NCBI RefSeq assembly: GCF_011320225.1
Contig: NZ_JAAOEN010000002.1
Coordinates: 62,001 to 126,000, forward strand
Length of the DNA: 64,000 nucleotides
Reading direction: 5' to 3'
DNA from: Phytoactinopolyspora limicola
GTDB lineage: Bacteria; Actinomycetota; Actinomycetes; Jiangellales; Jiangellaceae
The position numbers were made by a program, and so were the translations under genes. The notes under the pieces are model-generated. The model was not told the origin of the DNA, did not search any database, and saw only the letters and a list, made by a program, of their open reading frames with translations. Of the stretch, positions 1-64,000 are shown in pieces. Within the stretch, counting starts at the first letter, position 1. Each line of letters begins with the position of its first letter.

Positions 1-411
1 ATGGCCGCCCGGATGGTGCAACGCCCCACCGAGCTGGATGTGCTGCTGTGCAGCAACCTGTTCGGGGACATCCTCGCCGACCTGGCCGCGGTGCTCGCGG
101 GTGGACTCGGCATGGCCCCGAGTGCGAACGTCAGCCCGCAGGCCACCCCCGGGCTGTTCGAGCCGATTCACGGATCCGCCCCAGACATCGCCGGACAAGG
201 AATCGCCAACCCGGTGGCGTGCCTGTTGTCCGGTGCCATGATGCTGGACCACAGTGGCCTTCCCGCCGCGGGTGACTCGATCCGCGACGCGATCGCCACC
301 GCACTGCTCGATCCATCCATCCATACACCCGACCTAGGCGGTACCGGAACCACCGAAGGGGTGGCCACGGCCGTCCGGGCGGCGCTGAATCGCGAGAGGA
401 ACACCAGATGA
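1..411 (+). CDS. Isocitrate/isopropylmalate-family dehydrogenase, C-terminal part
   Basis: The reading frame is open from the first base, so the gene begins outside the window and only the last 136 residues are seen. They carry two signatures of beta-decarboxylating dehydrogenases (isopropylmalate, D-malate, tartrate or isocitrate type): the metal/substrate segment NLFGDILADLAA near residue 19, with its conserved Asp, and the NAD loop EPIHGSAPDIAG near residue 53. These enzymes oxidise a 2-hydroxyacid and decarboxylate the product. The stop overlaps the start of the transporter lipoprotein gene (ATGA), so it is the first visible member of the operon that runs to 9221. A catabolic D-malate- or tartrate-type role suits the context better than leucine synthesis, but the substrate cannot be read from this fragment. 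Confidence 0.85.
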   Translation: MAARMVQRPTELDVLLCSNLFGDILADLAAVLAGGLGMAPSANVSPQATPGLFEPIHGSAPDIAGQGIANPVACLLSGAMMLDHSGLPAAGDSIRDAIATALLDPSIHTPDLGGTGTTEGVATAVRAALNRERNTR

Positions 412-1991
412 AACGATCGCTCCGCACCGCCGTCGCGGCGACCGCGGCCGGTTTCCTCCTCCTGACCGGCTGCGGAGCAGGCAGCGGCGACGACGACGCC
501 ACCGACAGCTCAGCCGACGGCTCCACGGCCGACGACGGCGACGGTGACGACGCGGACCCTGGTGACGACACACCCGCCGGGGAGCCCACCGCGCTCACCG
601 TCGGTTTTACCGCCGAACCCGCCAATCTGGACTTCACCACCACCGACGGTGCGGCCATCCCGGAAGCCCTGCTGGTGAACGTCTACGAAGGCCTGGTCAA
701 ACTCGACCAGGACACCGGCGAGATCGTCCCGCTGCTGGCGGAGTCGTGGGAGGTCAGCGAGGATCGCACCATCTACGACTTCACCCTCCGTGAGGGGGTG
801 ACCTTCAGCAACGGCGAGGAATTCACCGCCGACGACGTCAAGTTCAGCATCGAACGGGTCCAGTCCGACGACTGGTCGGTGTCGCTGAAGTCCGGCATGG
901 ACGTCGTCGACGAGGTCGAGGTGGTCTCCCCCACCGAGGTCCGCGTCGTCCTCACCGAACCCAGCAACAACTGGCTGTTCCGGATGACCACCCGCATCGG
1001 TGCGATGTTCACGCCCACCGGAGTCGACGACCTCGCCAACGAGCCGGTCGGCACGGGACCGTACGTGGTGGACACCTGGAACCGGGGCGATTCGATCGTG
1101 TTCGCGGCCAACGACGACTACTGGGGTGATGCCCCGGCCATCGACACCGTGACGCTGCGCTACTTCGCCGACCCGACCGCCGCGAACAACGCGATGCTCA
1201 CCGGCGACATCGACGTCATCGGCACCGTGCAGGCGCCCGAGGCACTCGACCAGTTCGAGAATGAGGACCGCTTCCAGGTCATCGAGGGCACCACCAACGG
1301 TGAGGTCACCCTCGCGTTCAACAACGAGTCCGGCCCGATGTCCGACGTGCGGGTCCGTCAGGCGGTCAAACACGCCATCGACCGAGAGGCCCTGCTGGAG
1401 ACGGCGTGGGCCGGGCGTGGCTACCTCATCGGCAGCCACGTTCCGCCCACGGACCCCTGGTACGAAGATCTGACCGGCATGTACCCGTACGATCCTGATC
1501 GTGCTCAGGACCTGCTGGCCGACGCCGGCGCAGAGGGTGTGACACTACGCTTCCGCATCGCCAACCTGCCCTACGCGGTCGCCGCCGCTCAGGTGGTCGC
1601 CTCACAGCTGGCCGACGTAGGCATCACAGCCGAGATCGAGCCGCTGGAGTTCCCGGCCCGTTGGCTGGACGAGGTGTTCACCAACGCCGACTACGACATG
1701 TCGATCGTGGCCCACGTCGAACCCCGCGACATCGGTATCTTCGGCGACCCGGACTACTACTTCCGGTACGACAACGAGGAGCTGCGCGACCTCCTGACCG
1801 CCGCGGATGCCGGCACGCCGGAGGAGCAGATCGCGTCGATGCAGGACGCGGCCCGGCTGCTGGCCGAGGACGCCGTCGCGGACTGGCTGTTCCTGCTGCC
1901 GAACCTGATCGTCGCCGCCGACGATGTCACCGGCCTGCCGGAGAATCGCGTCGGCGAGTCGTTCGACTTGACGGCGATATCGAGGTCCTGA
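408..1991 (+). CDS. ABC importer substrate-binding lipoprotein (family 5, dipeptide/oligopeptide type)
   Basis: The 527-residue product starts with a basic n-region and a hydrophobic helix ending in a lipobox (LLTGC, Cys22), so it should be a membrane-anchored extracytoplasmic lipoprotein. An Asp/Ser-rich linker of about 30 residues follows (about 24-54), then a full-length SBP_bac_5 domain. Typical family landmarks are visible: a PANLD-like start, an EGLVKLDQDTGEIVPLLAES stretch and an FTADDVKFSIERV stretch. It would capture the substrate for the permeases and ATPases downstream. Family 5 proteins bind peptides but also opines, nickel chelates and sugars, so the ligand is not fixed by the fold. 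A 7-bp hairpin separates it from the permease gene, a common way to keep binding-protein mRNA more abundant. Confidence 0.93.
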   Translation: MKRSLRTAVAATAAGFLLLTGCGAGSGDDDATDSSADGSTADDGDGDDADPGDDTPAGEPTALTVGFTAEPANLDFTTTDGAAIPEALLVNVYEGLVKLDQDTGEIVPLLAESWEVSEDRTIYDFTLREGVTFSNGEEFTADDVKFSIERVQSDDWSVSLKSGMDVVDEVEVVSPTEVRVVLTEPSNNWLFRMTTRIGAMFTPTGVDDLANEPVGTGPYVVDTWNRGDSIVFAANDDYWGDAPAIDTVTLRYFADPTAANNAMLTGDIDVIGTVQAPEALDQFENEDRFQVIEGTTNGEVTLAFNNESGPMSDVRVRQAVKHAIDREALLETAWAGRGYLIGSHVPPTDPWYEDLTGMYPYDPDRAQDLLADAGAEGVTLRFRIANLPYAVAAAQVVASQLADVGITAEIEPLEFPARWLDEVFTNADYDMSIVAHVEPRDIGIFGDPDYYFRYDNEELRDLLTAADAGTPEEQIASMQDAARLLAEDAVADWLFLLPNLIVAADDVTGLPENRVGESFDLTAISRS

Positions 1992-1997
1992 CGGGCC

Positions 1998-2016
1998 GCC
2001 CCGGCCGAACCGGGGC
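1998..2016 (+). terminator. Intercistronic hairpin after the binding-protein gene
   Basis: A 7-bp perfect stem (GCCCCGG / CCGGGGC) with a 5-base loop lies 7 bases after the lipoprotein stop and 26 bases before the permease start. There is no T-run, so it is more likely a partial terminator or a 3' stabiliser of the upstream message than a full stop. Confidence 0.5.
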
Positions 2017-2041
2017 CTGATCGGAAAGGGGTGCGCGGCCG

Positions 2042-2989
2042 GTGCTGCTCCAGCTCGCGAGGCGGACGGTGGTCTTCGCGCTCAGCCTGCTGCTGGCGTC
2101 GGCGGTTGTCTTCGCCTTCATGGCGGTGCTGCCGGGCGACCCCGCCCGGGTGGCCCTCGGCGTCCAGGCGACGCCCGAGGCGCTCGAGGCCACCCGGGCC
2201 GAGTTCGGCCTGGACCGGTCTCTGCCCGCCCAGTACCTCGACTGGGTGGGTGGCCTGCTCCAGGGTGATCTCGGCCGGTCGTACGTGACCCGCGCGGATA
2301 TCGGGCCGCAGGTGTTCGACCGGTTGCAGGTCACCGCCTGGCTGGTGATGGCAGGCATGCTGGTCGCGCTGGTCATCGCCCTGCCGCTGGGGGTCCTGGC
2401 GGCGGTGCGGCACCGCAGGCTCAGCGGCATGATGCTCTCCGGCGCCAGCCAGGTAGGGATGGCGGTGCCGAGCTTCCTCGCGGGCATCCTGCTGGTGTCG
2501 GTGGTCGCGGTACAGCTGGGCTGGCTGCCGCCCGGAGGTTGGGTGGTGCCCGCCGACGACCCCGTGCAGTTCCTGCGCCGGTTGATCCTGCCTGCTCTGG
2601 CGCTAGGTCTCGTTCAGGGTGCGGTCGTCACCCGGTACGTCCGGTCGGCGGTGCTCGACGTAATGCGCGAGGACTATCTCCGTACCGCCCGGGCCAAAGG
2701 CCTCGGTCCGTATCGCGCCCTGGTCAAACACGGGTTGCGAAACGCGGCCATCCCGGTGGTCACGGTCCTTGCCCTGCAGTTGGCGACGCTGCTGATCGGC
2801 GCTGTTGTCGTCGAGCGGGTGTTCGTCATTCCCGGTCTCGGGAGCCTGCTACTCGACGGCGTCGCCAACCGGGACCTGCTGCTCGTCCAGAGCGTCGTCA
2901 TGGTGCTGGTCCTCGCCGTACTCCTCGTCAACTACGTCGTCGACGTGCTGTATACCGTCCTTGATCCCCGGCTCCGGAGGGCGGGATGA
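2042..2989 (+). CDS. ABC importer permease, DppB/OppB type
   Basis: A 315-residue inner-membrane permease with about six hydrophobic segments. The N-terminal half has the usual order of a first helix, then a periplasmic part with the LPGDPARVALG stretch. The cytoplasmic EAA loop (RTARAKGLGPYRALVKHGLR, about residues 213-232) is the docking site for the ATPases. The start is GTG, preceded by the purine stretch GGAAAGGGG. Its stop overlaps the next permease by an ATGA. It pairs with the DppC-type protein to form the heterodimeric channel. Confidence 0.93.
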   Translation: MLLQLARRTVVFALSLLLASAVVFAFMAVLPGDPARVALGVQATPEALEATRAEFGLDRSLPAQYLDWVGGLLQGDLGRSYVTRADIGPQVFDRLQVTAWLVMAGMLVALVIALPLGVLAAVRHRRLSGMMLSGASQVGMAVPSFLAGILLVSVVAVQLGWLPPGGWVVPADDPVQFLRRLILPALALGLVQGAVVTRYVRSAVLDVMREDYLRTARAKGLGPYRALVKHGLRNAAIPVVTVLALQLATLLIGAVVVERVFVIPGLGSLLLDGVANRDLLLVQSVVMVLVLAVLLVNYVVDVLYTVLDPRLRRAG

Positions 2990-3864
2990 GCGAACAGGTC
3001 AACGTCGTTTCCGTACCGGTCGCCGAACCAGCGGCGGCCCGACGCGGCTCCCGGCTAAACCCGAGCCTGATCGTCGGCGGCAGCATCGTCGCGCTGATCA
3101 TCGGCGCCGCTCTACTGTCGTTCGTCTGGACGCCTTACGACCCCACCCGCATCGACGCGGCGGCGCGGCTGACGAGTTACAGCGGCGACCACTGGCTCGG
3201 CACCGACAAGTTCGGCCGCGACGTCTTCAGCCAACTGCTGGTCGGCGCCCGCACCACCCTGTTCGTGGGGATCGTCGCCGTCGGTATCGCCGCCGTGATC
3301 GGCACCCCGCTCGGCATCTTCGCCGGCATGGGGTCCCGGTGGGCCGGCGAGATCGTCATGCGCGGCAACGATCTACTGCTCGCGTTCCCGGCATTGCTGA
3401 TGGCCATCATGTTCGCCGCCGTCTACGGGCCCAGCACTCTCACCGCGATGGCGGCCATCGGCATCGCCACCGTGCCGTCGTTCGCCCGGCTCGCCCGCAG
3501 CGGCACCCTCGGGGTCATGAACACCGAGTACGTGCTTGCCGCCCGTGCGGCCGGCCGCACCCGCCGGGCCATCGCCGTACGGCACGTTCTACCGAATATC
3601 TCCGGGCTGGTCATCGTGCAGAGTTCGGTGGCCTTCGCCATCGCGATCCTGGCCGAGGCAGCGTTGTCGTTCCTCGGCTTCGGCACCCGCCCGCCCACCC
3701 CGTCCTGGGGCCGGATGCTGCAGGAGTCGCAGGAGCTGCTGCACTCCGCGCCCCGGCTGGCGTTGTGGCCGGGTATCGCGATCGCACTGGCCGTGCTCGG
3801 GTTCAACCTGCTCGGCGACGGCCTCCGGGACCGTTTCGATCCGCGTCTGGAGGTTCGCCGGTGA
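2986..3864 (+). CDS. ABC importer permease, DppC/OppC type
   Basis: A 292-residue inner-membrane permease with the OppC-type N-terminal extension, a first membrane helix (about residues 25-45), the family stretch WLGTDKFGRDVFSQLLVGAR and the EAA loop (ARAAGRTRRAIAVRHVLPN, about residues 186-204). It is translationally coupled at both ends (ATGA with the DppB-type gene, GTGA with the first ATPase gene). It completes the channel of the importer. Confidence 0.93.
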   Translation: MSEQVNVVSVPVAEPAAARRGSRLNPSLIVGGSIVALIIGAALLSFVWTPYDPTRIDAAARLTSYSGDHWLGTDKFGRDVFSQLLVGARTTLFVGIVAVGIAAVIGTPLGIFAGMGSRWAGEIVMRGNDLLLAFPALLMAIMFAAVYGPSTLTAMAAIGIATVPSFARLARSGTLGVMNTEYVLAARAAGRTRRAIAVRHVLPNISGLVIVQSSVAFAIAILAEAALSFLGFGTRPPTPSWGRMLQESQELLHSAPRLALWPGIAIALAVLGFNLLGDGLRDRFDPRLEVRR

Positions 3865-4883
3865 ACAACCAGATCGCGGGACCATCGACTCCGCCAGGCG
3901 CCGGCATACCTGACGCGGCAGAACCCGCGCTGCGCGTACGTGACCTTCGGGTGGGCACGGACAATCTCGACCTCATCACCGACGTGTCCTTCACGCTGGC
4001 CCCCGGCGAGCGGGTGGGCCTGATCGGCGAATCCGGCTCCGGCAAGTCGCTGACCGCGTTGGCCCTGCTCGGCCTGCTCCCCGAAGAGGTGAAAGCCAGC
4101 GGGTCTATCCGGCTCTCCGAGGTCGGCTTCGACGTGGTCGGCGCCAGCGAACGGCAGATGTCCAAGGTCCGGGGCGACCGGATGGCCATGGTGTTCCAGG
4201 AGCCGATGACCGCACTCAATCCGGTGATGCAGGTCGGCGACCAAGTGGCCGAGATCATGCTGCTGCACCGCCGCCAGCCGGACCGTCGCGCCGCCCGGCG
4301 CGCAGCGGTGGAGATGCTGGCCAAGGTGCGCCTGCCCGATCCCGAAGGGGCAGCCCGCGCCTACCCTCATCAGCTCTCCGGTGGGCAACGCCAACGCGTC
4401 GTGCTCGCCATCGCGCTGGCCAACGATCCCGCCGTCCTCCTCTGCGACGAGCCAACCACGGCGCTCGACGTCACCGTCCAGGCCCACATGCTCGATCTCA
4501 TCCTGACCGGTGTCGCCGAACGAGACAGCGCGCTGCTGTTCATCACCCATGACCTCGCGGTGGTCGCCACGGTCTGCGAACGGGTGCTGGTCATGTACGG
4601 GGGGCGGATCGTCGAGTCCGGTCCCATCGACGAGGTGTTCACCCGGCCCCGGCATCCGTATACCCGCGGGCTGCTCGACGCGTCGGACATGGACGCCGTC
4701 GACGGGCGGGGACGGCTACACACCATCCCGGGCACGGTCCCGGCCGCCGGGCGGTTCCCCGACGGATGTGTGTTCCGCAACCGCTGCGCGCACGCGACTC
4801 AGCAATGTGTCCAGGTGCCGCCATTGGAGCACAAGGGGGCACGTGCCCACGCCTGCTGGCACCCGGTCGAGGAGCCCACATGA
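3861..4883 (+). CDS. ABC importer ATPase, DppD/OppD type
   Basis: The 340-residue cytoplasmic ATPase has Walker A GESGSGKS (about residue 56), the ABC signature LSGGQRQR (about 172), Walker B VLLCDEPTTALD (about 192) and the switch His in ITHDL. The C-terminal oligopeptide-transporter domain carries the typical cysteines (FRNRCAHATQQC). The GTG start at 3861 is chosen because it overlaps the upstream stop as GTGA and gives the usual length. An in-frame extension upstream lies wholly inside the permease gene. It powers import together with the next ATPase. Confidence 0.92.
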   Translation: MNNQIAGPSTPPGAGIPDAAEPALRVRDLRVGTDNLDLITDVSFTLAPGERVGLIGESGSGKSLTALALLGLLPEEVKASGSIRLSEVGFDVVGASERQMSKVRGDRMAMVFQEPMTALNPVMQVGDQVAEIMLLHRRQPDRRAARRAAVEMLAKVRLPDPEGAARAYPHQLSGGQRQRVVLAIALANDPAVLLCDEPTTALDVTVQAHMLDLILTGVAERDSALLFITHDLAVVATVCERVLVMYGGRIVESGPIDEVFTRPRHPYTRGLLDASDMDAVDGRGRLHTIPGTVPAAGRFPDGCVFRNRCAHATQQCVQVPPLEHKGARAHACWHPVEEPT

Positions 4884-5746
4884 GCCAGCCCAGTCCACCG
4901 ATCCTCAGCGTCCGCGACGTCCACCGCCGGTACCGGCGGGCCCGTACGTCGCTGTTCAAGCCCCCGAGCGAAGTGCCGGCGGTGCGCGGTGTGTCCTTCG
5001 ACATCCAGCCGGGGCAGCGGTTCGGCTTGGTGGGTGAGTCCGGGTCCGGGAAGTCGACCCTGATCCGGCTACTGGCCGCACTCGACCACCCGACGTCGGG
5101 TTCGATCGAGTTCGAGGGGCACCGGATCTCCGGTCAGCCCGAGCGGCGGCTCGGTTTCCTCCGCGAACGGCTACAGGTGGTCTTCCAGGACCCGATGGGA
5201 TCCCTCGACCCCCGGATGCGGGTACGCGACATCATCGCCGAACCCCTGGTGGCTGCCCGCAAACCAACCCCGCCGGACCGGATTCGGGAGTTGCTCACCG
5301 CGGTCGGATTGCCGGACGACGCCGGCGACCGATACCCGCACCAGTTCTCCGGCGGCCAACGGCAGCGGATCTCCATCGCCCGCGCGTTGTCCACCCGGCC
5401 GTCCGTGGTGGTGGCCGACGAACCGGTCAGCGCCCTCGACGTGTCGGTACGTGCGCAGATCCTCAACCTGCTCGCCGATCTCGCCGACGAGTACTCGCTC
5501 ACCCTGGTGTTCGTCTCACACGACCTGTCCGTGGTGCGGCACGTGTGCGACACCATCGCCGTCATGCACCACGGTGAACTCGTCGAGATGGGGGCCACCA
5601 CCGACGTCTACGACAACCCTCAACATTCGTACACCAGGCGACTGGTCGCCGCCGTGCCGACGTTGCGCCGCGCCCTGGCCGGCGTGTCGGCCGCCGAACT
5701 TGCCCGCGCCGTGACCGCCGCCGATCCCGAGGAGGACGAACAGTAG
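4880..5746 (+). CDS. ABC importer ATPase, DppF/OppF type
   Basis: A 288-residue second ATPase of the importer. It has Walker A GESGSGKS (about residue 52), signature FSGGQRQR (about 156), Walker B VVVADEPVSALD (about 177) and switch His in FVSHDL. It lacks the cysteine-bearing C-terminal extension, which is normal for DppF. The ATG at 4880 overlaps the previous stop (ATGA) and starts the protein just before the conserved SVRDVHRRYRRARTSLF segment. Its TAG shares one base with the GTG of the peptidase gene, so uptake and processing are translated as one unit. Confidence 0.92.
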   Translation: MSQPSPPILSVRDVHRRYRRARTSLFKPPSEVPAVRGVSFDIQPGQRFGLVGESGSGKSTLIRLLAALDHPTSGSIEFEGHRISGQPERRLGFLRERLQVVFQDPMGSLDPRMRVRDIIAEPLVAARKPTPPDRIRELLTAVGLPDDAGDRYPHQFSGGQRQRISIARALSTRPSVVVADEPVSALDVSVRAQILNLLADLADEYSLTLVFVSHDLSVVRHVCDTIAVMHHGELVEMGATTDVYDNPQHSYTRRLVAAVPTLRRALAGVSAAELARAVTAADPEEDEQ

Positions 5747-6945
5747 TGACCCGCTTCCCCGTCGACGAACGAGGCGTCGTCGACTTCACCCGTGACCTGG
5801 TGCGTATCCGCAGCGTGCACGATCCGGAACGCGGCCAAGCCGAGGCCGCGGCGGCCGCACTGGTGGCGGAGCGGATGCGTTCCTTCGGCTGGGCGCCCGA
5901 CGTGACAGAGGTGGCACCGGGCCGGCCCAACGTGATCGCCGTGATCGACGGCGGCGGTGGCGACGGTCCGACACTCGTGTTCGAGGGCCACACCGACGTC
6001 GTCACCGAGGGCGACCTCGACGCCTGGACCGTCGACCCCTACGGCGGGGAGATCCGCGACGGCCGCCTCTATGGGCGGGGTTCGGCGGACATGAAGTCCG
6101 GAGTGGCGGCGATGCTCTACGGTGTACACGCGTTGCAGCAGGCGGGTCCCTTCCCCGGCCGGATCATGGTGTGTGCGCTGGTGGACGAGGAAGGGCTGAT
6201 GCTCGGCGCCAAACACTTCGCCGCCTCGCCCGCGTCGCGGGACGTCGATGCCGCCATCATCTGCGAACCGGAAGAGGGTGAAATCTGCGTCGCCGCCAAG
6301 GGCGCGATCCGGCTGCGGGTGGACTTCACCGGCAAGATGGCCCACGGTGCGATGCCGCAGCATGGTCGCAACCCGGTGGCGCCGGCCGGTGCGCTTCTCG
6401 CAGCCCTGGCTGACCAGCAGCAGCACTGGCAGGCCGAGCTGGGCGAACACGAACACCTAGGCCTGCCGTATGTGACGCCCACGGTCCTGGAGGCCGGTTC
6501 GGCCGACCAGATCAACGTCATTCCCACCCGCGCCACCGTGTGTGTGGACATCCGCACCGTGCCTGCCCTGGACCACGATCAGGTGATCGCCACCATCGCC
6601 AAACTAGCCGAGGCCGCCGCGGGGCCGCTCGGTGTGACCAGCGAGGTCAGCGTCGTCGACAACCGGCCGTCGGTCGAGGTGGATCCCGGCCATCCCGTAG
6701 TCGCCGCCCTCGCCCGCGCCCACGAGACCGTCCGTGGTGAACCAGCACGGTACGGCGGCGTCCCGGGGGCCACCGACGGCACCATCCTCACCCGCGACGC
6801 CGGCATCCCCACCGTCGTCTACGGCCCCGGAGGCAAATGGATCGCGCACCAGGCCGACGAGTTCGTCGAGGTGGCCGACATCGTCCACTGCGCCCACATC
6901 TACGCCGAGGCGGCCGACCACTTCCTCCGCGGGACGACGGCATGA
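5746..6945 (+). CDS. M20 family metallopeptidase (ArgE/DapE/CPG2 type)
   Basis: A 399-residue cytoplasmic dinuclear zinc hydrolase. Metal and catalytic motifs are in order: FEGHTDVV (about residue 79, His-x-Asp), GRGSADMKSG (about 111, bridging Asp), VDEEG (catalytic Glu-Glu, about 146), then an aminoacyl dimerisation domain and the late His ligand region IAHQADEFVE. Members remove acyl groups from amino acids or cut short peptides and amides. Placed directly after the importer, it probably makes the first cut on the imported compound. ArgE, DapE and N-carbamoyl or N-acyl hydrolases share this fold, so the exact substrate is open. Confidence 0.9.
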   Translation: MTRFPVDERGVVDFTRDLVRIRSVHDPERGQAEAAAAALVAERMRSFGWAPDVTEVAPGRPNVIAVIDGGGGDGPTLVFEGHTDVVTEGDLDAWTVDPYGGEIRDGRLYGRGSADMKSGVAAMLYGVHALQQAGPFPGRIMVCALVDEEGLMLGAKHFAASPASRDVDAAIICEPEEGEICVAAKGAIRLRVDFTGKMAHGAMPQHGRNPVAPAGALLAALADQQQHWQAELGEHEHLGLPYVTPTVLEAGSADQINVIPTRATVCVDIRTVPALDHDQVIATIAKLAEAAAGPLGVTSEVSVVDNRPSVEVDPGHPVVAALARAHETVRGEPARYGGVPGATDGTILTRDAGIPTVVYGPGGKWIAHQADEFVEVADIVHCAHIYAEAADHFLRGTTA

Positions 6946-8429
6946 GCACCACCGTCCCGCCGTCGTTCTCCGCCACCGTCGCATCGTCGTTCTCCGCCAC
7001 CGTGCCCACGGGATTGCCGATCGGGGACGGGTGGGTCGACACCGGCGAGACCACACCGATCCGTTTCCCGTACGACGGCTCCCACGTCGCCGACGCGCCG
7101 GTTGGTACCGCCGACCACGCCCGTACCGCGGTGGATCACGCCACCGAACTGGCCGGCGCCGTCGCGGCGCTGCCGTCGCGGATCCGCCGCGACATCTTGC
7201 TGGCCACCCGGGATGCCCTGGCGGGATGGCGCGACGAGATGGAGCACCTGCTGGTCCTCGAGACCGGCAAGCCGGTGCGGGACTGCCGGGTGGAGGTGGA
7301 CCGTACCCTCGTCACGCTGGCCGCGTCCGCCGAGGAGGTGTCCCGGCTGCACGGCGAAACCGTCCCACTGGACCTTTTGCCGTCCGGCGACGGAATGCTC
7401 GGTTTCTGGGTGCGCAAGCCGATTGGCGTCGTCGTCGGCATCGCCGGGTTCAACTATCCGCTGCTGCTGGCCACCCACAAGATGGGTCCGGCGATCGCGG
7501 CCGGATGTCCGGTGATCTGCAAACCCGCCCCGTCCACTCCGCTGGCGACGTTGTGGCTGGTGCAGCTGATCCGGGAGGCAGCGCTGGCCGCCGGTGCGCC
7601 TCCCGGTCTGGTGCAGCTGGTCACCGGCGACGTCGACGTGGGGTCCACCCTGGTCACCGACACCAGGGTCGGGGCGGTGTCCTTCACCGGTTCGGCGGCT
7701 GTTGGGCATCGGATCGCCCGTGATGCCGCACCCCGCAAGGTTCTCCTGGAGCTGGGGTCCAACGCCGCCCTGTGTGTAGCCGCGGACGCCGACGTGGAGG
7801 CGGCGGCCGCCGCCGTGTTGCGTGGCGGGTTCTACGCCTCCGGCCAGGCATGCATCTCGGTGCAGCGGGTTCTGGTGGAACGGGGCGTCGCCGACGAATT
7901 CCTCGACCGGCTAGCAGCGGGTATGGGCAGCGTCGTCGTCGGAGATCCCCGTGACGAGGCCACCCATGTCTCCACGCTGATCGACCAACGCTCCGCCCAG
8001 CGGGTGAACGAGTGGGTCGAGGCAGCCGAGTCGGCCGGTGCCCGCCGGCTGGCCACCGCACCCAGCGACGTCACACCCGCACCGACGGTGCTCGTCGACG
8101 TCCCCGACACCGCCGCGGTGTGGTGCGAAGAGGTGTTCGGGCCAGTGGTATGCGTCCGCATCATCGACTCGATGGACGAAGCGTTCGAGCAGGTGAACGC
8201 GTCCCGTTACGGGCTGCACGCGAGTGTGTTCACCCGTTCGTTGGCCACCGCCATGACGGCGGTGCAGCGGCTCGACGTCGGCGGTGTCGTCGTCAACGAG
8301 GTGCCCGGCTTCCGGTCGGACACCATGCCCTACGGCGGGGTCAAAGACTCCGGCATCGGCCGAGAAGGCCCCCGCTTCGCCGTCGAAGAGCTGACCGTGA
8401 CCCGGATGGCCATCATCCGGCCGATGTGA
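6942..8429 (+). CDS. NAD(P)-dependent aldehyde dehydrogenase
   Basis: The 495-residue enzyme has the ALDH catalytic set: Glu270 in ELGSN, Cys304 in ASGQACISVQRV, coenzyme motif SFTGSAAVG (about residue 247) and the C-terminal PYGGVKDSGIGREG stretch. It oxidises an aldehyde to an acid or acyl product in the cytoplasm. The ATG at 6942 overlaps the peptidase stop (ATGA). The N-terminus contains a small duplication (SFSATV twice, 8-residue period) with no counterpart in the family. The GQACISVQRV form is shared with lactaldehyde- and phosphonoacetaldehyde-type enzymes, but I do not assign a substrate. Confidence 0.92.
   Translation: MSTTVPPSFSATVASSFSATVPTGLPIGDGWVDTGETTPIRFPYDGSHVADAPVGTADHARTAVDHATELAGAVAALPSRIRRDILLATRDALAGWRDEMEHLLVLETGKPVRDCRVEVDRTLVTLAASAEEVSRLHGETVPLDLLPSGDGMLGFWVRKPIGVVVGIAGFNYPLLLATHKMGPAIAAGCPVICKPAPSTPLATLWLVQLIREAALAAGAPPGLVQLVTGDVDVGSTLVTDTRVGAVSFTGSAAVGHRIARDAAPRKVLLELGSNAALCVAADADVEAAAAAVLRGGFYASGQACISVQRVLVERGVADEFLDRLAAGMGSVVVGDPRDEATHVSTLIDQRSAQRVNEWVEAAESAGARRLATAPSDVTPAPTVLVDVPDTAAVWCEEVFGPVVCVRIIDSMDEAFEQVNASRYGLHASVFTRSLATAMTAVQRLDVGGVVVNEVPGFRSDTMPYGGVKDSGIGREGPRFAVEELTVTRMAIIRPM
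6963..7003 (+). repeat. 24-bp-period duplication at the start of the aldehyde dehydrogenase gene
   Basis: The 17-base string starting TCGTTCTCCGCC occurs at 6963-6979 and again at 6987-7003. In the protein this gives SFSATV twice near residues 9 and 17. It is a recent in-frame duplication in a tail that is not needed for the fold. Confidence 0.8.
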
Positions 8430-8441
8430 GGTAGAGACACG

Positions 8442-9221
8442 ATGGACTACACAGCCTATGCCGGCCTCTTCCGGCTCGATGGGCGGCGCGCGCTCGTCGT
8501 CGGCGCCGGGAGTGGTATCGGCCGGGAAGCGGCGCTGGCCCTGGCCGCCCACGGCGCCACCGTGGTGGCCGCCGACCGCGACTCCGCTGCCGTATCCGAG
8601 ACCGCAGCGGCCGTGGGTACGAACGGATCGGCGTATCAGCTCGACGTGCTCGATCCGGGCGCCGTCTCCCGTGCCGCCGCCGAACTCGGCCCGGTGGACG
8701 TCCTCGTCTTCACACCAGCCACCAACGTACGCAAACGGCTGCTCGACTACACCGACGAGGAATTCGACCGGGTAGTCGACTTGAACCTGCGGTCGTCGTT
8801 CCACCTGATCCGGGCGTTCGGCGGGCCGATGGCCGAGCGTGGATCCGGTTCGATCGTCGGGTTCGCCTCGATCCGCGCCGTCACCGTTGAGCCCGGTCAA
8901 GGTGTCTACGCGGCCACCAAGGCTGGGCTGGTGCAGCTGCTGCGCACCGCGGCGGCCGAGTTCGGACCATCCGGTGTGCGGGTCAACGCCATCGCCCCGG
9001 GGGTGGTGGAGACACCACTCACCGCGCCGATCAAAGCCCGGCCCGACTGGTACGACGCGTACGCCGCCAAGAGTGCGTTGGGCCGGTGGGCCGAACCGCG
9101 CGAACTCGCCGGAGCGGTGGTATACCTCGCGTCCGACGCGGCCAGCTTTGTCACCGGCAGCGTGTTAGCCGTCGACGGTGGATGGACCGCGATCGACGGC
9201 CGCTTCGACCCACCCGCCTAG
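8442..9221 (+). CDS. Short-chain dehydrogenase/reductase
   Basis: A 259-residue classical SDR. The nucleotide-binding glycine motif GAGSGIG is near residue 22, the conserved VVDLNLRSSF segment is in the middle, and the active-site Tyr156-x3-Lys160 (YAATK) follows a Ser in GFASIRA. The C-terminus has the usual SFVTGSVLAVDGGW. It oxidises or reduces a hydroxy/keto group with NAD(P). It sits 12 bases after the aldehyde dehydrogenase and is the last gene of the operon; a repeat cluster follows. With the dehydrogenases before it, it suggests at least three redox steps on the imported compound. Confidence 0.92.
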   Translation: MDYTAYAGLFRLDGRRALVVGAGSGIGREAALALAAHGATVVAADRDSAAVSETAAAVGTNGSAYQLDVLDPGAVSRAAAELGPVDVLVFTPATNVRKRLLDYTDEEFDRVVDLNLRSSFHLIRAFGGPMAERGSGSIVGFASIRAVTVEPGQGVYAATKAGLVQLLRTAAAEFGPSGVRVNAIAPGVVETPLTAPIKARPDWYDAYAAKSALGRWAEPRELAGAVVYLASDAASFVTGSVLAVDGGWTAIDGRFDPPA

Positions 9222-9223
9222 CG

Positions 9224-9521
9224 TTGTGCACCTGATCGTCGTTTGTGCGCCTGATCGTTTCCGCGGCAGCGATCAGGTGTGCCAACCAGCAGCGACGCAG
9301 ACCCGTTGTGCATCTGATCGCTTCTCACAGTCTGGACGCGCGACGATCAGATGCAGATCTAGCCTTTCAGCACCGACTTGTGCATCTGATCGTCGCGCAT
9401 CCGGATACTGAGATGGGGATTGGCGCACATTGATGCACCCGACCAGCCCCCTACCGACGTTTACCTACCCTAATCGCCGCCGCGTAAGCGATCAGGTGCA
9501 CAAACGGAGATCAGGTGCACA
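9224..9521. repeat. Cluster of eight TGCAYCTGATCG-type short repeats
   Basis: The gene-free gap 9222-9660 holds eight copies of a 12-16 base motif (TTGTGCAYCTGATCG). Four point forward (9224, 9243, 9306, 9379) and four are inverted (9267, 9341, 9487, 9508). Neighbouring opposite copies, such as 9306 and 9341, can pair into hairpins. The same motif forms a second cluster at 63811-63988. I see no gene here; the few short reading frames are made of the repeats themselves. Confidence 0.85.
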
Positions 9522-9660
9522 AGGTGGGTGATGACACTCACCCACCTCGTCCGACGGCGCATCAACACATCGTGCGACGCGTTGATAGACCGCACCTGCG
9601 TCAGATCTGTCGAACTCCTTGGCGCCGTCCCCGAGACGCCACGCGCCAGAGCCCACCCAA

Positions 9661-11271
9661 CTATGACGATTCGGCAAGCCGGCCACCACGGTCCAACGTC
9701 AGCCAGCGGTTGATACCGAGCCGGCGGAGGAACCCGTCGTCATGGCTCACGACGATCATTCCACCCCGATAGCTGCTCAACGCATCCACGAGTGCGTCGA
9801 CGCTTTCCAGGTCGAGGTTGTTGGTCGGCTCGTCGAGTATTACCAGCTGCGGTGGCGGGTCGGCGAGCAGCAGCCGCGCCAAGCTGACCCGGAATCGCTC
9901 GCCGCCGGACAGTTGCACCACGGACCGATCCACCTCGTCACCTCGGAACAGGAACCGGGCCAGCCCGGCCCGGACCGTGCCCGGCGTAGCGACCGGTGCG
10001 GCGCGGCGAACGTTCTCCAGGATGCTCGCCGCGTCGTCGAGGACGTCCAGCCGCTGCGGCAGGTAACCGATCCGATCGGTCAACGCCCGGGCGGTCAGGG
10101 CCGCGATACCAGCCGGCGTCCCATGCACCAGAGACTCCAGCAGACAGGTTTTGCCGACGCCGTTCGGTCCGGTCAACGCCACTCGTTCCGGCCCCTGGAT
10201 CACGAGCGTACGTTCTCCGTCGCCGAGTTCGGCGAGCCGACGGCTGGCGGGGACACCCGGGTCCGGCAGGTCGATACGGACCCGGCGGTCGTCCCGCACC
10301 CGGGCGGCCCGCTCGTCGACAGCCGCACTCGCGGCGTCGACCTTCTCGCCGAGCTCGACGCGCAACCTGCCGGCCGATACCTGGGCCTCGGTCTTCCGCT
10401 GGTTCATCACCGCCCTGGGTTTGCGTTTGTTCTCGTAGTCGGTCTGGGCGTAGCGGCGCCGGCGGGCGAGTTTGGTCTCGGCCTCGATACGTTGCCGTTT
10501 CTCGACCTTCAAGACCCGTTCGGCGTCGCGCAGGGCCCGCTGTGCAGCCTCCTGTTCCTGCGCAAGGTAAACCTGGTAGTCGCTGAACGCCCCGCCGAAC
10601 ACCGTCAACGACGTGGCCCGGACCTCCGCGGTTTCGTCCATCAGATCCAGCAACGTGGTGTCGTGGCTGACGACGAGCAACGCCCCGTTCCAGCTCCGCA
10701 CCATCGAGTACAGACGCGCCCGGGCCTCGCGATCGAGGTTGTTGGTCGGTTCGTCGAGCAGCACGATCGGCGTGCCCGCCAGCCGCAGCCCCGCCAGCGC
10801 GACCAGGATGGTCTCGCCCCCGGACATGTGGTCCACCCGGCGATCCAGGCCAAGCTCGGGCACGCCGGCCGCACCCAGAACTTCAGCGGCTCGGGTCTCG
10901 ATATCCCAATCGTCGCCAACCGCGTCGAAGTGGCGCTCGGCGACGTCGCCGGACTCGATGGCTCGCAGCGCGTCGAGCGCGACGCGGATGCCGAGCAGGT
11001 CGGCGACCGTCGATCCGGCTCGTAGCGTGACGTTCTGCGGTAGGTAGGCGACCTCACCGGTGGTGGTGACGCTGCCCGACGACGGCCGGATCTCGCTGCG
11101 TACCAGGCGCAGCAGCGTCGTCTTGCCACTGCCGTTGGCGCCGACGATGCCGGTCCGCCCGAGACCGAACGTCGCTGTGACGTCGCGAAGCACCGGTGTT
11201 CCGTCCGGCCAGGCGAACGTCACGCCGTTGAACTGGACAGAGGTGGACTGTATGGAGGACGTGGAAGACAT
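9661..11271 (-). CDS. ABC-F family ATPase (ribosome-associated, antibiotic-resistance or translation-factor type)
   Basis: A 536-residue soluble protein with two ABC cassettes and no membrane segment. Cassette 1 has GANGSGKTT (about residue 41), MSGGE (about 148) and LLDEPTNNLD. The linker is long and very basic (about 230-330; KRKPRAVMNQRK). Cassette 2 has TGPNGVGKT (about 366), LSGGERFRVSLA (about 450) and ILDEPTNNLD. ABC-F proteins bind the ribosomal E site and either protect it from antibiotics or rescue stalls. I chose the ATG at 11271 because GGAGAG precedes it at normal spacing. The frame stays open 54 codons further upstream through a leader with a hairpin. The resistance subtype cannot be read by eye. 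Confidence 0.9.
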   Translation of the reverse strand: MSSTSSIQSTSVQFNGVTFAWPDGTPVLRDVTATFGLGRTGIVGANGSGKTTLLRLVRSEIRPSSGSVTTTGEVAYLPQNVTLRAGSTVADLLGIRVALDALRAIESGDVAERHFDAVGDDWDIETRAAEVLGAAGVPELGLDRRVDHMSGGETILVALAGLRLAGTPIVLLDEPTNNLDREARARLYSMVRSWNGALLVVSHDTTLLDLMDETAEVRATSLTVFGGAFSDYQVYLAQEQEAAQRALRDAERVLKVEKRQRIEAETKLARRRRYAQTDYENKRKPRAVMNQRKTEAQVSAGRLRVELGEKVDAASAAVDERAARVRDDRRVRIDLPDPGVPASRRLAELGDGERTLVIQGPERVALTGPNGVGKTCLLESLVHGTPAGIAALTARALTDRIGYLPQRLDVLDDAASILENVRRAAPVATPGTVRAGLARFLFRGDEVDRSVVQLSGGERFRVSLARLLLADPPPQLVILDEPTNNLDLESVDALVDALSSYRGGMIVVSHDDGFLRRLGINRWLTLDRGGRLAESS

Positions 11272-11301
11272 GGTGGACTCTCCGAGAAGGTCGGCGTGGA
11301 T

Positions 11302-11349
11302 GCGCTGACCCGAAGAGCCCGGCGAAGCGGGTACGACGGACGTCAGCGC
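11302..11349 (-). promoter_or_regulatory. Leader hairpin in front of the ABC-F gene
   Basis: GCGCTGAC (11302-11309) and GTCAGCGC (11342-11349) form a perfect 8-bp stem with a 32-base loop, which holds a smaller CCCG/CGGG stem. It ends about 30 bases before the ABC-F start codon on the minus strand. The leader is also an open in-frame stretch beginning near 11400 with RYYDGEDSRR. Ribosome-controlled attenuation is well known for resistance ABC-F genes. There is no T-run, so a translational switch is likelier than an intrinsic terminator. Confidence 0.4.
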
Positions 11350-11570
11350 GCGGGATGCGGCCGGAAACCGTCGAGAGTCTTCACCGTCGTAGTACCTCAC
11401 ACTCGGGAATGGCGTGCGAAACAAGGATGACACGTCCCGCAGCTCATCTTCAAACCACTTTGCGGACCGAGACTATTCCCGCGCCCGCAGGTCCGCTTCA
11501 CTTGCTGGTCTCCAATGCCGCATGCCGGCTCTTAATCCACACGCATCCGTCATCAGAGACCAGGAAGACG

Positions 11571-11993
11571 TCATCCGAGCGAGCGGACCCAGCGCCGCTG
11601 CCACGGCATCTCCACCGCTCGAGGGTGGTAGCGCCGACGCACCCATTGCACGGCATCCTCCGCCGGGACTCCGGCGAAGGTCGCCATCACCGCCAGCGCG
11701 GTGCCGGTCCGCCCGACGCCGCCACCACAAGCGATCTCGACGCGTTCGGTGGCAGCTCGCTCGTACGCTTCACGTAGAACCGTCAGCGCTTCAGGTTTCG
11801 ATCGAGGCAGTCGGAGGTCGGGCCACGGAATCCAGCGGTAGGACCAGCCAGGCTCGTCCGGCGCACGCCCCAGCAGGTACACGGCGAACTCGGGGTTCAG
11901 GTCGCCAGGTGGTATGTGACGCAGGCCGCGCCCGCGCACTCGGCGGCCGTCCGGATATACCACCACACCAGGGCGGTCAGCCCACGCGATCAC
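11571..11993 (-). CDS. Protein-tyrosine-phosphatase-like protein
   Basis: A 140-residue protein with a Cys-based phosphatase loop, ACGGGVGRTG (C-x5-R-T) near residue 95, followed by a helix. The His that normally precedes the catalytic Cys is replaced by Ala. Upstream, a WSYRWIPWPDLRLP segment could supply the general acid. Small actinobacterial proteins of this kind are annotated as protein phosphatase family; the real substrate is unknown. The GTG at 11993 is chosen because the fold starts there; the ribosome-binding site is weak and a frame runs 63 codons further upstream. It diverges from the AlkC-type gene. Confidence 0.7.
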   Translation of the reverse strand: MIAWADRPGVVVYPDGRRVRGRGLRHIPPGDLNPEFAVYLLGRAPDEPGWSYRWIPWPDLRLPRSKPEALTVLREAYERAATERVEIACGGGVGRTGTALAVMATFAGVPAEDAVQWVRRRYHPRAVEMPWQRRWVRSLG

Positions 11994-12165
11994 CCATCCG
12001 ACGATACGGGCCCGCCGGTGACGGCGGCGGGCCCGGCCAAGGACCTCCGGCGCGGGCGGGTCGTTGTCAGTGCGGCAGGTAAGAATGAGCCATGCGCGCA
12101 AACGACGATCACGTGTCCCAGGGCACGGTGCAGGAGTGCTGGCTTCCAGGGTCCGGGCGGTAGCC

Positions 12166-13269
12166 GTGGCCGAACCGCTCAAGAACAGTTACGGCCCGGA
12201 CATCCCCAAACGGATAGCCGCGATGATCGAAGCCGTCCATCCGAGCTTTCCATCCTCGGAGTTCGTGGCCAACTCCCTGGACGGCTACGACGATCTCGAG
12301 TTGACCCCGCGGGCCCGCCAGATCTCGACGGCGCTCGCCCAGCACCTCCCACCCGATCCGGCCGAAGCCATCGGCATCCTCGTCGAATCGTTGGGCCCCA
12401 AGATCGAACGGCTGGAAGGTATGGAGCCGTTCATCTACCTGCCGCATGTCCTGTTCGTCGCGGAGTACGGGCTGGACTGTCCGGAGGAGTCGTTCCAGGC
12501 TCAGTACGAGCTCACCCAGCGGTTCACCGCCGAGTTCAGCATCCGTGCCTTCATCGAGCGCCATCCTGAGCTGTCTATGGCACGGCTCGGGCAGTGGGCC
12601 ACCGACCCGAGTGTGCACGTACGACGGTTGGTGTCGGAGGGGACCCGCCCGCGGCTGCCCTGGGCGGCCCGGCTACGCCGCTTCCAGAAGGACCCGACAC
12701 CGGTCATCACGCTACTGGAAATACTCAAGGACGATCCCGAGGAGTATGTACGCCGGTCAGTGGCCAACAACCTCAACGACATCGCCAAAGACCACCCCGA
12801 CCTCGTGGTGCAGGTGTGCCGGGAGTGGTCCACCGCAGCCACGCCGCAGCGCCAGCGGCTGATCAGGCATGGCCTACGCACGCTGATCAAACAAGGTCAC
12901 CCCGGCGCATTGGCCCTGTTGGGCTACGCTCCCGGTTCACCAGTCACAGTCACTGGACTGTCCGTCACACCAGCTCGAGCCCGGATCGGTGACAAGATCA
13001 GGATCGAGGCCGGGATTCACAACGGAACCAATACTCCTCAGCCTGTTCTGGCCGACCTGCGCGTGCACTTCGTCAAGGCGAACGGCTCCAGCAGCCCGAA
13101 GGTGTTCAAGGGCACCACCTTCGAGCTGACACCGGCCGAAGACGGCACGGTGTCGAAGAGTGTGTCCCTGGCCCAGCACAGCACCCGCACGCACCACCCC
13201 GGACAACACCTCGTCGAGCTGCTGCTCAACGGCGAGGTCCGAGCAGAGGCGTGGTTCACCCTCGAATAG
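12166..13269 (+). CDS. AlkC-type DNA alkylation repair glycosylase with C-terminal Ig-like domain
   Basis: Residues about 1-265 are helical HEAT-like repeats with the motifs seen in AlkC/AlkD proteins: MARLGQWATDPSVHVRRLVS, WAARLRRFQKDPTPV, and EEYVRRSVANNLNDIAKDHP. These enzymes excise 3-methyladenine-type lesions without flipping the base. The last 100 residues (SVTPARARIGDKIRIEAG to the end) look like a beta-sandwich; AlkC enzymes are known to carry an Ig-like domain there, while AlkD does not. The GTG at 12166 gives the usual MAEPLKN-like start. An ATG at 12085 in frame, with AGGT before it, is an alternative that would add 27 unusual basic residues. Confidence 0.82.
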   Translation: MAEPLKNSYGPDIPKRIAAMIEAVHPSFPSSEFVANSLDGYDDLELTPRARQISTALAQHLPPDPAEAIGILVESLGPKIERLEGMEPFIYLPHVLFVAEYGLDCPEESFQAQYELTQRFTAEFSIRAFIERHPELSMARLGQWATDPSVHVRRLVSEGTRPRLPWAARLRRFQKDPTPVITLLEILKDDPEEYVRRSVANNLNDIAKDHPDLVVQVCREWSTAATPQRQRLIRHGLRTLIKQGHPGALALLGYAPGSPVTVTGLSVTPARARIGDKIRIEAGIHNGTNTPQPVLADLRVHFVKANGSSSPKVFKGTTFELTPAEDGTVSKSVSLAQHSTRTHHPGQHLVELLLNGEVRAEAWFTLE

Positions 13270-13359
13270 TCCCATCCGTCGTCGGCGGGCGTGACTTCTC
13301 GGCACAGCTCAGCCAGTCGCTTCAAACACCGGCGCTGGCTCATCACGCCGGGTATCCAG

Positions 13360-13741
13360 TCAGCCACGCCCGACAACGAGCATCTCGGCGGCGCCGCGCT
13401 GAAAGACGTATGGCACGGTGCGCACGTCGGTTGTGTACCCGTCGACGCCCAACCGCGACATCAGAGCCGCCAGGAACGGCACGTCATCCCCGGTTCCTTG
13501 CCCGACCAGCGGGAAGACACGTACCTCGCGGCGGGCGACCCGCACCATCTCCCGCAACGCGGCCAGGTGCCACTCCTCATCGAGGACATCTGCCCAGGTG
13601 AATAGCAGATGTGAACACACCACCAGGTCAAAGGACACGTCGCGGAACGGTAGGTGTGGCAAGGACGCGGCCGGAGAGCGAATGCGCCGCCAGATCGAAC
13701 ATCGCCATGTACTCGGCGTACGAACGGGAGGTGACCAGCAT
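13360..13741 (-). pseudogene. SAM-dependent methyltransferase reduced to its two ends
   Basis: A start at 13741 (ATG) encodes MLVTSRSYAEYMAMF and continues to GRVL (about 27 residues), the normal N-terminus of a class I methyltransferase family. The frame then changes. From about 13660 the C-terminal third follows (PHLPFRDVSFDLVVCSHLLF, then VLDEEWHLAALREMVRVARR) down to the stop at 13360. The glycine-rich SAM-binding centre, roughly 100-130 codons, is missing. An internal deletion with a frame change explains this best. It cannot make a working enzyme. Confidence 0.75.
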
Positions 13742-13854
13742 GTCTATCATCCTTCCCGGCCGGATCCGATTCGCGGCATCTGGCCATTCCGCCTCCGGGG
13801 TGTCACATTCTCGCCCCCTATCTCGTCATACATCGTGTGAGGGAGGGTGATGCC

Positions 13855-14454
13855 ATGGCCACTGATCTCGACGAGCTCGGCGGGCGCGATCCACATGTGG
13901 TGCTAGGGGTCCATCCAGGGGCCGACGAAGAGCAGGTCAACCGGGCGTTCCGCCGCCATGCGATGCACGGCGGGCACCCGGACACCGGCGGTGATGCCCC
14001 TACGTTCCGGCGCCTCACTCGAGCTAAGGACATCCTGCTGGACGCCGAACGGCTGGCAGCCTATAACGCCGCCCGCCGGGCGACCGGTGCCGACACCTCC
14101 GGCCCTTCGCCTACCAGCGGCGCCGCCACCCACCACCCCACTGGGTCCGAACCCGACGGGCACCAGTCCGGGGCGAGCGGTGCTGAGCCATCTCGCGCCG
14201 AGGCGCAGCGGCCCGCCAGCGCACCGATGCCACCCAAGATGCATCCGTTGGCGATCGCCACACTGGTGCTCGCCTTGCTCGGCCCGCTGGCGTGGCCGGT
14301 GGCGATCGTGGTTGGCCACCTCGCCTGGTGGCGGATCCGCCGTACCGGCCGGGGCGGCCAGACCCTCGTCTCGGTGGCGCTGGCGTTGCTGTACGTGTTG
14401 TCGTTCCTGACGTTGCCGCGGGTTCTCGTGGCGGTGGTAGCGATGTTCACGTGA
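13855..14454 (+). CDS. J-domain membrane protein (DnaJ N-terminus plus two C-terminal helices)
   Basis: A 199-residue protein. Residues about 8-66 form a J-domain: HVVLGVHPGADEEQVNRAFR, then HPDTGGDAPTFRRLTRAKDI with the essential HPD triad. A Pro/Ser/Gly-rich linker (about 75-125) leads to two membrane helices (about 130-160 and 172-197) of the DUF4190-like type. J-domains stimulate Hsp70 ATPase, so this could recruit DnaK to the membrane. GGAGGG stands 8 bases before the ATG at 13855. It overlaps the convergent TetR gene by 8 bases. Confidence 0.75.
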   Translation: MATDLDELGGRDPHVVLGVHPGADEEQVNRAFRRHAMHGGHPDTGGDAPTFRRLTRAKDILLDAERLAAYNAARRATGADTSGPSPTSGAATHHPTGSEPDGHQSGASGAEPSRAEAQRPASAPMPPKMHPLAIATLVLALLGPLAWPVAIVVGHLAWWRIRRTGRGGQTLVSVALALLYVLSFLTLPRVLVAVVAMFT

Positions 14455-15175
14455 CCGGTGCCGGCGCGGCGTACTCCAGGCCCAGCGCGGCCGACATTTC
14501 CCGGAGGCACTGCTCGAAGACCGGCTCCAAGTCGGTGAACGCGAAGTCCAGCTGGTGTAGGACCTCCATACACAACAAGCCGTAGAGCTTGATCCAGCAC
14601 GACAGGAAGACGTGGGCTGCCTCGACCGGCAGCCGCTCGTCGATCGATGCCGAGTAGGCGGCGAGTTGATCACGAAGCGACCGGGGCAGGTCGTCGAGGT
14701 CAGGCACCGGGAACGGTCGCCGCTGCCAGAGTTCGACGATCAGTTCGAGGAGGATGTGCTCGAAGCGCTGGGCGGCCTCGAGCCGCGCGGAGCCGGGGGT
14801 TCGGTTCGGCTCGGAGATGGTGCTCGCGAAGACCCATGAGAACTCCGCCGGGTGGGTGGTGACCCAGGATCGCAAGGCGCGGCAGGTGGCGAGCAGTCGA
14901 TCACTGAGTGCGGCCTCCGCCTGCTCGTCGCGGGCACGCTCCATCGTCTCGGTCAGTTCCCGGAAGAAGCCGGCAGCTACCGCACCGACGAGTTCGTCAT
15001 GGCTGGCGTAGTAGTGGTACAGCGAGGGCCCGCTCATACCCATCTCGCGTGCGACCGCGTTGATGGTGACCGCTCCGGGTCCGCGAGTGACCAGAAGCCG
15101 CCGGGCCGTTGCGTGAATCTCCGCCAGGGTTGCCTGACGTACTCGATCTCTCCTGCTGGTGACCGGCTGGGACAC
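14447..15175 (-). CDS. TetR family transcriptional regulator, divergent from the SIP-like reductase operon
   Basis: A 242-residue repressor. The N-terminal HTH spans about residues 12-58 (TLAEIHATARRLLVTRGPGA, then MGMSGPSLYHYYASHDELVG), followed by a helical ligand-binding domain of the TetR_C_13/WHG type. The GTG at 15175 is chosen because AGGAGG sits 6 bases upstream; a start 21 bases earlier would put that ribosome-binding site inside the gene. It faces the reductase operon across a 132-bp gap with a good inverted-repeat operator, so it very probably controls that operon and itself. Confidence 0.88.
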   Translation of the reverse strand: MSQPVTSRRDRVRQATLAEIHATARRLLVTRGPGAVTINAVAREMGMSGPSLYHYYASHDELVGAVAAGFFRELTETMERARDEQAEAALSDRLLATCRALRSWVTTHPAEFSWVFASTISEPNRTPGSARLEAAQRFEHILLELIVELWQRRPFPVPDLDDLPRSLRDQLAAYSASIDERLPVEAAHVFLSCWIKLYGLLCMEVLHQLDFAFTDLEPVFEQCLREMSAALGLEYAAPAPVT

Positions 15176-15240
15176 CACGCACCTCCTCTCCATCACTCAC
15201 CTTAGAGCCCCTGAACGGAGCGGCTCGCTCCCGTCGACAT

Positions 15241-15282
15241 TTGACAATTCTAGTAGATCTAGATTTACCTAGGGCTACTAGA
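15241..15282 (+). promoter_or_regulatory. Promoter-like TTGACA and inverted-repeat operator for the reductase operon
   Basis: TTGACA (15241-15246) is followed at once by an 8-bp perfect inverted repeat, TCTAGTAG (15249-15256) and CTACTAGA (15275-15282), spaced 18 bp. The region is AT-rich compared with everything around it. The repeat covers the expected -35 to -10 window of the small-protein/reductase operon. It is the natural binding site for the divergent TetR protein. Confidence 0.65.
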
Positions 15283-15307
15283 CAACGGTCAAGTGAAAGG
15301 ACTCGAC

Positions 15308-15421
15308 GTGACTCTCAGATGGACATTGGTCGCCGCGTCGATACTGCTGGTAGGAGCAACGTGGTGGGGGCTGTCGCGTGCCGGCCGGCAACGCGAGGCG
15401 TCCCGAGAGGTGGCCAGGTGA
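15308..15421 (+). CDS. 37-residue single-span membrane protein coupled to the reductase gene
   Basis: GTG at 15308, preceded by AAAGGAC, opens a 37-codon frame: a short basic start (MTLRWTL), one hydrophobic helix (VAASILLVGATWWGL) and a basic tail (SRAGRQREASREVAR). Its stop overlaps the GTG of the reductase gene (GTGA), the same coupling used by real operons in this window. Topology would be N-out/C-in or the reverse by the positive tail (C-in). It may anchor or recruit the flavin reductase to the membrane. I know no named family for it. Confidence 0.6.
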   Translation: MTLRWTLVAASILLVGATWWGLSRAGRQREASREVAR

Positions 15422-16173
15422 GCCGCCGGACCCGTAACCCGCTAGCAGCTGCCTTCGCCAAGCACTTCGCGCACTCGACGGTCACCCACTCAGAGCCGGT
15501 CACGCCGACGATGCAGCGGATCCGGCTCGTCGCCGAGCAGCCCATCACCTTCCCGTACACCCCGGGCCAGCACATCAGAGTCCAGATCAACGACCCCCTG
15601 TCCATCTCCGGGATCCTGCGTCCCGGTGAGACCCTGCGCACCTACACCATCTGGGATCTCCATCTCGACGAACGCGCCATCGAGCTCCGGGTTCATCTAT
15701 ATCCAGGCGATGGCATCGGCCTGGCCTGGGCTCAGCAGGTGCGCCCGGGCGATCCAGTGACGTACTGGTGGCCCAAGGGAGACTTCTACACCACCAATGA
15801 GGCTGCTTATCACGTGTTCCTCGGTGAAGAGACCGCCAGCGCGGCGTTCGGCCCGATGATCCGCGCGCTCGACCCGTCGGCCCCTGTCTACGGCGTGTTG
15901 GAGAGCGAGTCGCCCGAGCACGACCTCCCCATGCCCGGGCGACACGAGTTGGCACGCGTGTATCGTCACGGGGCATCCGCCGTCGCCTCCCAGGCTCTAC
16001 TCGACGGCGTCGCCGATCTCGCCCTGCCCGAGCAGCCGGGTATGGCCTATGTGGCCGGTGAGGCCCGTACCTGTCAGCTCATCCGCAACTTCCTGGTACA
16101 GGAGCGCAACTGGCCGCGCACCGCCATCAAGGTCAAGCCGTTCTGGGCCGTGGGGAAGCCCGGCCTGCATTAG
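15418..16173 (+). CDS. Siderophore-interacting-protein-like FAD reductase
   Basis: A 251-residue cytoplasmic flavoprotein with an N-terminal FAD-binding barrel (TPTMQRIRLVAEQPITFPYT, then LRTYTIWDLH, the flavin motif) and a C-terminal SIP-type NAD(P)H domain (FLGEETASAAFGPMI, ARVYRHG, MAYVAGEARTCQLIRNFLV). SIP proteins reduce ferric siderophores to release iron, and relatives act as general ferredoxin-type reductases. The GTG at 15418 follows GAGAGGTGG. It is coupled to the tiny membrane protein and controlled by the divergent TetR. No siderophore genes are nearby. Confidence 0.85.
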   Translation: MSRRTRNPLAAAFAKHFAHSTVTHSEPVTPTMQRIRLVAEQPITFPYTPGQHIRVQINDPLSISGILRPGETLRTYTIWDLHLDERAIELRVHLYPGDGIGLAWAQQVRPGDPVTYWWPKGDFYTTNEAAYHVFLGEETASAAFGPMIRALDPSAPVYGVLESESPEHDLPMPGRHELARVYRHGASAVASQALLDGVADLALPEQPGMAYVAGEARTCQLIRNFLVQERNWPRTAIKVKPFWAVGKPGLH

Positions 16174-16632
16174 CTCACCGCCCCGCCCCGCCCCGCCCCA
16201 CATCGCGGCCAGACGAGAGCACTCCGCGTACTGGGCCGCGTCGACCACGATGACCAGATTCCCAGCGTGATCGCTGTACTGCACGGTGATGTTCACCCCG
16301 GCCTCGCCCATCAGCTGGGCGAACAGACCTAGCTGACCAGGGGTGTCCTGATCCAGGCGAACCATCACGACGTCGTTGATGTGCACCGGTGATATCCCGG
16401 CCTGTTCCAGGGCACTGCTGGCCGCCGACGCGTCGCTGACCAGGAAGTGTGCCGTCGCCGTCGCCCCAGTGCTGAACACGCCGCCGCCGTCGAGGCTGAC
16501 CCCCGCCTGCCCCAGTACCTGCCCGAGCGCCGCCAGAGCGCCGGGCCTGTTGTCGAGGACGACCTCGATGTCCTGCGGTGTGCCGGCTGATCGTCGTTCG
16601 TCATGTCGCGCATCGCCATCGGGTGTGAACAT
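15997..16632 (-). CDS. ACT-domain amino-acid-sensing protein with an aberrant C-terminal tail
   Basis: The first 145 residues form two ACT domains: DIEVVLDNRPGALAALGQVL (about residue 21) and MVRLDQDTPGQLGLFAQLM (about 89) with VNITVQYSDHAGNLVIVVD. Such stand-alone proteins bind amino acids and regulate enzymes. After residue about 148 the frame runs through a CCCCG tandem repeat and on for 59 codons antisense to the reductase gene, which it overlaps by 177 bp. The two other frames stop immediately after the repeat, exactly at the reductase stop. The natural end is therefore probably near 16175, and the tail is an artefact of one repeat-unit change or a sequencing error. Confidence 0.75.
   Translation of the reverse strand: MFTPDGDARHDERRSAGTPQDIEVVLDNRPGALAALGQVLGQAGVSLDGGGVFSTGATATAHFLVSDASAASSALEQAGISPVHINDVVMVRLDQDTPGQLGLFAQLMGEAGVNITVQYSDHAGNLVIVVDAAQYAECSRLAAMWGGAGRGGELMQAGLPHGPERLDLDGGARPVALLYQEVADELTGTGLTGHIGHTRLLGQGEIGDAVE
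16179..16199. repeat. CCCCG pentanucleotide tandem repeat
   Basis: About four units of CCCCG in a row between the reductase stop and the end of the ACT-domain coding region. A unit of five changes the reading frame at each gain or loss, so this tract decides where the ACT protein stops. Confidence 0.85.
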
Positions 16633-16726
16633 GTGACGACGCTACGAGCCAGTCTGTTCGGCGACGACCGAACTCCGGATAGCCAGACCGCCCCACGTGT
16701 GACGATCGCAACGAGAGGCGTGACGG

Positions 16727-17434
16727 TCAGCCGTCGGGCCAGGTCAGACCTAGCTCCCGGGCCAGAGCGTCACGTCCTTCACCGGTCACCCGGATTCCCC
16801 GGTGGATCCCGGTCGGAGCGATCCACCCCAACGCCTCGAAACGGCTGCGCAACGCAGCGCCCGCACCTCCGGCCAGGTGGTGCCGGCGCTCGGTCCAGTC
16901 CAGACAGGCCAGGGCCATGGGGCGACGGGCCCGGCGGAGGTGTTCGACGTCGACTCCGAGGCCGGCCAACCAGCCCGCCCCACCATTCGAGACCGCCCAG
17001 CCACGGTCGCGGTGGAGAAACCCCGAGTCGGCGAGCGCGTCCGCGAGCGCCACGCCCAGCGCCCCGGCCAGGTGGTCGTAACACGTCCTGGCCCGCGCCA
17101 ACGCCGACCTCGCCGTCGCCGCCCTGAGGGTAGCCGGACGCGGGCCAGGTGGGGTGTGTGCCGACAGGACTTCCACCAACGCCGCCACCTGCGGATCGGC
17201 CAACCGCACGTACCGGTGCCGGCCCTGCCGCTCGTCGACCAGCACCCCGGCGGCAGTCAACAGGTTGAGGTGTTCCGTGGCCGTGGAACGGGCTACGCCC
17301 GCATATCGGGCCAGCTCGCCGGCGGTCCATGCCCGTCGATCGAGCAGCGCCAGGCATATCGCCGCACGAGTTTCGTCCGCGAACAGCCGGGCGAGCGCGG
17401 CCATCTCCGGTGCCGCATCCACCCGCCTGCTCAT
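16727..17434 (-). CDS. ArsR/SmtB-type winged-helix transcriptional regulator
   Basis: A 235-residue regulator. Residues about 10-85 are the winged helix: MAALARLFADETRAAICLAL, then TAGELARYAGVARSTATEHL and a wing VDERQGRHRYVRLADPQVA. The C-terminal 140 residues are a helical domain of unknown ligand common in actinobacterial ArsR-like proteins. No metal-site cysteine motif is visible, so it probably does not sense arsenic or similar metals. AGGATGGGG precedes the ATG at 17434. It diverges from a TetR gene across 121 bp. Confidence 0.85.
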   Translation of the reverse strand: MSRRVDAAPEMAALARLFADETRAAICLALLDRRAWTAGELARYAGVARSTATEHLNLLTAAGVLVDERQGRHRYVRLADPQVAALVEVLSAHTPPGPRPATLRAATARSALARARTCYDHLAGALGVALADALADSGFLHRDRGWAVSNGGAGWLAGLGVDVEHLRRARRPMALACLDWTERRHHLAGGAGAALRSRFEALGWIAPTGIHRGIRVTGEGRDALARELGLTWPDG

Positions 17435-17555
17435 GGCCCCATCCTGCACCACGGATGGTTCGGCCGGCATCGAAGCGTCCGGGCACCTTCATGGCCGGCA
17501 ACAGGCCCGCGGGATCGACGTCCATACCCCTGCCCGGGCAGTTCATAATCAGTCC

Positions 17556-18182
17556 ATGGCGAAGAAACCCGGTCCGGCTGGACAACCCAGGCGGTCGTTT
17601 ATCGAGCAGGCTCGACGAGCCCAGATCGTCGAGGCGGCCACCGAGGTCGTGGCCCGTGTGGGCTACACCAACACATCGCTGGCCCGGATCGCCGAACACG
17701 CCGACATCAGCAAGAGCGTGATCACCTACCATTTCAGCGGTAAAGACGAGCTCCTACGGCTGGTTGCCACCCAGTTCTTCGAACGAGCATGGCAGCACAT
17801 GGAGACCCAGATCGTGGCGCGGGACACCGCTGCCGGCCAGGTCGAGGCGTGGATCGGGTCTCAGCTCGAGTTCTTCCACGAGCATCGCACGGAGTTCCTG
17901 GCCATGAGTGAGATCGTCACCAACCATCGGGAGCCGGACGGATCACACGCGTTCGCCCGCGAGGTGGCCGAAGAAGTCGACGGGCTGGCCGAGATCCTGG
18001 CCCGAGGCCAGCGCGATCAGGAGTTCCGATCGTTCGACACCCGCCGAGTCGCGACCATCATCCTGCGCGCCGCCGATGGTGTGCTGGGCTCGTGGGCGAT
18101 GGACGAAACGGTCGATCTACCTCAGCAAACGGCCGCACTCCTCGACTTCATCGATCACGCTATCCGGCGGGAACACTCATAA
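17556..18182 (+). CDS. TetR family transcriptional regulator
   Basis: A 208-residue repressor with a basic leader (MAKKPGPAGQPRR), an HTH at about residues 20-65 (EQARRAQIVEAATEVVARVG, then ADISKSVITYHFSGKDELLR) and a helical C-terminal domain. No effector gene is adjacent: the neighbours are the divergent ArsR-type regulator and a convergent DeoR gene. Its target may be its own promoter or lie elsewhere. Confidence 0.88.
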   Translation: MAKKPGPAGQPRRSFIEQARRAQIVEAATEVVARVGYTNTSLARIAEHADISKSVITYHFSGKDELLRLVATQFFERAWQHMETQIVARDTAAGQVEAWIGSQLEFFHEHRTEFLAMSEIVTNHREPDGSHAFAREVAEEVDGLAEILARGQRDQEFRSFDTRRVATIILRAADGVLGSWAMDETVDLPQQTAALLDFIDHAIRREHS

Positions 18183-18201
18183 GCGCAGGTCGGGGTAGCG
18201 G

Positions 18202-19026
18202 TCACGCGAGAATGACGGTGGTCCCGGCGGCCCGCAGCGCGTCGACGATCTCGGGGTCGGCGTCGCTATCGGTGACCAACGTGTCCACGGCGTCGGCGTC
18301 ACAGATGCGGGCGAAGGAACGACGGCCGAGCTTCTCCGAACCAGCGACCACTACCACCCGTCGAGCGCGCCGCACCATCATCGCGTTGACACCCGCCTCG
18401 CTCTCGTCATGGCAGGCCGCACCGGTGCTCAGGGCGAACCCGTCGACGCCGAGCATCAACAGGTCCAACCACAATTCCTGCAGGACGAGGGTGGCCAACG
18501 GGCCGGTAAGTTCGTACGACTGCGGCAGCGCGACACCCCCGAGGATGACCGACCGAATGTGCGGGCGCAGAACCATCTCGGTGGCGATGTTCAGCGCGTT
18601 GGTGACGACGGTCACCGCTGGCCGCTGACCATCCTTGGCCAGGTCGGTACGGGCCGCCAGCCGACGCGCCACCGCGGAGGTGGTGGTGCCGCCGTTGAAA
18701 GCGACCACCATCCCTGGCTCGACGAGATCTCCGGCCGCGGCCGCGATCCGCTCCTTGGCGTGGCTGTCTCCTCGCCCGCGGTATCGGACGGGGAGGTCGT
18801 AGGCGACGGACGAGGCCACCACACCTCCGTGGGTCCGGGTGACCAGCTGCTGTTCGGCCAGGGTGGTGAAGTCTCGACGGACGGTCGCCTCGGAGACACC
18901 CAGCGATTCCGCGGCCGCACTGACCGAGAGTCTGCCGCGCTCGGCCAGCATGTCCAGCAACGTCTGCAGCCGCAATGCGCGGTCGCGCGAGTCGTTGCGG
19001 TCTCCTTTGGGCTCGGCGGAGTTCAT
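18202..19026 (-). CDS. DeoR family repressor (AgaR-like) of the adjacent sugar-phosphate operon
   Basis: A 274-residue regulator with the DeoR N-terminal HTH (LRLQTLLDMLAERGRLSVSA, ESLGVSEATVRRDFTTLAEQ) and the C-terminal sugar-phosphate sensor (VVAFNGGTTTSAVARRL, VTVVTNALNIATEM, LMLGVDGFALSTGA). DeoR proteins of this type are released by phosphorylated sugars. The gene diverges from kinase and aldolase genes, the classic arrangement for AgaR/GatR-like control. Its ATG overlaps the stop of a 55-codon gene (ATGA), so the two are co-translated. Confidence 0.9.
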   Translation of the reverse strand: MNSAEPKGDRNDSRDRALRLQTLLDMLAERGRLSVSAAAESLGVSEATVRRDFTTLAEQQLVTRTHGGVVASSVAYDLPVRYRGRGDSHAKERIAAAAGDLVEPGMVVAFNGGTTTSAVARRLAARTDLAKDGQRPAVTVVTNALNIATEMVLRPHIRSVILGGVALPQSYELTGPLATLVLQELWLDLLMLGVDGFALSTGAACHDESEAGVNAMMVRRARRVVVVAGSEKLGRRSFARICDADAVDTLVTDSDADPEIVDALRAAGTTVILA

Positions 19027-19190
19027 CCGGCAGCCCCCACTGGCTGGCCAGCGACCAGCTGCGACGCGGCGTGCGGGTAGCGGATCATCGCGGACACGAT
19101 GCCGACTATAGAGACTCCGGAGGCGTACTGCCAGGCAGAACGGGATCGACCGGCAGGACGTCCGGCAAGCACCAATAGCGACATGATCAT
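19023..19190 (-). CDS. 55-residue protein translated ahead of the DeoR repressor
   Basis: ATG at 19190 follows a very strong ribosome-binding site (GGGAGGGGAG). The product begins MIMSLLVLAG, has a mildly hydrophobic middle (YASGVSIVGIVSAMI) and no recognised family. Its stop overlaps the repressor start (ATGA). It may be only a leader that sets repressor translation. An in-frame extension to 19271 exists but lacks a ribosome-binding site and crosses the operator. Confidence 0.5.
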   Translation of the reverse strand: MIMSLLVLAGRPAGRSRSAWQYASGVSIVGIVSAMIRYPHAASQLVAGQPVGAAG

Positions 19191-19218
19191 GTCTCCCCTC
19201 CCCAACCGGCCACCGTCG

Positions 19219-19246
19219 ACTATATGATCATTTCTGATCATATAGT
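19219..19246. promoter_or_regulatory. 12-bp perfect inverted repeat, probable DeoR operator
   Basis: ACTATATGATCA (19219-19230) and TGATCATATAGT (19235-19246) are perfect inverted arms with a 4-base loop, in an AT-rich patch 29 bases upstream of the 55-codon gene. A related 12-base palindrome, ACATGATCATGT, covers that gene's start at 19181-19192. The position fits autoregulation by the DeoR protein. Confidence 0.7.
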
Positions 19247-19557
19247 GATTGAAACATTCACGATCCCGCACATCAACCCATCAGACGAAGGCCCCGGAGT
19301 GGGGCCGGGCCGGTCAATCGTCAGGAATAGTTGACTGTTACTGAGCGATTTAAGCATAGATCGCTTGACATCACGCACAGACTCACCGGAGTATTACCGT
19401 GGATGAGGTCCCCGACGCCACGCGTAACCACCCGATCGGAGGTTGAGTTGTCAGTCAGAACGCAGGTCGAAGACCAGACCGAGCCCAACCCGATCACCTC
19501 CCGCACCCGCGGCCGGTCGATAACAGTCGCGCCGTCCCGGAACTGACGTATCCCGCC

Positions 19558-20517
19558 GTGGCCATACCCGACCAGCTGGAGCCGACTATCTCTCAGCCGT
19601 CCACCGGAACGGTGCTCGCGCTCGATGTCGGTGGCACCCGGCTCAAGGGCGCCGTGCTCGACGCCGCGGGACGCTCCCTGGCAGACCTCACCCAGGCCAC
19701 CGGAGCCGACGCGGGTCCGGATGAGGTCGTCCGCCGCATCCTCCATACGCTCGTCGCGCTGCGTGACCTGCCCGAGGCCCGCGACGTAGGCGCCGCGGGC
19801 CTCGCCCTGCCGGGACTGGTCGATCCGGTCGACGGTCGAGCCGTCTGGTCGGAGAACATCCGCTGGCGCGACGTCCCGTTCCAGACGCTGGCCGAAGAGC
19901 GGCTCGGCCTGCCGGTCACCGTCGGGCACGACGTCCGCGCTTGTGGGCTCGCCGAGGCGCAGGTCGGCGCCGCACGCGGGCAGAAGAACGTGCTGGTGGT
20001 CCCCATCGGCACCGGCATCGCTGCCACGATCATCACCGACGGCCACGTCGTCGATGGCCGTGGCCTCGCCGGTGAGCTCGGGCATCTAGACGTGGGCTAC
20101 GACGAACCGTGCGCTTGCGGCGGCACAGGTTGCGCCGAAGCGGTCTCATCGGCGGCCGCCATCGCCCGCCGGTACAGCCGGCGCTCGGGGGTCAACGTCG
20201 AGGGCGCCGCCGAGGTCCTCGAACGCAAGCGCGACGGCGACACCGTGGCCGTCGATGTTTGGGCCCAAGCGGTCGACGGGCTGGCCCGGGCCTTCGCCGC
20301 CGCTACCACGTTGGTTGCGCCCGACATGATCGTGATCGGCGGCGGGCTCGCCTTGGCCGGCCCGGACCTGTTCGATCCCGTGGAACACCAACTCCGCGAC
20401 CGACTGACGTTCCAGCGGATGCCAACACTGGTCCCAGCCGCCCTCGGAGACCGGGCCGGATGTATCGGCGCCGGCATTCTGGCACGTCAGCGCATCGAGG
20501 CCGGCGGCCGACGATGA
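19558..20517 (+). CDS. ROK family sugar kinase
   Basis: A 319-residue kinase with the ATP motif ALDVGGTRLKGAVLD (about residue 21), the sugar-binding VGHDVRACGLAEAQVGAARG region with the catalytic Asp (about 122), and the ROK zinc motif LGHLDVGYDEPCACGGTGC (three Cys after a His). It phosphorylates a hexose or amino sugar in the cytoplasm. The start is GTG at 19558 with only a weak ribosome-binding site. Together with the PfkB kinase and aldolase after it, it makes a three-step route from sugar to triose phosphates. Confidence 0.88.
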   Translation: MAIPDQLEPTISQPSTGTVLALDVGGTRLKGAVLDAAGRSLADLTQATGADAGPDEVVRRILHTLVALRDLPEARDVGAAGLALPGLVDPVDGRAVWSENIRWRDVPFQTLAEERLGLPVTVGHDVRACGLAEAQVGAARGQKNVLVVPIGTGIAATIITDGHVVDGRGLAGELGHLDVGYDEPCACGGTGCAEAVSSAAAIARRYSRRSGVNVEGAAEVLERKRDGDTVAVDVWAQAVDGLARAFAAATTLVAPDMIVIGGGLALAGPDLFDPVEHQLRDRLTFQRMPTLVPAALGDRAGCIGAGILARQRIEAGGRR

Positions 20518-21437
20518 CCGTTCTAGCCGTCACCCCCAACCCAGCCGTCGACGTGACCTACCCCGTCGACCGGCTGCGGCCCGGCGGCACCCATCGGGTC
20601 GACGGTGTCGCCACCCGGCCGGGTGGCAAAGGACTCAACGTTGCCCGAGTTCTCCACCAGCGGGGCGTACCGGTGCTGGTGACCGGGCCAATCGGAGGGG
20701 CCGACGGGCAACTCCTGCGCTCCGGCGTCGAGTCGCTCGGCATCCCACAGGCCCTGGTCGAACTCGACGTGAACACACGCAGAACGGTGACGATCGTGGA
20801 CCGCGCCGCCGGGGACGCGACCCTGTTCAACGAGCCGGGGCCGGTCCTCACCCCCCATCAGTGGAACCAGCTGCGCTCTGCCATCGTCGAACAGGCCGGC
20901 AACGCACAGATCGTCACCATCTCTGGCAGCCTGCCGCCCGGCATCGACCCCGCGGCCCTGGCCGAACTCACCCGCACGATCATTGCCGCTGGGCGGCCGC
21001 TGGTCGCCGACACCTCGGGGCCGGCACTGGCCGAGGTCGCCGCCGCCGGGCCAACCGTGCTCAAGCCGAACGCGGCGGAGCTGCGCGAAGCCACCGGCAT
21101 CGACGACCCGCAGCGGGCAGCGGAGTACCTGCGCGGCGACTCCGTCGGCGCGGTCGTGGTGTCCCTCGGTGGCGACGGGCTGCTCGCCGTCACCAACTCC
21201 GGACGCTGGCGGGCCCGGTTGCCACGCCCACTCGACGGCAACCCCACGGGCGCTGGTGACTCCGTCGTCGCGGCCATCGCCGCCGGCCTACGCTCAGGGT
21301 CATCCTGGCCGGAGATCGTCCGGGATGCCTGCGCGCTCTCCGCGGCCACCGTCCGTGCCCCCGTGGCCGGCGAGTTCGATCCCGAGATCTACCACCAGCT
21401 CCTCGCTCACGTCGACGTCCACGAGGTATCCACATGA
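20514..21437 (+). CDS. PfkB family 1-phosphofructokinase / tagatose-6-phosphate kinase
   Basis: A 307-residue kinase of the FruK/LacC/PfkB type. It has TPNPAVDVTYPV at the start, the GGKGLNVARVL substrate motif (about residue 38), and the anion-hole/catalytic GNPTGAGDS with Asp249. It phosphorylates a ketose monophosphate to the bisphosphate. The ATG at 20514 overlaps the ROK kinase stop (ATGA). The following gene is the matching bisphosphate aldolase, so fructose- or tagatose-type substrates are most likely. Confidence 0.9.
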   Translation: MTVLAVTPNPAVDVTYPVDRLRPGGTHRVDGVATRPGGKGLNVARVLHQRGVPVLVTGPIGGADGQLLRSGVESLGIPQALVELDVNTRRTVTIVDRAAGDATLFNEPGPVLTPHQWNQLRSAIVEQAGNAQIVTISGSLPPGIDPAALAELTRTIIAAGRPLVADTSGPALAEVAAAGPTVLKPNAAELREATGIDDPQRAAEYLRGDSVGAVVVSLGGDGLLAVTNSGRWRARLPRPLDGNPTGAGDSVVAAIAAGLRSGSSWPEIVRDACALSAATVRAPVAGEFDPEIYHQLLAHVDVHEVST

Positions 21438-22267
21438 CCCTGGTGACCACCACGGCGCTGCTCAAGCCAGCTGCCGACAGCCGCTACGCGGTAGGGGCCT
21501 TCAACGTCATCCTCCTCGAACATGCCGAGGCCTACGTGCGGGCGGCCGAGTCCGCCGGCCTTGGCGTGATCTTGCAGATCAGCGAGAACTGTGTGCGCTA
21601 TCACGGATCGCTTGCTCCCATCGGCGCCGCCAGCCTTGAACTCGCGCGACGTTCCACCGTGCCCGTCGCGGTCCATCTGGACCACGCCGAGAGCGTGGAC
21701 CTGGTCCACGAAGGCGTCGATCTGGGGTTCACCAGCGTCATGTACGACGGCTCGACACTCGACTACGAGACGAACGTCGCCCGGACCGCCGAGGTCGTGG
21801 CGCACTGCCGGGAACGTGGAGTGTCGGTCGAGGCCGAGCTGGGTGAGGTCGGCGGCAAAGACGGCGCACACGCACCCGGGGTCCGCACGGACCCCGCCGA
21901 GGCCCGCGAATTCGTCGAAGCCACCGGTGTCGACTCCCTCGCCGTCGCCGTCGGCAGCTCACACGCGATGACCGACCGGCACGCCGTTCTCGACGAGGAG
22001 CTGATCCGAGCCCTCGACGCGGCCGTCCCGGTGCCGCTGGTGCTCCACGGGTCCAGCGGCGTCCCCGATGCCGGGCTCGTCGACGCGGTGCGGGCGGGGA
22101 TCACCAAAGTGAACATCGCCACCCACCTCAACGTCGTGTTCACCTCCGCGCTGCGACACCGGCTCGCCCAGGACGACGTCGTCGACCCCCGCAAGTACGT
22201 CGCCGCAGGCCGCGACGCGGTGCACACCGAAACCCGCCGGCTCCTCGAGCTCCTGCGCTCGGCCTGA
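21434..22267 (+). CDS. Class II ketose-bisphosphate aldolase (tagatose/fructose type)
   Basis: A 277-residue zinc aldolase. It starts TTTALLKPAADSRYAVGAFN, has the zinc motif VAVHLDHAES (about residue 76), EAELGEVGGKDGAH (Glu/zinc and phosphate loop, about 136), LHGSSGVPD (late zinc His, about 204) and KVNIATHLN. It splits a ketose bisphosphate into DHAP and an aldehyde. It overlaps the kinase stop (ATGA) and ends the operon. No isomerase/deaminase or transporter gene is in the operon, so upstream steps must be encoded elsewhere. Confidence 0.9.
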   Translation: MTLVTTTALLKPAADSRYAVGAFNVILLEHAEAYVRAAESAGLGVILQISENCVRYHGSLAPIGAASLELARRSTVPVAVHLDHAESVDLVHEGVDLGFTSVMYDGSTLDYETNVARTAEVVAHCRERGVSVEAELGEVGGKDGAHAPGVRTDPAEAREFVEATGVDSLAVAVGSSHAMTDRHAVLDEELIRALDAAVPVPLVLHGSSGVPDAGLVDAVRAGITKVNIATHLNVVFTSALRHRLAQDDVVDPRKYVAAGRDAVHTETRRLLELLRSA

Positions 22268-22307
22268 GCCCCAAGTGTGTCGCGTGAGACGGCGGCTGCC
22301 GCTCACG

Positions 22308-22603
22308 TTACGACGCTAGGGCGGCCCGGACGTTGGGCAAGACCTCGGTCGCCATGAGGTGAAGCGACTTGTCGACGCGTTCGTCGTCCTCGGTGAGGAA
22401 CTGCGACAGCAGCCAATGGCTCACGTCGTGCCGACGGGCCATCCGAAGCATCTTCTCGGTGACGGTCTCGGGGGAGCCGACCAGAAGCCATCGATCCCGA
22501 GTTCGTCGGCGAGAGTTATCCGCCGGCGAGCCCGTTGCAGGATCTCGTTCCAGGGCCGGGTATTCCCGTCGTTGGAGAACGAGTGCAAGATGTCGACTCT
22601 CAC
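22308..22603 (-). pseudogene. Luciferase-like (LLM class) monooxygenase reduced to its two ends
   Basis: GTG at 22603, after GGGAGGTG, opens with MRVDILHSFSNDGNTRPWNE and runs to DELGIDGFW (41 residues), a normal N-terminus for a luciferase-like oxidoreductase. From about 22487 the C-terminus follows in another frame (LLVGSPETVTEKMLRMARR to LPNVRAALAS) and stops at 22308. About 250 central codons, including the flavin-binding barrel, are missing. An internal deletion is the simplest cause. It faces the intact TetR gene at 22777 that presumably controlled it. Confidence 0.78.
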
Positions 22604-22776
22604 GAAGCACCTCCCTGGCAGACCGTCGCACCGGCGTGAACGCGACGCTCTCCTCCTGTCCCTTGGAATCGACGATAGGATTTCCGACCGACGAGCTTGT
22701 GGTGTGCAGGGCACAGTGGCGCGGTCGACGACGAGTCCGGAGCATGCCGATCGGCAACATCGAGAGAGGCAGATTG

Positions 22777-23412
22777 ATGGCAACCGAGCGAAAGAAGGGC
22801 CTGGGCAGGCGCAGTCGCGGTGGCCCGGTGCGCCGCGATCCCGACGCAACCCGGGCCGCGTTACGCAAGAGCGCCGTCACGCTGTTCGAGAAGTACGGAT
22901 ACGAAGGCACGTCGGTTCAGCAGATCGTCGACAAAGCGGGCCGAACGAAGGGTGCGTTCTACCACTACTTCGAGAGCAAGGAAGACCTACTCCGGGACGT
23001 GCACGACGAGTTCATCGACTACCAACTCGAACGCGCCCATGCCGTCCTGAAGCGAGACGCTCCGGCCGACGAACTTCTCGCCCAGTTGGTCACCGAGGTC
23101 CTGATGGAGCCGCTAGGGATCTACAAGTCCGAGATCTCGGTCTACCTGCAAGAACAACGGTTCCTCTCCGACGCCGCATTCGACGAGATCCGCGTCAAAA
23201 GAGACGAGTTCGAGAACTGCGTTGTGCAGATCATCCAGCGCGGCGTCGACACCGGCATCTTCAAAGAACTCGGCCCGGCGCGGCTCGTGGCCTTTGGCGT
23301 GATCGGCATGTGCGCCTGGAGCCACACCTGGCTCGATTCCGGTGGCGAACTCTCGGTGCGCGAGATCGGCGACATGTTCGGGAAGATCGTCGTCGACGGC
23401 CTACGGGTCTGA
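22777..23412 (+). CDS. TetR family transcriptional regulator beside a dead luciferase-like gene
   Basis: A 211-residue repressor with a basic leader (MATERKKGLGRRSRGGPVRR), HTH at about residues 25-70 (ALRKSAVTLFEKYGYEGTSV, then GRTKGAFYHYFESKEDLLRD) and a TetR_C ligand domain. GAGAGAGGC precedes the ATG at 22777. It diverges from the deletion remnant of a flavin monooxygenase, which was probably its target, so the regulator may now be without a local job. Confidence 0.88.
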   Translation: MATERKKGLGRRSRGGPVRRDPDATRAALRKSAVTLFEKYGYEGTSVQQIVDKAGRTKGAFYHYFESKEDLLRDVHDEFIDYQLERAHAVLKRDAPADELLAQLVTEVLMEPLGIYKSEISVYLQEQRFLSDAAFDEIRVKRDEFENCVVQIIQRGVDTGIFKELGPARLVAFGVIGMCAWSHTWLDSGGELSVREIGDMFGKIVVDGLRV

Positions 23413-23481
23413 ACAGGCCCCCAGCGGCACTCCCCTCCGTCACGTCGGCTCTAAGCTGCGGCCGTCGACCCAAGACGTGCA

Positions 23482-23497
23482 GAACGGCAGACCGTTC
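23482..23497. promoter_or_regulatory. Short inverted repeat GAACGG/CCGTTC
   Basis: GAACGG (23482-23487) and CCGTTC (23492-23497) with a 4-base loop lie 70 bases after the TetR stop, in a 236-base gap with no gene before the next coding remnant. The size suits a repressor operator, but no functional gene follows. Confidence 0.3.
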
Positions 23498-23606
23498 GGT
23501 ATGTTTCTACCAGGTGCCGACACGCGATGGCGTGGACGTCGACAGCGCCGTCCACCTATGGCGTCCCGGCATTACGGAGCAGGCGACCCGCAGGTTAATT
23601 TACCAA

Positions 23607-23674
23607 CCCCTCCGGTGATCATTGGCTTTTGACTACCGAATTCGGTAGTCAAAAGCCAATGATCACCGGAGGGG
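23607..23674. repeat. Perfect 68-bp palindrome with no spacer
   Basis: Bases 23607-23674 are a perfect palindrome, 34 bases per arm, with GAATTC at the centre. The left arm begins CCCCTCCGGTGATCATTGG and the right arm mirrors every base. There is no loop, so as RNA or single strand it gives one long hairpin. It overlaps the broken end of a Nudix remnant, whose last codons come from the palindrome itself. Confidence 0.95.
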
Positions 23675-23870
23675 GCCGTAGTCGATGCACGAGAGTCTCG
23701 GCCCGGAACGTGTGCACCTGCCAGGCGGCGCCGCCCCGATCCACGAGGTTCAACACCGGCCCAGTGCGCAACTCGACGAGTTCGGCGATGTCGAGCCCCG
23801 TCCCCTCGTACAGTTCACGCACCGCACTGGTGATCGGCGCCGCTTCTCGCTCAGTCATATTCACCACCAA
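23649..23870 (-). pseudogene. Nudix hydrolase fragment ending in the palindrome
   Basis: Seventy-three codons starting near 23870 contain a damaged Nudix box (EREAAPITSAVRELYEGTGL; normally REL-x-EE-x-G, here with EG) and the strand that follows it (PVLNLVDRGGAAWQVHTFRA). The N-terminal substrate part is absent, and the tail PPPVIIGF is read from the palindrome arm. It is a decayed remnant, not a working pyrophosphatase. Confidence 0.6.
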
Positions 23871-24113
23871 GACCTTAACCGACCAGTTGGTATCTTAGTG
23901 GCTCGGAGGCTAGCCCGCCACACCCCACCTCGATCCGCCCGCCCTCGGCGGACACACCCGGCGCGGCTCGCCGGACCATGCCGATCCTGTTTGACCAGCG
24001 CATAAGGGTTGACTCCAGGTGAACTGCCGCGCCAACCGGCTTACGAGAACCGCGGATATCGAAGACAGTGGGACACAGCTCGATGCCGGTCCGGCGACCT
24101 GGAGGAGAACACC

Positions 24114-24569
24114 ATGGCGGGAAGATACGACCACTACTTCAATGAGCTGCCCGACTTGCAGGTTGTGTTCGACTACGAGGGCGAGGGGGCTGGTCGGCCG
24201 GACCCGCCGAACGTCGGCCACGGTTTCGAGCTCATCGGGCGCCTCGTCCAGCCCGACGCCAAGATCCACTCGACGTACGTGTGGATCACCGAGACCAGTC
24301 AAGAACACCATTGGGTCGATGAGCACATCCACGACTACGACGAGGTTCTGATCTGGACCGGCAGTGATCCCGACAACCCACGTGATCTCGGCGCTGAGCT
24401 CAGAATGGTCATCGATGGCGAGGAGCACATCGTCACCCAGTCGGGTTCGGTATACATCCCGGCCGGCGTACGCCACTGCCCACTCGACTTCATCAAGGTC
24501 ACCCGCCCCTTCACGTTCAGCGCACTCTCCATCGCACCCGAATACGCCGGACGCAAGGCGGACAGCTAG
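24114..24569 (+). CDS. Small cupin-fold protein of unknown function
   Basis: A 151-residue cytoplasmic protein. The middle reads as a cupin: HHWVDEHIHDYDEVLIWTG (His-rich first motif, about residues 62-80), then GSVYIPAGVRHCPLDFIKV (second motif with His, about 107-125). The His pattern suggests a bound metal. GGAGGAG stands 6 bases before the ATG at 24114. A 700-base stretch of remnants precedes it and a 20-bp terminator stem follows, so it is its own transcript. I cannot name a substrate. Confidence 0.75.
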   Translation: MAGRYDHYFNELPDLQVVFDYEGEGAGRPDPPNVGHGFELIGRLVQPDAKIHSTYVWITETSQEHHWVDEHIHDYDEVLIWTGSDPDNPRDLGAELRMVIDGEEHIVTQSGSVYIPAGVRHCPLDFIKVTRPFTFSALSIAPEYAGRKADS

Positions 24570-24579
24570 CGCTACACCA

Positions 24580-24637
24580 GGCGACGCCGTTGCTCCCCGC
24601 CACCACATCGGTGATGACGGGGAGCAACGGCGTCGCC
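24580..24637. terminator. Bidirectional terminator-like 20-bp stem
   Basis: Arms 24580-24599 (starting GGCGACGCCGTTGC) and 24618-24637 are perfect inverted copies, 20 bp, with an 18-base loop. It lies between the ends of two convergent genes (cupin gene and sigma-linked membrane protein), which is where a shared terminator is expected. Confidence 0.8.
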
Positions 24638-24645
24638 AGCGAGAG

Positions 24646-25890
24646 TCAGGGAACGGTGACCGTCCAAGGCCCGCCGACCGCTGTGACGTCGGTGCGGTCA
24701 CCCTCAGGCCCGTCGCCACCCGCGGGGGTGGTGAAGAAGAACCCCATCACCGCGTACAGCTCGTACGTTCCCGCGGGCAACGGGTCGCCGCCACCGGTGT
24801 TGGCGTGCTCGCCGACCCCGACCGTCGTGCAATCGTGCAGCGGCACCCACGCCTCGTAGTCGATCGACGCACCGGCCGCCATGGTGGCCTCGAGCCCGAT
24901 GTCGTCTACCCCACCGGTGGTGCCGACGACGACGCCGTCCCTGACCACAACGATCCACGGATGCCCGGTCAAGCCGTCCAGGTCGGCGTCGGACACGTTC
25001 GTCGCCGTCACCGTGAACACCGCACCCCGCGGGTCACCGTCGGTCGGGTCCTGAGGTGCTACGTCGCCGAGGTCGGCCGGCCCGTCGAGCCGAAGACCCA
25101 GCTCGTACCCATCGGTGGAGGTCACGACGTCGCCCGGCCACTCGGCGCCGCACTGGGCGTTGAACAACGGATCCTCCACCTCCTCACCTACGGTGAACAC
25201 GGCCGGTGCGAGGACAACGGCGGCCGCCGCGTCAACGGGGCCGGACGATGCCGGAGCGACACCGACACCTCCGACGACGTCGTACTCTCCAGGCGGGAGC
25301 AGCTCCCCCCGCGCGGTTCCGTCGATGCCGCCGCACGAGCGCAGCTCGAACCCGACGTCCATCCAGGTGGAGTCCTGCGGAGTGACCGCCATATCGTCCG
25401 GATAACTACCAACCGGCTCGCCAGTGCCGACGACTCGTCCGTCGCCGTCGACAACCCACAACGACAACGGCGCTCCCGCTGCATTCACGACGGCGTAACG
25501 ATCGACACCGCTCGCCGCGTACGTCATCTCCGCGGCGACATAGACCTCCGCGGACCCAGACGTCGTCGTCGGATCGAGCCGGAGACCGACTGGCCCGTCG
25601 TCGGTGTAGACGGTGGCACCGGGGAACACGGCCCCGGCGGCGGCCTTCACGTCCTGCCCGCAGGCATCCCACGACTCGCTGGCGATCGACGGGTCGGACG
25701 AACCGTCCAGCGCCAAAGCGACCGCGACACTTGCCCCGACGATCCCCACACTGACACCTGCCGCACCGGTCATGCGGCGTCGGCGACGCTGCCGTACCTG
25801 CGCTCGAACGCCGGCGACATCACCGTCGTGGGCTGCCTTCCCCGCCGCGGTTGCGATCTCGTTGAGTCGCTGGCTTAGATCGTCGGTCAT
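24646..25890 (-). CDS. Membrane-anchored exported protein cotranscribed with a SigE-family sigma factor
   Basis: A 414-residue protein. A cytoplasmic N-terminus of about 40 residues (MTDDLSQRLNEIATAAGKAA) ends in a basic block (RQRRRRRMTG), then one membrane helix (about 43-62) and a large extracytoplasmic part rich in Gly, Asp and Val with three Cys (SWDACGQDV, LRSCGGID, FNAQCGAEW). It is coupled to the sigma gene (ATGA overlap). Such partners often act as membrane anti-sigma factors, but I see no zinc-binding HxxxCxxC anti-sigma motif. The overall plan matches SigE-family neighbours with membrane lipoprotein- or sensor-like roles. The function is inferred only. Confidence 0.7.
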   Translation of the reverse strand: MTDDLSQRLNEIATAAGKAAHDGDVAGVRAQVRQRRRRRMTGAAGVSVGIVGASVAVALALDGSSDPSIASESWDACGQDVKAAAGAVFPGATVYTDDGPVGLRLDPTTTSGSAEVYVAAEMTYAASGVDRYAVVNAAGAPLSLWVVDGDGRVVGTGEPVGSYPDDMAVTPQDSTWMDVGFELRSCGGIDGTARGELLPPGEYDVVGGVGVAPASSGPVDAAAAVVLAPAVFTVGEEVEDPLFNAQCGAEWPGDVVTSTDGYELGLRLDGPADLGDVAPQDPTDGDPRGAVFTVTATNVSDADLDGLTGHPWIVVVRDGVVVGTTGGVDDIGLEATMAAGASIDYEAWVPLHDCTTVGVGEHANTGGGDPLPAGTYELYAVMGFFFTTPAGGDGPEGDRTDVTAVGGPWTVTVP

Positions 25891-26456
25891 CGTCGCTCCT
25901 TCATGTCCGCGTTGTCCGATGTCACACGGTCCGGTGCCGCCTGGGCCGCGTCGTCGACGGGGGCCGCCGGCCCAAGCACCGCCTGTAGCCGGTGCACGCC
26001 TTGACTCAGGTACCGCTTCACCGCGCCGGCGCTGACGTCCAACCGGTCGGCGATCTGTGGCACGGTCAGGTCGTCGAAGTAGCGCAGCACCACACACGCT
26101 CGTTCCCTGCGGGGTAGATCGGCCAGCGCACGCCGCACGTCGATCTGGATGTCGGTCAGTTCTGGGCCGGCTGGGGACCCTCGATCATCGCTTCGCGTCG
26201 CCACCAGGTGCCGGATGCCCAGCCAGCGGCCCCACCGGCGGCGCCCGTCGAGATACAGCCGCAGGACGGCACGGCGTACGTATCTCTCCGCGTCCTGCAG
26301 TTCTAAACCACGTAGTGATCGCGCGAACGTCCGCACGATCGCCTCCTGGACCAGATCCTCGGCCTCCGCCAGGTCTCCGGTCAGCAGATAGGCATACCCG
26401 ACCAACGCGCGGTGGCGATCACCTGCCACGACGACGAGTGCATCTTCGGCTGCCAC
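25887..26456 (-). CDS. SigE-family (ECF-like) RNA polymerase sigma factor
   Basis: A 189-residue sigma factor. Region 2 is RHRALVGYAYLLTGDLAEAE and DLVQEAIVRTFARSLRG (about residues 14-50). Region 4 is ALADLPRRERACVVLRYFDD and LTVPQIADRLDVSAGAVKRYL (about 108-150). It directs RNA polymerase to a small regulon, usually in response to envelope or chemical stress. The gene is translated just ahead of, and overlapping with, the membrane protein, as in sigma/anti-sigma operons. It diverges from a flavin monooxygenase across 170 bp. Confidence 0.9.
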   Translation of the reverse strand: MAAEDALVVVAGDRHRALVGYAYLLTGDLAEAEDLVQEAIVRTFARSLRGLELQDAERYVRRAVLRLYLDGRRRWGRWLGIRHLVATRSDDRGSPAGPELTDIQIDVRRALADLPRRERACVVLRYFDDLTVPQIADRLDVSAGAVKRYLSQGVHRLQAVLGPAAPVDDAAQAAPDRVTSDNADMKERR

Positions 26457-26598
26457 TGTGCTCCTCGCGCCCTGCGGGCCGCTGGTTGCGTCCCGTCATA
26501 GATCAAGACGACCACCCACCCGAAATCGTTGCCCAGTGTGCGACACCGCCAACGCGCCATGGCTCCGGATCCCACACGCACTACATAGATAGTCGATT

Positions 26599-26621
26599 CA
26601 CACTATATTCGTAGTAGTGTG
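26599..26621. promoter_or_regulatory. CACACTA/TAGTGTG inverted repeat before the monooxygenase gene
   Basis: CACACTA (26599-26605) and TAGTGTG (26615-26621) are perfect 7-bp arms, 9 bases apart, with the TATATT-like stretch of a -10 region inside. The repeat ends 5 bases before the monooxygenase ATG. It is a likely operator for the TetR protein encoded just downstream of that gene. Confidence 0.6.
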
Positions 26622-26626
26622 GGCGC

Positions 26627-27661
26627 ATGAAAGGCGACGCGATCATCGTTGGGGCCGGAATCGGCGGTTTGATGGCGGGCCGGGCGCTACGCGCCGACGG
26701 CTGGCGGGTCACCATCTACGAGCGGACTGACGGCCTGCCTCGTACCGGCACCGCCCTCGGCATGTGGCCCGAGGCGATGGCCGCCCTGGACCGCCTCGGC
26801 GTCGGCGACGCGGTGCGAGCGCGAGGAGTGCTCCAACAGGGTGCGACCTTCCTGCGTCCGGACGGCGTCCCGTTCGCCCGCGTCACGTCCACCGATCCGG
26901 CCTACCTGGTGTCCCGGCCGACGCTCCACGAGATCCTGTACAGCGGCGCGTTGGAAGACAGCGTCGGCTGGGACGCCGTCGTGGACGACCCCACATCTCT
27001 TCCCGACGCCGACCTGGTTGTGGGCGCAGACGGGATCAACAGCCGCATCCGGGACGTGGTCGCCGGCCGAAGAACCGCCCCCAGGCCACTTGGCACGGTT
27101 GCGTTCCGCGGTGTTGTACCCGGCACGGTCGACGACGTGACCGAGACGTGGGGCGAGGGCCGCCTGTTCGGCATCACGCCGCAGGATCAGCAGACGATCA
27201 ACTGGTTCGCCTGCGTGCGCGACGACCTCCTGGCCGAGCGCGGCAGCACTCTCACCCCCGCCGAACTGCTCACCGACCTGTTCGGACACTGGCACCAAGC
27301 CGTCGCGGAGGTCGTGACCCGGGTAGACCCGGAGCAGATCGATCAGCGACCACTGTACGACGCCGCCCCGTTCGGCTCCATGGTCCGCGGACACACCGTG
27401 GTCATCGGCGATGCCGCACACGCCATGGCACCCAATGCCGGCCGCGGCGCTTGCGAGGCACTCCTCGATGCCGTGCACCTGGCCGACGCGCTGCGCGCAT
27501 CCGAAACTGTCGACGACGGTCTGCGTGCCTTCGATCGCGCTCGCCGTCGGGCCGGGCGGAGAACCGTCCGCATCTCCCGCTTCCTCAACCGGCTGTCCAC
27601 CGCACGACGTTTCACAACGTCGCGACACCGCACGATGAACGCCCTTGCGCGCCTGGCCTAG
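26627..27661 (+). CDS. FAD-dependent monooxygenase (PHBH fold)
   Basis: A 344-residue flavoprotein with the N-terminal FAD motif IVGAGIGGLMAGRAL (about residue 5), the middle DLVVGADGINSRIRDVV motif (about 130) and the late GDAAHAMAPNAGRGACEAL motif (about 263). It hydroxylates or epoxidises an aromatic or similar compound with NAD(P)H and oxygen. It is slightly short for the family, without a C-terminal extension. A TetR gene follows 46 bases later, so it probably forms a drug/aromatic-responsive pair. Confidence 0.9.
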   Translation: MKGDAIIVGAGIGGLMAGRALRADGWRVTIYERTDGLPRTGTALGMWPEAMAALDRLGVGDAVRARGVLQQGATFLRPDGVPFARVTSTDPAYLVSRPTLHEILYSGALEDSVGWDAVVDDPTSLPDADLVVGADGINSRIRDVVAGRRTAPRPLGTVAFRGVVPGTVDDVTETWGEGRLFGITPQDQQTINWFACVRDDLLAERGSTLTPAELLTDLFGHWHQAVAEVVTRVDPEQIDQRPLYDAAPFGSMVRGHTVVIGDAAHAMAPNAGRGACEALLDAVHLADALRASETVDDGLRAFDRARRRAGRRTVRISRFLNRLSTARRFTTSRHRTMNALARLA

Positions 27662-27707
27662 GGCCTGCCTTAGTGTCATGGTCAACCGATGACGCGAGGG
27701 GGCATCG

Positions 27708-28265
27708 ATGACGAACGAGAGCGCCGTCAGCAACCGCGGCCGGGCGCTGGACGCGGCCTTGCAGATCGCCGGCAGCCAAGGGATCCGAGCGCTTACCCAC
27801 GGTCGCGTGGACTCCGTCGCCGGCCTGCCGAAGGGCTCGACGTCCAACCATTTCCGCACCCGCGCGGCCCTCATCCACGCCACCGTGGACTACCTCGTGG
27901 AAGCCGAGCGGGGTGCTTTCGCCGAAGGAAACCGGCCACGGTCGGTCGAGGATCTGGTGCAGGCGCTCGCCGTCTTCGTCGACCACGCCGCCGGCCCACA
28001 GCGGATGCTCACCGCCGCCCGGTTCGCCTTCTTCGTCGAAGGTTTCCATGACGCCCACGTGCACGACGCACTCGCCCACGGACGCGCCCGCATCGAGACC
28101 TGGGCGGCACTCACTCTCGAAGAGTTGGGTTTTCCCCGCCCCTTCGCTGCCACCCGCCGGATCCTCACCTACATCGAAGGCGCCATCTTTCACAGACTCA
28201 CCTTCGACGACGCCCCCGGCATCTACGACGACCTCGAGGCGATCGTCCGCTCGTGCGGAGACTAG
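27708..28265 (+). CDS. TetR family regulator paired with the monooxygenase
   Basis: A 185-residue repressor with an HTH at about residues 10-55 (ALDAALQIAGSQGIRALTHG, VAGLPKGSTSNHFRTRAALI) and a TetR_C_6-like helical domain. It follows the FAD monooxygenase on the same strand and ends convergent to the MFS gene. The inverted repeat at 26599-26621 is the best candidate binding site. Confidence 0.87.
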   Translation: MTNESAVSNRGRALDAALQIAGSQGIRALTHGRVDSVAGLPKGSTSNHFRTRAALIHATVDYLVEAERGAFAEGNRPRSVEDLVQALAVFVDHAAGPQRMLTAARFAFFVEGFHDAHVHDALAHGRARIETWAALTLEELGFPRPFAATRRILTYIEGAIFHRLTFDDAPGIYDDLEAIVRSCGD

Positions 28266-28293
28266 GCGGGAACTGGGGCCTGCCAGCCACGGT

Positions 28294-29478
28294 TCACCGT
28301 GAGCGCTCGATGAGCACGATGGGGATGGTCAACGCGGCCAGCGCGGCACCGATCAAACTCACCGTGGTGATGGAAGCGGAGTGGTTGAGGGCCAGCGAGG
28401 CCATCACCGGGGTGAGGCTGATGCCGAGTTGGAAGGCGGAGACCACAACGGCGCCGGAAAGCGTGCGTGCGTCAGAGGCGATCGCGAAGGCGCGCCCGTA
28501 GATGGCGGGGTTCAGCACGAACCCGGAAATGCCGAGGAGGAGGACCAGCGGGACCACGGCGAGCACCGACCCCGCGGAGATCGCGAGCAGCAGCGAGCAG
28601 ACACCGATCCCGGCCGAACCGGTGATCAGCGCGAAGTGGGGTATCCGGTCCGAGATCCGGCCGCCGATGGCGAGCCCGATCCAGGCCCCGACCCCGAAGA
28701 CAACAAGGATGACCGCTACCCACAGATCCGGTACTCCGGTGACGCTGGTGAGGATCTCGGCGAGGTAGTTGTAAGTGATCATGTAGGCGCCGGTGCTGAG
28801 TACCGTAGCAGCGAAAATGAGCCATAGCCGTGGCCGTCGCAGCGGCGTCAGCTCAGCGGCAACACTAGGGATCTGTTCGGCGGTGTTCGTCCGGGGCATC
28901 ACCAACGCCACCGCGACCGCACCAACCACGGTGAGGACAACCACAAGACCGAAGCCGGCCTGCCACCCGATGCTGTAGCCGAGGAACGTCCCTGCCGGCC
29001 CACCGAGAACCATGGCCAGGCCTAATCCGCTGACCACAACGCCGGAGGCGCGGGCGGCCCGGGCCGGGCCGGCCAGGCTGACGGCGGTAGCGGCGGCGAC
29101 GGCGAAGAACCCCGCGTACGCCAGCCCCGCGAGGAACCGGGTGACGAACAACGCGGGATACGTCGCGGCGACCACACCTAGGGCGATACTCACGGCGAAC
29201 ACAACCTGTGTCACCGCCAGCGCCGTACGTCGCGGCCATCGCAGACTGATGATCGCGAACGGTGGACCACCGATGACAACACCAACGGCGAAGGCCGTGA
29301 TCAGCCCGCCGGCGGTCGCCAGACTCACTCCGATGTCACTCGCGACGGTGGGCAGTACGCCGGCGAGTAAGAACTCCGCGCTGCCCATCGCGAACAGACT
29401 GAACGCCAGCAGGTAGACCCCCAGAGGGAGCGCCCCGCGAACCCGAGGTGGCGCTTCCGCGTGTGTAGTGGCGCTCAT
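28294..29478 (-). CDS. MFS drug-type exporter (DHA1, chloramphenicol-exporter-like)
   Basis: A 394-residue protein with 12 predicted membrane helices. The first helix reads LPLGVYLLAFSLFAMGSAEF and leads to the family stretch LLAGVLPTVASDIGVSLATA. A charged DHA1 loop (SLRWPRRTAL) follows helix 2. It should export a small hydrophobic compound by proton antiport. The ATG at 29478 overlaps the stop of the thioredoxin-reductase-like gene (ATGA), so the two act together under one promoter. Confidence 0.9.
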   Translation of the reverse strand: MSATTHAEAPPRVRGALPLGVYLLAFSLFAMGSAEFLLAGVLPTVASDIGVSLATAGGLITAFAVGVVIGGPPFAIISLRWPRRTALAVTQVVFAVSIALGVVAATYPALFVTRFLAGLAYAGFFAVAAATAVSLAGPARAARASGVVVSGLGLAMVLGGPAGTFLGYSIGWQAGFGLVVVLTVVGAVAVALVMPRTNTAEQIPSVAAELTPLRRPRLWLIFAATVLSTGAYMITYNYLAEILTSVTGVPDLWVAVILVVFGVGAWIGLAIGGRISDRIPHFALITGSAGIGVCSLLLAISAGSVLAVVPLVLLLGISGFVLNPAIYGRAFAIASDARTLSGAVVVSAFQLGISLTPVMASLALNHSASITTVSLIGAALAALTIPIVLIERSR

Positions 29479-30440
29479 CCCTCCGCCCCCACGCCGGTAT
29501 CCGCCGTCTGGACCGCGAGCGCGGCCTCGATGTCCGCTTCCACGAGCCAGGAAGTGATGCCGATCGCGGCGGCCGAAGCTTCGCCCGCGGCGGTGACAAC
29601 CTGCGCCCGCGGGTTGGTGGCGTTCCCTGCTGCCCAGACCCCGGGAACACTCGTCGCCCCACCGGGGCCCGTTGTGGTCCACCCCGACTCGGGGTCGGTT
29701 GCGCAGCCCAATGCCCGCAGGAGGTGGTCATTCGGGCGAGGTTTCGGGGCGAGGAACACCGCCTCGCAGGCGTGGAAGCCGCCGTCGCCCAGCTCAACCC
29801 CGGCTAGCCGGTCCTCCTTGATCCGCAGGCGAGCGACGCGGCCGTCGATGACTCGCACCCCGATCGCGGCCATCCGGGCGCGATCATCCACGGAAAGCGG
29901 CATCCCGTTCTCGATCAGCGTGACCCGTCCGCTGTACCGGCGTAGCAGCGCCGCCTGATGCAGAGACATCGCCGGTACCGCCCCGCCGACCACGACGATC
30001 TCCTGGTCCCGGACCTCGTAGCCATGACAGTGCGGGCAGTGGTGTACCGACGAGCCCCACAGCTCCTGGACGCCCTCGATCGCGGGCAGCTCGTCGGTGA
30101 GGCCCGTTGCGATCAACACTGCCCGGGCGCGCACTACGTCGCCTGATTCGAGATCCAACCGGAAACGTCCTGACTCCGCCTCATGGGCGGCGTCAACCAC
30201 CTGGGTGGATGTGATGAGGCCGCCGTAATGCTCAAGCTCTGCCTTGGCGGTGGCAAGGAACGCACTCGGACTGGTGCCGTCCTGGGCCGGGAAGCCATGC
30301 ATGTGGGCGGCCGGCGCGTTCCGCGGCTGACCCGCGTCCACCACAACGACGTCGAACCGCGCGCGGGAGAGCACGATCCCGGCCGTCACCCCCGCGGCGC
30401 CCGCACCAACCACCGCCACGTCGTACCTGCTGTCCATCAT
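29475..30440 (-). CDS. Thioredoxin-reductase-like FAD/NAD(P)H oxidoreductase
   Basis: A 321-residue flavoprotein: FAD motif VAVVGAGAAGVTAGIVL (about residue 8), the redox pair in HHCPHCHGYEV (about 134), NAD(P) motif VVVGGAVPAM (about 150) and the C-terminal FAD motif GVWAAGNATNP. The CPHCHGYE form differs from the CATC of true thioredoxin reductases and is typical of the stand-alone relatives found next to regulators and pumps. GGAGGAGG precedes the ATG pair at 30440/30437. It is cotranscribed with the MFS exporter and diverges from the XRE-cupin regulator. Confidence 0.87.
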   Translation of the reverse strand: MMDSRYDVAVVGAGAAGVTAGIVLSRARFDVVVVDAGQPRNAPAAHMHGFPAQDGTSPSAFLATAKAELEHYGGLITSTQVVDAAHEAESGRFRLDLESGDVVRARAVLIATGLTDELPAIEGVQELWGSSVHHCPHCHGYEVRDQEIVVVGGAVPAMSLHQAALLRRYSGRVTLIENGMPLSVDDRARMAAIGVRVIDGRVARLRIKEDRLAGVELGDGGFHACEAVFLAPKPRPNDHLLRALGCATDPESGWTTTGPGGATSVPGVWAAGNATNPRAQVVTAAGEASAAAIGITSWLVEADIEAALAVQTADTGVGAEG

Positions 30441-30451
30441 TGCCTCCTCCG

Positions 30452-30525
30452 AAACGGGAACCCGACACCAACGGACCCTGGCATCCAGAAGCCAAAACCG
30501 GGAAGTTTCGTTGCCAAAACTGGAA
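30452..30525. promoter_or_regulatory. Three AAACnGGAA-like repeats between divergent genes
   Basis: AAACGGGAA (30452), AAACCGGGAA (30495) and AAACTGGAA (30517) lie in the 106-base gap between the oxidoreductase and the XRE-cupin gene. The last two sit in a direct repeat of GCCAAAACYGG with a 22-bp period. They are likely contacts for the XRE-cupin protein. Confidence 0.45.
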
Positions 30526-30546
30526 CCGCATGATGAAGTGGACAGC

Positions 30547-31143
30547 ATGGCCGAGCACCCGGCGATTTCCTCGACTCTCAGTCAGATCGGCGTCCGGCTC
30601 CGCCGGATCCGGGAGAACAAAAACGTGTCCCTCGCCGACCTGCACCAGCTGACCGGCATCTCGAAGAGCACGCTGTCGCGCCTGGAGGCGGGCCGCCGCA
30701 AGCCGAGCCTCGAACTGCTCCTGCCGATCGCGGCCGCTCTCGCCGTACCTCTCGACGACATCGTGCAGGCACCGCGCATCGTGGATCCGCGGATGCCGCA
30801 ACGACCGCAGCGCACCGATGGCCGCATCATCGTCGCGCTCTCCCGCGGCCAGGACGAACCCAAGGCGTACAAAATCATGATTCCCGCCACCGAGAACGAG
30901 CCGCATCCCCGGACCCACAAAGGTTACGAGTGGATGTATGTCCTGTCAGGAAGCTTGCGGCTGATCCTGGGCGACTACGACCTCACCCTCGGCCCCGGCG
31001 AGGTCGCCGAGTTCGACACCCAGCACCCGCACTGGTTCGGCTCTACCGGCACCGGCCCCGTCGAAATCCTCAGCATCTTCGGCGGAAACGGGGAACGAGC
31101 CCACATCCGCGCCCGCCCACCCACACGGCCTGCGCGCACCTGA
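30547..31143 (+). CDS. XRE-family regulator with C-terminal cupin domain
   Basis: A 198-residue regulator. The Cro/C1-type HTH is at about residues 11-66 (GVRLRRIRENKNVSLADLHQ, TGISKSTLSRLEAGRRKPSL). The cupin domain is at about 105-185 (HPRTHKGYEWMYVLSGSLRL, GPGEVAEFDTQHPHWFGSTG) and should bind a small effector. It faces the oxidoreductase/MFS pair and most likely represses it until its ligand arrives. Confidence 0.9.
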   Translation: MAEHPAISSTLSQIGVRLRRIRENKNVSLADLHQLTGISKSTLSRLEAGRRKPSLELLLPIAAALAVPLDDIVQAPRIVDPRMPQRPQRTDGRIIVALSRGQDEPKAYKIMIPATENEPHPRTHKGYEWMYVLSGSLRLILGDYDLTLGPGEVAEFDTQHPHWFGSTGTGPVEILSIFGGNGERAHIRARPPTRPART

Positions 31144-31234
31144 GGCCCCTACCGGACTCCCTGGTCTCCTGGACAGCATGGCGGCAGTGATTTGTCGGGG
31201 AAGACCAAAGAATGCCCTCAGCCATCTCCCTATG

Positions 31235-31254
31235 ATCGGGCCCGTCCGCCCGAT
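31235..31254 (+). terminator. Hairpin between the XRE-cupin and dipeptidase genes
   Basis: ATCGGGC (31235-31241) and GCCCGAT (31248-31254) form a 7-bp stem with a 6-base loop, 92 bases after the regulator stop and 18 before the dipeptidase start. TTG follows but no T-run, so it is either a weak terminator or a 5' leader structure. Confidence 0.35.
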
Positions 31255-31272
31255 TGAGCGAAGGAGCATGAG

Positions 31273-32328
31273 ATGGGTACGCCGATCGATCCGCACGAGA
31301 TACACCGCAGCGCGGTGGTGGCCGATACCCACAACGACCTACTCAGCGCTGTTGTGATCCGCCCGGTATCGAGCTGGGGTACGTTCTTCGCCGACCAGTG
31401 GTTGCCGCAGCTGGTGGACGGCGGGGTGAACCTGCAGGTGTTACCGGTGTTCATCGATGACTACTACCGTCCGGAAGGTGCGCTCCGGCACACCATGAGG
31501 ATGATCGAGTGTGCTCATCGAATCGCCGAGGCCAACTCCGAGACAGTCTCGCTTTGCCTGAACGGCGAGGACATCGACGCGGCCCTCGCAACCGGACGGA
31601 TCGCACTCGTCCTCGCGTTGGAGAGTGCACCCGGTATCGATGAGGATGTCGAACTGCTGGAGACGTTGTTCCGGCTCGGTGTCCGCGTAGCGTCACTCGC
31701 TCATTTCGGCCGTACCCCCTTGGCAGACGGCAGCGCCGAAGATGCCACCGGCAGCCGCCTCACCCGCGCCGGGGTCGAGGCTTTGGCTCTCATGGAACAG
31801 CTGGGCATGCTCTTCGACGTCAGTCACCTCGGGGCTACCGGGGTGGAGCACGTACTCGAGCTGGCCACCCGGCCGGTGATCGCCACCCATTCGTCCGCTC
31901 GCGCGTTGCGTGATCATCATCGCAACCTGACCGACGACCAGCTCAAGGGCACGGCTGCCACCGGCGGGGTGATATGCGTGAACTTCTTCGCGCCGTTCCT
32001 CGACGCACAGGAGCACACCGTTGACCGCCTGATCGATCACATCGAACACATCGTCGCCGTCGCCGGCATCGAGCACGTCGGGCTGGGACCAGACTTCGTC
32101 GAGGAAGTTATCGCCGACACAACGATGCCTGGCTGCGACGACATCGCCGCGACCGATCCGGTGATCGACCAAGTCCGCTACATCCCTGGGCTGACCGGCC
32201 CACGGGGGATGCCGCTGGTCACCGAGGCGTTGGTACGACGCGGCTGGGCCGAGAACGATATCCGGGCGGTGCTTGGTGACAACGTGCGACGCCTGCTGCG
32301 CGCGGAGCTCGGGCGGCCGGCATCGTGA
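31273..32328 (+). CDS. Membrane-dipeptidase family (M19) zinc peptidase
   Basis: A 351-residue binuclear zinc enzyme. The first metal motif is VADTHNDLL (His20-x-Asp22). ALVLALESAPG carries the bridging Glu (about 117), and SHLG and IATHSSARAL carry the later His ligands. GLGPDF near the end is also conserved. It hydrolyses dipeptides, including some with a D-residue at the second position, in the cytoplasm (no signal peptide). AAGGAG precedes the ATG. The next item downstream is a histidine-kinase remnant, so it stands alone. Confidence 0.9.
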   Translation: MGTPIDPHEIHRSAVVADTHNDLLSAVVIRPVSSWGTFFADQWLPQLVDGGVNLQVLPVFIDDYYRPEGALRHTMRMIECAHRIAEANSETVSLCLNGEDIDAALATGRIALVLALESAPGIDEDVELLETLFRLGVRVASLAHFGRTPLADGSAEDATGSRLTRAGVEALALMEQLGMLFDVSHLGATGVEHVLELATRPVIATHSSARALRDHHRNLTDDQLKGTAATGGVICVNFFAPFLDAQEHTVDRLIDHIEHIVAVAGIEHVGLGPDFVEEVIADTTMPGCDDIAATDPVIDQVRYIPGLTGPRGMPLVTEALVRRGWAENDIRAVLGDNVRRLLRAELGRPAS

Positions 32329-32374
32329 GCCGGCCGGCCTCGTCCGGCGATGCGTCATATGGGAGCCAGGCACG

Positions 32375-32617
32375 GCTCACGACGGAACCGTGGTCATTAC
32401 CGTCGACGACGACGGACCCGGCATCCCGCTCGTTGATCGTGAACGGGTGTTTCAGCGGTTCACCAGGCTCGAGCAGTCGCGCAGCCGAAAGAGTGGCGGC
32501 GTCGGCCTAGGGCTGGCGGTCGTCGACCAGGTCGTCCGACGCCACAACGGATCCGTCACGGTGTCCGACAGCCCATTGGGAGGCGCCCGATTCGACGTCA
32601 CGCTTCCGGCTGCGTAA
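32375..32617 (+). pseudogene. C-terminal remnant of a sensor histidine kinase
   Basis: Eighty-one codons match the end of an HATPase domain: VVITVDDDGPGIPLVDRERV (G1 box), FQRFTRLEQSRSRKSGG (F box) and GVGLGLAVV (G2 box). The N box, the phospho-accepting His domain and all sensor regions are gone, and the matching frame starts just after the dipeptidase stop. There is no start codon of its own. It is a truncated kinase gene. Confidence 0.75.
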
Positions 32618-32684
32618 CCGCAGGAGCGCCGGGCAGACCTCGCCACGCGCGCTACGGTTGCGTGCCGGAGCACACTGGTGTGCT

Positions 32685-33488
32685 ATGAACGAGACACTCG
32701 AACCTGTACTCGTCACCGGGGCAACTGGCATGCTCGGCCGGGCCGTCGTAGCACGCCTCGTCGCCGCCGATGTTCCCGTCCGGGCGCTTTCCCGTCGGGC
32801 GCAGCCGTCAAGCGAGAATGTCACCTGGGTCACTGGTGACATCACTACCGGTGCTGGGATACGTGAGGCTATCGACGGCGCAAAAAACATCATCCATCTG
32901 GCGTCGGCGCCCTATCGTCGTGGCTACACCAAGGATGTGGAGATCGACGGCACCCGGCGCCTCTTGCACGAGGCACGCACCGCTGGTATTCAGCACATCA
33001 TCTATACCTCGATCATCGGCTGCGACCAGATCCCGTGGGGCTACTTCCGGACCAAGGTGGCTGCGGAGAACATCGTCCGCGAAAGTCCCGTGCCCTTCAC
33101 CATCGCGCGCCTGGGACAGTTCTACGAGTTCGTCGATCAGGCGTTCAGTACGCTCGCCCGGATCGGGGTGATGGTCAGTGACCGTCGCGTCGTCGCACAA
33201 CCCGTCGATACCGGCGACGTCGCTCAGCGGCTGCTTACCGCACTCCGCGATGGGCCGAACGACAACTCGGTCGAATTCGCCGGTCCCGAGGTGCTGGACC
33301 TGCGCACAGCGGCGCAGCAATGGCTGACGTCGACGGGAAAACGGCGGCCGAACATGCCGGTCCGCATTCCGGGCAAGCTCGGGAAGGCCTTCAGAGCCGG
33401 ACATCTCACGACCAGGTCCGAACCGCGGGGCTCCCGCACATGGAGCGACTACCTGAAGGCCAAATACCAGCCCAGCCCCACGATGTAG
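32685..33488 (+). CDS. NmrA/SDR-type NAD(P)-binding protein
   Basis: A 267-residue Rossmann-fold protein: VLVTGATGMLGRAVVARLVA at the start (about residue 8), VTWVTGDITTGAGI, then IIHLASAPYRRGYTKDVEID and IIYTSIIGCDQIPWGYFRTK. The Tyr-x3-Lys pair (YFRTK) is present, as in atypical SDRs. These proteins act as NAD(P)H-dependent reductases of quinone-like substrates or as redox sensors. No neighbour suggests the substrate. The ATG at 32685 gives the normal start before the strand. Confidence 0.83.
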   Translation: MNETLEPVLVTGATGMLGRAVVARLVAADVPVRALSRRAQPSSENVTWVTGDITTGAGIREAIDGAKNIIHLASAPYRRGYTKDVEIDGTRRLLHEARTAGIQHIIYTSIIGCDQIPWGYFRTKVAAENIVRESPVPFTIARLGQFYEFVDQAFSTLARIGVMVSDRRVVAQPVDTGDVAQRLLTALRDGPNDNSVEFAGPEVLDLRTAAQQWLTSTGKRRPNMPVRIPGKLGKAFRAGHLTTRSEPRGSRTWSDYLKAKYQPSPTM

Positions 33489-33502
33489 CGCACGGGGCAG
33501 CA

Positions 33503-33558
33503 CTTGATCATGTGCGGGCTACACCCCCTATGCAGGGAAAAACTCGCACATGATCAAG
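33503..33558. repeat. 14-bp inverted repeat CTTGATCATGTGCG between convergent genes
   Basis: CTTGATCATGTGCG (33503-33516) and its exact inverse (33545-33558) are separated by 28 bases. It lies between two convergent genes, so a terminator is possible, but the AT-rich arms with TGATCA and the absence of a T-run make it look like the other intergenic palindromes here. Confidence 0.8.
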
Positions 33559-33628
33559 GAAGCAGAGGGGTGGCGTGTTGAGGGGCGCCAAGGCACGTGC
33601 ACCAACCGGCCCCCGTTCGGGCCGCCTC

Positions 33629-34387
33629 CTAAAGCTGAACGCCCCGGGTGAGCGCACCGTCGATCACCAGGTTGGTGCCGGTGACGAAACTGGCCCGGTC
33701 CGACGCCAGGAAGACCACCCCGTTGGCGATCTCCTCCGGCGCCGCCATCCGGCCCGTCGGGTTCAGCCCCATCGCCGTACCGAAGAGGTCGGGATTACCC
33801 TGCTCGATCGACTGCCACACCCCACCGTCGAAGTACGTGTTGCCCGGACTGACGGTGTTGGCCCGGATCCCTTCGGCCGCCAGGTTGTGCGCCAGCCCTT
33901 GGGTGTAGTGCACAATCGCGGCCTTCATGGTTCCGTACGGACCCGAGGCAAAGTCGATCTCGCGTCCCGACACGCTGGAGATCGTTACGATCGCGGGCCC
34001 ATTGCCCTGCCGCAGGTGCGGCAATGCCGCGTCGACGAGCCGCACCGTCCCCATGAGGTCGACCTCGAACGAGGTCTGCCAGTTCTCCGGAACGTCCGGG
34101 ATCGCCAGCGCGCTGACATTGGCGACCACGATGTCCACGCCGCCTAGTGCCGCCGCCGATTCCTCGACCCAGGCAGCGATCGCGGGTGCGTTGCCGACGT
34201 CGACGGCCGTTCCAATCACCGCCCCCTGGCTGGACAGTTCGTCGGTGGTACGGGCGACCGCATCGGCGGTGCGGGCACAGAACGCGACCTTGGCGCCTTC
34301 GGCGAGCAGCCCGGCGACGATGGCCCGGCCGATCCCGCGAGTACCTCCAGTGACCAGTGCGCGGCGGCCTGACAGGTTGAGATCCAT
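33629..34387 (-). CDS. Short-chain dehydrogenase/reductase
   Basis: A 252-residue classical SDR: LSGRRALVTGGTRGIGRAIV (about residue 5), VANVSALA (structural Asn region), SSVSGRE with the active Ser, YGTMKAAIVHY with the catalytic Tyr and Lys (about 153), and SFVTGTNLVIDGAL at the end. The C-terminal substrate loop is that of the larger SDR type. It lies 32 bases after the acetamidase gene on the same strand and may act in the same pathway under the divergent GntR protein. Confidence 0.9.
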   Translation of the reverse strand: MDLNLSGRRALVTGGTRGIGRAIVAGLLAEGAKVAFCARTADAVARTTDELSSQGAVIGTAVDVGNAPAIAAWVEESAAALGGVDIVVANVSALAIPDVPENWQTSFEVDLMGTVRLVDAALPHLRQGNGPAIVTISSVSGREIDFASGPYGTMKAAIVHYTQGLAHNLAAEGIRANTVSPGNTYFDGGVWQSIEQGNPDLFGTAMGLNPTGRMAAPEEIANGVVFLASDRASFVTGTNLVIDGALTRGVQL

Positions 34388-34419
34388 GATGTCTCCGTAA
34401 CGACGCTGGGGCGAACGGT

Positions 34420-35433
34420 TCAGTAGTTGATCGAGCCGAGCGATCCGGCCGCGTCCCGGAGCCGGCGGTGCATCCCCTCGTAGGCGGCGGCCGGCGGCAA
34501 CAGCGCTTTATCGACCTTGGTGACCGCGCTGAAGTTGGTGTCTACGACGTTGGCGATCGGCACCTGCCCGATCTGGCTCAGCAACTGGTAGGCGTCCAGC
34601 GCGTCCAGCCCGTACAGCTCTTGCAGCCATCCGACCATGTCGACCTGGCTGGCCCGCCAGGCGTCCTCGAGGGGACGCCCCGATCCGACGACGCACAACG
34701 CCTCGTCACTCTCCAATCGGGGCCACGCCGGGCCGTCGTCCTTGATTAGATCGACGATGACGGTGACGTTCATCGCCCCCTCGACCGCGGTGCCGCAGGA
34801 CTCGCCCTCACCCTGCCGGTAGTGCCCGTCTCCCAACGAGAACAGCGCACCTTCGACGTTCACCCGCAGGAAACAGGTGGTGCCGGCCCGCATCTCCGGT
34901 GTGTCCATGTTGCCGCCGAACATCTCCGGCACCAGGGACGTGCGGACCTCTCGTTGGGCGGGCGCGACCCCAACCGTGCCGAGCATCGGGTTGGCGGGGA
35001 GGTCCAGGTGGAAGTCGCTGCCCCGGGCGGCGTAGCGCACCGTCTTCGCCAGTGGGTCGTACTCATACACCCAGGTCCGTTCCTCAAGGGCCGCCTGCAG
35101 GGTGGGCGCCTGGGGCGTACTGGTGAGGCCGCCGAAGTAGGGGATGACGGCGGAAGCACCCCAGGTGCGGGCCGGTGTGAGGTCGACGATGTGGATGGCC
35201 AGCGTGTCCCCGGGCTCGGCGCCGTTGACGTGAAACGGACCGGTCTGGGGATTCAGCTCGGTCGCCACCAGGCTCGACGACGCGTGGTCGTCGGTGGAGG
35301 TGATCCGGCCGCAGTACGCGTCCTGACACCACAGCTTGAGCGCGGTACCCGGATCGATCCGCAGCACCGGTTCGACACCACCGAAGGTGAACGCGTACTG
35401 GTCCGGTCGCGGGCTGAATTCCACGGTATCCAC
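34420..35433 (-). CDS. Acetamidase/formamidase family amidohydrolase
   Basis: A 337-residue FmdA/AmdA-type enzyme. Family landmarks are LKLWCQDAYCGRITSTDD, PQTGPFHVNGAEPGDTLAIH (about residue 66), GAHEN-like region replaced by EMFGGNMDTPEMRAGTTCFL, and LGDGHYRQGEGESCGTAVEG (about 205). It hydrolyses a short amide to acid and ammonia in the cytoplasm. GTG at 35433 follows GGAG; a longer frame upstream overlaps the regulator. The operator at 35497-35513 lies in the gap, so the GntR protein should control it. Confidence 0.87.
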   Translation of the reverse strand: MDTVEFSPRPDQYAFTFGGVEPVLRIDPGTALKLWCQDAYCGRITSTDDHASSSLVATELNPQTGPFHVNGAEPGDTLAIHIVDLTPARTWGASAVIPYFGGLTSTPQAPTLQAALEERTWVYEYDPLAKTVRYAARGSDFHLDLPANPMLGTVGVAPAQREVRTSLVPEMFGGNMDTPEMRAGTTCFLRVNVEGALFSLGDGHYRQGEGESCGTAVEGAMNVTVIVDLIKDDGPAWPRLESDEALCVVGSGRPLEDAWRASQVDMVGWLQELYGLDALDAYQLLSQIGQVPIANVVDTNFSAVTKVDKALLPPAAAYEGMHRRLRDAAGSLGSINY

Positions 35434-35496
35434 GGTGCGTCTCCTCGCAGCTGCGCCTGGTCCGGACGGCGGCTCACTTAGCCCGGCCACCGTCAC

Positions 35497-35513
35497 AGAT
35501 TGTGTCACAATCT
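35497..35513. promoter_or_regulatory. AGATTGTG-T-CACAATCT palindrome, GntR operator
   Basis: A perfect 17-base palindrome with a single central T lies midway between the divergent acetamidase and GntR genes. Its core TTGTGTCACAA has the shape of FadR-subfamily (FCD) operators, and the adjacent gene encodes such a regulator. Confidence 0.78.
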
Positions 35514-35540
35514 CTTGGCGGGAGGGAACGGAGTCGCGCC

Positions 35541-36170
35541 ATGACCAGTGCCCCGGACAGCGTGGCCGCCAAGCTGCGGACCGAACTGCTCGACGGTGTG
35601 ATCCCCCACGGCTCGCGCCTGCACGAGGAGCAGTTGTGCGAGCGGTTCGGCGTGGGGCGGCACACCGTCCGCAGCGCACTGCAGCAGCTCGCCGCGGCCG
35701 GACTGATCGTCCATGAGCGCAATCGCGGTGCACGGGTCCGCGAACTAACCAGCGACTGGGTCGACGAGATGTTCACCTACCGGCTCGTCATCGAGCTCGG
35801 CAGCTTGCGGGTTGCCTTGACGCGTGGCGTCGACCTCACCCCCGTCGTACAGGCCGTCGACGCGCTGGCGGCGGAGCCGCCGGACGCGAACTGGGGGCGG
35901 CTGATGGAGGTGCACAGCCGGATCCACGACGAGATTGTCGCGGCGGCCGGGAACCCACGGCTGCTCCGGGCACACCGGGCTTGCGCCGACGAGCTTCGGC
36001 TGATGCTGACCGCCGTCGCGCCGCTGATCTCCCGCGATCAGCTGATCGCCTTGCACCGAGACCTCGCCGACGGGCTCCGCACCGGCGGCGAGGCGGCGCT
36101 GCGCGCGCTGACCGCCGACATCGAACACGCTGGCCGGGCCGCACTCCTGGAAGTGCTACGGCAACGCTGA
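35541..36170 (+). CDS. GntR family regulator, FadR/FCD type
   Basis: A 209-residue regulator. The winged helix is at about residues 5-70 (AAKLRTELLDGVIPHGSRLH, CERFGVGRHTVRSALQQLAA). The FCD domain is at about 80-200 with the metal/ligand residues of the family (RIHDEIVAAAGNPRLLRAHR). It diverges from the amidase/SDR pair across a perfect palindrome, and most likely represses them until the amide or its product is present. Confidence 0.9.
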   Translation: MTSAPDSVAAKLRTELLDGVIPHGSRLHEEQLCERFGVGRHTVRSALQQLAAAGLIVHERNRGARVRELTSDWVDEMFTYRLVIELGSLRVALTRGVDLTPVVQAVDALAAEPPDANWGRLMEVHSRIHDEIVAAAGNPRLLRAHRACADELRLMLTAVAPLISRDQLIALHRDLADGLRTGGEAALRALTADIEHAGRAALLEVLRQR

Positions 36171-36196
36171 ACCGTGGCCGGCGCGGCAATGCCCAA

Positions 36197-36263
36197 CTTG
36201 CTGGCCTTATCGTGCGGATGACACTGGATACTCGGGCCCTATCCGCACGATAAAGCCAGCAAG
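36197..36263. repeat. 23-bp inverted repeat with one mismatch between convergent genes
   Basis: CTTGCTGGC-C-TTATCGTGCG... (36197-36219) and its inverse (36241-36263) match at 22 of 23 positions with a 21-base loop. A short second palindrome (GAGGTCGCGCGACCTC) follows at 36263-36278. This gap lies between the GntR gene and the rhodanese remnant, so it may have served as a shared terminator or be a palindromic element. Confidence 0.75.
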
Positions 36264-36306
36264 AGGTCGCGCGACCTCCCCATCACGGTGATCGGCGCCG
36301 CACCGG

Positions 36307-36642
36307 TCACGCGGCGCCACGGTGCTGGATCGGCCGCCCCGCGAGGCGCCATTCGAGCATGCCGTCTTGGAGGCGCCGAGCCCGTCGCCCTTGAGCACGG
36401 AGCAACTCAACGGCGTCATAAGCGAGGACACAATAGGCACCACGGCAGTACGCCACGATCTCCTGACCGTCGGGTAGATCCTGCAGCCGTTGAGCAAGCT
36501 CGTCCACGGGGATGGAGACGGCACCAGGGATGTGGGCGAAGTTGTATTCCTCTCGTGGCCGGACATCGAGGACAACCACGTCGCCGTTCGACGCCCGCGC
36601 GAGGAGTTCATCGTGCGTGAGCTCTTCGTCGTTGACGGTGCA
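36307..36642 (-). pseudogene. Rhodanese-domain remnant (end of an ArsR-rhodanese gene)
   Basis: About 110 codons encode a complete-looking rhodanese domain: VVVLDVRPREEYNFAHIPGA, VSIPVDELAQRL, and the Cys loop VAYCRGAYCVLAYDAV. In actinobacteria this domain is usually the C-terminal half of an ArsR-rhodanese regulator. Here the upstream DNA is a piece of an ABC ATPase gene in the same frame, so the ArsR half is lost. No start codon with a ribosome-binding site is visible. Confidence 0.7.
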
Positions 36643-36951
36643 CAGCACGCGCAGGTGGTTCCGGCCCGTACGGGCGGGGTGGAAAAGCCGAGACGTCAAG
36701 CGCCGCACCGACGATATCGGCCGGTCGAGACACGTCCCGGTAGGTCTGACCATCGAAGGTGGCGGTGCCAGCGTCGGCGGTAACCAGCGCGAGCAGGATG
36801 CGCAGAGTCGTCGTCTGCCGGCGCCGTTCGGTCCGAGGAACCCGGTCACCTCTCCTGGCCCGGCGGTGAAGCTCAGATCGTCGACGGCCGTGACCCGACC
36901 GTAGCGCTCGACCAGTCCAGCTACTGCGATTCCCGTAGGTTCGTGGTTCAT
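36643..36951 (-). pseudogene. N-terminal ABC-transporter ATPase remnant with two frameshifts
   Basis: ATG at 36951 starts MNHEPTGIAVAGLVERYGRV and reaches TGFLGPNGAG. In the next codon the Walker A Lys (GGC AAG) has lost one A, near 36815, which shifts the frame; the shifted frame continues the family sequence TTTLRILLALVTADAGTATF. An extra T near 36684 (a run of four) restores the first frame for HPARTGRNHLRVL. The gene then stops matching at about 36643 and runs into a rhodanese segment. It cannot bind ATP and is dead. Confidence 0.75.
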
Positions 36952-36962
36952 CCCTGTCCGCC

Positions 36963-37423
36963 TCCGACCGGGTGGACCACATGCTCCGGACCGCGATACC
37001 AGCCACGTGGGGTGAGGTGGGCAATACCTGTGGGCCCTCGGGGAAGTGGAATCGGTCGACGTGATCGAGGTCGAACCCGCCGCCCTCGATGGTGGCGAGG
37101 GTGTCTCGATGGGTGTGGCAACCGCCCGCCAGCCGTGGCCACACAGTGACGTCAAGCATGCGCTGGACGCGACGCATGCGGCTCGACGGCGCTCGGACGT
37201 GCTCGATGAAACGAAGCTCCCCTCCCGGACGGACCACCCGGTGCAGCTCGGCCACGACCGCGGCCGGATCGGTCACCACGCCGCTCAGGCCGACCAAGAG
37301 TTGGCGGCGCCGCCCGGCCATCCCCGACCGCTCCATCGCAGGGCACACCCATCCGTAGCACCGCGAGAACAACCGATGCCGTGGGCCACCCTGGTGTGCG
37401 GCGTCAGGGGTTCGTGGAGTCAT
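36963..37423 (-). pseudogene. Class I methyltransferase with internal deletion
   Basis: ATG at 37423 opens TPRTPDAAHQGGPRHRLFSR and runs to MERSGMAGRRRQLLVGLSG (48 residues). The normal glycine-rich SAM motif should follow, but the sequence jumps in frame, near 37280, to the C-terminal half (VTDPAAVVAELHRVVRPGG, ELRFIEHVRAPSSRM, FHFPEG, PTSPHVAGIAV). About 60 central codons with the SAM site are missing. It diverges from the intact MarR gene. Confidence 0.72.
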
Positions 37424-37512
37424 GACGAGTCCTTTAGCCTTCCGCATAAGTGAACCACGTATATAGTGAAGCCTATGCACGATTAAGCCGCTGCCTCAAA
37501 TAGGAACCCCAG

Positions 37513-37983
37513 ATGACGACCAACCATGACGGAACCCTAGAGAGGCTGTTCGAGTTCGCCACGCTCCTAACCGACCTGTTAGACCGGGGACTGGAACAGC
37601 AAGGGCTAAGCCGCCCGCGAGCCGAGGTGCTGTGGCGCATCCACCACCACGGACCCACCACCCAACGCCAGCTCGCCGACAGCCTCCAGTGCACACCCCG
37701 CAACGTCACCGGACTCGTCGATGCCCTTGACGCGCTCGGGCTGGTCGAGCGCCAGCGCCACCCCAGCGACCGCCGCGCAGTCCTGGTAGCGCTCACCCCC
37801 ACCGGCCGGCGCACCGTCGACAATTTGCTCGCCGCCTACCGGTCACGAGCCTCCGAACTCCTCGATGGCATTAGCGGCCCACAACTCACGTCATTCCTCG
37901 CCACCCTCGCCCAGGTCGCGGACCGGCTGCGCCCTGACTCCCGGCCCCCACCTGTCGACGGAAGCCCAAGGCTAGCGAGGTAG
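37513..37983 (+). CDS. MarR family transcriptional regulator
   Basis: A 156-residue winged-helix repressor: LLDRGLEQQGLSRPRAEVLW, then HHHGPTTQRQLADSLQCTPR (recognition helix) and the wing ERQRHPSDRRAVLVALTPTG with the family DRR/D-x-R motif. MarR proteins sense phenolic compounds, drugs or oxidants. It diverges from the decayed methyltransferase/ABC-ATPase cluster, which is probably its former regulon. Confidence 0.9.
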   Translation: MTTNHDGTLERLFEFATLLTDLLDRGLEQQGLSRPRAEVLWRIHHHGPTTQRQLADSLQCTPRNVTGLVDALDALGLVERQRHPSDRRAVLVALTPTGRRTVDNLLAAYRSRASELLDGISGPQLTSFLATLAQVADRLRPDSRPPPVDGSPRLAR

Positions 37984-38042
37984 CTCCACCCGCGGCTGTC
38001 ACACTGAAGTTGGGTTCCCTCGGCTGGGAAAGGGGCAGGAGA

Positions 38043-38825
38043 ATGGCTGCTAGCGGTGGGTGGGACGGCCGTTTCGGCGTCATCCAACCTGGCTGGCATC
38101 TCTACCTCGGCGCGGTCGGGCCGGCCAACGAACATGCCCACCACGCCATCCAAGTCGTGCTCTCGGACACCCCGATGGTGCTGCAAGACAGCGGGGGATA
38201 CCAACGCCGGTGTACCGCCGCTGTTATCCCTGCGAATGCCCCGCACACGATCGTTAAGGGCGCTGCCGAGGCCGTGATGCTGTACCTCGAACCGGAAGGC
38301 ACTGCGGGGCGCACGGTATCGGGCCGATGGTGTAGCGACCCAGGATCTATCGACACCTGGACCAGCGCAGCCAACGGGTTGACCAACATCCGCCCCGGGC
38401 AGGACAAGGCGTGGGCCAGAACGCCGGAGTCGCTTGCGGTGAACATATTGGGCGTGCTGGGCGTCGCCGACACCCACTTACGCGGCGACACGGTACATCC
38501 CGCTGTGGGCCGCGCGCTTCGATCCCTGCCGGATATGCTCGACGGACCGGTGCGGCTAGCCGACGTCGGCGCCGAGGTCGGTCTGTCTGCGAGTCGGCTG
38601 CGGCATCTGTTCGCCGGCCAGGTCGGTCTGCCCTTCCGGCGTTACGTGCTCTGGTTGCGGCTGCAACGCGCCGCCGACGAGGTGCTGGGCGGCGCGTCCT
38701 TGACCGAGGCCGCACACGCGGCAGGGTTCGCCGACTCTTCACACCTCACCAAGGTCACTCACCGGACCTTCGGCCTGCCACCCTCCACACTGGTGAAGGC
38801 CGTGACCCCGTTGGTCCCGGACTGA
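38043..38825 (+). CDS. AraC family transcriptional regulator
   Basis: A 260-residue regulator. The N-terminal 130 residues form a cupin-like sensor (VIPANAPHTIVKGAAEAVMLYL). The C-terminal double HTH is at about 165-250 (VRLADVGAEVGLSASRLRHL, FAGQVGLPFRRYVLWLRLQR, AAHAAGFADSSHLTKVTHRT). AGGAG precedes the ATG. It is 112 bases upstream of, and on the same strand as, the MMPL transporter gene and may activate it. Confidence 0.88.
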   Translation: MAASGGWDGRFGVIQPGWHLYLGAVGPANEHAHHAIQVVLSDTPMVLQDSGGYQRRCTAAVIPANAPHTIVKGAAEAVMLYLEPEGTAGRTVSGRWCSDPGSIDTWTSAANGLTNIRPGQDKAWARTPESLAVNILGVLGVADTHLRGDTVHPAVGRALRSLPDMLDGPVRLADVGAEVGLSASRLRHLFAGQVGLPFRRYVLWLRLQRAADEVLGGASLTEAAHAAGFADSSHLTKVTHRTFGLPPSTLVKAVTPLVPD

Positions 38826-38937
38826 GCAACAGGTCAGCCCCTTCGTACAAGTGAACAAAGATCCTCGCGCTCCACACTGGCTCTCGTCGGCCTGCCACCC
38901 GGAGGTAGATGCACGCCACTGACGAGGAGAACAACCG

Positions 38938-41274
38938 ATGGGAGTCGAGGACGCGAAGCGGACACCGGTCGCGGCGCACCACCCGGCCGAGACACGCAGA
39001 CGCTCGCTGCTGGAACGCCTCGGCTTGGGCATCTTCGGCAAACGCGTGTTCGTACTGATCGGTGTGGCGATCGCGATCGGCCTGGCGTTGCCGTACGGCT
39101 CCGACGTCACCGAGCGGTTGTCCGAAGGTGGACTCACCGCTGCCAATGCCGAGTCGACACGAGCCGACGACATCCTCGACGAGGAGTTCCAAGGCGGAAC
39201 GCCGGATGTGGTCTTCCTGGTCAAGACACCAGGCACGGTGAGCGAGCCAGCCGCGGTGGCCTTCGGCACCGACCTCACCCGAGACCTAGCCGCCGAGGAC
39301 GGCGTGGTTCAAGCCCAGTCGTTCTGGACCCTGAACCAAGCGCAACCGCTACGCGGCGAGGACGACCGTTCAGCCTTGATCCTCGTGAGCCTCGCCGGCA
39401 GCGAGAACGACGTCAGCAAGACCACCGACCGGATCGTGCCGAAGTACGTTGGGAATGACGGCGAGTTCACCGTCGAGGCCACGGGAGTGGCTCAGGTGCG
39501 CTCCGAGGTAAACAAGCAGAGCGACAAGGACCTCATCCGGGCCGAGCTGATCGCCGCCCCGCTGGCGTTACTGGTCCTGCTGCTCGTGTTTCGTGGGGTC
39601 ATCGCCGCGCTCGCTCCCCTGGCGGTGGGCGGCCTCGCCGTCGTCGGCTCGCTGGTACTGCTCAGGGTATTCAACGAGATGGTCCCGGTGTCGGTGTTCG
39701 CGGTGAACATCACCATCGCGCTGGGGCTCGGTCTGGCCATCGACTACAGCTTGTTCATCGTGACCCGGTTCCGCGAAGAACTCGCTTCCGGGGCAGAGGT
39801 TCGCGAAGCGGTGGGCACAACTGTTCGCACCGCGGGCCGCACGATTGTCTTCTCCGCGGTGACCGTCGCCATCTCGATGTCCGCGTTGCTCCTGTTCCCT
39901 CTGGACTTCCTCCGATCGTTCGCCTACGCGGGAATCGCGGTAGTTGCGCTGGCGACTTTCGGGGCCGTGATCGCACTACCCGCGCTACTGTCCGTCCTCG
40001 GACATCGCATCAACTCCCTGAGCCTGCAACGCCTGTTCCGCCGGACAGGCAGGCGGGAACCGCAGGCGGCGGACGGTTTAGGGGCCGCTCCGCGCGGCCT
40101 CATACAGTCCGGCTTCTGGCATCGGTGGTCGCTGATCGTGATGAAGCGCCCGTGGCCGTTCTTCCTGGTGGTCACCGCGGTCCTGCTCGTAGCCGGCACA
40201 CCATTCCTCGGTGTGAAGTTCGGCGAGAGCGACGACCGGGTCCTCCCACCGGACGCACCGGCGCACGTCGCCGCGCAGTACATCCGAGACCACTACGTAA
40301 GCCAAGAGGACTCCCCCATCACCGTTGTCCTCCCCGGCGTTCCCGCCTCGGATCAGGCGGCCGTCGGCGACTACGCCGCCACGCTGTCCGAGTTGAACGG
40401 TGTGACTCGGGTCGACGCCTCCACTGGCTCCTATGTCGACGGTCAGCAGGCGGCGCCCCCCGACGTGAGCTCGCGACGCTTCGCCGCTCCGGTTGGAACC
40501 TGGGTGTCGATCATCTCCGAGCCGATGGCCTACTCCCCGGAAGGTGGGGAGTTGGTCGCCCAGGTGCGTGATCTGCCGTCACCGTCGCCGGACACGCTGG
40601 TTGGTGGGCAGGCAGCGCAACTGGTCGACGCCAGGGGTGACATCGGCGAGATGCTGCCATGGGTCCTGCTGTTCATCGCGATCGCCACGTTCATCCTGTT
40701 GTTCCTGTTTACCGGCAGTCTGCTCATCCCGCTCCTGGCGATCTTCATGAATATGTTGAGCCTCACGGCCACCTTCGGCGCGATCGTGTTCATCTTCCAG
40801 GACGGCAACCTCCAATGGCTCGTCGGCGACTTCACCCTCACGGACAACATCAACATCCGGATGCCCATCCTGATGTTCTGCGTCGCGTTCGGCGTATCAA
40901 TGGACTACCAGGTGTTTATGCTGTCCCGGATCAAAGAACACTATGAACGAGCCGGCGACAACATCGCAGCGGTCGCCTGGGGCCTGGAACGGGTCGGTCG
41001 ACTGGTCACCGCGGCCGCGATGATCGTGGCCATCGTGCTGTTCGCCTTCGCCACCTCCGGTCTCACACCTATCAAGCTCCTCGGCGTGGGATTGGCCATC
41101 GCAGTGATCGTCGACGCCACACTCGTCCGCGGAGCGTTGATGCCAGCGCTCATGCGCCTGTGCGGCCGCGCCAACTGGTGGCTACCCCACTGGCTACGCG
41201 CATTCCACAACAAGGTCGGCCTCACAGAGGCGCCATCGCACACCCACGCTGTCCGGCCTGGCGCCCCGAGCTGA
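38938..41274 (+). CDS. MMPL/RND-type membrane transporter
   Basis: A 778-residue protein with 12 predicted helices in the MMPL pattern: helix 1 (about 30-50), an external domain of about 150 residues, helices 2-6 (about 200-370), a second external domain, helices 7-12 (about 570-760). The family stretches GLGLAIDYSLFIVTRFREEL and AFGVSMDYQVFMLSRIKEHY each carry the conserved Asp-Tyr pair used for proton flow. It exports lipids or hydrophobic drugs. A good AGGAG stands before the ATG. No lipid-synthesis genes adjoin it, so drug export is the likelier role. Confidence 0.92.
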   Translation: MGVEDAKRTPVAAHHPAETRRRSLLERLGLGIFGKRVFVLIGVAIAIGLALPYGSDVTERLSEGGLTAANAESTRADDILDEEFQGGTPDVVFLVKTPGTVSEPAAVAFGTDLTRDLAAEDGVVQAQSFWTLNQAQPLRGEDDRSALILVSLAGSENDVSKTTDRIVPKYVGNDGEFTVEATGVAQVRSEVNKQSDKDLIRAELIAAPLALLVLLLVFRGVIAALAPLAVGGLAVVGSLVLLRVFNEMVPVSVFAVNITIALGLGLAIDYSLFIVTRFREELASGAEVREAVGTTVRTAGRTIVFSAVTVAISMSALLLFPLDFLRSFAYAGIAVVALATFGAVIALPALLSVLGHRINSLSLQRLFRRTGRREPQAADGLGAAPRGLIQSGFWHRWSLIVMKRPWPFFLVVTAVLLVAGTPFLGVKFGESDDRVLPPDAPAHVAAQYIRDHYVSQEDSPITVVLPGVPASDQAAVGDYAATLSELNGVTRVDASTGSYVDGQQAAPPDVSSRRFAAPVGTWVSIISEPMAYSPEGGELVAQVRDLPSPSPDTLVGGQAAQLVDARGDIGEMLPWVLLFIAIATFILLFLFTGSLLIPLLAIFMNMLSLTATFGAIVFIFQDGNLQWLVGDFTLTDNINIRMPILMFCVAFGVSMDYQVFMLSRIKEHYERAGDNIAAVAWGLERVGRLVTAAAMIVAIVLFAFATSGLTPIKLLGVGLAIAVIVDATLVRGALMPALMRLCGRANWWLPHWLRAFHNKVGLTEAPSHTHAVRPGAPS

Positions 41275-41437
41275 CCACTCCCAGCACCACATTGGGCTCA
41301 TCGGATTTCAGCGGGGTTGCTGGTGCGCTGAACGCTCGTTGGACACCGGCATCTGGGCCAATCGAGCGAGGACTCACCGCACCAAGCCGAGAACAGAGGC
41401 ACACTGCCGCCAGGAGACACTGAGAGTGCCCCCGTGG

Positions 41438-42028
41438 TCACGACTCCGATGGCGGCTGACGGCCTTTGTCCGGGATGTCCAGCCTGTCGCGCACGGCGGC
41501 CCGGGCCCGGTATAGGCGTGACTTCATCGCCGCCACGCTGAGTCCGAGGCTGTTGGCGACATGCTTGCCGGAATGGCCGTAGACGTCTCGCATGATAAGC
41601 ACCCGGCGTTGATCATCCGGCAGTTCGGCGATCGCGGATGCGACCCGCTCGACTTCCAGCCGTTGGATCACCTCATCCTCGAGCGTGGCGTCGTGCGGCG
41701 TGTCCTGTACCGAATCGATCGGCTCCTGCCTGCGACGCCGAGCTGTGACGATGAGGCGCAGGCACTCGTTGCGAACGATCTGGAATATCCATGATGCCAG
41801 CGCCGCCGAAGCACGTAAGGTCCCGATCTTGCGATAAAGGATGATCAGTGCTTCCTGGGTGGCGTCCTCAGCATCCTGCTCGCTGAGGCAGACGGTGCGG
41901 GCGAACCGATGTACGTGCGGATGCGAGGCGGTCAGCAAGGCGCGGATCGCGGCGACGTCACCCTCCTGCGCCGCCACCACGATGTCACCGACGGGCCAAC
42001 CCGCCTCGTCCGACCTCACGACCGGCAC
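41438..42028 (-). CDS. ECF-type RNA polymerase sigma factor next to a peroxiredoxin
   Basis: A 196-residue sigma factor: region 2 HPHVHRFARTVCLSEQDAED, ATQEALIILYRKIGTLR; region 4 AIAELPDDQRRVLIMRDVYG, GKHVANSLGLSVAAMKSRLY. The start is GTG at 42028, one base after the peroxiredoxin stop, so the two genes form one operon with the sigma second. No anti-sigma gene is adjacent. The pairing suggests a peroxide- or thiol-linked response. Confidence 0.87.
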   Translation of the reverse strand: MPVVRSDEAGWPVGDIVVAAQEGDVAAIRALLTASHPHVHRFARTVCLSEQDAEDATQEALIILYRKIGTLRASAALASWIFQIVRNECLRLIVTARRRRQEPIDSVQDTPHDATLEDEVIQRLEVERVASAIAELPDDQRRVLIMRDVYGHSGKHVANSLGLSVAAMKSRLYRARAAVRDRLDIPDKGRQPPSES

Positions 42029-42029
42029 G

Positions 42030-42506
42030 CTATTTGTCTTCCAGCTCGCCCGCGACCACTGTGATCGCGTCCATCACGGCCCGGTGGGAGTAGCCACCGG
42101 ACGGGAGCGTCGCGATGTTGCGGTAGCGGACCACGCCTGTGCGGTCGACGAGGACAGTGCCCGATTCCTGCATCGAGCCGAAGACCTTGCGCGCTAGCCC
42201 AATCGCCGCGTGGGGCGTACCCTCGGTAGCCATCGCCACGGCGAATGGCAGCTGCGTCCGGGCGGCCCATCGAGTCGCCGTGTCGGGATCGTCGGGCACG
42301 GCCACGACGATGGTGGTCCCATGGGCAGCGTAGTCGGCGGCATTCACCGCGAGGCGTTTGACGTGCCGGTTACACATCGGGCATCCGGTGTGGCGCATGA
42401 AGTAGATGAGCACGTGACTCTTGCCGCGGAAGTCGTGCAGGCGGATAGCCGCACCGCTGGTGTCGGTCAGCTGCAGATCAGGCGCAAATCGGCCTACCTT
42501 GATCAT
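42030..42506 (-). CDS. Peroxiredoxin-like (AhpC/TSA) thiol peroxidase
   Basis: A 158-residue protein with a thioredoxin fold (VGRFAPDLQLTDTSGAAIRL, LIYFMRHTGCPMCNRHVKRL). Two Cys are in the motif GCPMC, and the strand/turn GTVLVDRTGVVRYRNIA follows. It differs from classic AhpC (VCPTE), so it may be a thiol peroxidase or a thioredoxin-like redox protein. AAAGGAGAAAAT before the ATG is one of the best ribosome-binding sites in the window, which predicts high translation. It leads the operon with the ECF sigma gene. Confidence 0.82.
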   Translation of the reverse strand: MIKVGRFAPDLQLTDTSGAAIRLHDFRGKSHVLIYFMRHTGCPMCNRHVKRLAVNAADYAAHGTTIVVAVPDDPDTATRWAARTQLPFAVAMATEGTPHAAIGLARKVFGSMQESGTVLVDRTGVVRYRNIATLPSGGYSHRAVMDAITVVAGELEDK

Positions 42507-42683
42507 ATTTTCTCCTTTCGACTAGCGACACCCGAGATCAGTGAGTCGCCTGAAGAGAAGAGACGCACACCCGGGAAAAGGATTCGTCTGCGACCAAGAT
42601 GGGGTCCGCGGCGACGTCGAGAGCACACATGTCACTTCGACCTCCGGTCCGTGAACTTGCTCAGGTGGATGCGCTGGCGCCGT

Positions 42684-43979
42684 CTATAGCGTGGGTGCAC
42701 TACGAATGTCGATCGGTTGCCACAGGCGATCGATTGGCATGACGTGGAGACGGTCTTCATACGTGAAAGACCGGCGGCCGGTGGTGAACACCACACCGGC
42801 ACCGAAGCGTGGGCCGAGCGCGTCACGAAGTTGTTTTAGGCCGGTGAAGTCGGCTCCCGTAGCCCGTTCGTTCGCCTTGACCTCGAACGCGACTACCACG
42901 CCGTCGTCGAACTCGACAACGACGTCAACCTCGGCTCCATCGCTAGTACGCCAGTGGCCAACAGTGACCGGCTCATCGAGCCAGGAGACCTGCTTACGGA
43001 TCTCACCGACGACGAAGGTCTCCAGCAGATTACCGAAGTCCGCCAACGCGGAAGGGGTGGGGGCGGAGAGCTTTGCCGGCGCGAGCCGAAGCAAACGAGC
43101 AGCGAGTCCGGAGTCGACTACGTGGATTTTCGGCCGAGCGCTCACCCGGGACCGCAGCGTCTTTCCCCACGACGGAAGCCGCACGACGAGAAACAGGTCT
43201 TCCAGCAGTCGCAGATGCGCCTCCGCTGTCTTGCGTTCAACACCGACCGAGTCGGCCGCTTTCGTGATGTTAAGCAATTGGCCGGTCTGAGCCGCGCTAT
43301 ACCTGAGCAGATCTGTCAACGACTGTCGCTGCCTGAGCCGGACGAGCTCAGCAGCATCACGCTCGACCGATTGACGCAGGTAGTCATCGAACCACCTCGC
43401 GCGCGTAGTCTCCGAACGATGTACCGCAAGTGGAAGTCCGCCCGCACATGCTCTTGACACATAGTCCACCCGCGTCGTGCCGGAGGCCGGGTGCTGCGCG
43501 ACAGCTGCTTCCGGGAAGTCCCGCAATCCCTGCAACAGGTTCTCCTCGTCACCGGCCAGTTCACCTTGCGACAGCGGCCAGATCGTCATCGTGTGAAGTC
43601 GGCCGGTCAGTGCCTGCGCGGTCTGCGGCAATGCGTCCTGGCGCGTCGAGCCGGTGATGACCGCGACTCCGGGACGGCTTCCCTCTCGGTTCAGACGCGT
43701 CTTTATCGCGTCCAGCACATCCGTCGCACGCTGATACTCATCCACGCACAAAGGGGTCTGGCCAGTGACAAACCAGGCCGGATTGCCGATTGCCGCCTCT
43801 CTGGTCTCGATGTCGTCCAGATCGATGACCTCAACCCCATGCGAGTCAGCGAAGGCTCGCAGAACAGTAGACTTGCCCACCGATCGCGGCCCATGCAAGG
43901 CGATGACGGGCTCATCGGCCACCCGATCCACGAGCGCGGCACTAACCCTCCGCTTAACAAGCCCCCGAGCTGGCGCCAT
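42684..43979 (-). CDS. AAA+ ATPase with DUF4143 nuclease-like C-terminus
   Basis: A 431-residue protein. Walker A is LHGPRSVGKST (residues 28-38), Walker B LCVDEYQRATDVL (about 77) and sensor AVITGSTRQDALP. The last 150 residues form the DUF4143 domain, with a restriction-like core DGAEVDVVVEFDDGVVVAFE followed by VKA (a D-E-K arrangement). Such proteins are common near mobile DNA; some behave like single-gene addiction or defence factors, but the role is not settled. Four 23-bp repeats stand directly upstream of the ATG. Confidence 0.87.
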   Translation of the reverse strand: MAPARGLVKRRVSAALVDRVADEPVIALHGPRSVGKSTVLRAFADSHGVEVIDLDDIETREAAIGNPAWFVTGQTPLCVDEYQRATDVLDAIKTRLNREGSRPGVAVITGSTRQDALPQTAQALTGRLHTMTIWPLSQGELAGDEENLLQGLRDFPEAAVAQHPASGTTRVDYVSRACAGGLPLAVHRSETTRARWFDDYLRQSVERDAAELVRLRQRQSLTDLLRYSAAQTGQLLNITKAADSVGVERKTAEAHLRLLEDLFLVVRLPSWGKTLRSRVSARPKIHVVDSGLAARLLRLAPAKLSAPTPSALADFGNLLETFVVGEIRKQVSWLDEPVTVGHWRTSDGAEVDVVVEFDDGVVVAFEVKANERATGADFTGLKQLRDALGPRFGAGVVFTTGRRSFTYEDRLHVMPIDRLWQPIDIRSAPTL

Positions 43980-43980
43980 A

Positions 43981-44072
43981 TCCTGAAACTACCAGACGTG
44001 AGCCTCTCTAACACCCAGAAGTGAGCGACCTAATTACCCAAATGTGAGCACCCAAACTGTTAGAATGTGACG
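43981..44072. repeat. Four tandem 23-bp degenerate repeats upstream of the DUF4143 ATPase
   Basis: A unit ending in GTGAGC recurs with an exact 23-bp period: GTGAGC at 43998, 44021 and 44044, and GTGACG at 44067. The best-conserved part is CCAnAnGTGAGC. The array starts 2 bases upstream of the ATPase start codon, so it lies in the promoter/5' leader on the minus strand. A repeated operator bound cooperatively by one protein fits this spacing (about two helix turns). Confidence 0.8.
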
Positions 44073-44120
44073 CTCTCCGCAGATCACCCCAGAACCTGGC
44101 GACCGAATCTAACATCCAAC

Positions 44121-44249
44121 TCGGTGACCGAGGCGTTCGTCATGCAGCGATACCTACACCCCGACCTGCTGGAACGGACCGGGATCGGGTCGTTCGACGC
44201 GTGGGCGGCCACGTTCGGCCAGACCGTCACGCAGATGGAGATGGCCCCT
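44121..44249 (+). pseudogene. Fragment of a large SNF2-type helicase/methylase of mobile DNA
   Basis: About 43 codons (SNSVTEAFVMQRYLHPDLLE, then TGIGSFDAWAATFGQTVTQM) match the helicase motif VI region of the very large SNF2-like helicase/N6-methylase proteins found on actinobacterial plasmids and phages. Both sides are lost and there is no start. The pattern SVTEAFVMQRYL is highly characteristic. It sits between the DUF4143 ATPase and a tRNA gene, a common home of mobile-element debris. The remaining bases to 44400 show nothing else I recognise. Confidence 0.7.
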
Positions 44250-44400
44250 AATCGGGGACGGCTGGCAACCAAGCACTCACCAACGGCATCGAGAGATCAG
44301 CGAAGACGAAGGGCGACGATCCGACTCGCCGAGCCGTTCGCCGCCCTCACACCTGAACCGGAATCAACCGATGTCAGGTGTTCTAGTACGTCCTCAATTG

Positions 44401-44473
44401 TGGAGCTGAGGGGATTCGAACCCCTGGCCTCCTCCATGCCATGGAGGCGCGCTACCAACTGCGCCACAGCCCC
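44401..44473 (-). tRNA. tRNA-Ala (anticodon GGC)
   Basis: A 73-base cloverleaf on the minus strand. The acceptor stem is GGGGCTG/CAGCTCC, the D-arm GCGC-AGTTGGTA-GCGC, the anticodon arm CCTCC-ATGGCAT-GGAGG (anticodon GGC, reading GCC) and the T-arm AGGGG-TTCGAAT-CCCCT. The discriminator base is A and CCA is not encoded. GCC is a very frequent codon in this genome. Its 3' end faces the helicase remnant and the DUF4143 gene, so it may have served as an integration site; I found no second copy of the 3' end nearby. Confidence 0.97.
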
Positions 44474-44561
44474 GTGCAAACGCTCAGCTAGCTTAACCGA
44501 CACCGGCCCGGATCTCATAATCGGCCTCCGACCAATGCGATCAGGCCGTTGACCAGCTGGT

Positions 44562-45197
44562 TCAGCCTTCCTCGATGCCGACCGGCGTCGGTAGTGTCCC
44601 GGCGTTGTGCTCCACCAGAATCCAGCCGTCTTCACCTTCACGCAGCATCGACCAGGAGCAGTTCGACAACCCGCCGATGTTGGTGAACAGCTTCAACGGC
44701 ATGCCGATCAGCGCGGCGATCCCCAGGCGGGCAGCACCACCGTGCGAGGTGAGCACGGCCAGTCCGTCCTCGGGCAGCCGGGCCGCGACGTCGGTGACGG
44801 CCGCCACCATGCGGTCGGCTACCTCTTGCCGGGTCTCGCCGCCCCCCACGCGCAGGTGTGGGTCACCGGATCGCCAGGCCCGGTATTCGTCCGGCCAGTG
44901 CTCGGCGATCTCCGCCGCGGTGCATCCCTGCCACTCGCCCGCATACGTCTCACGCAGCCGGACGTCGAGTTCGACGTCCGTGCCGACGAGCGCGGCCAGC
45001 ATAGCCGTGGTGTCTCGAGTGCGTTTGAGATCAGACGTGACGAGCAGCTGCGGCTGTAGCGACGCGAGCCGGGCAGCCGCCTCCCGAGCTTGCTGGCGAC
45101 CGGTTTCGTCCAGGTCGACGTCGGTCTGCCCCTGGAACCGGCCGGCGGCGTTCCATTCGGTCCGACCGTGCCGCCACAGGACGACGCGCCGGCTCAC
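44562..45197 (-). CDS. Histidine phosphatase (phosphoglycerate-mutase-like)
   Basis: A 211-residue phosphatase with the catalytic His in LWRHGRTEWN (about residue 7), the second half motif AVLTSHGGAARLGIAALIGM and Glu-rich middle (RETYAGEWQG). It removes phosphate from a small molecule or sugar phosphate. The GTG at 45197 overlaps the rsfS stop (GTGA). This phosphatase is often placed directly after rsfS in actinobacteria and shares its expression. Confidence 0.9.
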   Translation of the reverse strand: MSRRVVLWRHGRTEWNAAGRFQGQTDVDLDETGRQQAREAAARLASLQPQLLVTSDLKRTRDTTAMLAALVGTDVELDVRLRETYAGEWQGCTAAEIAEHWPDEYRAWRSGDPHLRVGGGETRQEVADRMVAAVTDVAARLPEDGLAVLTSHGGAARLGIAALIGMPLKLFTNIGGLSNCSWSMLREGEDGWILVEHNAGTLPTPVGIEEG

Positions 45198-45586
45198 TCT
45201 CCGGCTCCGCCGCCACGACCGATCTTGACACTCTCGGGGAGAGGAAGCGTCGGACAGTCTTTCCACAGCCGCTCCAGCGCGTAATACACACGCTCCTCCG
45301 CATGCTGCACGTGGACGACGATGTCGATGTAGTCGATGAGGACCCAACGGCCTTCCCGTTCGCCCTCGCGGCGGACGGGTTTGGCGTCGAACTGGCGCAG
45401 CCGCTCCTCGATGGCGTCCACGATGGCCCGGACCTGGCGGTCGTTGGCGGCCGAACAGACGACGAACACGTCGGTGATGACCAATTGGTCGGAGACGTCG
45501 AAGGCGACGATGTCGTCGGCCAGCTTGTCGGCCGCCGCTTCGGCGGCCGCGATAGCGAGGTGTCGAGCGCGATCGGTAGCGGGCAA
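45194..45586 (-). CDS. rsfS: Ribosomal silencing factor RsfS
   Basis: A 130-residue Iojap/RsfS protein: ADDIVAFDVSDQLVITDVFV, VCSAANDRQVRAIVDAIEER, GEREGRWVLIDYIDIVVHVQ. It binds large-subunit protein L14 and stops subunit joining when nutrients are scarce. The TTG at 45586 is chosen because AAAGG stands before it and the protein then begins MPATDRARHLAIAAAEAA, the usual start. It follows nadD on the same strand (49-base gap) and is coupled to the phosphatase gene. Confidence 0.93.
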   Translation of the reverse strand: MPATDRARHLAIAAAEAAADKLADDIVAFDVSDQLVITDVFVVCSAANDRQVRAIVDAIEERLRQFDAKPVRREGEREGRWVLIDYIDIVVHVQHAEERVYYALERLWKDCPTLPLPESVKIGRGGGAGE

Positions 45587-45635
45587 ATCTGAACCTTTCG
45601 GGTTGGCCTCGGCGGAAAGGGGGCCTGGGTGAATC

Positions 45636-46238
45636 CTAGTCTTCTCGGTACAGTCGGCGCTTGTTGATGTACTGGACGATGCCATCGGGCACCAGATACC
45701 AGATGGGTTCCCCCTCGGCCACGCGTTGCCGACACTCGCTAGAGGAGATGGCCAGCGCAGGCACCTCCACCAGCGTCACCTTGCCTTCGGGCAAGCCAGC
45801 GTCGGACAGTATGTGACCCGGGCGAGTACAACCCACGAAATGCGCCAGGTCGAATAGTTCGTCGGCGTTGCGCCAGGTGAGGATCTGCTCCAAGGCGTCG
45901 GCGCCGGTGATGAAGTACAGCTCGCATTCCGCGCCGTACTCGTCGCGTAGATCGCGCAGCGTGTCCACGGTGTAGGTCCTGCCGCCGCGATCGATGTCCG
46001 CCCGGCTCACGGAGAACCGAGGGTTCGACGCGGTAGCGATCACCGTCATCAGATATCGGTCTTCCCCGGCGGTAACCTGCCGGTCTTCCTTCTGCCAGGG
46101 CTGACCGGTGGGCACGAAGACCACCTCGTCCAAGCCGAACCCGTGTTGGACCTCGCTGGCGGCCACGAGGTGGCCATGGTGGATCGGATCGAACGTGCCA
46201 CCCATGATGCCGAGCCGTCGCGGCGAACTCACCGGCAC
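45636..46238 (-). CDS. nadD: Nicotinate-nucleotide adenylyltransferase
   Basis: A 200-residue enzyme with the nucleotidyltransferase motif [20 protein letters not shown] (about residue 11) and the [13 protein letters not shown] motif near the end (the ISSTxIR equivalent). It makes deamido-NAD from nicotinate mononucleotide and ATP. The start is GTG at 46238. nadD followed by rsfS is a conserved actinobacterial order. Confidence 0.95.
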
Positions 46239-46323
46239 CGACCCTGGCTAGCGGTATCGTGCTGCGGCTCGGCCAGACGCCGGCACACGCGCGGTGGGTT
46301 CATCGGACGGGGTTCTCCGCGGG

Positions 46324-46467
46324 TCAGGAGTGTGGGCGGCCTTTGCCGAAGGCGAGTGTGATAGCCAACAGGGCAATCAGAATGATGAACGCGCCAATAC
46401 CCCAACCCTCGGCCGGGAATCCGCCGTCGCTCGACGCCTCGTCTGCTAGCAGTACAACCTTCTCCAT
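46324..46467 (-). CDS. 47-residue single-span membrane protein upstream of nadD
   Basis: ATG at 46467 opens MEKVVLLADEASSDGGFPAE, then one helix (GIGAFIILIALLAITLAFG) and a basic tail (KGRPHS). The frame shows clear third-position G/C bias. Small proteins of this plan stand between proA and nadD in several actinobacteria as I recall, so it is probably real; function unknown. Confidence 0.7.
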   Translation of the reverse strand: MEKVVLLADEASSDGGFPAEGWGIGAFIILIALLAITLAFGKGRPHS

Positions 46468-46561
46468 GGCCGTCACCCTATCTCACCTGGTCGAAGGCGC
46501 CAGCACACGGGGCCGGACCCACGCCCCACCCGCGCCGGGTGTCTCGTCAGCCCTGGCCACG

Positions 46562-47824
46562 TCATCCGCGGGTGTGGCCGTCGCCGGTGACGACGTAGGT
46601 GGTGGTGGTCAGTTCACGTAGCCCCATCGGCCCCCGCGCATGCAGCTTCTGCGTGGAGATGCCGATCTCGGCGCCGAAGCCGAACTGCTCCCCGTCGGTG
46701 AACCGAGTGGAAGCGTTCACCATCACCGCCGCGGAGTCGGTTGTGGTGGTGAAGCGGTGCGCCGCGGTGAGGTCGTTGGTGACGATCGCCTCGGTATGCC
46801 CGCTACCCCACCGTCGAATATGGGCGACGGCGTCGTCGAGCGAGTCGACGACCCCGACGGCGAGATCGAGCGACAGGTACTCCGCGGCCCAGTCGTCATC
46901 CGTTGCCGCGGCTACCGTCGCGTCGTGGGATCGGACCCGGTGGTCGCCGTGGACGGTGACACTGGCCTCCCGGAGCGCGGCGAGGACCCGGGGCAGGAAG
47001 GTGTCGGCGACGTCCGTGTGAACCAGCAGTGTTTCGGCAGCGTTGCATACGCTGGGCCGCTGCGTCTTGGCGTTGAGGACGATGTCGAGGGCGTTGTCCA
47101 GATCGGCCGCCGCGTCGACGTAGACATGGCAGTTGCCCACGCCAGTCTCGATGACCGGCACCGTCGACTCCTCCACGACGCTGCGGATCAGCCCGGCGCC
47201 CCCGCGCGGGATCAGCACGTCGACCAGGCCGCGCGCCCGCATCAGGTGTTTGGCCGGCTCGTAACCGTCACCGGGCACGAGTTGTACGGCGTCGACCGGG
47301 ACGTCGGAGACCGCCGCCCCGCCCCGCAGGACCTCGACGATGGCGGCGTTGGACGATGCGGCACTGGACGAGCCGCGCAGCAGGACGGCGTTACCGCTCT
47401 TCAACGCCAACCCGGCGGCGTCGGCGGTGACGTTGGGGCGGGCTTCATAGATGATGCCGACCACACCCATCGGCACCCGGCGCTGGCTGACCCGCAACCC
47501 GTTCGGCAAGGTGTAACCGCGCTCGATCTCACCTACGGGGTCACCCAGGGCGGCGACCTGGCGCAACCCGTCGGCCATGGCTTCGACCCGGCCTTGATCG
47601 AGGCGCAGGCGGTCGATGATGGCGACGCTGGTGCCGTTCTCCTTGGCGCGGGCGACGTCGTCGGCGTTGGCGGCAACGATCCGTTCCGCATGGGACAGCA
47701 ACGCCTCGGCCATAGCCTCGAGTGCGGAGTCTTTCTGCGCGCGGGTGAGGACCGCCAAGTCGGCAGCGGCCGCGCGGGCGCGTCGGGCCGCGTCGAACAC
47801 GGGGGCGGCGAGTTCGTCGGTCAT
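46562..47824 (-). CDS. proA: Gamma-glutamyl phosphate reductase (proline synthesis)
   Basis: A 420-residue aldehyde-dehydrogenase-fold enzyme: [20 protein letters not shown] (about residue 114), [36 protein letters not shown], the catalytic Cys in [17 protein letters not shown] (about 264), and [20 protein letters not shown] at the end. It reduces glutamyl phosphate to the semialdehyde. The ATG at 47824 gives the usual length. Its partner gene proB lies 4.3 kb upstream, separated by accessory genes. Confidence 0.96.
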
Positions 47825-47933
47825 ACGTCGAAGTCTACGAGCACTCGCACCCCGGCCCCAGCGGGCCCGCACCCGGTGCCCGAGCGGCAGAGACGGCGCG
47901 GCCGAAGCCGAATCCGCTGGCGCCCGGCTGGTA

Positions 47934-47949
47934 TATTCCAGTTGGAATA
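47934..47949. promoter_or_regulatory. TATTCCA-GT-TGGAATA operator of the PadR/MFS operon
   Basis: A perfect inverted repeat with 7-bp arms and a 2-base centre lies 29 bases upstream of the PadR gene; a further half-site (TTGGAAT) follows at 47952. It is AT-rich against the surroundings and fits an autoregulatory PadR operator. Confidence 0.7.
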
Positions 47950-47978
47950 ATTGGAATGGATGATGTGAGGAGCGAGGA

Positions 47979-48566
47979 GTGGCAACGAAGCTGACGCCGC
48001 TGGCGCTCGCCGCCTTGGAACTCCTGCTCGACCGCCCCATGCACCCCTACGAGATGCACCGCACCATGCGGCTACGCCACACCGACCGGGTGGTCAAACT
48101 CAAAGCGGGCTCGCTCTACCACGCGGTGGAGCGGCTGGAACGCCTCGGCCTGGTCGAGGCCGAGGAGACCGAGCGCAGCGGCCGCCGCCCGGAACGCACC
48201 CGCTACCGCATCACCGATGCCGGCCGCCGGCGTTTCGCCGAGGAGGTCCCCGATCTCATCAGTACTGTCGCGGACGAGTACCCGGCGTTCCCGTTGGGGT
48301 TGGCGTTCAGCGACGACCTGAACCAGGAGGCGGTACTTGCCGCTCTGCGTCGCCGGCGCACCGAACTAGAGAGCCGGATCAAGCAGGAACAGGCCCAGGT
48401 CGCCAGAGTCACCAAGATCGAGTTGCCCGATGTCTACTGGCTAGACCTGCGCTACACGCTCATGGTGCGCCAGGCCGAGCTGGCCTTCGTCGACCAGCTC
48501 ACCGCAGAGATCGAGTCTGGCGAACTGGACTGGGACGCCACCGTGCCGGAGGAAACCCGGACATGA
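47979..48566 (+). CDS. PadR family transcriptional regulator
   Basis: A 195-residue repressor: [20 protein letters not shown] and [20 protein letters not shown] make the N-terminal helices, with [20 protein letters not shown] the recognition part and wing, then a coiled helix pair ([20 protein letters not shown]) for dimerisation. The start is GTG at 47979, with GGAG before it. It overlaps the MFS pump gene (ATGA), the classic drug-sensing pair. Confidence 0.92.
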
Positions 48567-50197
48567 CCGACGGCGCATCCCGCACCCGACCCTGGCTGGC
48601 GTTCAGCGCGCTGTGCATCGGGTTCTTCATGCTCCTGCTGGACACCACCATCGTCAACATCGCGATCCCGGCCATCCTCGCCGAACTCGAGACCAGCCTC
48701 GAGAACATCATCTGGGTCAACAGCATCTACCTGCTGTCCTTCGCCGTACCGCTGCTGATCACCGGGCGCCTGGGCGACCGGTACGGGCCCAAACAGATCT
48801 TCATCGCCGGTCTCGTCATCTTCACCATCGCCTCACTCGCCTGTGGGCTGGCGACGTCGGTGGGGCCGCTGATCGCCGGCCGGGCCGTTCAGGGCCTCGG
48901 CGCGGCCGCCATGATGCCGCAGACCATGGCGTTCATCTACCACCTGTTCCCGGCGGGCCGGCGCGGCGCCGCGATGGGGGCGTGGGGTGCTACCGCGGGC
49001 GTGGCGACCGTCAGCGGCCCACTACTCGGCGGCGTGATCGTCGACACCCTTGGCTGGCAGTGGATCTTCTACGTCAATCTGCCCATCGGCGTAGTGGCCC
49101 TCACCATGGTGATCCGCCTGGTCCCGAACTGGCAGCCCGGGCACAGCCGCCGCTTCGACCTCCTCGGCATCGGCCTGTTCAGCATCGGCCTGGCCGCGGT
49201 GATCTTCGGCTTACAGGAAGGCGAGCGCTACGACTGGGGTTCGGTCGCCGGCCCGGTCACCGTGTGGTGGATGATCGCCGGTGGGATCGTGTTGCTGGCC
49301 GCGTTCGTCTGGTGGCAACACCGCAACCGCCGCGAACCTCTCCTGCCGCTTCAGCTGTTCACCTTCCGCAGCTTCTCGCAGTCGATCCTGGCCAACGCCA
49401 CGCTCGGCTTCGCGCTCATCGGGAGCATCCTGCCGTTGATGCTGTACCTACAGACCGTCCGTGGCTACTCACCGCTCATGGCGGGTGTGATCTCCGCACC
49501 GATGCCACTCGCGTCGGGTGTCATGTCGGCGATCGTCGGCCGGTTGGCCGAACGGTTCGACGGCCGCAAACTCGGGGGCGCCGGTTTCATCGGCTACAGC
49601 GTCGGCCTCGGTTTGCTGGCCTGGACCATCCGCGCCGACGTGCACCCGGCGGCGTTGACCCCAGCACTCCTGGTCGCCGGCATCGGCATGGGCGCCATCT
49701 TCGCCCCGCTGGCCACGCTCGGCACGTTGAGCCTGCCTCCACACCTGGTCGGTGGCGGCTCCGGCCTGTTCAACACCCTCCGGCAGGTCGGCGCCGTCAT
49801 CGGTAGCGCGTCGGTCGGCGTCCTCTTGCAGGCCCGGCTGAGCGTCGAGCTGACCCGGCAGGCCGAGATCCAGGCGAGCACCCTGCCGCCTGAATACCGG
49901 CAAGGATTCGTCGACCGGATCAGCGAAGGCGCCACACACGTCGGGGAGGTACCGATGGACACCAACGGCGGCGTAGACATCCCGGCCGACCTCCACGACG
50001 TGCCGCCGGACGTGATCGATCAACTTCAGGCCGCGGCCGACACGGTGTTCGTCTACGGCTTCACCGACGCCGTTCGCGCCTCGATCGTGCTCCCCGCGCT
50101 GATTCTCGTGCTCGGCGCGGTGGCGTGCCTGTCGATGCCCCGCCCCGTCGTCGAATCGTTCCGCTCCGTGCGCCGAGACACCGGGGCTGGGAGCTGA
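48563..50197 (+). CDS. MFS multidrug exporter, DHA2 (EmrB/QacA) type
   Basis: A 544-residue protein with 14 predicted helices. Helix 1 carries the family motif CIGFFMLLLDTTIVNIAIPA, and the loop after it RLGDRYGPKQIFIAG (motif A). Motif C-type GATAGVATVSGPLLGGVIVD follows. It pumps drugs out by proton exchange. The gene overlaps padR (ATGA) and belongs to the insertion between proA and proB. Confidence 0.94.
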   Translation: MTDGASRTRPWLAFSALCIGFFMLLLDTTIVNIAIPAILAELETSLENIIWVNSIYLLSFAVPLLITGRLGDRYGPKQIFIAGLVIFTIASLACGLATSVGPLIAGRAVQGLGAAAMMPQTMAFIYHLFPAGRRGAAMGAWGATAGVATVSGPLLGGVIVDTLGWQWIFYVNLPIGVVALTMVIRLVPNWQPGHSRRFDLLGIGLFSIGLAAVIFGLQEGERYDWGSVAGPVTVWWMIAGGIVLLAAFVWWQHRNRREPLLPLQLFTFRSFSQSILANATLGFALIGSILPLMLYLQTVRGYSPLMAGVISAPMPLASGVMSAIVGRLAERFDGRKLGGAGFIGYSVGLGLLAWTIRADVHPAALTPALLVAGIGMGAIFAPLATLGTLSLPPHLVGGGSGLFNTLRQVGAVIGSASVGVLLQARLSVELTRQAEIQASTLPPEYRQGFVDRISEGATHVGEVPMDTNGGVDIPADLHDVPPDVIDQLQAAADTVFVYGFTDAVRASIVLPALILVLGAVACLSMPRPVVESFRSVRRDTGAGS

Positions 50198-50218
50198 GAA
50201 CCGGCGACGGTCACCGGG

Positions 50219-51055
50219 TCAGGCGATCTCCTGCAACCGCGGCAACAACTCGGCGGCCCGCTCCGCCTGGGCCTCGGCCGATCCGCCGTTCGTGATCAGA
50301 ATGACGTCGTCGATGCCGACCCGGGCGTACTTCTCCACCTGGGGCAGAACGTCGGAGACCTGATCGGTGAGCCGCACCTGAACGGTGCGCCGGATGTCCG
50401 CGGGATCCCGCCCGACGTCGGCGCAGTGCTGGTCGAGCACGTCCGACAGCTCCGCCAGCTCCGCCGGGGTGCCGCCCGCGGCGTTCCACACGTCCGCATA
50501 CTGCGCGGTGATGCGTAACGTCCGTTTGCGTCCGCTACCGCCGATCCAGATCGGTGGGTGCGGCCGTTGGATCGGTTTGGGTTCGGCGATCGCCGCGTCG
50601 AGCCGGTAATGGCGGCCCTGGAACGTCGTCGTCGGCTCCGTCCATAAACCGCGGATCAGCTGGCACGCCTCCTCCAGCCGGTCCAGCCGCTCCCCGACTG
50701 TGCCGAACTCCAGCCCGAACATGGTGTGTTCGTTCTCCGCCCATGCGCCGCCGAGGCCGAACTCCAGCCGCCCACCCGAGAGGTGGTCGACGGTCACCGC
50801 CATCTTCGCGAGCACCCCGGGATGCCGGTAGGTGTTGCCGGTGACCATACAACCGATCCTGACGTGCGACGTCGCCTCGGCCATGGCGCCCAGCAACGCC
50901 CAGGCGTCGAAGATGTCCAGGGTGGGATCACCGCCGAGTGAGGCGAGGTGATCCATGTTCCAGCAGTGGTCGAAACCGGCCTCGTCGGCGATGCGCCAGA
51001 CGGCCCGGTACTCGTCGATGTGCGCGTTCTGGCTCAGCTTCAGTCCGAATCGCAT
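50219..51055 (-). CDS. Luciferase-like F420/flavin-dependent oxidoreductase
   Basis: A 278-residue TIM-barrel protein: FDHCWNMDHLASLGGDPTLD, TSHVRIGCMVTGNTYRHPGV (about residue 65), LAKMAVTVDHLSGGRLEFGL and PHPPIWIGGSGRKRTLRI (about 165). The YRHP and GRLEFGLG motifs are those of F420-dependent members. It reduces or oxidises an unknown substrate. It is on the minus strand, 15 bases downstream of a 60-bp palindrome that separates it from the sulfotransferase gene. Confidence 0.85.
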   Translation of the reverse strand: MRFGLKLSQNAHIDEYRAVWRIADEAGFDHCWNMDHLASLGGDPTLDIFDAWALLGAMAEATSHVRIGCMVTGNTYRHPGVLAKMAVTVDHLSGGRLEFGLGGAWAENEHTMFGLEFGTVGERLDRLEEACQLIRGLWTEPTTTFQGRHYRLDAAIAEPKPIQRPHPPIWIGGSGRKRTLRITAQYADVWNAAGGTPAELAELSDVLDQHCADVGRDPADIRRTVQVRLTDQVSDVLPQVEKYARVGIDDVILITNGGSAEAQAERAAELLPRLQEIA

Positions 51056-51070
51056 ACTTCAGTCTCTCAC

Positions 51071-51130
51071 CCCCATGATCATGAACACTTTGCCGTGTTA
51101 TGACACGGCAAAGTGTTCATGATCATGGGG
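51071..51130. repeat. 60-bp palindrome (copy 1 of a two-copy element)
   Basis: Arms of 30 bases meet at 51100/51101 with one mismatched pair (51099/51102). The left arm starts CCCCATGATCATGAACACTT. It lies 15 bases upstream of the luciferase-like gene's start codon and 12 bases after the sulfotransferase stop. The same element recurs at 57311-57380 with one changed base in the centre and longer arms. Confidence 0.95.
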
Positions 51131-51142
51131 ACAGGGGGTGAG

Positions 51143-52060
51143 TTACGGGCGGTGCAGCCAGGCGAGCAGGTCCGCAGGTGCCATCTCCGCGGCGGTCGCG
51201 TCGTAGTGGTCGAGCTCCGCGTCCGACAGCAACGCACGGCCCGCACCGGAACCACCCTCCCGGAAGAACGCCGCTTTACTCTTCATCACCCCGGCCGGGT
51301 CCGGCGCCAAACGCTCCGCGTTGGCTCTCATGTGCTGGAACGACGCCGCCCGCACGAGATCGGGCCAGGCCTCCTCGGGCACTTCGATGTCCAACCGCTC
51401 GGCCAGCCGGCGCATCTGAGTGTCGAGGTCGGCGACGAGGTCAGCGTAATGAACGAGGACGACGTTCCCCGCCGACCGCCGCTCCCACGCGTCCGACAGA
51501 TGCCACATCACCCCTGGTAGGGAGTCCAACTCGTCCCCCGGGCGGGCGTCGGAATCGATCCATTGCCGTAACCACTCGTTGAGTTCGGGACGGTCCATCT
51601 GGGCAGGCGGCGAAGCGGCGGCGGTACGCCCCTCGACAGCCTCCGCGTGGGCAGTCAACTCCCGGATCCGCTCCCGGTCGAGATTGTTGCCCTGGTGGTA
51701 CAACGACACCGCCATATCCAGCGGATGCCGAGCGACGACGATATAGGTCGCCGCCGGGTCGAGCGGCAAGCCGTCCAGCGGCGTGTGAGTCTTGATGAAC
51801 CGCCGATGGTGTTGCGCCTCGAGCGTCGCGTAGACGTCGTCGCGCGGCACCACCAACCAATCCAGCCACGGCGACAACGTCGGAAGCGGCGCCGGCAGCT
51901 CCGGTGTCTGAAACACCAGTAGGGCGCAGATCATCTGCATCCACGTCGTCCCACTCTTCGAGCGGGTGCTGATGACGATGTCACCGTCGCGGATCGGAAA
52001 ATCCAGCCACCGAGCGCTGTCTTCATCGGCGGATTGGTAACGGGTGGGGGCGTCCGGCAT
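51143..52060 (-). CDS. Sulfotransferase (PAPS-dependent, type 1)
   Basis: A 305-residue cytosolic sulfotransferase. The 5'-phosphosulfate loop is ISTRSKSGTTWMQMI (about residue 30), and the 3'-phosphate site is YIVVARHPLDMAVSLYHQGN (about 106). FIKTHTPLDGLPLD contributes to the active site with a His. The C-terminal KSKAAFFREGGSGAGRALLS resembles the family's RKG-MAGDWK region, with changes. It moves sulfate from PAPS to a hydroxyl or amine of unknown acceptor. Confidence 0.87.
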   Translation of the reverse strand: MPDAPTRYQSADEDSARWLDFPIRDGDIVISTRSKSGTTWMQMICALLVFQTPELPAPLPTLSPWLDWLVVPRDDVYATLEAQHHRRFIKTHTPLDGLPLDPAATYIVVARHPLDMAVSLYHQGNNLDRERIRELTAHAEAVEGRTAAASPPAQMDRPELNEWLRQWIDSDARPGDELDSLPGVMWHLSDAWERRSAGNVVLVHYADLVADLDTQMRRLAERLDIEVPEEAWPDLVRAASFQHMRANAERLAPDPAGVMKSKAAFFREGGSGAGRALLSDAELDHYDATAAEMAPADLLAWLHRP

Positions 52061-52123
52061 CCGCCGATATTAAGAGGCCGCCGCTGGATCGGCCACCCGG
52101 CCTCGGGTACCGGCTGCTGTCGT

Positions 52124-53251
52124 TCAGCCGTGGTCCGGCCGGCGGAGGACGACGAGATCGTCGCGATGGACCACTTCCCGCTCGTACTCAACCCCCAGCT
52201 CACGCGCCAGATCCCGGGTCGACCGACCAAGCAACGCGGGCAGTTCGGCGGCGTCATAATTGACCAATCCCCGGGCGACGACGCGGCCTTCCTCGTCCAC
52301 CATGTCCACCGGATCGCCCGCCGTGAAGCTGCCGTCGACCGCGGTAATCCCGGCCGGCAACAGCGACGTGTGCCGCTCGACGACGGCCCGCACCGCCCCG
52401 GCGTCCAGGTGGAGCCGGCCCGCGCTGTCGGCGGCGTACTCCAACCACAGCAGCCGCGTCGACCGGCGCCGGGCCCGGGAATGGAACCAGGTGCCAACAG
52501 TGTCGCCGCGTAGCGCCTGCTCGGCCGAGTCCGCGGCGGCCAGCACCACCTCGATACCCGAACCGGTGGCGATCATCGCCGCCTCGACCTTCGTCTGCAT
52601 ACCGCCACTGCCCAGGCCCGACCGGCCGGTACGACCGATCTTCAGATCAGCCAGCTCGGCGGGATCATTGACCTCCGACACCCGCGACGTGTCCGGCCGG
52701 CGTGGGTCGCCGTCGTACAGTCCGTCGACGTCGGACAGCAGGATCAGCGCGTCGGCGTGCACCAACTGCGCCACCAGCGCCGCCAACCGGTCGTTGTCGC
52801 CGAACCTGATCTCGTGTGTGGCGACCGTGTCGTTCTCGTTGACCACCGGCACGACATCGAGATTCAGCAGCTTGTGCAATGTCCGGTAGGCGTTGCGGTA
52901 GTGCGAGCGCCTGGTGACGTCGTCGACGGTGAGCAACACCTGCCCCACCTGCATGCCATGGGTGGCGAACGCGGTGGTGTAACGGGCGATCAGCAGCCCC
53001 TGACCGACACTGGCCGCCGCCTGCTGGCGGGCCAGGTCACGCGGCCGGCTCGGAAGGTTCAGCGGCGCCAGACCGGCCGCGATCGCCCCGGACGACACCA
53101 AGACGACCTCGCGTCCGGACGCGCGGGCCCGCGCCAGCGTGTCCACCAGCGCCGCCAGCCGGCTCTCGTCCAAGCCGCCCGCCGACGTGGTCAGCGACGA
53201 CGACCCGACCTTCACGACCAGCCGGCCCGCCTTGGCAATCGGCTCGCGCAT
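52124..53251 (-). CDS. proB: Glutamate 5-kinase (proline synthesis)
   Basis: A 375-residue enzyme: amino-acid-kinase domain (LVVKVGSSSLTTSAGGLDES, VVLVSSGAIAAGLAPLNL, VVPVVNENDTVATHEIRFGD, LSDVDGLYDGDPRRPD, GMQTKVEAAMIATGSGIEVV) and a C-terminal PUA domain (about 280-370). It phosphorylates glutamate and is usually feedback-inhibited by proline. The ATG at 53251 is placed 8 bases after GGAG; a GTG at 53257 overlapping the obg stop is the alternative. Confidence 0.96.
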   Translation of the reverse strand: MREPIAKAGRLVVKVGSSSLTTSAGGLDESRLAALVDTLARARASGREVVLVSSGAIAAGLAPLNLPSRPRDLARQQAAASVGQGLLIARYTTAFATHGMQVGQVLLTVDDVTRRSHYRNAYRTLHKLLNLDVVPVVNENDTVATHEIRFGDNDRLAALVAQLVHADALILLSDVDGLYDGDPRRPDTSRVSEVNDPAELADLKIGRTGRSGLGSGGMQTKVEAAMIATGSGIEVVLAAADSAEQALRGDTVGTWFHSRARRRSTRLLWLEYAADSAGRLHLDAGAVRAVVERHTSLLPAGITAVDGSFTAGDPVDMVDEEGRVVARGLVNYDAAELPALLGRSTRDLARELGVEYEREVVHRDDLVVLRRPDHG

Positions 53252-53253
53252 GG

Positions 53254-54618
53254 TCACCGCTCCAGCCGCGGATCCGAGCCGCGTGGCCCCAGCCGCTCCG
53301 CGCCGGCCTGCAACGTCGGCTCCCAATCGAAGACGACGGCGTCCTCACCGCCGATGACGACCTCGTCGCCCTCCTGCGCACCGGCCTTGACCAGCTCGTC
53401 CTCCACTCCGAGGCGAGCGAGCCGGTCGGCCAGGTAGCCCACGGCCTCGTCGTTGGTGAAGTCCGTCTGGCGCACCCACCGTTCGGGTTTGGCGCCCCGA
53501 ACGCGGAACCGTTCACCGTTGTGGTCGTGTTCTTTCGTGACGGTGAAGCCGTCGTCGTCGACCGCCACGGGGCGCAACACCAACCGGGTGGGCTCCGTCG
53601 CCGGCGCGGCCGACCGGGCCGCGGTGACGATCCGCGCCATCTCGAAGGTCAGCTCGCGTAGCCCTTCCCGCGACACCGCGGAGACGCTGAATACCCGCCA
53701 GCCGCGGGCTTCGACGTCGGCCCGCACGAACTCGGCCAGCTCCCGCGCCTCCGGCACGTCGATCTTGTTCAACACGACGAGACGTGGCCGATCGTCGAGC
53801 CCGCCGTAGCGTTCCAGCTCGGCCTCGATGACGTCGACGTCGCTGAGTGGGTCGCGGCCGGGCTCCAACGTGGCGCAATCGACGACGTGGGCGAGGGCGG
53901 CACACCGTTCGACGTGCCGAAGGAAAGTGTGCCCGAGGCCGCGGCCCTCACTGGCTCCCTCGATCAGCCCGGGGACGTCGGCGACGGTGAACCGGACGTC
54001 ACCGGCCTCCACCACGCCGAGGTTGGGCACAAGTGTCGTGAACGGGTAGTCGGCGATCTTCGGACGGGCTGCCGACACCGCCGCGATGAGGCTCGACTTA
54101 CCCGCGCTCGGATAACCGACGAGCCCGATGTCGGCGATGCTCTTCAGCTCGAGGACGACGTCCAGGGATTCTCCCGGTTCACCCAGCAAGGCAAAACCGG
54201 GTGCCTTGCGCCGGGTACTTGCCAGCGCGGCGTTGCCGAGGCCGCCTCGCCCGCCACGGGCGACGACCAGCCGGGTGTCGGCGCCGACCAGATCGGCGAG
54301 GACCTCACCGTCCGGCCTGGACACGACGGTGCCGTCGGGTACCTTCAGGATGATGTCGCCACCCTCGGCGCCGTTGCGGTGGCCGCCTTCGCCGGGGGCG
54401 CCATTGCCGGCTCGCCGGTGCGGCGACCGGTGATAGTCGAGCAACGTCGTGGTGTTGGGGTCGACGACGAGAACGATGTCGCCACCGCGGCCGCCGTTGC
54501 CGCCGTCGGGACCTCCGAGTGGTTTGAACTTCTCTCGGTGCACCGACGCGCAGCCGTGGCCACCGTTACCGGCCGCCAGGTGCAGCACGACACGGTCGAC
54601 GAACGACGGTATCGCCAT
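53254..54618 (-). CDS. obg: Obg/CgtA ribosome-assembly GTPase
   Basis: A 454-residue protein with the glycine-rich Obg fold ([31 protein letters not shown], about 1-158), the GTPase domain ([19 protein letters not shown]1, [21 protein letters not shown]3, [11 protein letters not shown]4, SAVSREG G5) and a C-terminal OCT domain (residues about 350-430). It is essential for 50S maturation and stress control. The order rplU-rpmA-obg-proB is conserved widely. Confidence 0.97.
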
Positions 54619-54718
54619 CGCCGTTGTCTCCTTCCACCTTCACGTTCTCGGCCAGCCGCGCGAATCACCTTCCCGGTGATCACTTACCCCGGGACGCCGA
54701 CGGCCCTGAAACGACGAA

Positions 54719-54745
54719 GCGGGCCGGTCGCGCTGACCGGCCCGC
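54719..54745 (-). terminator. Hairpin after rpmA
   Basis: GCGGGCCGGTC and GACCGGCCCGC form a perfect 11-bp stem with a 5-base loop, 58 bases after the rpmA stop on the minus strand and 100 before obg. It lacks a T-run but is very stable. It probably reduces read-through from the highly expressed ribosomal genes into obg. Confidence 0.65.
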
Positions 54746-54803
54746 GTCTGCCACGGTACGAGAGCCCTATCTGAAGAGTGAGGGCACTGACGTCGAGGCG
54801 GGG

Positions 54804-55061
54804 TCACTCCCCCGCCGGGACGATGTTGACGACCTTGCGGCCCCGCTTGACGCCGAACTCGACGGTGCCGGCCGCGGTGGCGAACAGGGTGTCGTCCTTA
54901 CCCCGACCGACGTGGTCGCCCGGGTGGAAGTGCGTGCCGCGCTGGCGGACCAGGATCTCGCCGGAATTGACGAGCTGGCCGCCGAAACGCTTCACGCCAA
55001 GCCGTTGCGCATTGGAGTCGCGCCCGTTCTTGCTGGACGAGGCGCCCTTCTTGTGAGCCAT
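54804..55061 (-). CDS. rpmA: 50S ribosomal protein L27
   Basis: An 85-residue protein with the family start [20 protein letters not shown], then [20 protein letters not shown] and [20 protein letters not shown]. The N-terminus starts directly with AHKKG, so no leader is cleaved as happens in Firmicutes. It is in the peptidyl-transferase centre area of the large subunit. Confidence 0.98.
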
Positions 55062-55134
55062 CCGAAATCCCTCTGGATCATCCCCGCGGGTGCGGGAAGC
55101 ACTGGACCATGAACTGTCTGGAGAAGCCTGTCGA

Positions 55135-55446
55135 CTACTTCGTCTCGATGCCGGTGACCTTGACCTGGGTGTACTTCTGCCGGTGGCCTTGCCGCCGGCG
55201 GTACCCGGTCTTGTTCTTGTACCGGAGAATCTCGATCTTCGGCCCCTTGACCTCGTCAACGACCTCGGCCGTCACCGAGACCTTCGCGAGCTTCTTGGCG
55301 TCGCTGGTCACGGTCTCGCCGTCGACCACGAGCACGACGGGGAGGGTGACGGTGGAGCCGACCTCGCTGTTGAGCCGGTCGACGTCGATGACGTCACCGA
55401 CGGACACCTTCTTCTGGTTGCCGCCGCTACGGACGATCGCGTACAC
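55135..55446 (-). CDS. rplU: 50S ribosomal protein L21
   Basis: A 103-residue protein: [20 protein letters not shown] at the start, [20 protein letters not shown] near the end with the expected basic patch for 23S rRNA. It starts the rplU-rpmA operon. The 134-base region upstream, to PolX, has no gene. The RNase E/G gene that usually precedes L21 in actinobacteria is not here. Confidence 0.98.
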
Positions 55447-55580
55447 CGCGGACTCACTCTCTCTATCGGGCCAGATGGCTCGCTACGGTCAGGGCACACG
55501 CGCTCCGCCGTGAAGCGGGCACGCGGGTTGAGGCGCGAACAGCGCCGACGTCCAAGGATACGGACCAGGAGCACCCACGG

Positions 55581-57296
55581 TCAAACCGCGAGGAACGAGC
55601 GCAACCGTTCCAAGGGCCAGGTGTTGATCACGTCGGCACCGGTCAGCCATCCGCGCCGGGCCATGCCGACGCCATACCGCACGTAAGGAAGATGGATCGT
55701 GGAGTGGGCATCGCTGTTGATAGCGAACTTCACGCCGTGGCGTCGGGCCCGGAGGATGTGTTCGTCGTGGAGGTCGAGCCGATCGGGATGTGAGTTGATC
55801 TCCAGGGCGGTACCGGTACGGGCACACGCCGCGAAGACGGCGTCGAGATCGGCGTCGATGGGGGCGCGCCGGCCGATCTTGCGTCCGGTGAGGTGTCCGA
55901 TGATATGGACGTGGGGGTTCTCGCAGGCCCGGATGAGCCGTCGTGTCATGTCGTCGGAGGACTGGGTGAAGTGGGAATGGACGGACGCCACGCAGACGTC
56001 GAATCCGGCCAGGAACTCCGCCGGCCAGTCCACCTCGCCGTCGGGACCGATATTGAGTTCGGTCCCGTGTAACACGCGCATGCCCGAGTAGGCGCCGTCG
56101 AGGGCGTGCGCCCGCGTCCGTTGGGCGAGCATCTTCTCGTCGGACATCCGCTGCATGTACAGGTCCGGGGCGTGGTCGGTGATCGCGTAGTACTCGTAGC
56201 CTCGGGCGGCGGCCGTGGCGACCATGTCCTCGGCGCTGGCCTGCCCATCCGTCAGGTTCGTGTGTGTATGTAGGTCGCCGCGGAGCGCGTCGGCGGCGAT
56301 CACGTCCGGAAGGTCGCCGCGCAGCGCCGCCTCGATCTCACCGCGATCCTCGCGTAACTCGGGTGGGATCCATGGCAGGCCGAGGCGCTCGTAGACCTCG
56401 GCCTCGGTCTCCGACACCAGAAGCTCACCCGTCCCGGCGTCGAACAGCCCGTACTCGGACAGCTTCAGGCCGGCCCGAACCGCCAGTTCACGGATCCGCA
56501 CGTTGTGCGCGGCGGAGCCAGTGAAGTACTGCATCGCCGCACCCCACGCCGCCAGCGGCACGACCCGCAGATCGACGTGGACCCCGGCGACGGTGCGGAC
56601 CGAGGTCTTCGTCTCACCGCGGGCGACCACCTCGGCAACGTCCGGTTGCGCCACGAGCGCCTCCATGAGCGGCGCGGACCGGTCGGCGGCGGCGAGGATG
56701 TCGACGTCCCCAATGGTTTCGCGCATCCGGCGCAAGGATCCCGCGTAGGCGCAGCGTTGACACCCGTCCACCGTGGCGATCGTGGCGACCAGCCGGCGGG
56801 CGAGTTCCTCGGCGACGTGGAGCTTGCTGCGGCCGCCGGTGGAACGTAGCAGGTCGATACCGTGCAGGAGTTTGGCCTCGCTCTTCTCGCCGAGCCCTTT
56901 GAGCTCACGCAGCTGCCCGGCCTGGATGGCGGCGGCGAGGTCGTCGATCGACGAGATCCCCAGCTCCCGGTAGAGCTGGAGGGCACGTTTGGGGCCGAGT
57001 CCGGGGACGGCGGTCAGCCGCCGCACCCCGTCCGGGATGCCGGCCCGGAGTTCCTCGATCGCCGCGACCCTACCCGTGGTCATGTATTCGACGATCTTGG
57101 CGGCGATCGAGCGCCCGACGCCGGGGATACGTTCGACGCCACGCTGATCGAGGTCGGCGACGTTGTCGTGGAAGCCGGCGACGGCGCGCGCCGCCTTCTC
57201 GTAGACCCTCGCCTTGAAGGCGTCACCTCCGGTGATGGAAATGAGGTCGGCGTATTCGAAGAGCAGGTCGGCGACGTCGTCATTGGGACGGGCCAT
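55581..57296 (-). CDS. polX: DNA polymerase X family protein with PHP phosphatase domain
   Basis: A 571-residue repair enzyme. Residues about 1-150 have helix-hairpin-helix segments (GVERIPGVGRSIAAKIVEYM, LTAVPGLGPKRALQLYRELG). The palm has the nucleotidyl-transfer pair in YAGSLRRMRETIGDVDILAA (about 187). The C-terminal PHP domain (about 340-571) has its metal ligands: DLHTHTNLTDG, AITDHAP, HSHFTQSS, HIIGHL, EINSHPDRLDLHDEH and NSDAHS. It fills gaps and trims ends during repair. It starts 14 bases from the long palindrome. Confidence 0.94.
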   Translation of the reverse strand: MARPNDDVADLLFEYADLISITGGDAFKARVYEKAARAVAGFHDNVADLDQRGVERIPGVGRSIAAKIVEYMTTGRVAAIEELRAGIPDGVRRLTAVPGLGPKRALQLYRELGISSIDDLAAAIQAGQLRELKGLGEKSEAKLLHGIDLLRSTGGRSKLHVAEELARRLVATIATVDGCQRCAYAGSLRRMRETIGDVDILAAADRSAPLMEALVAQPDVAEVVARGETKTSVRTVAGVHVDLRVVPLAAWGAAMQYFTGSAAHNVRIRELAVRAGLKLSEYGLFDAGTGELLVSETEAEVYERLGLPWIPPELREDRGEIEAALRGDLPDVIAADALRGDLHTHTNLTDGQASAEDMVATAAARGYEYYAITDHAPDLYMQRMSDEKMLAQRTRAHALDGAYSGMRVLHGTELNIGPDGEVDWPAEFLAGFDVCVASVHSHFTQSSDDMTRRLIRACENPHVHIIGHLTGRKIGRRAPIDADLDAVFAACARTGTALEINSHPDRLDLHDEHILRARRHGVKFAINSDAHSTIHLPYVRYGVGMARRGWLTGADVINTWPLERLRSFLAV

Positions 57297-57310
57297 GAGC
57301 GGCGATTCTA

Positions 57311-57380
57311 CTTGTCCCCATGATCATGAACACTTTGCCGTGTCATGACACGGCAAAGTGTTCATGATCATGGGGACAAG
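57311..57380. repeat. Perfect 70-bp palindrome (copy 2 of a two-copy element)
   Basis: Bases 57311-57380 are perfectly palindromic with no spacer, 35 bases per arm; the left arm starts CTTGTCCCCATGATCATG. It lies between the divergent polX and fuconate-operon genes, 14 bases upstream of the polX start codon. The inner 60 bases match the copy at 51071-51130 except for one base. A convergent-gene terminator role is ruled out here because the neighbours diverge. Confidence 0.97.
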
Positions 57381-57422
57381 GGGGTGTGGGGCCGAGGTGG
57401 ACACCGGCAGCCCGGTTCGGAT

Positions 57423-57455
57423 ATACATCGGATGTCTGCTAAACATCCGATGTAT
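57423..57455. promoter_or_regulatory. Double ACATCSGATGT operator of the fuconate operon
   Basis: ATACATCGGATGT (57423-57435) and ACATCCGATGTAT (57443-57455) are exact inverted arms 7 bases apart, and each contains an 11-base palindrome ACATC-S-GATGT. They lie 34 bases upstream of the fuconate dehydratase start. A single variant copy (AGATCCGATGT) sits at the promoter of the GntR gene at 60958, which identifies the likely regulator. Confidence 0.82.
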
Positions 57456-57489
57456 TTGCTCTGCACCTGGTTACCCATGGAGGCCCGCC

Positions 57490-58812
57490 GTGACTGAAGC
57501 CGAGGCGACGATCGTCGCGCTGGAGACCTCGGACATCCGGTTTCCCACCTCCGTGGACCTCGACGGGTCCGACGCGATGAACCGCGATCCCGACTACTCC
57601 GCCGCCTACGTCGTCGTCCACACCAGCGCCGGCGACGCCCACGAGGGGCACGGCTTCGCCTTCACCATCGGACGCGGCAACGACGTCCAAGTAGCCGCGA
57701 TCGACGCGTTACGCCCACACGTCGTCGGCCGCCCGCTCCAGGCCACCCTCGACCACCTTGGCGACTTCTACCGCGACCTCGTCCACGATTCTCAGCTGCG
57801 CTGGCTCGGCCCCGAGAAAGGCGTGCTGCACATGGCGATCTCCGCCGTGGTCAACGCCATGTGGGATCTCAAGGCCAAACGCGAGGGTAAGCCGCTGTGG
57901 CGGCTGCTCGCCGACCTCTCCCCCGAGCAGGTCGTCGAGCTGGTCGATTTCCGCTACCTGACCGACGCGCTCACCCCGGACGAGGCCCTCGCCATCCTCA
58001 AACGAGCCGAAGCGGGCAAAGCCGAACGCGCGGCACAACTCCTCGAGCAGGGATACCCGGCTTACACCACGTCTCCGGGCTGGCTCGGCTACGACGACGA
58101 GAAGCTCACCCGGTTGTGCAAAGAGGCCGTCCGCGACGGCTTCGACCAGATCAAACTCAAGGTCGGCGCCGATCTCGACGACGACCGGCGACGGCTGCAA
58201 CTGGCCCGCGACGTATGTGGACCCGACATTCGCATCGCCATCGACGCCAACCAGCGCTGGGACGTCGGCACCGCCATCAGCTGGATCAAGGAGCTCGCAC
58301 CGGCCGACCCCTGGTGGGTGGAAGAACCAACGAGCCCCGACGACGTGCTCGGGCACGCCGCTATCGCCCGCGCCGTCGCTCCGGTCCGCGTCGCCACCGG
58401 CGAACACGTCGCCAACCGGGTCGTGTTCAAGCAGCTGCTGCAGGCCGAGGCGATCTCTTTCCTGCAGCTCGACGCTGCCCGCGTGGCCGGCGTGAACGAG
58501 AACATCGCCATCTTGCTGCTCGCCGCCAAGTTCGACATACCGGTGTGCCCACATGCCGGCGGGGTCGGGTTGTGCGAGCTGGTCCAGCATCTGTCCATGT
58601 TCGACTTCGTCGCGGTCAGCGGATCGCTGGAGCGACGCACTATCGAGTACATCGATCACCTGCACGAACACTTCGCCGATCCGGTCGTGATCCAGTCCGG
58701 CCGCTACGTCGCCCCCACGGCACCCGGCTTCAGCTCGACCATGAAAGCCGAGTCCCGCACTCGCCACACCTACCCGGATGGGCCGGTGTGGACAACGTTC
58801 CAGGGCGGCTGA
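57490..58812 (+). CDS. L-fuconate dehydratase (enolase superfamily)
   Basis: A 440-residue enolase-superfamily enzyme with family-specific stretches [40 protein letters not shown], and the catalytic set: Lys in [12 protein letters not shown] (about 220), metal ligands [22 protein letters not shown] and ATGEH, and His in [15 protein letters not shown] (about 354). It dehydrates L-fuconate to 2-keto-3-deoxy-fuconate. The GTG at 57490 follows GGAGG. It leads an operon with a mutarotase and an aldo-keto reductase. Related sugar-acid dehydratases are the alternative, but the match looks close. Confidence 0.9.
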
Positions 58813-58855
58813 GCACGGGCGAGAGGAGCTACGAAGGAACGACGAGGGAGCAACG

Positions 58856-59167
58856 ATGCAGCAGATAGCCCTGCACACCCGGCTCAAGCCGGGCATGGAG
58901 GACGAGTACGAACGCGTGCACGCCACCATCCCCGCCGACCTCGACGACGCGTTACGGGCCGCCGGGGTACACGGCTGGCGGATCTGGCGTAGTGGGCGAG
59001 ACCTGTTCCACCTGGTCGAGGTGGACGATTACCGCGCCATGCGGCGGGCGCTGAGCAACCATCCGGCCAACGTGCCATGGCAAACCCGGATGGCCGAACT
59101 GCTGGAGATGCCGGACAGCTACGCCGGGGACGACGACGGCCTACGGCTGGTGTGGGCGTTGCCGTGA
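58856..59167 (+). CDS. L-rhamnose/L-fucose mutarotase
   Basis: A 103-residue RhaM/FucM-type protein: QIALHTRLKPGMEDEYERVH (catalytic His), VHGWRIWRSGRDLFHLVEVD and NHPANVPWQTRMAELLE. It interconverts the alpha and beta anomers of a 6-deoxyhexose. It lies between the dehydratase and reductase genes and overlaps the latter (GTGA). In this operon L-fucose is the likely sugar. Confidence 0.88.
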   Translation: MQQIALHTRLKPGMEDEYERVHATIPADLDDALRAAGVHGWRIWRSGRDLFHLVEVDDYRAMRRALSNHPANVPWQTRMAELLEMPDSYAGDDDGLRLVWALP

Positions 59168-60258
59168 CCGGCATCGAACACCGTCCGGCCGGATCGACAC
59201 GGGCCCGGGTCACCACGTTGTCGCTCGGCGGCGCCGGCATCGGCAACCTCCACCACGCCATCAGCGACGACGACGCCGACGCCACGCTCGACGCGGCCTG
59301 GCAGGGCGGCATCCGCTACTTCGACACCGCACCGCACTATGGTCTCGGCCGGTCCGAGCGTCGGCTCGGCACGGCGCTGCGCGGTCAGCCGCGTGACGAG
59401 TACGTCATCTCCACCAAGGTGGGCCGGCGGCTGGATCCCGTCGTCGACGTCGCCCTCGAGTCGCTGCCCCGGGACGCCGAGTTCGACGTGCCAGCGACAC
59501 ACCGTCGAGTGTGGGACTTCAGCCGCGACGGCGTGCTGCGCTCGGTCGAGCAGAGCCTGACCCGCCTCGGCGTCGACCGGATCGACGTGCTCTACCTGCA
59601 CGATCCGGAACACCGCTGGGAGCAGGCGCTCGACGAGGCGTACCCCACGCTGGCGCAGCTGCGCGACGAAGGCCTCGTGACGGCGATCGGTGCCGGCATG
59701 AACCATGCCGACCTCCTGGCCCGGTTCGTCCGTGCCACCGACCCCGATCTCGTGATGCTCGCCGGGCGGTACACCCTGCTCGAACAGGGAGCGCTGGACG
59801 ACCTGCTGCCGCTGTGTGAACGGCGCGGGATCGGTGTCGTCGCGGCGGCCGTGTTCAACTCCGGGCTGCTCGCCCGGCCCCGGCCCGCCCCCGGCGCCAC
59901 CTACAACTACGAACCCGCTCCGCCCGAGCTGTTGCGCCGGGTGAATCGCTTCGCCGACGTATGCGAACGGCACGGCACCACGTTGCCCGCGGCGGCGTTG
60001 AGGTTTCCGCTTGCCCATCCGGCGGTGGTCAGCGTCAACGTCGGCTGCCGGCACCGTGAGGAGGTGCGGCGCAACGTGGAGCTCTTCGACGCCGTGGTTC
60101 CGGTGCACCTGTGGGACGAGCTTCGGGCCGAAGGCCTACTACATCCGGACGCACCGACCCCGACGCAGCCCGCGTCGACCTCGCCGTCGGCGCTGAGCCC
60201 GTCGGCCCCCACATCGTCAGCTCCGGAGCCGCCCGGGCCGGGCCCTACCGCTGCCTGA
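59164..60258 (+). CDS. Aldo-keto reductase, probable L-fucose dehydrogenase
   Basis: A 364-residue TIM-barrel oxidoreductase: LSLGGAGIGNLHHAISDDDA, the active-site stretch YFDTAPHYGLGRSERRLGTA (about residue 56, catalytic Tyr), ISTKVGRRL with Lys, and VLYLHDPEHRW with His. Relatives with this pattern oxidise L-fucose or D-threo-aldoses to the lactone. The last 35 residues are Pro/Ser/Thr/Ala-rich and probably disordered. With the dehydratase it gives a non-phosphorylating fucose route; lactonase, aldolase and transporter genes are missing. Confidence 0.88.
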   Translation: MTGIEHRPAGSTRARVTTLSLGGAGIGNLHHAISDDDADATLDAAWQGGIRYFDTAPHYGLGRSERRLGTALRGQPRDEYVISTKVGRRLDPVVDVALESLPRDAEFDVPATHRRVWDFSRDGVLRSVEQSLTRLGVDRIDVLYLHDPEHRWEQALDEAYPTLAQLRDEGLVTAIGAGMNHADLLARFVRATDPDLVMLAGRYTLLEQGALDDLLPLCERRGIGVVAAAVFNSGLLARPRPAPGATYNYEPAPPELLRRVNRFADVCERHGTTLPAAALRFPLAHPAVVSVNVGCRHREEVRRNVELFDAVVPVHLWDELRAEGLLHPDAPTPTQPASTSPSALSPSAPTSSAPEPPGPGPTAA

Positions 60259-60936
60259 TCAGGGCGCCAACGCGTGGTGCAACCATCGCTCGACCCCAGA
60301 GATGTGCACCGTCATCCATGACTGCGCCAACTCGGGCTGGTGCTGGGCCAGGGCATCGTAGATGGCCTGATGTTCGTTGAGGGTGCGCTCACCGGCGCCC
60401 TGCTCGGTTAATCCGCGCCAAACCCGGGCCCGTTGCGTCGGCGCCGACAATCCGTCCACCAACGACGCCAACACCAGGTTTCCCGACGCTTGAGCCACGA
60501 TCCGGTGGAACTCGATGTCGCTGGCGACAAGATCCTCCACCGGTGCCTCTGGATCGATGTCGTCGAGCAGCTTACGCAGCTGAGAAAGCTCACCGTCGCT
60601 GATCCGGACCGCCGCCATAGCCGCCCCCGCGGGCTCCATGATCCGTCGGACCTCGAAGAACTGGAGGACGGAATCGTCGCTGTGGAAGTCCACGACGAAG
60701 TTCAGCGCCTCCAGCAGCAGCGGCGACTCCAGGCTGGTCACATAGGTGCCGTCGCCCTGCCGCACGTCCAAGATGTTGATCAGCGCTAGCGCCCGCACGG
60801 CCTCGCGCAACGAGTTCCGGGCCAGGCCCAGCCGCGCGGCAAGGTCAGCCTCACGGGGGAGTCGGTCGCCAGGCGCCAACTCCCCGCTGACGATCATCTC
60901 CTTGATCCTGAGGATCGCCTCGTCAGTGACGGCCAT
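60259..60936 (-). CDS. GntR family regulator (FCD type) of the fuconate operon
   Basis: A 225-residue regulator: winged helix at about 5-70 (ILRIKEMIVSGELAPGDRLP, LAARLGLARNSLREAVRALA, QGDGTYVTSLESPLLLEALN) and an FCD domain (EVRRIMEPAGAAMAAVRISD, SDIEFHRIVAQASGNLVLAS, with metal-binding Asp and His). It is convergent with the aldo-keto reductase gene. Its promoter carries one copy of the motif found twice upstream of the fuconate dehydratase gene, so it should repress both and be released by a sugar acid. Confidence 0.9.
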   Translation of the reverse strand: MAVTDEAILRIKEMIVSGELAPGDRLPREADLAARLGLARNSLREAVRALALINILDVRQGDGTYVTSLESPLLLEALNFVVDFHSDDSVLQFFEVRRIMEPAGAAMAAVRISDGELSQLRKLLDDIDPEAPVEDLVASDIEFHRIVAQASGNLVLASLVDGLSAPTQRARVWRGLTEQGAGERTLNEHQAIYDALAQHQPELAQSWMTVHISGVERWLHHALAP

Positions 60937-60957
60937 ACCGCGCCTGCCTTCTACCAG

Positions 60958-60968
60958 AGATCCGATGT
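60958..60968. promoter_or_regulatory. AGATCCGATGT, single operator of the GntR gene
   Basis: One copy of the ACATCSGATGT motif (one mismatch), 21 bases upstream of the GntR start codon. The bases beyond it (ATTCGG) do not extend the arm. It implies weak autoregulation compared with the double site at 57423-57455. Confidence 0.65.
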
Positions 60969-61030
60969 ATTCGGTTCGCTCAAGTATGCCAGCGTACGAG
61001 GAGCACCGCACCGATCACGGCTTTATGCCA

Positions 61031-61105
61031 CTGAACCGCCCGGCCCTGAACCGCCCGGCCCTGAACCGCCCGGCCCTGAACCGCCCGGCCCTGAACCGCC
61101 CGGCC
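61031..61105. repeat. Five exact tandem copies of a 15-bp unit
   Basis: CTGAACCGCCCGGCC is repeated five times in a row, with a sixth part copy. It lies in the 191-base gap between the GntR promoter and the stop of the luciferase-like gene. A short frame through it would encode LNRPA repeats, but it has no plausible start or ribosome-binding site. Variable copy number between strains is likely. Confidence 0.9.
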
Positions 61106-61127
61106 CTGACCGGAGCCGGAATCGTCG

Positions 61128-62096
61128 TCAGCGGCCGCTGAGCGACGCGACGACCGGGGCGAAATCCTCCATGAGGGCGTCGGGGACGATGTAGTAGGAG
61201 AAGCCGAACCGCGCTCGACGATCATGCATCCGCTCTGCGATGTGTTCGATCGGCCCGAGAAACACCGGAGGCATATCCAACACCTCCGGGACAGCCGCCT
61301 CAGGCCACCCGTGTGCCTCCGTGTACCGCAGCGCCGCCTCCGCCACGTCGTCGGCGATCACCGGCGAGACCACCATGGACAGCTCCACGTCGCCGAACCG
61401 CCGGCCGGCACCCTCGCGAATCGCCGCGACCTTGCCGGCTATCGTCTCCGCCGTGCGTTCGGACAGCTCCTCGGAGATGGTGCCCTCGGCGAGGGCCCGC
61501 GGCAACACACCCACCGTGTCGGCCTCCCGCCCGGCCAACCGCAGCATCCGCCGGCTTCCCGCGCCGATCTGAATCGGTGGATGTGGGCGCTGGTGGGGTG
61601 TTGGGAAGGTGGACAGCGACGTGATCGTGTACTGCTTTCCGTCGAAGTCCAGCGGCTCCCCGCTGAGCATCCCCTTAAGGACCAGCAACGACTCTTCCAA
61701 CCGGTCCACCCGCCGGCCGGCCGGATCGAACGGCATCCCGGCCCGGTCGTACTCCTCGCGCAGCCAGCCAGCACCCAGTCCCAGCTCGAACCGGCCGCCC
61801 GACAGCACGTCGAGGGTGGCCACCTCCTTGGCCAGCATGACCGGGTGCCGGTAGTCGTTGGCCAGCACCACCGTGCCGACCCGCAGCGTGCGGGTGGCCA
61901 GTGCCGCCGCCGTCAACGCCACCATGGGAGCCAGCTGATCCCCGAACGGCTCTCGGATGAAATGGTCGCGCAGCAGGAACGTGCTGTAGCCGAGTTCCTC
62001 GGCCCGGCGCGCAGTACCGGTCAGCGCCTCCGTCGTCGTTGCGCGCTCGCCGAGCACACCAAATCGGAACGGACGGATCGTCGTCGGGGTGGTCAT
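61128..62096 (-). CDS. Luciferase-like F420/flavin-dependent oxidoreductase
   Basis: A 322-residue TIM-barrel protein: FRFGVLGERATTTEALTGTA, LRDHFIREPFGDQLAPMVAL, LRVGTVVLANDYRHPVMLAK (about residue 70), RFELGLGAGWLREEYDRAGM and PHPPIQIGAGSRRMLRLAGR. These are typical of F420-dependent members. An ATG pair allows a start at 62102 or 62096. It is divergent from the racemase gene; the substrate is unknown. Confidence 0.87.
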   Translation of the reverse strand: MTTPTTIRPFRFGVLGERATTTEALTGTARRAEELGYSTFLLRDHFIREPFGDQLAPMVALTAAALATRTLRVGTVVLANDYRHPVMLAKEVATLDVLSGGRFELGLGAGWLREEYDRAGMPFDPAGRRVDRLEESLLVLKGMLSGEPLDFDGKQYTITSLSTFPTPHQRPHPPIQIGAGSRRMLRLAGREADTVGVLPRALAEGTISEELSERTAETIAGKVAAIREGAGRRFGDVELSMVVSPVIADDVAEAALRYTEAHGWPEAAVPEVLDMPPVFLGPIEHIAERMHDRRARFGFSYYIVPDALMEDFAPVVASLSGR

Positions 62097-62213
62097 AACC
62101 ACGACGCTAGCCGCCCCGTATCCTCAGCACTGGCGGAAGACGGACATGACGTTGCCGGCAGTGCCGCCGAGCCGGCTCGCGCACCACTCGCGCCCTTTTG
62201 AATGGGAGCCTCC

Positions 62214-62942
62214 ATGCACCACGCCGGTATCCTCGCGCACAGCGCCGAAGGCGCCGCCCTCTGCTTCCGGACGTTCTGCCAGCGAGGCTTCGACGACCTC
62301 GGCGAACACATGCACCCCGACGTCACACTCGACTGCATCGCCATGGGGCACAGCATGCCCGCCTGGGAGGCCGGCGACCATCAGAGCATCCGCCCCATTC
62401 TGGCTACCTCGGTGGAGCGGCTCGCGGCTGCTGGTGCGGAGTTCTTCGTATGCCCGGACAACACCGCGCACCTTGCTCTCGAATCTCTCGGCCCTGACCT
62501 CGCCCTGCCCGGCCTACACATCGCCGCCGTCGTAGCCGAACACGCCCGGCAGACCGGCTACACCCGGGTAGGTGTCCTCGGTACGTCGTACACCATGGAG
62601 GGCCCGATCTACCCGCGGGAGCTAGCCGCTCGTGGTCTTGCCGCGGGCATTCCCGAACCCGACGAGCGGGCCGCCGTCAACCGGATCATCTTCGACGAGC
62701 TTGTCAACGGCGTATTCACCGACGCCGCACGGGCGCTCTATGTCAGCGTCATCGAGCGGCTCCGCGAGAACGGATGCGACGCCGTCGCCCTGGTCTGCAC
62801 CGAGATCCCATTGCTCATTCCCGCCGAGGTTTCCCCCCTGCCGATACTCGACTCCACCCGGCTCCTGGCCCGGGCCGCCTACGACGTCGCCGCCGGCCAC
62901 CAGCCGCTGCCCACCTGGCGCGGCGGTCCCGTAGCGGCCTGA
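62214..62942 (+). CDS. Aspartate/glutamate racemase family protein
   Basis: A 242-residue protein with two half-domains, each carrying a catalytic Cys: FFVCPDNTAHLALE (about residue 82) and VALVCTEIPLLIPAEVSPLP (about 189). MHHAGILAHSAEGAALCFRT at the start and GVLGTSYTMEGPIYPRELAA in the middle are typical. It inverts the alpha-carbon of an amino acid without PLP. GGGAG stands before the ATG. The preceding 111-base gap to the luciferase-like gene holds both promoters. Confidence 0.87.
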   Translation: MHHAGILAHSAEGAALCFRTFCQRGFDDLGEHMHPDVTLDCIAMGHSMPAWEAGDHQSIRPILATSVERLAAAGAEFFVCPDNTAHLALESLGPDLALPGLHIAAVVAEHARQTGYTRVGVLGTSYTMEGPIYPRELAARGLAAGIPEPDERAAVNRIIFDELVNGVFTDAARALYVSVIERLRENGCDAVALVCTEIPLLIPAEVSPLPILDSTRLLARAAYDVAAGHQPLPTWRGGPVAA

Positions 62943-62985
62943 CGTCGCCGGCCAGAGGTTTTCGGTGGTTCGTCCGCCGGACGCT

Positions 62986-63786
62986 TCACCAGGTCAGTGG
63001 CACCAATTCACCACGATCATCGTCCCAGGCACCCTGGGCCAGGCGGGTGGAACGAGGCGGCGCCGACGGCTCGAACCCGGCAACGACCCGTAAGCCGGCC
63101 AGCACCTCCTCCGGGCGGACGGTCGGCGTCTGATGCTCTAATACGCAACGAACGGCGGGTACCGGCCCAGACTCGTCAAACTCCGCCCGAAGGACCGCGC
63201 CGCGGGTATCGATAGTGCGCACACCCTTCTTGGTGCGACGCTCAACCTCAACGGTCGGAGCGGCGACCAACGCCTCCACGGCCGCCCGGGCCACCGCCGG
63301 GTCCACGTCCGGAAGCTCGATCAACCACACCGACGCCGCGAGTTCATCCGCCAACGCCGCACCACCAGTGCTGGCCACCTCGGCGACGGCCACGATGTCC
63401 AGGCCTGGGGGCAATGCCGCGTCGAGAGCCGCACGGACATCCTCGGGCCGGCGCTGCTCGGTGAGCGAGATCTCGAGATACTCGGCTTCGCTGGCCGCTC
63501 CCGTGGGCGCGGCGCCGGCGAAGGAGATCTTCGGATGGGGCGTGAACCCATGTGAATAGGCCATCGGCACATGCGCACGACGCAGCGCACGCTCGAACGA
63601 CCGCTGGAAATCCCGGTGACTCGCGAAGCGCAGCCGGCCTCGTTTGGCGAACCTGACGCGCAGCTTCTGCACGGCCGGCAGTTGGTCTCGCTCTGGAGCT
63701 GGCCGCGGACCCCGCCGTGGTGGCGTGGATGCGTCTCCTGTCACAGCGCCTGGTGCATCAGCGGTAGGGCTCGACGATCCGTTCAC
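62986..63786 (-). CDS. DUF2344 / TIGR03936 family protein
   Basis: A 266-residue protein; after a disordered Pro/Arg-rich start (1-40), the domain begins KLRVRFAKRGRLRFASHRDF, then RRAHVPMAYSHGFTPHPKIS (about 70) and EYLEISLTEQRRPEDVRAAL. It is the small partner of a radical-SAM protein in actinobacteria; its function (possibly rRNA/tRNA modification) is not settled. The matching radical-SAM gene should lie just outside the window. Normally RNase E/G and rplU follow it; here about 7.5 kb of other genes intervene. Confidence 0.88.
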   Translation of the reverse strand: MNGSSSPTADAPGAVTGDASTPPRRGPRPAPERDQLPAVQKLRVRFAKRGRLRFASHRDFQRSFERALRRAHVPMAYSHGFTPHPKISFAGAAPTGAASEAEYLEISLTEQRRPEDVRAALDAALPPGLDIVAVAEVASTGGAALADELAASVWLIELPDVDPAVARAAVEALVAAPTVEVERRTKKGVRTIDTRGAVLRAEFDESGPVPAVRCVLEHQTPTVRPEEVLAGLRVVAGFEPSAPPRSTRLAQGAWDDDRGELVPLTW

Positions 63787-63810
63787 CCCACCAGCCTACC
63801 CACCCCTGGT

Positions 63811-63988
63811 GTGCACCTGATCGTCGTTTTGTCATCTGATCGTCTTTATGGCGACGATCAGATGCATCGATGGCGGCGACGGGGTGTGTCGACGGGCGGT
63901 AGTGGCCTCTGATCGCCGCCACGATACGGGACGCTTGGCGATCAGATGCGCGAACCGACGGCTGACGTCCGGTGGTGCATCTGATCGT
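63811..63988. repeat. Second cluster of TGCAYCTGATCG-type repeats
   Basis: The last 214 bases have no gene but at least six copies of the motif: forward at 63811, 63831, 63903 and 63974, inverted at 63851 and 63937. ATCTGATCGTC and GACGATCAGAT (63833-63862) pair into an 11-bp stem with an 8-base loop. The cluster is cut by the window edge. Confidence 0.85.
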
Positions 63989-64000
63989 GTTGGGTCGGCG

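Follow-up and report, generated by a model that had tools for sequence, protein, structure and literature searches.

In bacteria a long perfect palindrome is not expected to last, being either cut or lost, and an exact palindrome of 70 bp in the genome of Phytoactinopolyspora limicola, located between polX and a divergent operon, raises the question of where it came from and how its two halves stay identical. The analysis covered a window of 64,000 nucleotides (to which positions refer unless a contig is named), the source genome (G000; 6.59 Mb, 40 contigs) and related genomes, with one genome compared per species. The explanation that we favour, with somewhat more confidence than doubt, is that the palindrome belongs to REP-like hairpins of gene 3' ends that work without a RAYT, their arms being homogenised by hairpin-templated copying and tolerated in the absence of SbcCD.

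The palindrome and its gene setting

The palindrome is exact and spacerless, as the earlier note had claimed, with 35 of 35 positions paired (35 + 35), and a chance origin of such an arm (order 4^-35 per site) is out of question. It is the longest of the window, followed by a family B palindrome (34 + 34) that adjoins a convergent gene end; no other spacerless palindrome with arms of at least 10 bp was found in the whole window. The predicted RNA hairpin has a folding energy of -75 kcal/mol (z-score -11.3). No T-tailed terminator was detected at this position, a U-tract being absent after the stem, and tRNA alone matched the Rfam models at gathering score in the whole window, the repeat being without match.

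A second copy in the window (copy 1) has a core that differs from that of the polX copy by one base, as previously stated, at the 24th pair, and a shorter paired outer flank. It lies between tandem minus-strand genes, each 12-15 bp away, and no TGATCA-bounded element was present in the G004 sequence read between the genes flanking it. To describe its mismatch as a pending compensating change gives a fair picture, but there is nothing special in it, pair 24 being unpaired in 14 of 36 copies.

Table 1. Positions of the genes, repeats and minor features considered
Feature	Position	Strand	Remarks
polX	55581-57296	-	DNA polymerase beta-type; Pol-beta thumb, HHH and PHP domains
TAGAAT, candidate -10 box of a leaderless polX promoter	57305-57310	-	abuts the palindrome
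Family A copy 2 (polX copy)	57311-57380		core TGATCA...TGATCA at 57321-57370; on each side the flank is paired for 10 bp
First gene of divergent operon	57490-58812	+	enolase superfamily (MR_MLE) enzyme
Family A copy 1	51071-51130		60 bp, single central mismatch (pair 24)
Family B perfect palindrome	23607-23674		68 bp; core TGATCATTGGC...GCCAATGATCA at 23616-23665
Inverted repeat ATACATCGGATGT...ACATCCGATGTAT	57419-57455		precedes the MR_MLE operon and is conserved in G004; may serve as operator for the GntR/FCD regulator (60259-61011)
Perfect 15-bp tandem repeat (CTGAACCGCCCGGCC)	61031-61109		between ORFs 60259-61011 and 61128-62102
Clusters of another TGATC repeat (TGTGCACCTGATCG... / CGATCAGGTGCACAA)	9224-9522; 63810-63960		several copies in either direction within 300 bp; probably another branch of TGATC-type repeats
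Nested 118-bp inverted repeats	G000:C12 26480, 365145, 407063, 503385, 662089; G004:C9 near 65763 and 74940		
Near-perfect palindrome (TGATCATGTAAACCATG...)	G001:C2 174453-174538		86 bp, TGATCA-bounded, different arms; host genome has SbcCD and zero family A copies; related copy in P. halotolerans (L262 near 7739)
Palindrome family without TGATC ends (CACTCCGCTACCGCCAGATGG...)	G000:C12 333827-333898, 325636-325703, 697760-697833		

Domain matches confirmed the gene setting, i.e. a position between divergent polX and an operon starting with an enolase-superfamily gene (Table 1). The “fuconate” label given to this operon fits its domain content; it also encodes an aldo/keto reductase, and a GntR/FCD regulator gene follows in convergent orientation. 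The palindrome lies upstream of polX, 14 bp from the start codon. A sigma-70 scan gave no promoter above threshold near polX; a TAGAAT box ends 8 nt before the polX ATG and has a counterpart in Phytoactinopolyspora halotolerans (G003; TAGACT, 9 nt before the ATG), which suggests a leaderless polX promoter with the palindrome directly upstream. G003 was assigned to this species by its polX region, identical to that of the record bearing the name.

In P. halotolerans, the only genus relative retaining polX, polX is directly preceded by a GntR gene of like orientation, and the palindrome is absent from the 57 bp that separate the aligned stretches. G004 lacks polX, and the next genes are those of the divergent operon; at this place G002 has neither polX nor the operon. 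The arrangement of neighbours thus differs in these three genomes, and the polX copy lies at a rearranged junction. Its location in a divergent gap, a minority class, is atypical. According to the earlier note, its reading would be refuted if every relative had this element at this site and the arms had drifted without pairing; for the polX copy that is not what was found.

Repeat families and their location relative to genes

A search for the repeat in the P. limicola genome returned at least 40 places, and the repeat amounts genome-wide to about 180 copies in two main families (A and B), mostly at gene 3' ends. Family A was counted in whole genomes with an exact outer-arm pattern (TGATCATGAACA-N14..32-TGTTCATGATCA), which misses diverged copies: 91 copies were found in P. 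limicola, 34 in G002, 99 in P. halotolerans, 43 in G004, 119 in G021 (another genus of the same family), 1 in G007, and none in G001 or in any of 372 genomes of Actinomycetia outside the family. A reversed control pattern gave 0 matches. Family B (TGATCATTGGC-N-GCCAATGATCA) has 91 copies in P. limicola, 20 in G004 and 7 in G001. These counts were made in addition to a census of 853 kb of the 6.59 Mb of P. limicola; the regions of the relatives were chosen partly for holding family A copies, whereas the whole-genome pattern counts are unbiased.

The family A unit runs from TGATCA to TGATCA as an inverted repeat of 49-50 bp (50-bp core), with no spacer in P. limicola. Its outer arms (TGATCATGAACA) are near-invariant and its inner arms species-specific; in P. 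limicola the CCCA before and the TGGG after TGATCA are also conserved, the flanks further out being copy-specific. Neither solo nor separated arms of A or B were found in 853 kb of P. limicola, and an autonomous parent element was rejected on this ground. The census contained further families bounded by TGATC[A/G] (TGATCGTTGCC, TGATCATGTGC, TGATCGAAGTC), some of them enclosed in inverted repeats of 118 bp, each arm of which has two TGATCG/A motifs 33 bp (about three helical turns) apart, around a 52-bp palindrome; these nested repeats look like repeated protein-binding sites. At least one perfect palindrome (C12:333827, 72 bp) belongs to a family without TGATC ends, and the tendency is thus shared by more than one repeat. 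Among the papers returned by literature searches, none describes the family A/B repeat.

Gene positions were taken from a simple, home-made codon-based gene caller. The distance from element to gene 3' end was at most 30 bp in 134 of 168 cases (about 80%), against 16% expected for random intergenic placement, and the terminal TGA of TGATCA is the exact stop codon of the neighbouring gene in 51 of 138 copies. Of the 64 copies between tandem genes, 55 are closer to the 3' end of the upstream gene. In P. limicola the copies are in excess in convergent gaps (29/66 vs 85/475; Fisher p 7e-6) and scarce in divergent ones (6/66 vs 131/475).

Location and predicted fold make a two-way 3'-end hairpin the likely role of the repeat. 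The polX palindrome is one copy of a dispersed, REP-like, TGATC-bounded family. Its RNA hairpin, which has no U-tract, would act as a 3'-end element, whether by terminating transcription in both directions, as an insulator or by stabilising RNA, and copies would be kept at 3' ends because the hairpin acts there; the polX copy would separate upstream transcription from the polX promoter. Two features count against this explanation: the polX copy, in its divergent gap, is a poor fit to a pure terminator, and the stem has no U-tract.

Perfect cores, paired flanks and SbcCD

Perfect spacerless cores make up 19 of 36 family A and 28 of 41 family B copies in P. limicola. In the relatives no family A core is perfect (0/64; G002 0/19, P. 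halotolerans 0/29, G004 0/12, G021 0/4), and family B has 3/18 in G004 and 0/7 in G001. Central pair 23 is complementary in 28/36 copies of P. limicola, 0/19 of G002 and 0/27 of P. halotolerans; for pair 24 the values are 22/36, 6/19 and 0/27. Spacerless palindromes with arms of at least 24 bp number 20 in 734 kb of P. limicola contig C12, and none was found in contiguous regions of six other genomes of the family, 760 kb in all (G004, 180 kb; P. halotolerans, 80 kb; G002, 80 kb; G001, 60 kb; G010, taken to be Jiangella, 180 kb; G005, 180 kb), the 60 kb of G001 holding one with 20-bp arms. Perfection of the palindromes is lineage-specific.

Pairing also continues beyond the core. In P. limicola the paired flank has a mean length of 8.2 bp for family A and 6.5 bp for family B, against 4.2 and 1.9 bp when right flanks were shuffled among copies, and 0 of 5000 shuffles reached the observed mean in either family; base composition was therefore rejected as the source of this pairing, shuffled flanks yielding about half of it or less. 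The longest pairing beyond the core extends over 26 bp of copy-specific sequence. Flank pairing is near the null in G002 and P. halotolerans and slightly above it in G004 (3.3 vs 1.6, n=12), where three perfect B copies examined stop exactly at TGATCA, with 0 bp of pairing beyond. The check on arm variants proposed in the earlier note gave, within P. limicola, 30 changes present on both sides against 37 unpaired cells, most of which fall in two central pairs; both-side changes were also observed within P. halotolerans. The suggestion that pairing is actively maintained is upheld, arm variants being often paired and pairing extending into copy-specific flanks.

Template switching is known to create and maintain hairpins and to extend stems, leaving as footprints paired changes, matching loop changes and stem extension (PMC8794818). 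In P. limicola the arms have probably been equalised by copying, most likely through hairpin-templated template switching in replication; this copying would have passed from the repeat into the unique flanks and across the centre, so that hairpins of unrelated families, once imperfect, would have become perfect palindromes.

Paired changes could equally result from selection for stem stability. An explanation by selection on RNA hairpins alone, in which two-way terminators keep their stems by stepwise compensatory substitutions and copying is unnecessary, agrees with the strong 3'-end bias, with the enrichment in convergent gaps and with the unrelated inverted repeats that G004 has at the syntenic 419455 and 398815 sites, as if hairpins had been swapped. 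We nevertheless judge it unlikely: copy-specific pairing up to 26 bp past the core goes beyond any plausible need for stem stability, the innermost pairs, of little value for RNA stability, are mostly paired in P. limicola, and perfection affects unrelated families mainly in this one species, its relatives tolerating imperfect stems.

With less confidence, the favoured explanation extends to the persistence of such palindromes. In vitro, SbcCD cuts the hairpins that palindromes form once they exceed a limit of 20-36 bp (PMC4245961). The SbcD profile (TIGR00619) scored above cut-off in G001, G002, P. halotolerans, G005, G006 and G021; in P. limicola and G004 it gave only the weak hit of a paralogue, which G002 and P. 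halotolerans have additionally, and SbcC divided the genomes in the same way. With the sbcCD DNA of P. halotolerans as query, homologous DNA was found in G001 and G002 and none in P. limicola or G004. The A-rich relatives G002, P. halotolerans and G021 thus retain sbcCD, and the nearest relative, G004, lacks both genes. The exact mirror halves in P. limicola are possibly owed to the loss of this hairpin-cutting enzyme, without which palindromes may persist. Such a loss would permit perfection and not cause it alone. It is not sufficient, because G004 has the same loss and yet its family A copies keep mismatched centres (0/12 perfect), and since no two genomes are closer in the compared regions than P. 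limicola and G004, it may be one event, the correlation resting on one lineage; for both reasons only a permissive role is proposed. Jiangella, considered as a second SbcD-negative case, was uninformative: the genome taken as such (G010) is SbcD-negative, carries no A or B copies and has no long spacerless palindromes in 180 kb. A farther-reaching version, that SbcCD loss let hairpin-templated copying act on about two hundred repeats and that perfect palindromes now spread outwards, rewriting the unique DNA beside them and with it the final codons of adjoining genes, is put forward only tentatively.

Shared and empty sites and relation to known repeats

Seven orthologous repeat sites are common to two species (P. 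limicola/G004 two, G002/P. halotolerans three, G002/G004 one, G004/G021 one). Their outer 14+14 bp differ at 0-4 positions and their inner parts by 3-15 edits, and at six of the seven sites each inner part resembles some other copy of its genome more than it resembles its orthologue. The median inner distance is 3 within P. limicola and 8-13 to other species; for G004 it is 5 and 11-13. This pattern of distances indicates that inner arms at fixed sites undergo concerted evolution. Several sites are empty in relatives: 139 bp separate the anchors at C12:509876 in P. limicola and 25 bp in G004, and the corresponding distances at C12:512789 are 129 bp and 15 bp in G001. No target-site duplication is visible at empty sites, where the flanks are too diverged for one to be read. 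TGATCA itself was rejected as such a duplication, empty sites being without CCCATGATCATGGG and the CCCA/TGGG outside TGATCA being itself conserved in family A.

“Recent arrival”, as suggested in the earlier note, agrees with the absence of the polX copy in P. halotolerans and with the empty sites; it does not apply to the family, which predates the genus and has seven shared sites. Mobility with clean target edges was not demonstrated, neither a target-site duplication nor a mobilising enzyme having been found. Mobile miniature elements, inserted by a transposase recognising TGATCATGAACA and perfect because they are recent copies of perfect masters, would account for about 90 near-identical copies in each of A and B, for the empty sites, for the lack of solo arms in 853 kb and for inner arms near the species consensus at shared sites. 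This explanation is improbable in our view: a recent perfect master does not explain copy-specific palindromic flanks, the shared sites imply that many copies are old, no target duplication was seen, and a Y1 (RAYT/IS200) transposase was found in 0 of 22 genomes of the family, although a DDE transposase may be involved. RAYT/IS200-type mobilisation was rejected on the same search (PF01797), which in a control found the domain in 5 of 14 named genomes, as was a mobiliser gene inside copy clusters, the intervening genes, read by eye, appearing to be ordinary metabolic or transport genes.

Insertion of the element into the centre of an existing terminator, with the paired flanks as remains of the old stem, would account for both copy-specific paired flanks and 3'-end location; it is very improbable, given that empty sites (496159, 509876, 512789) show no inverted repeat formed from those flanks and that the three perfect B copies of G004 have no paired flank. 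An assembly or library artefact is scarcely credible: fold-back amplification is known to produce perfect inverted repeats, but about 180 copies lie over many contigs with unique DNA on both sides of each examined copy, related copies occupy the same sites in independently sequenced species, and perfection is confined to certain repeat families.

ERIC, YPAL and other MITE-like repeats are dispersed and palindromic and prefer intergenic 3' positions, as A and B do; their sequences are not known to be related to these, and no transposon terminal repeats were identified in A/B. Like intrinsic terminators, the A/B repeats form strong hairpins shortly after stop codons and would serve both directions between convergent genes; unlike them, they lack a U-tract, are conserved in sequence across loci and have much longer stems than usual. 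A/B repeats also resemble REP/REPIN sequences with their RAYT (PMC3116915, PMC3733652), which are likewise short, high-copy extragenic inverted repeats. A genome has several families of them, placed for the most part between genes in tandem or convergent order, and their GTAG termini often supply the stop codon of flanking ORFs (PMC3733652), as does the TGA of A/B repeats. The differences are the tag at the stem foot (GTAG/CGTC in REP/REPIN, TGATC[A/G] in the A/B families examined), the absence of a Y1 transposase in the 22 family genomes and, in P. limicola, arms that abut without spacer and pairing that enters copy-specific flanks. For template-switch hairpins and quasi-palindrome correction (PMC8794818, PMC7202029), multiple simultaneous paired changes, stem extension and matching loop changes are expected; these processes have been described for RNA genes and reporter loci, and would act here on many copies of several families in one genome.

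The A/B repeats form a REP-like system without RAYT. With 20 long spacerless palindromes in 734 kb and sbcCD missing, the P. limicola genome represents a natural experiment on the effect of SbcCD on genome content, and its copy-specific paired flanks form a readable record of apparent arm-copying events, usually studied only in reporters.

A minor observation concerns two proteins of P. halotolerans (L278 3165-3815 and 7759-8751) whose frame ends inside an element. At their C-termini, beside the hairpin, stand short-period repeats (tails such as PSPSPSPSP and PSRSRSRSR), as if replication had slipped there.
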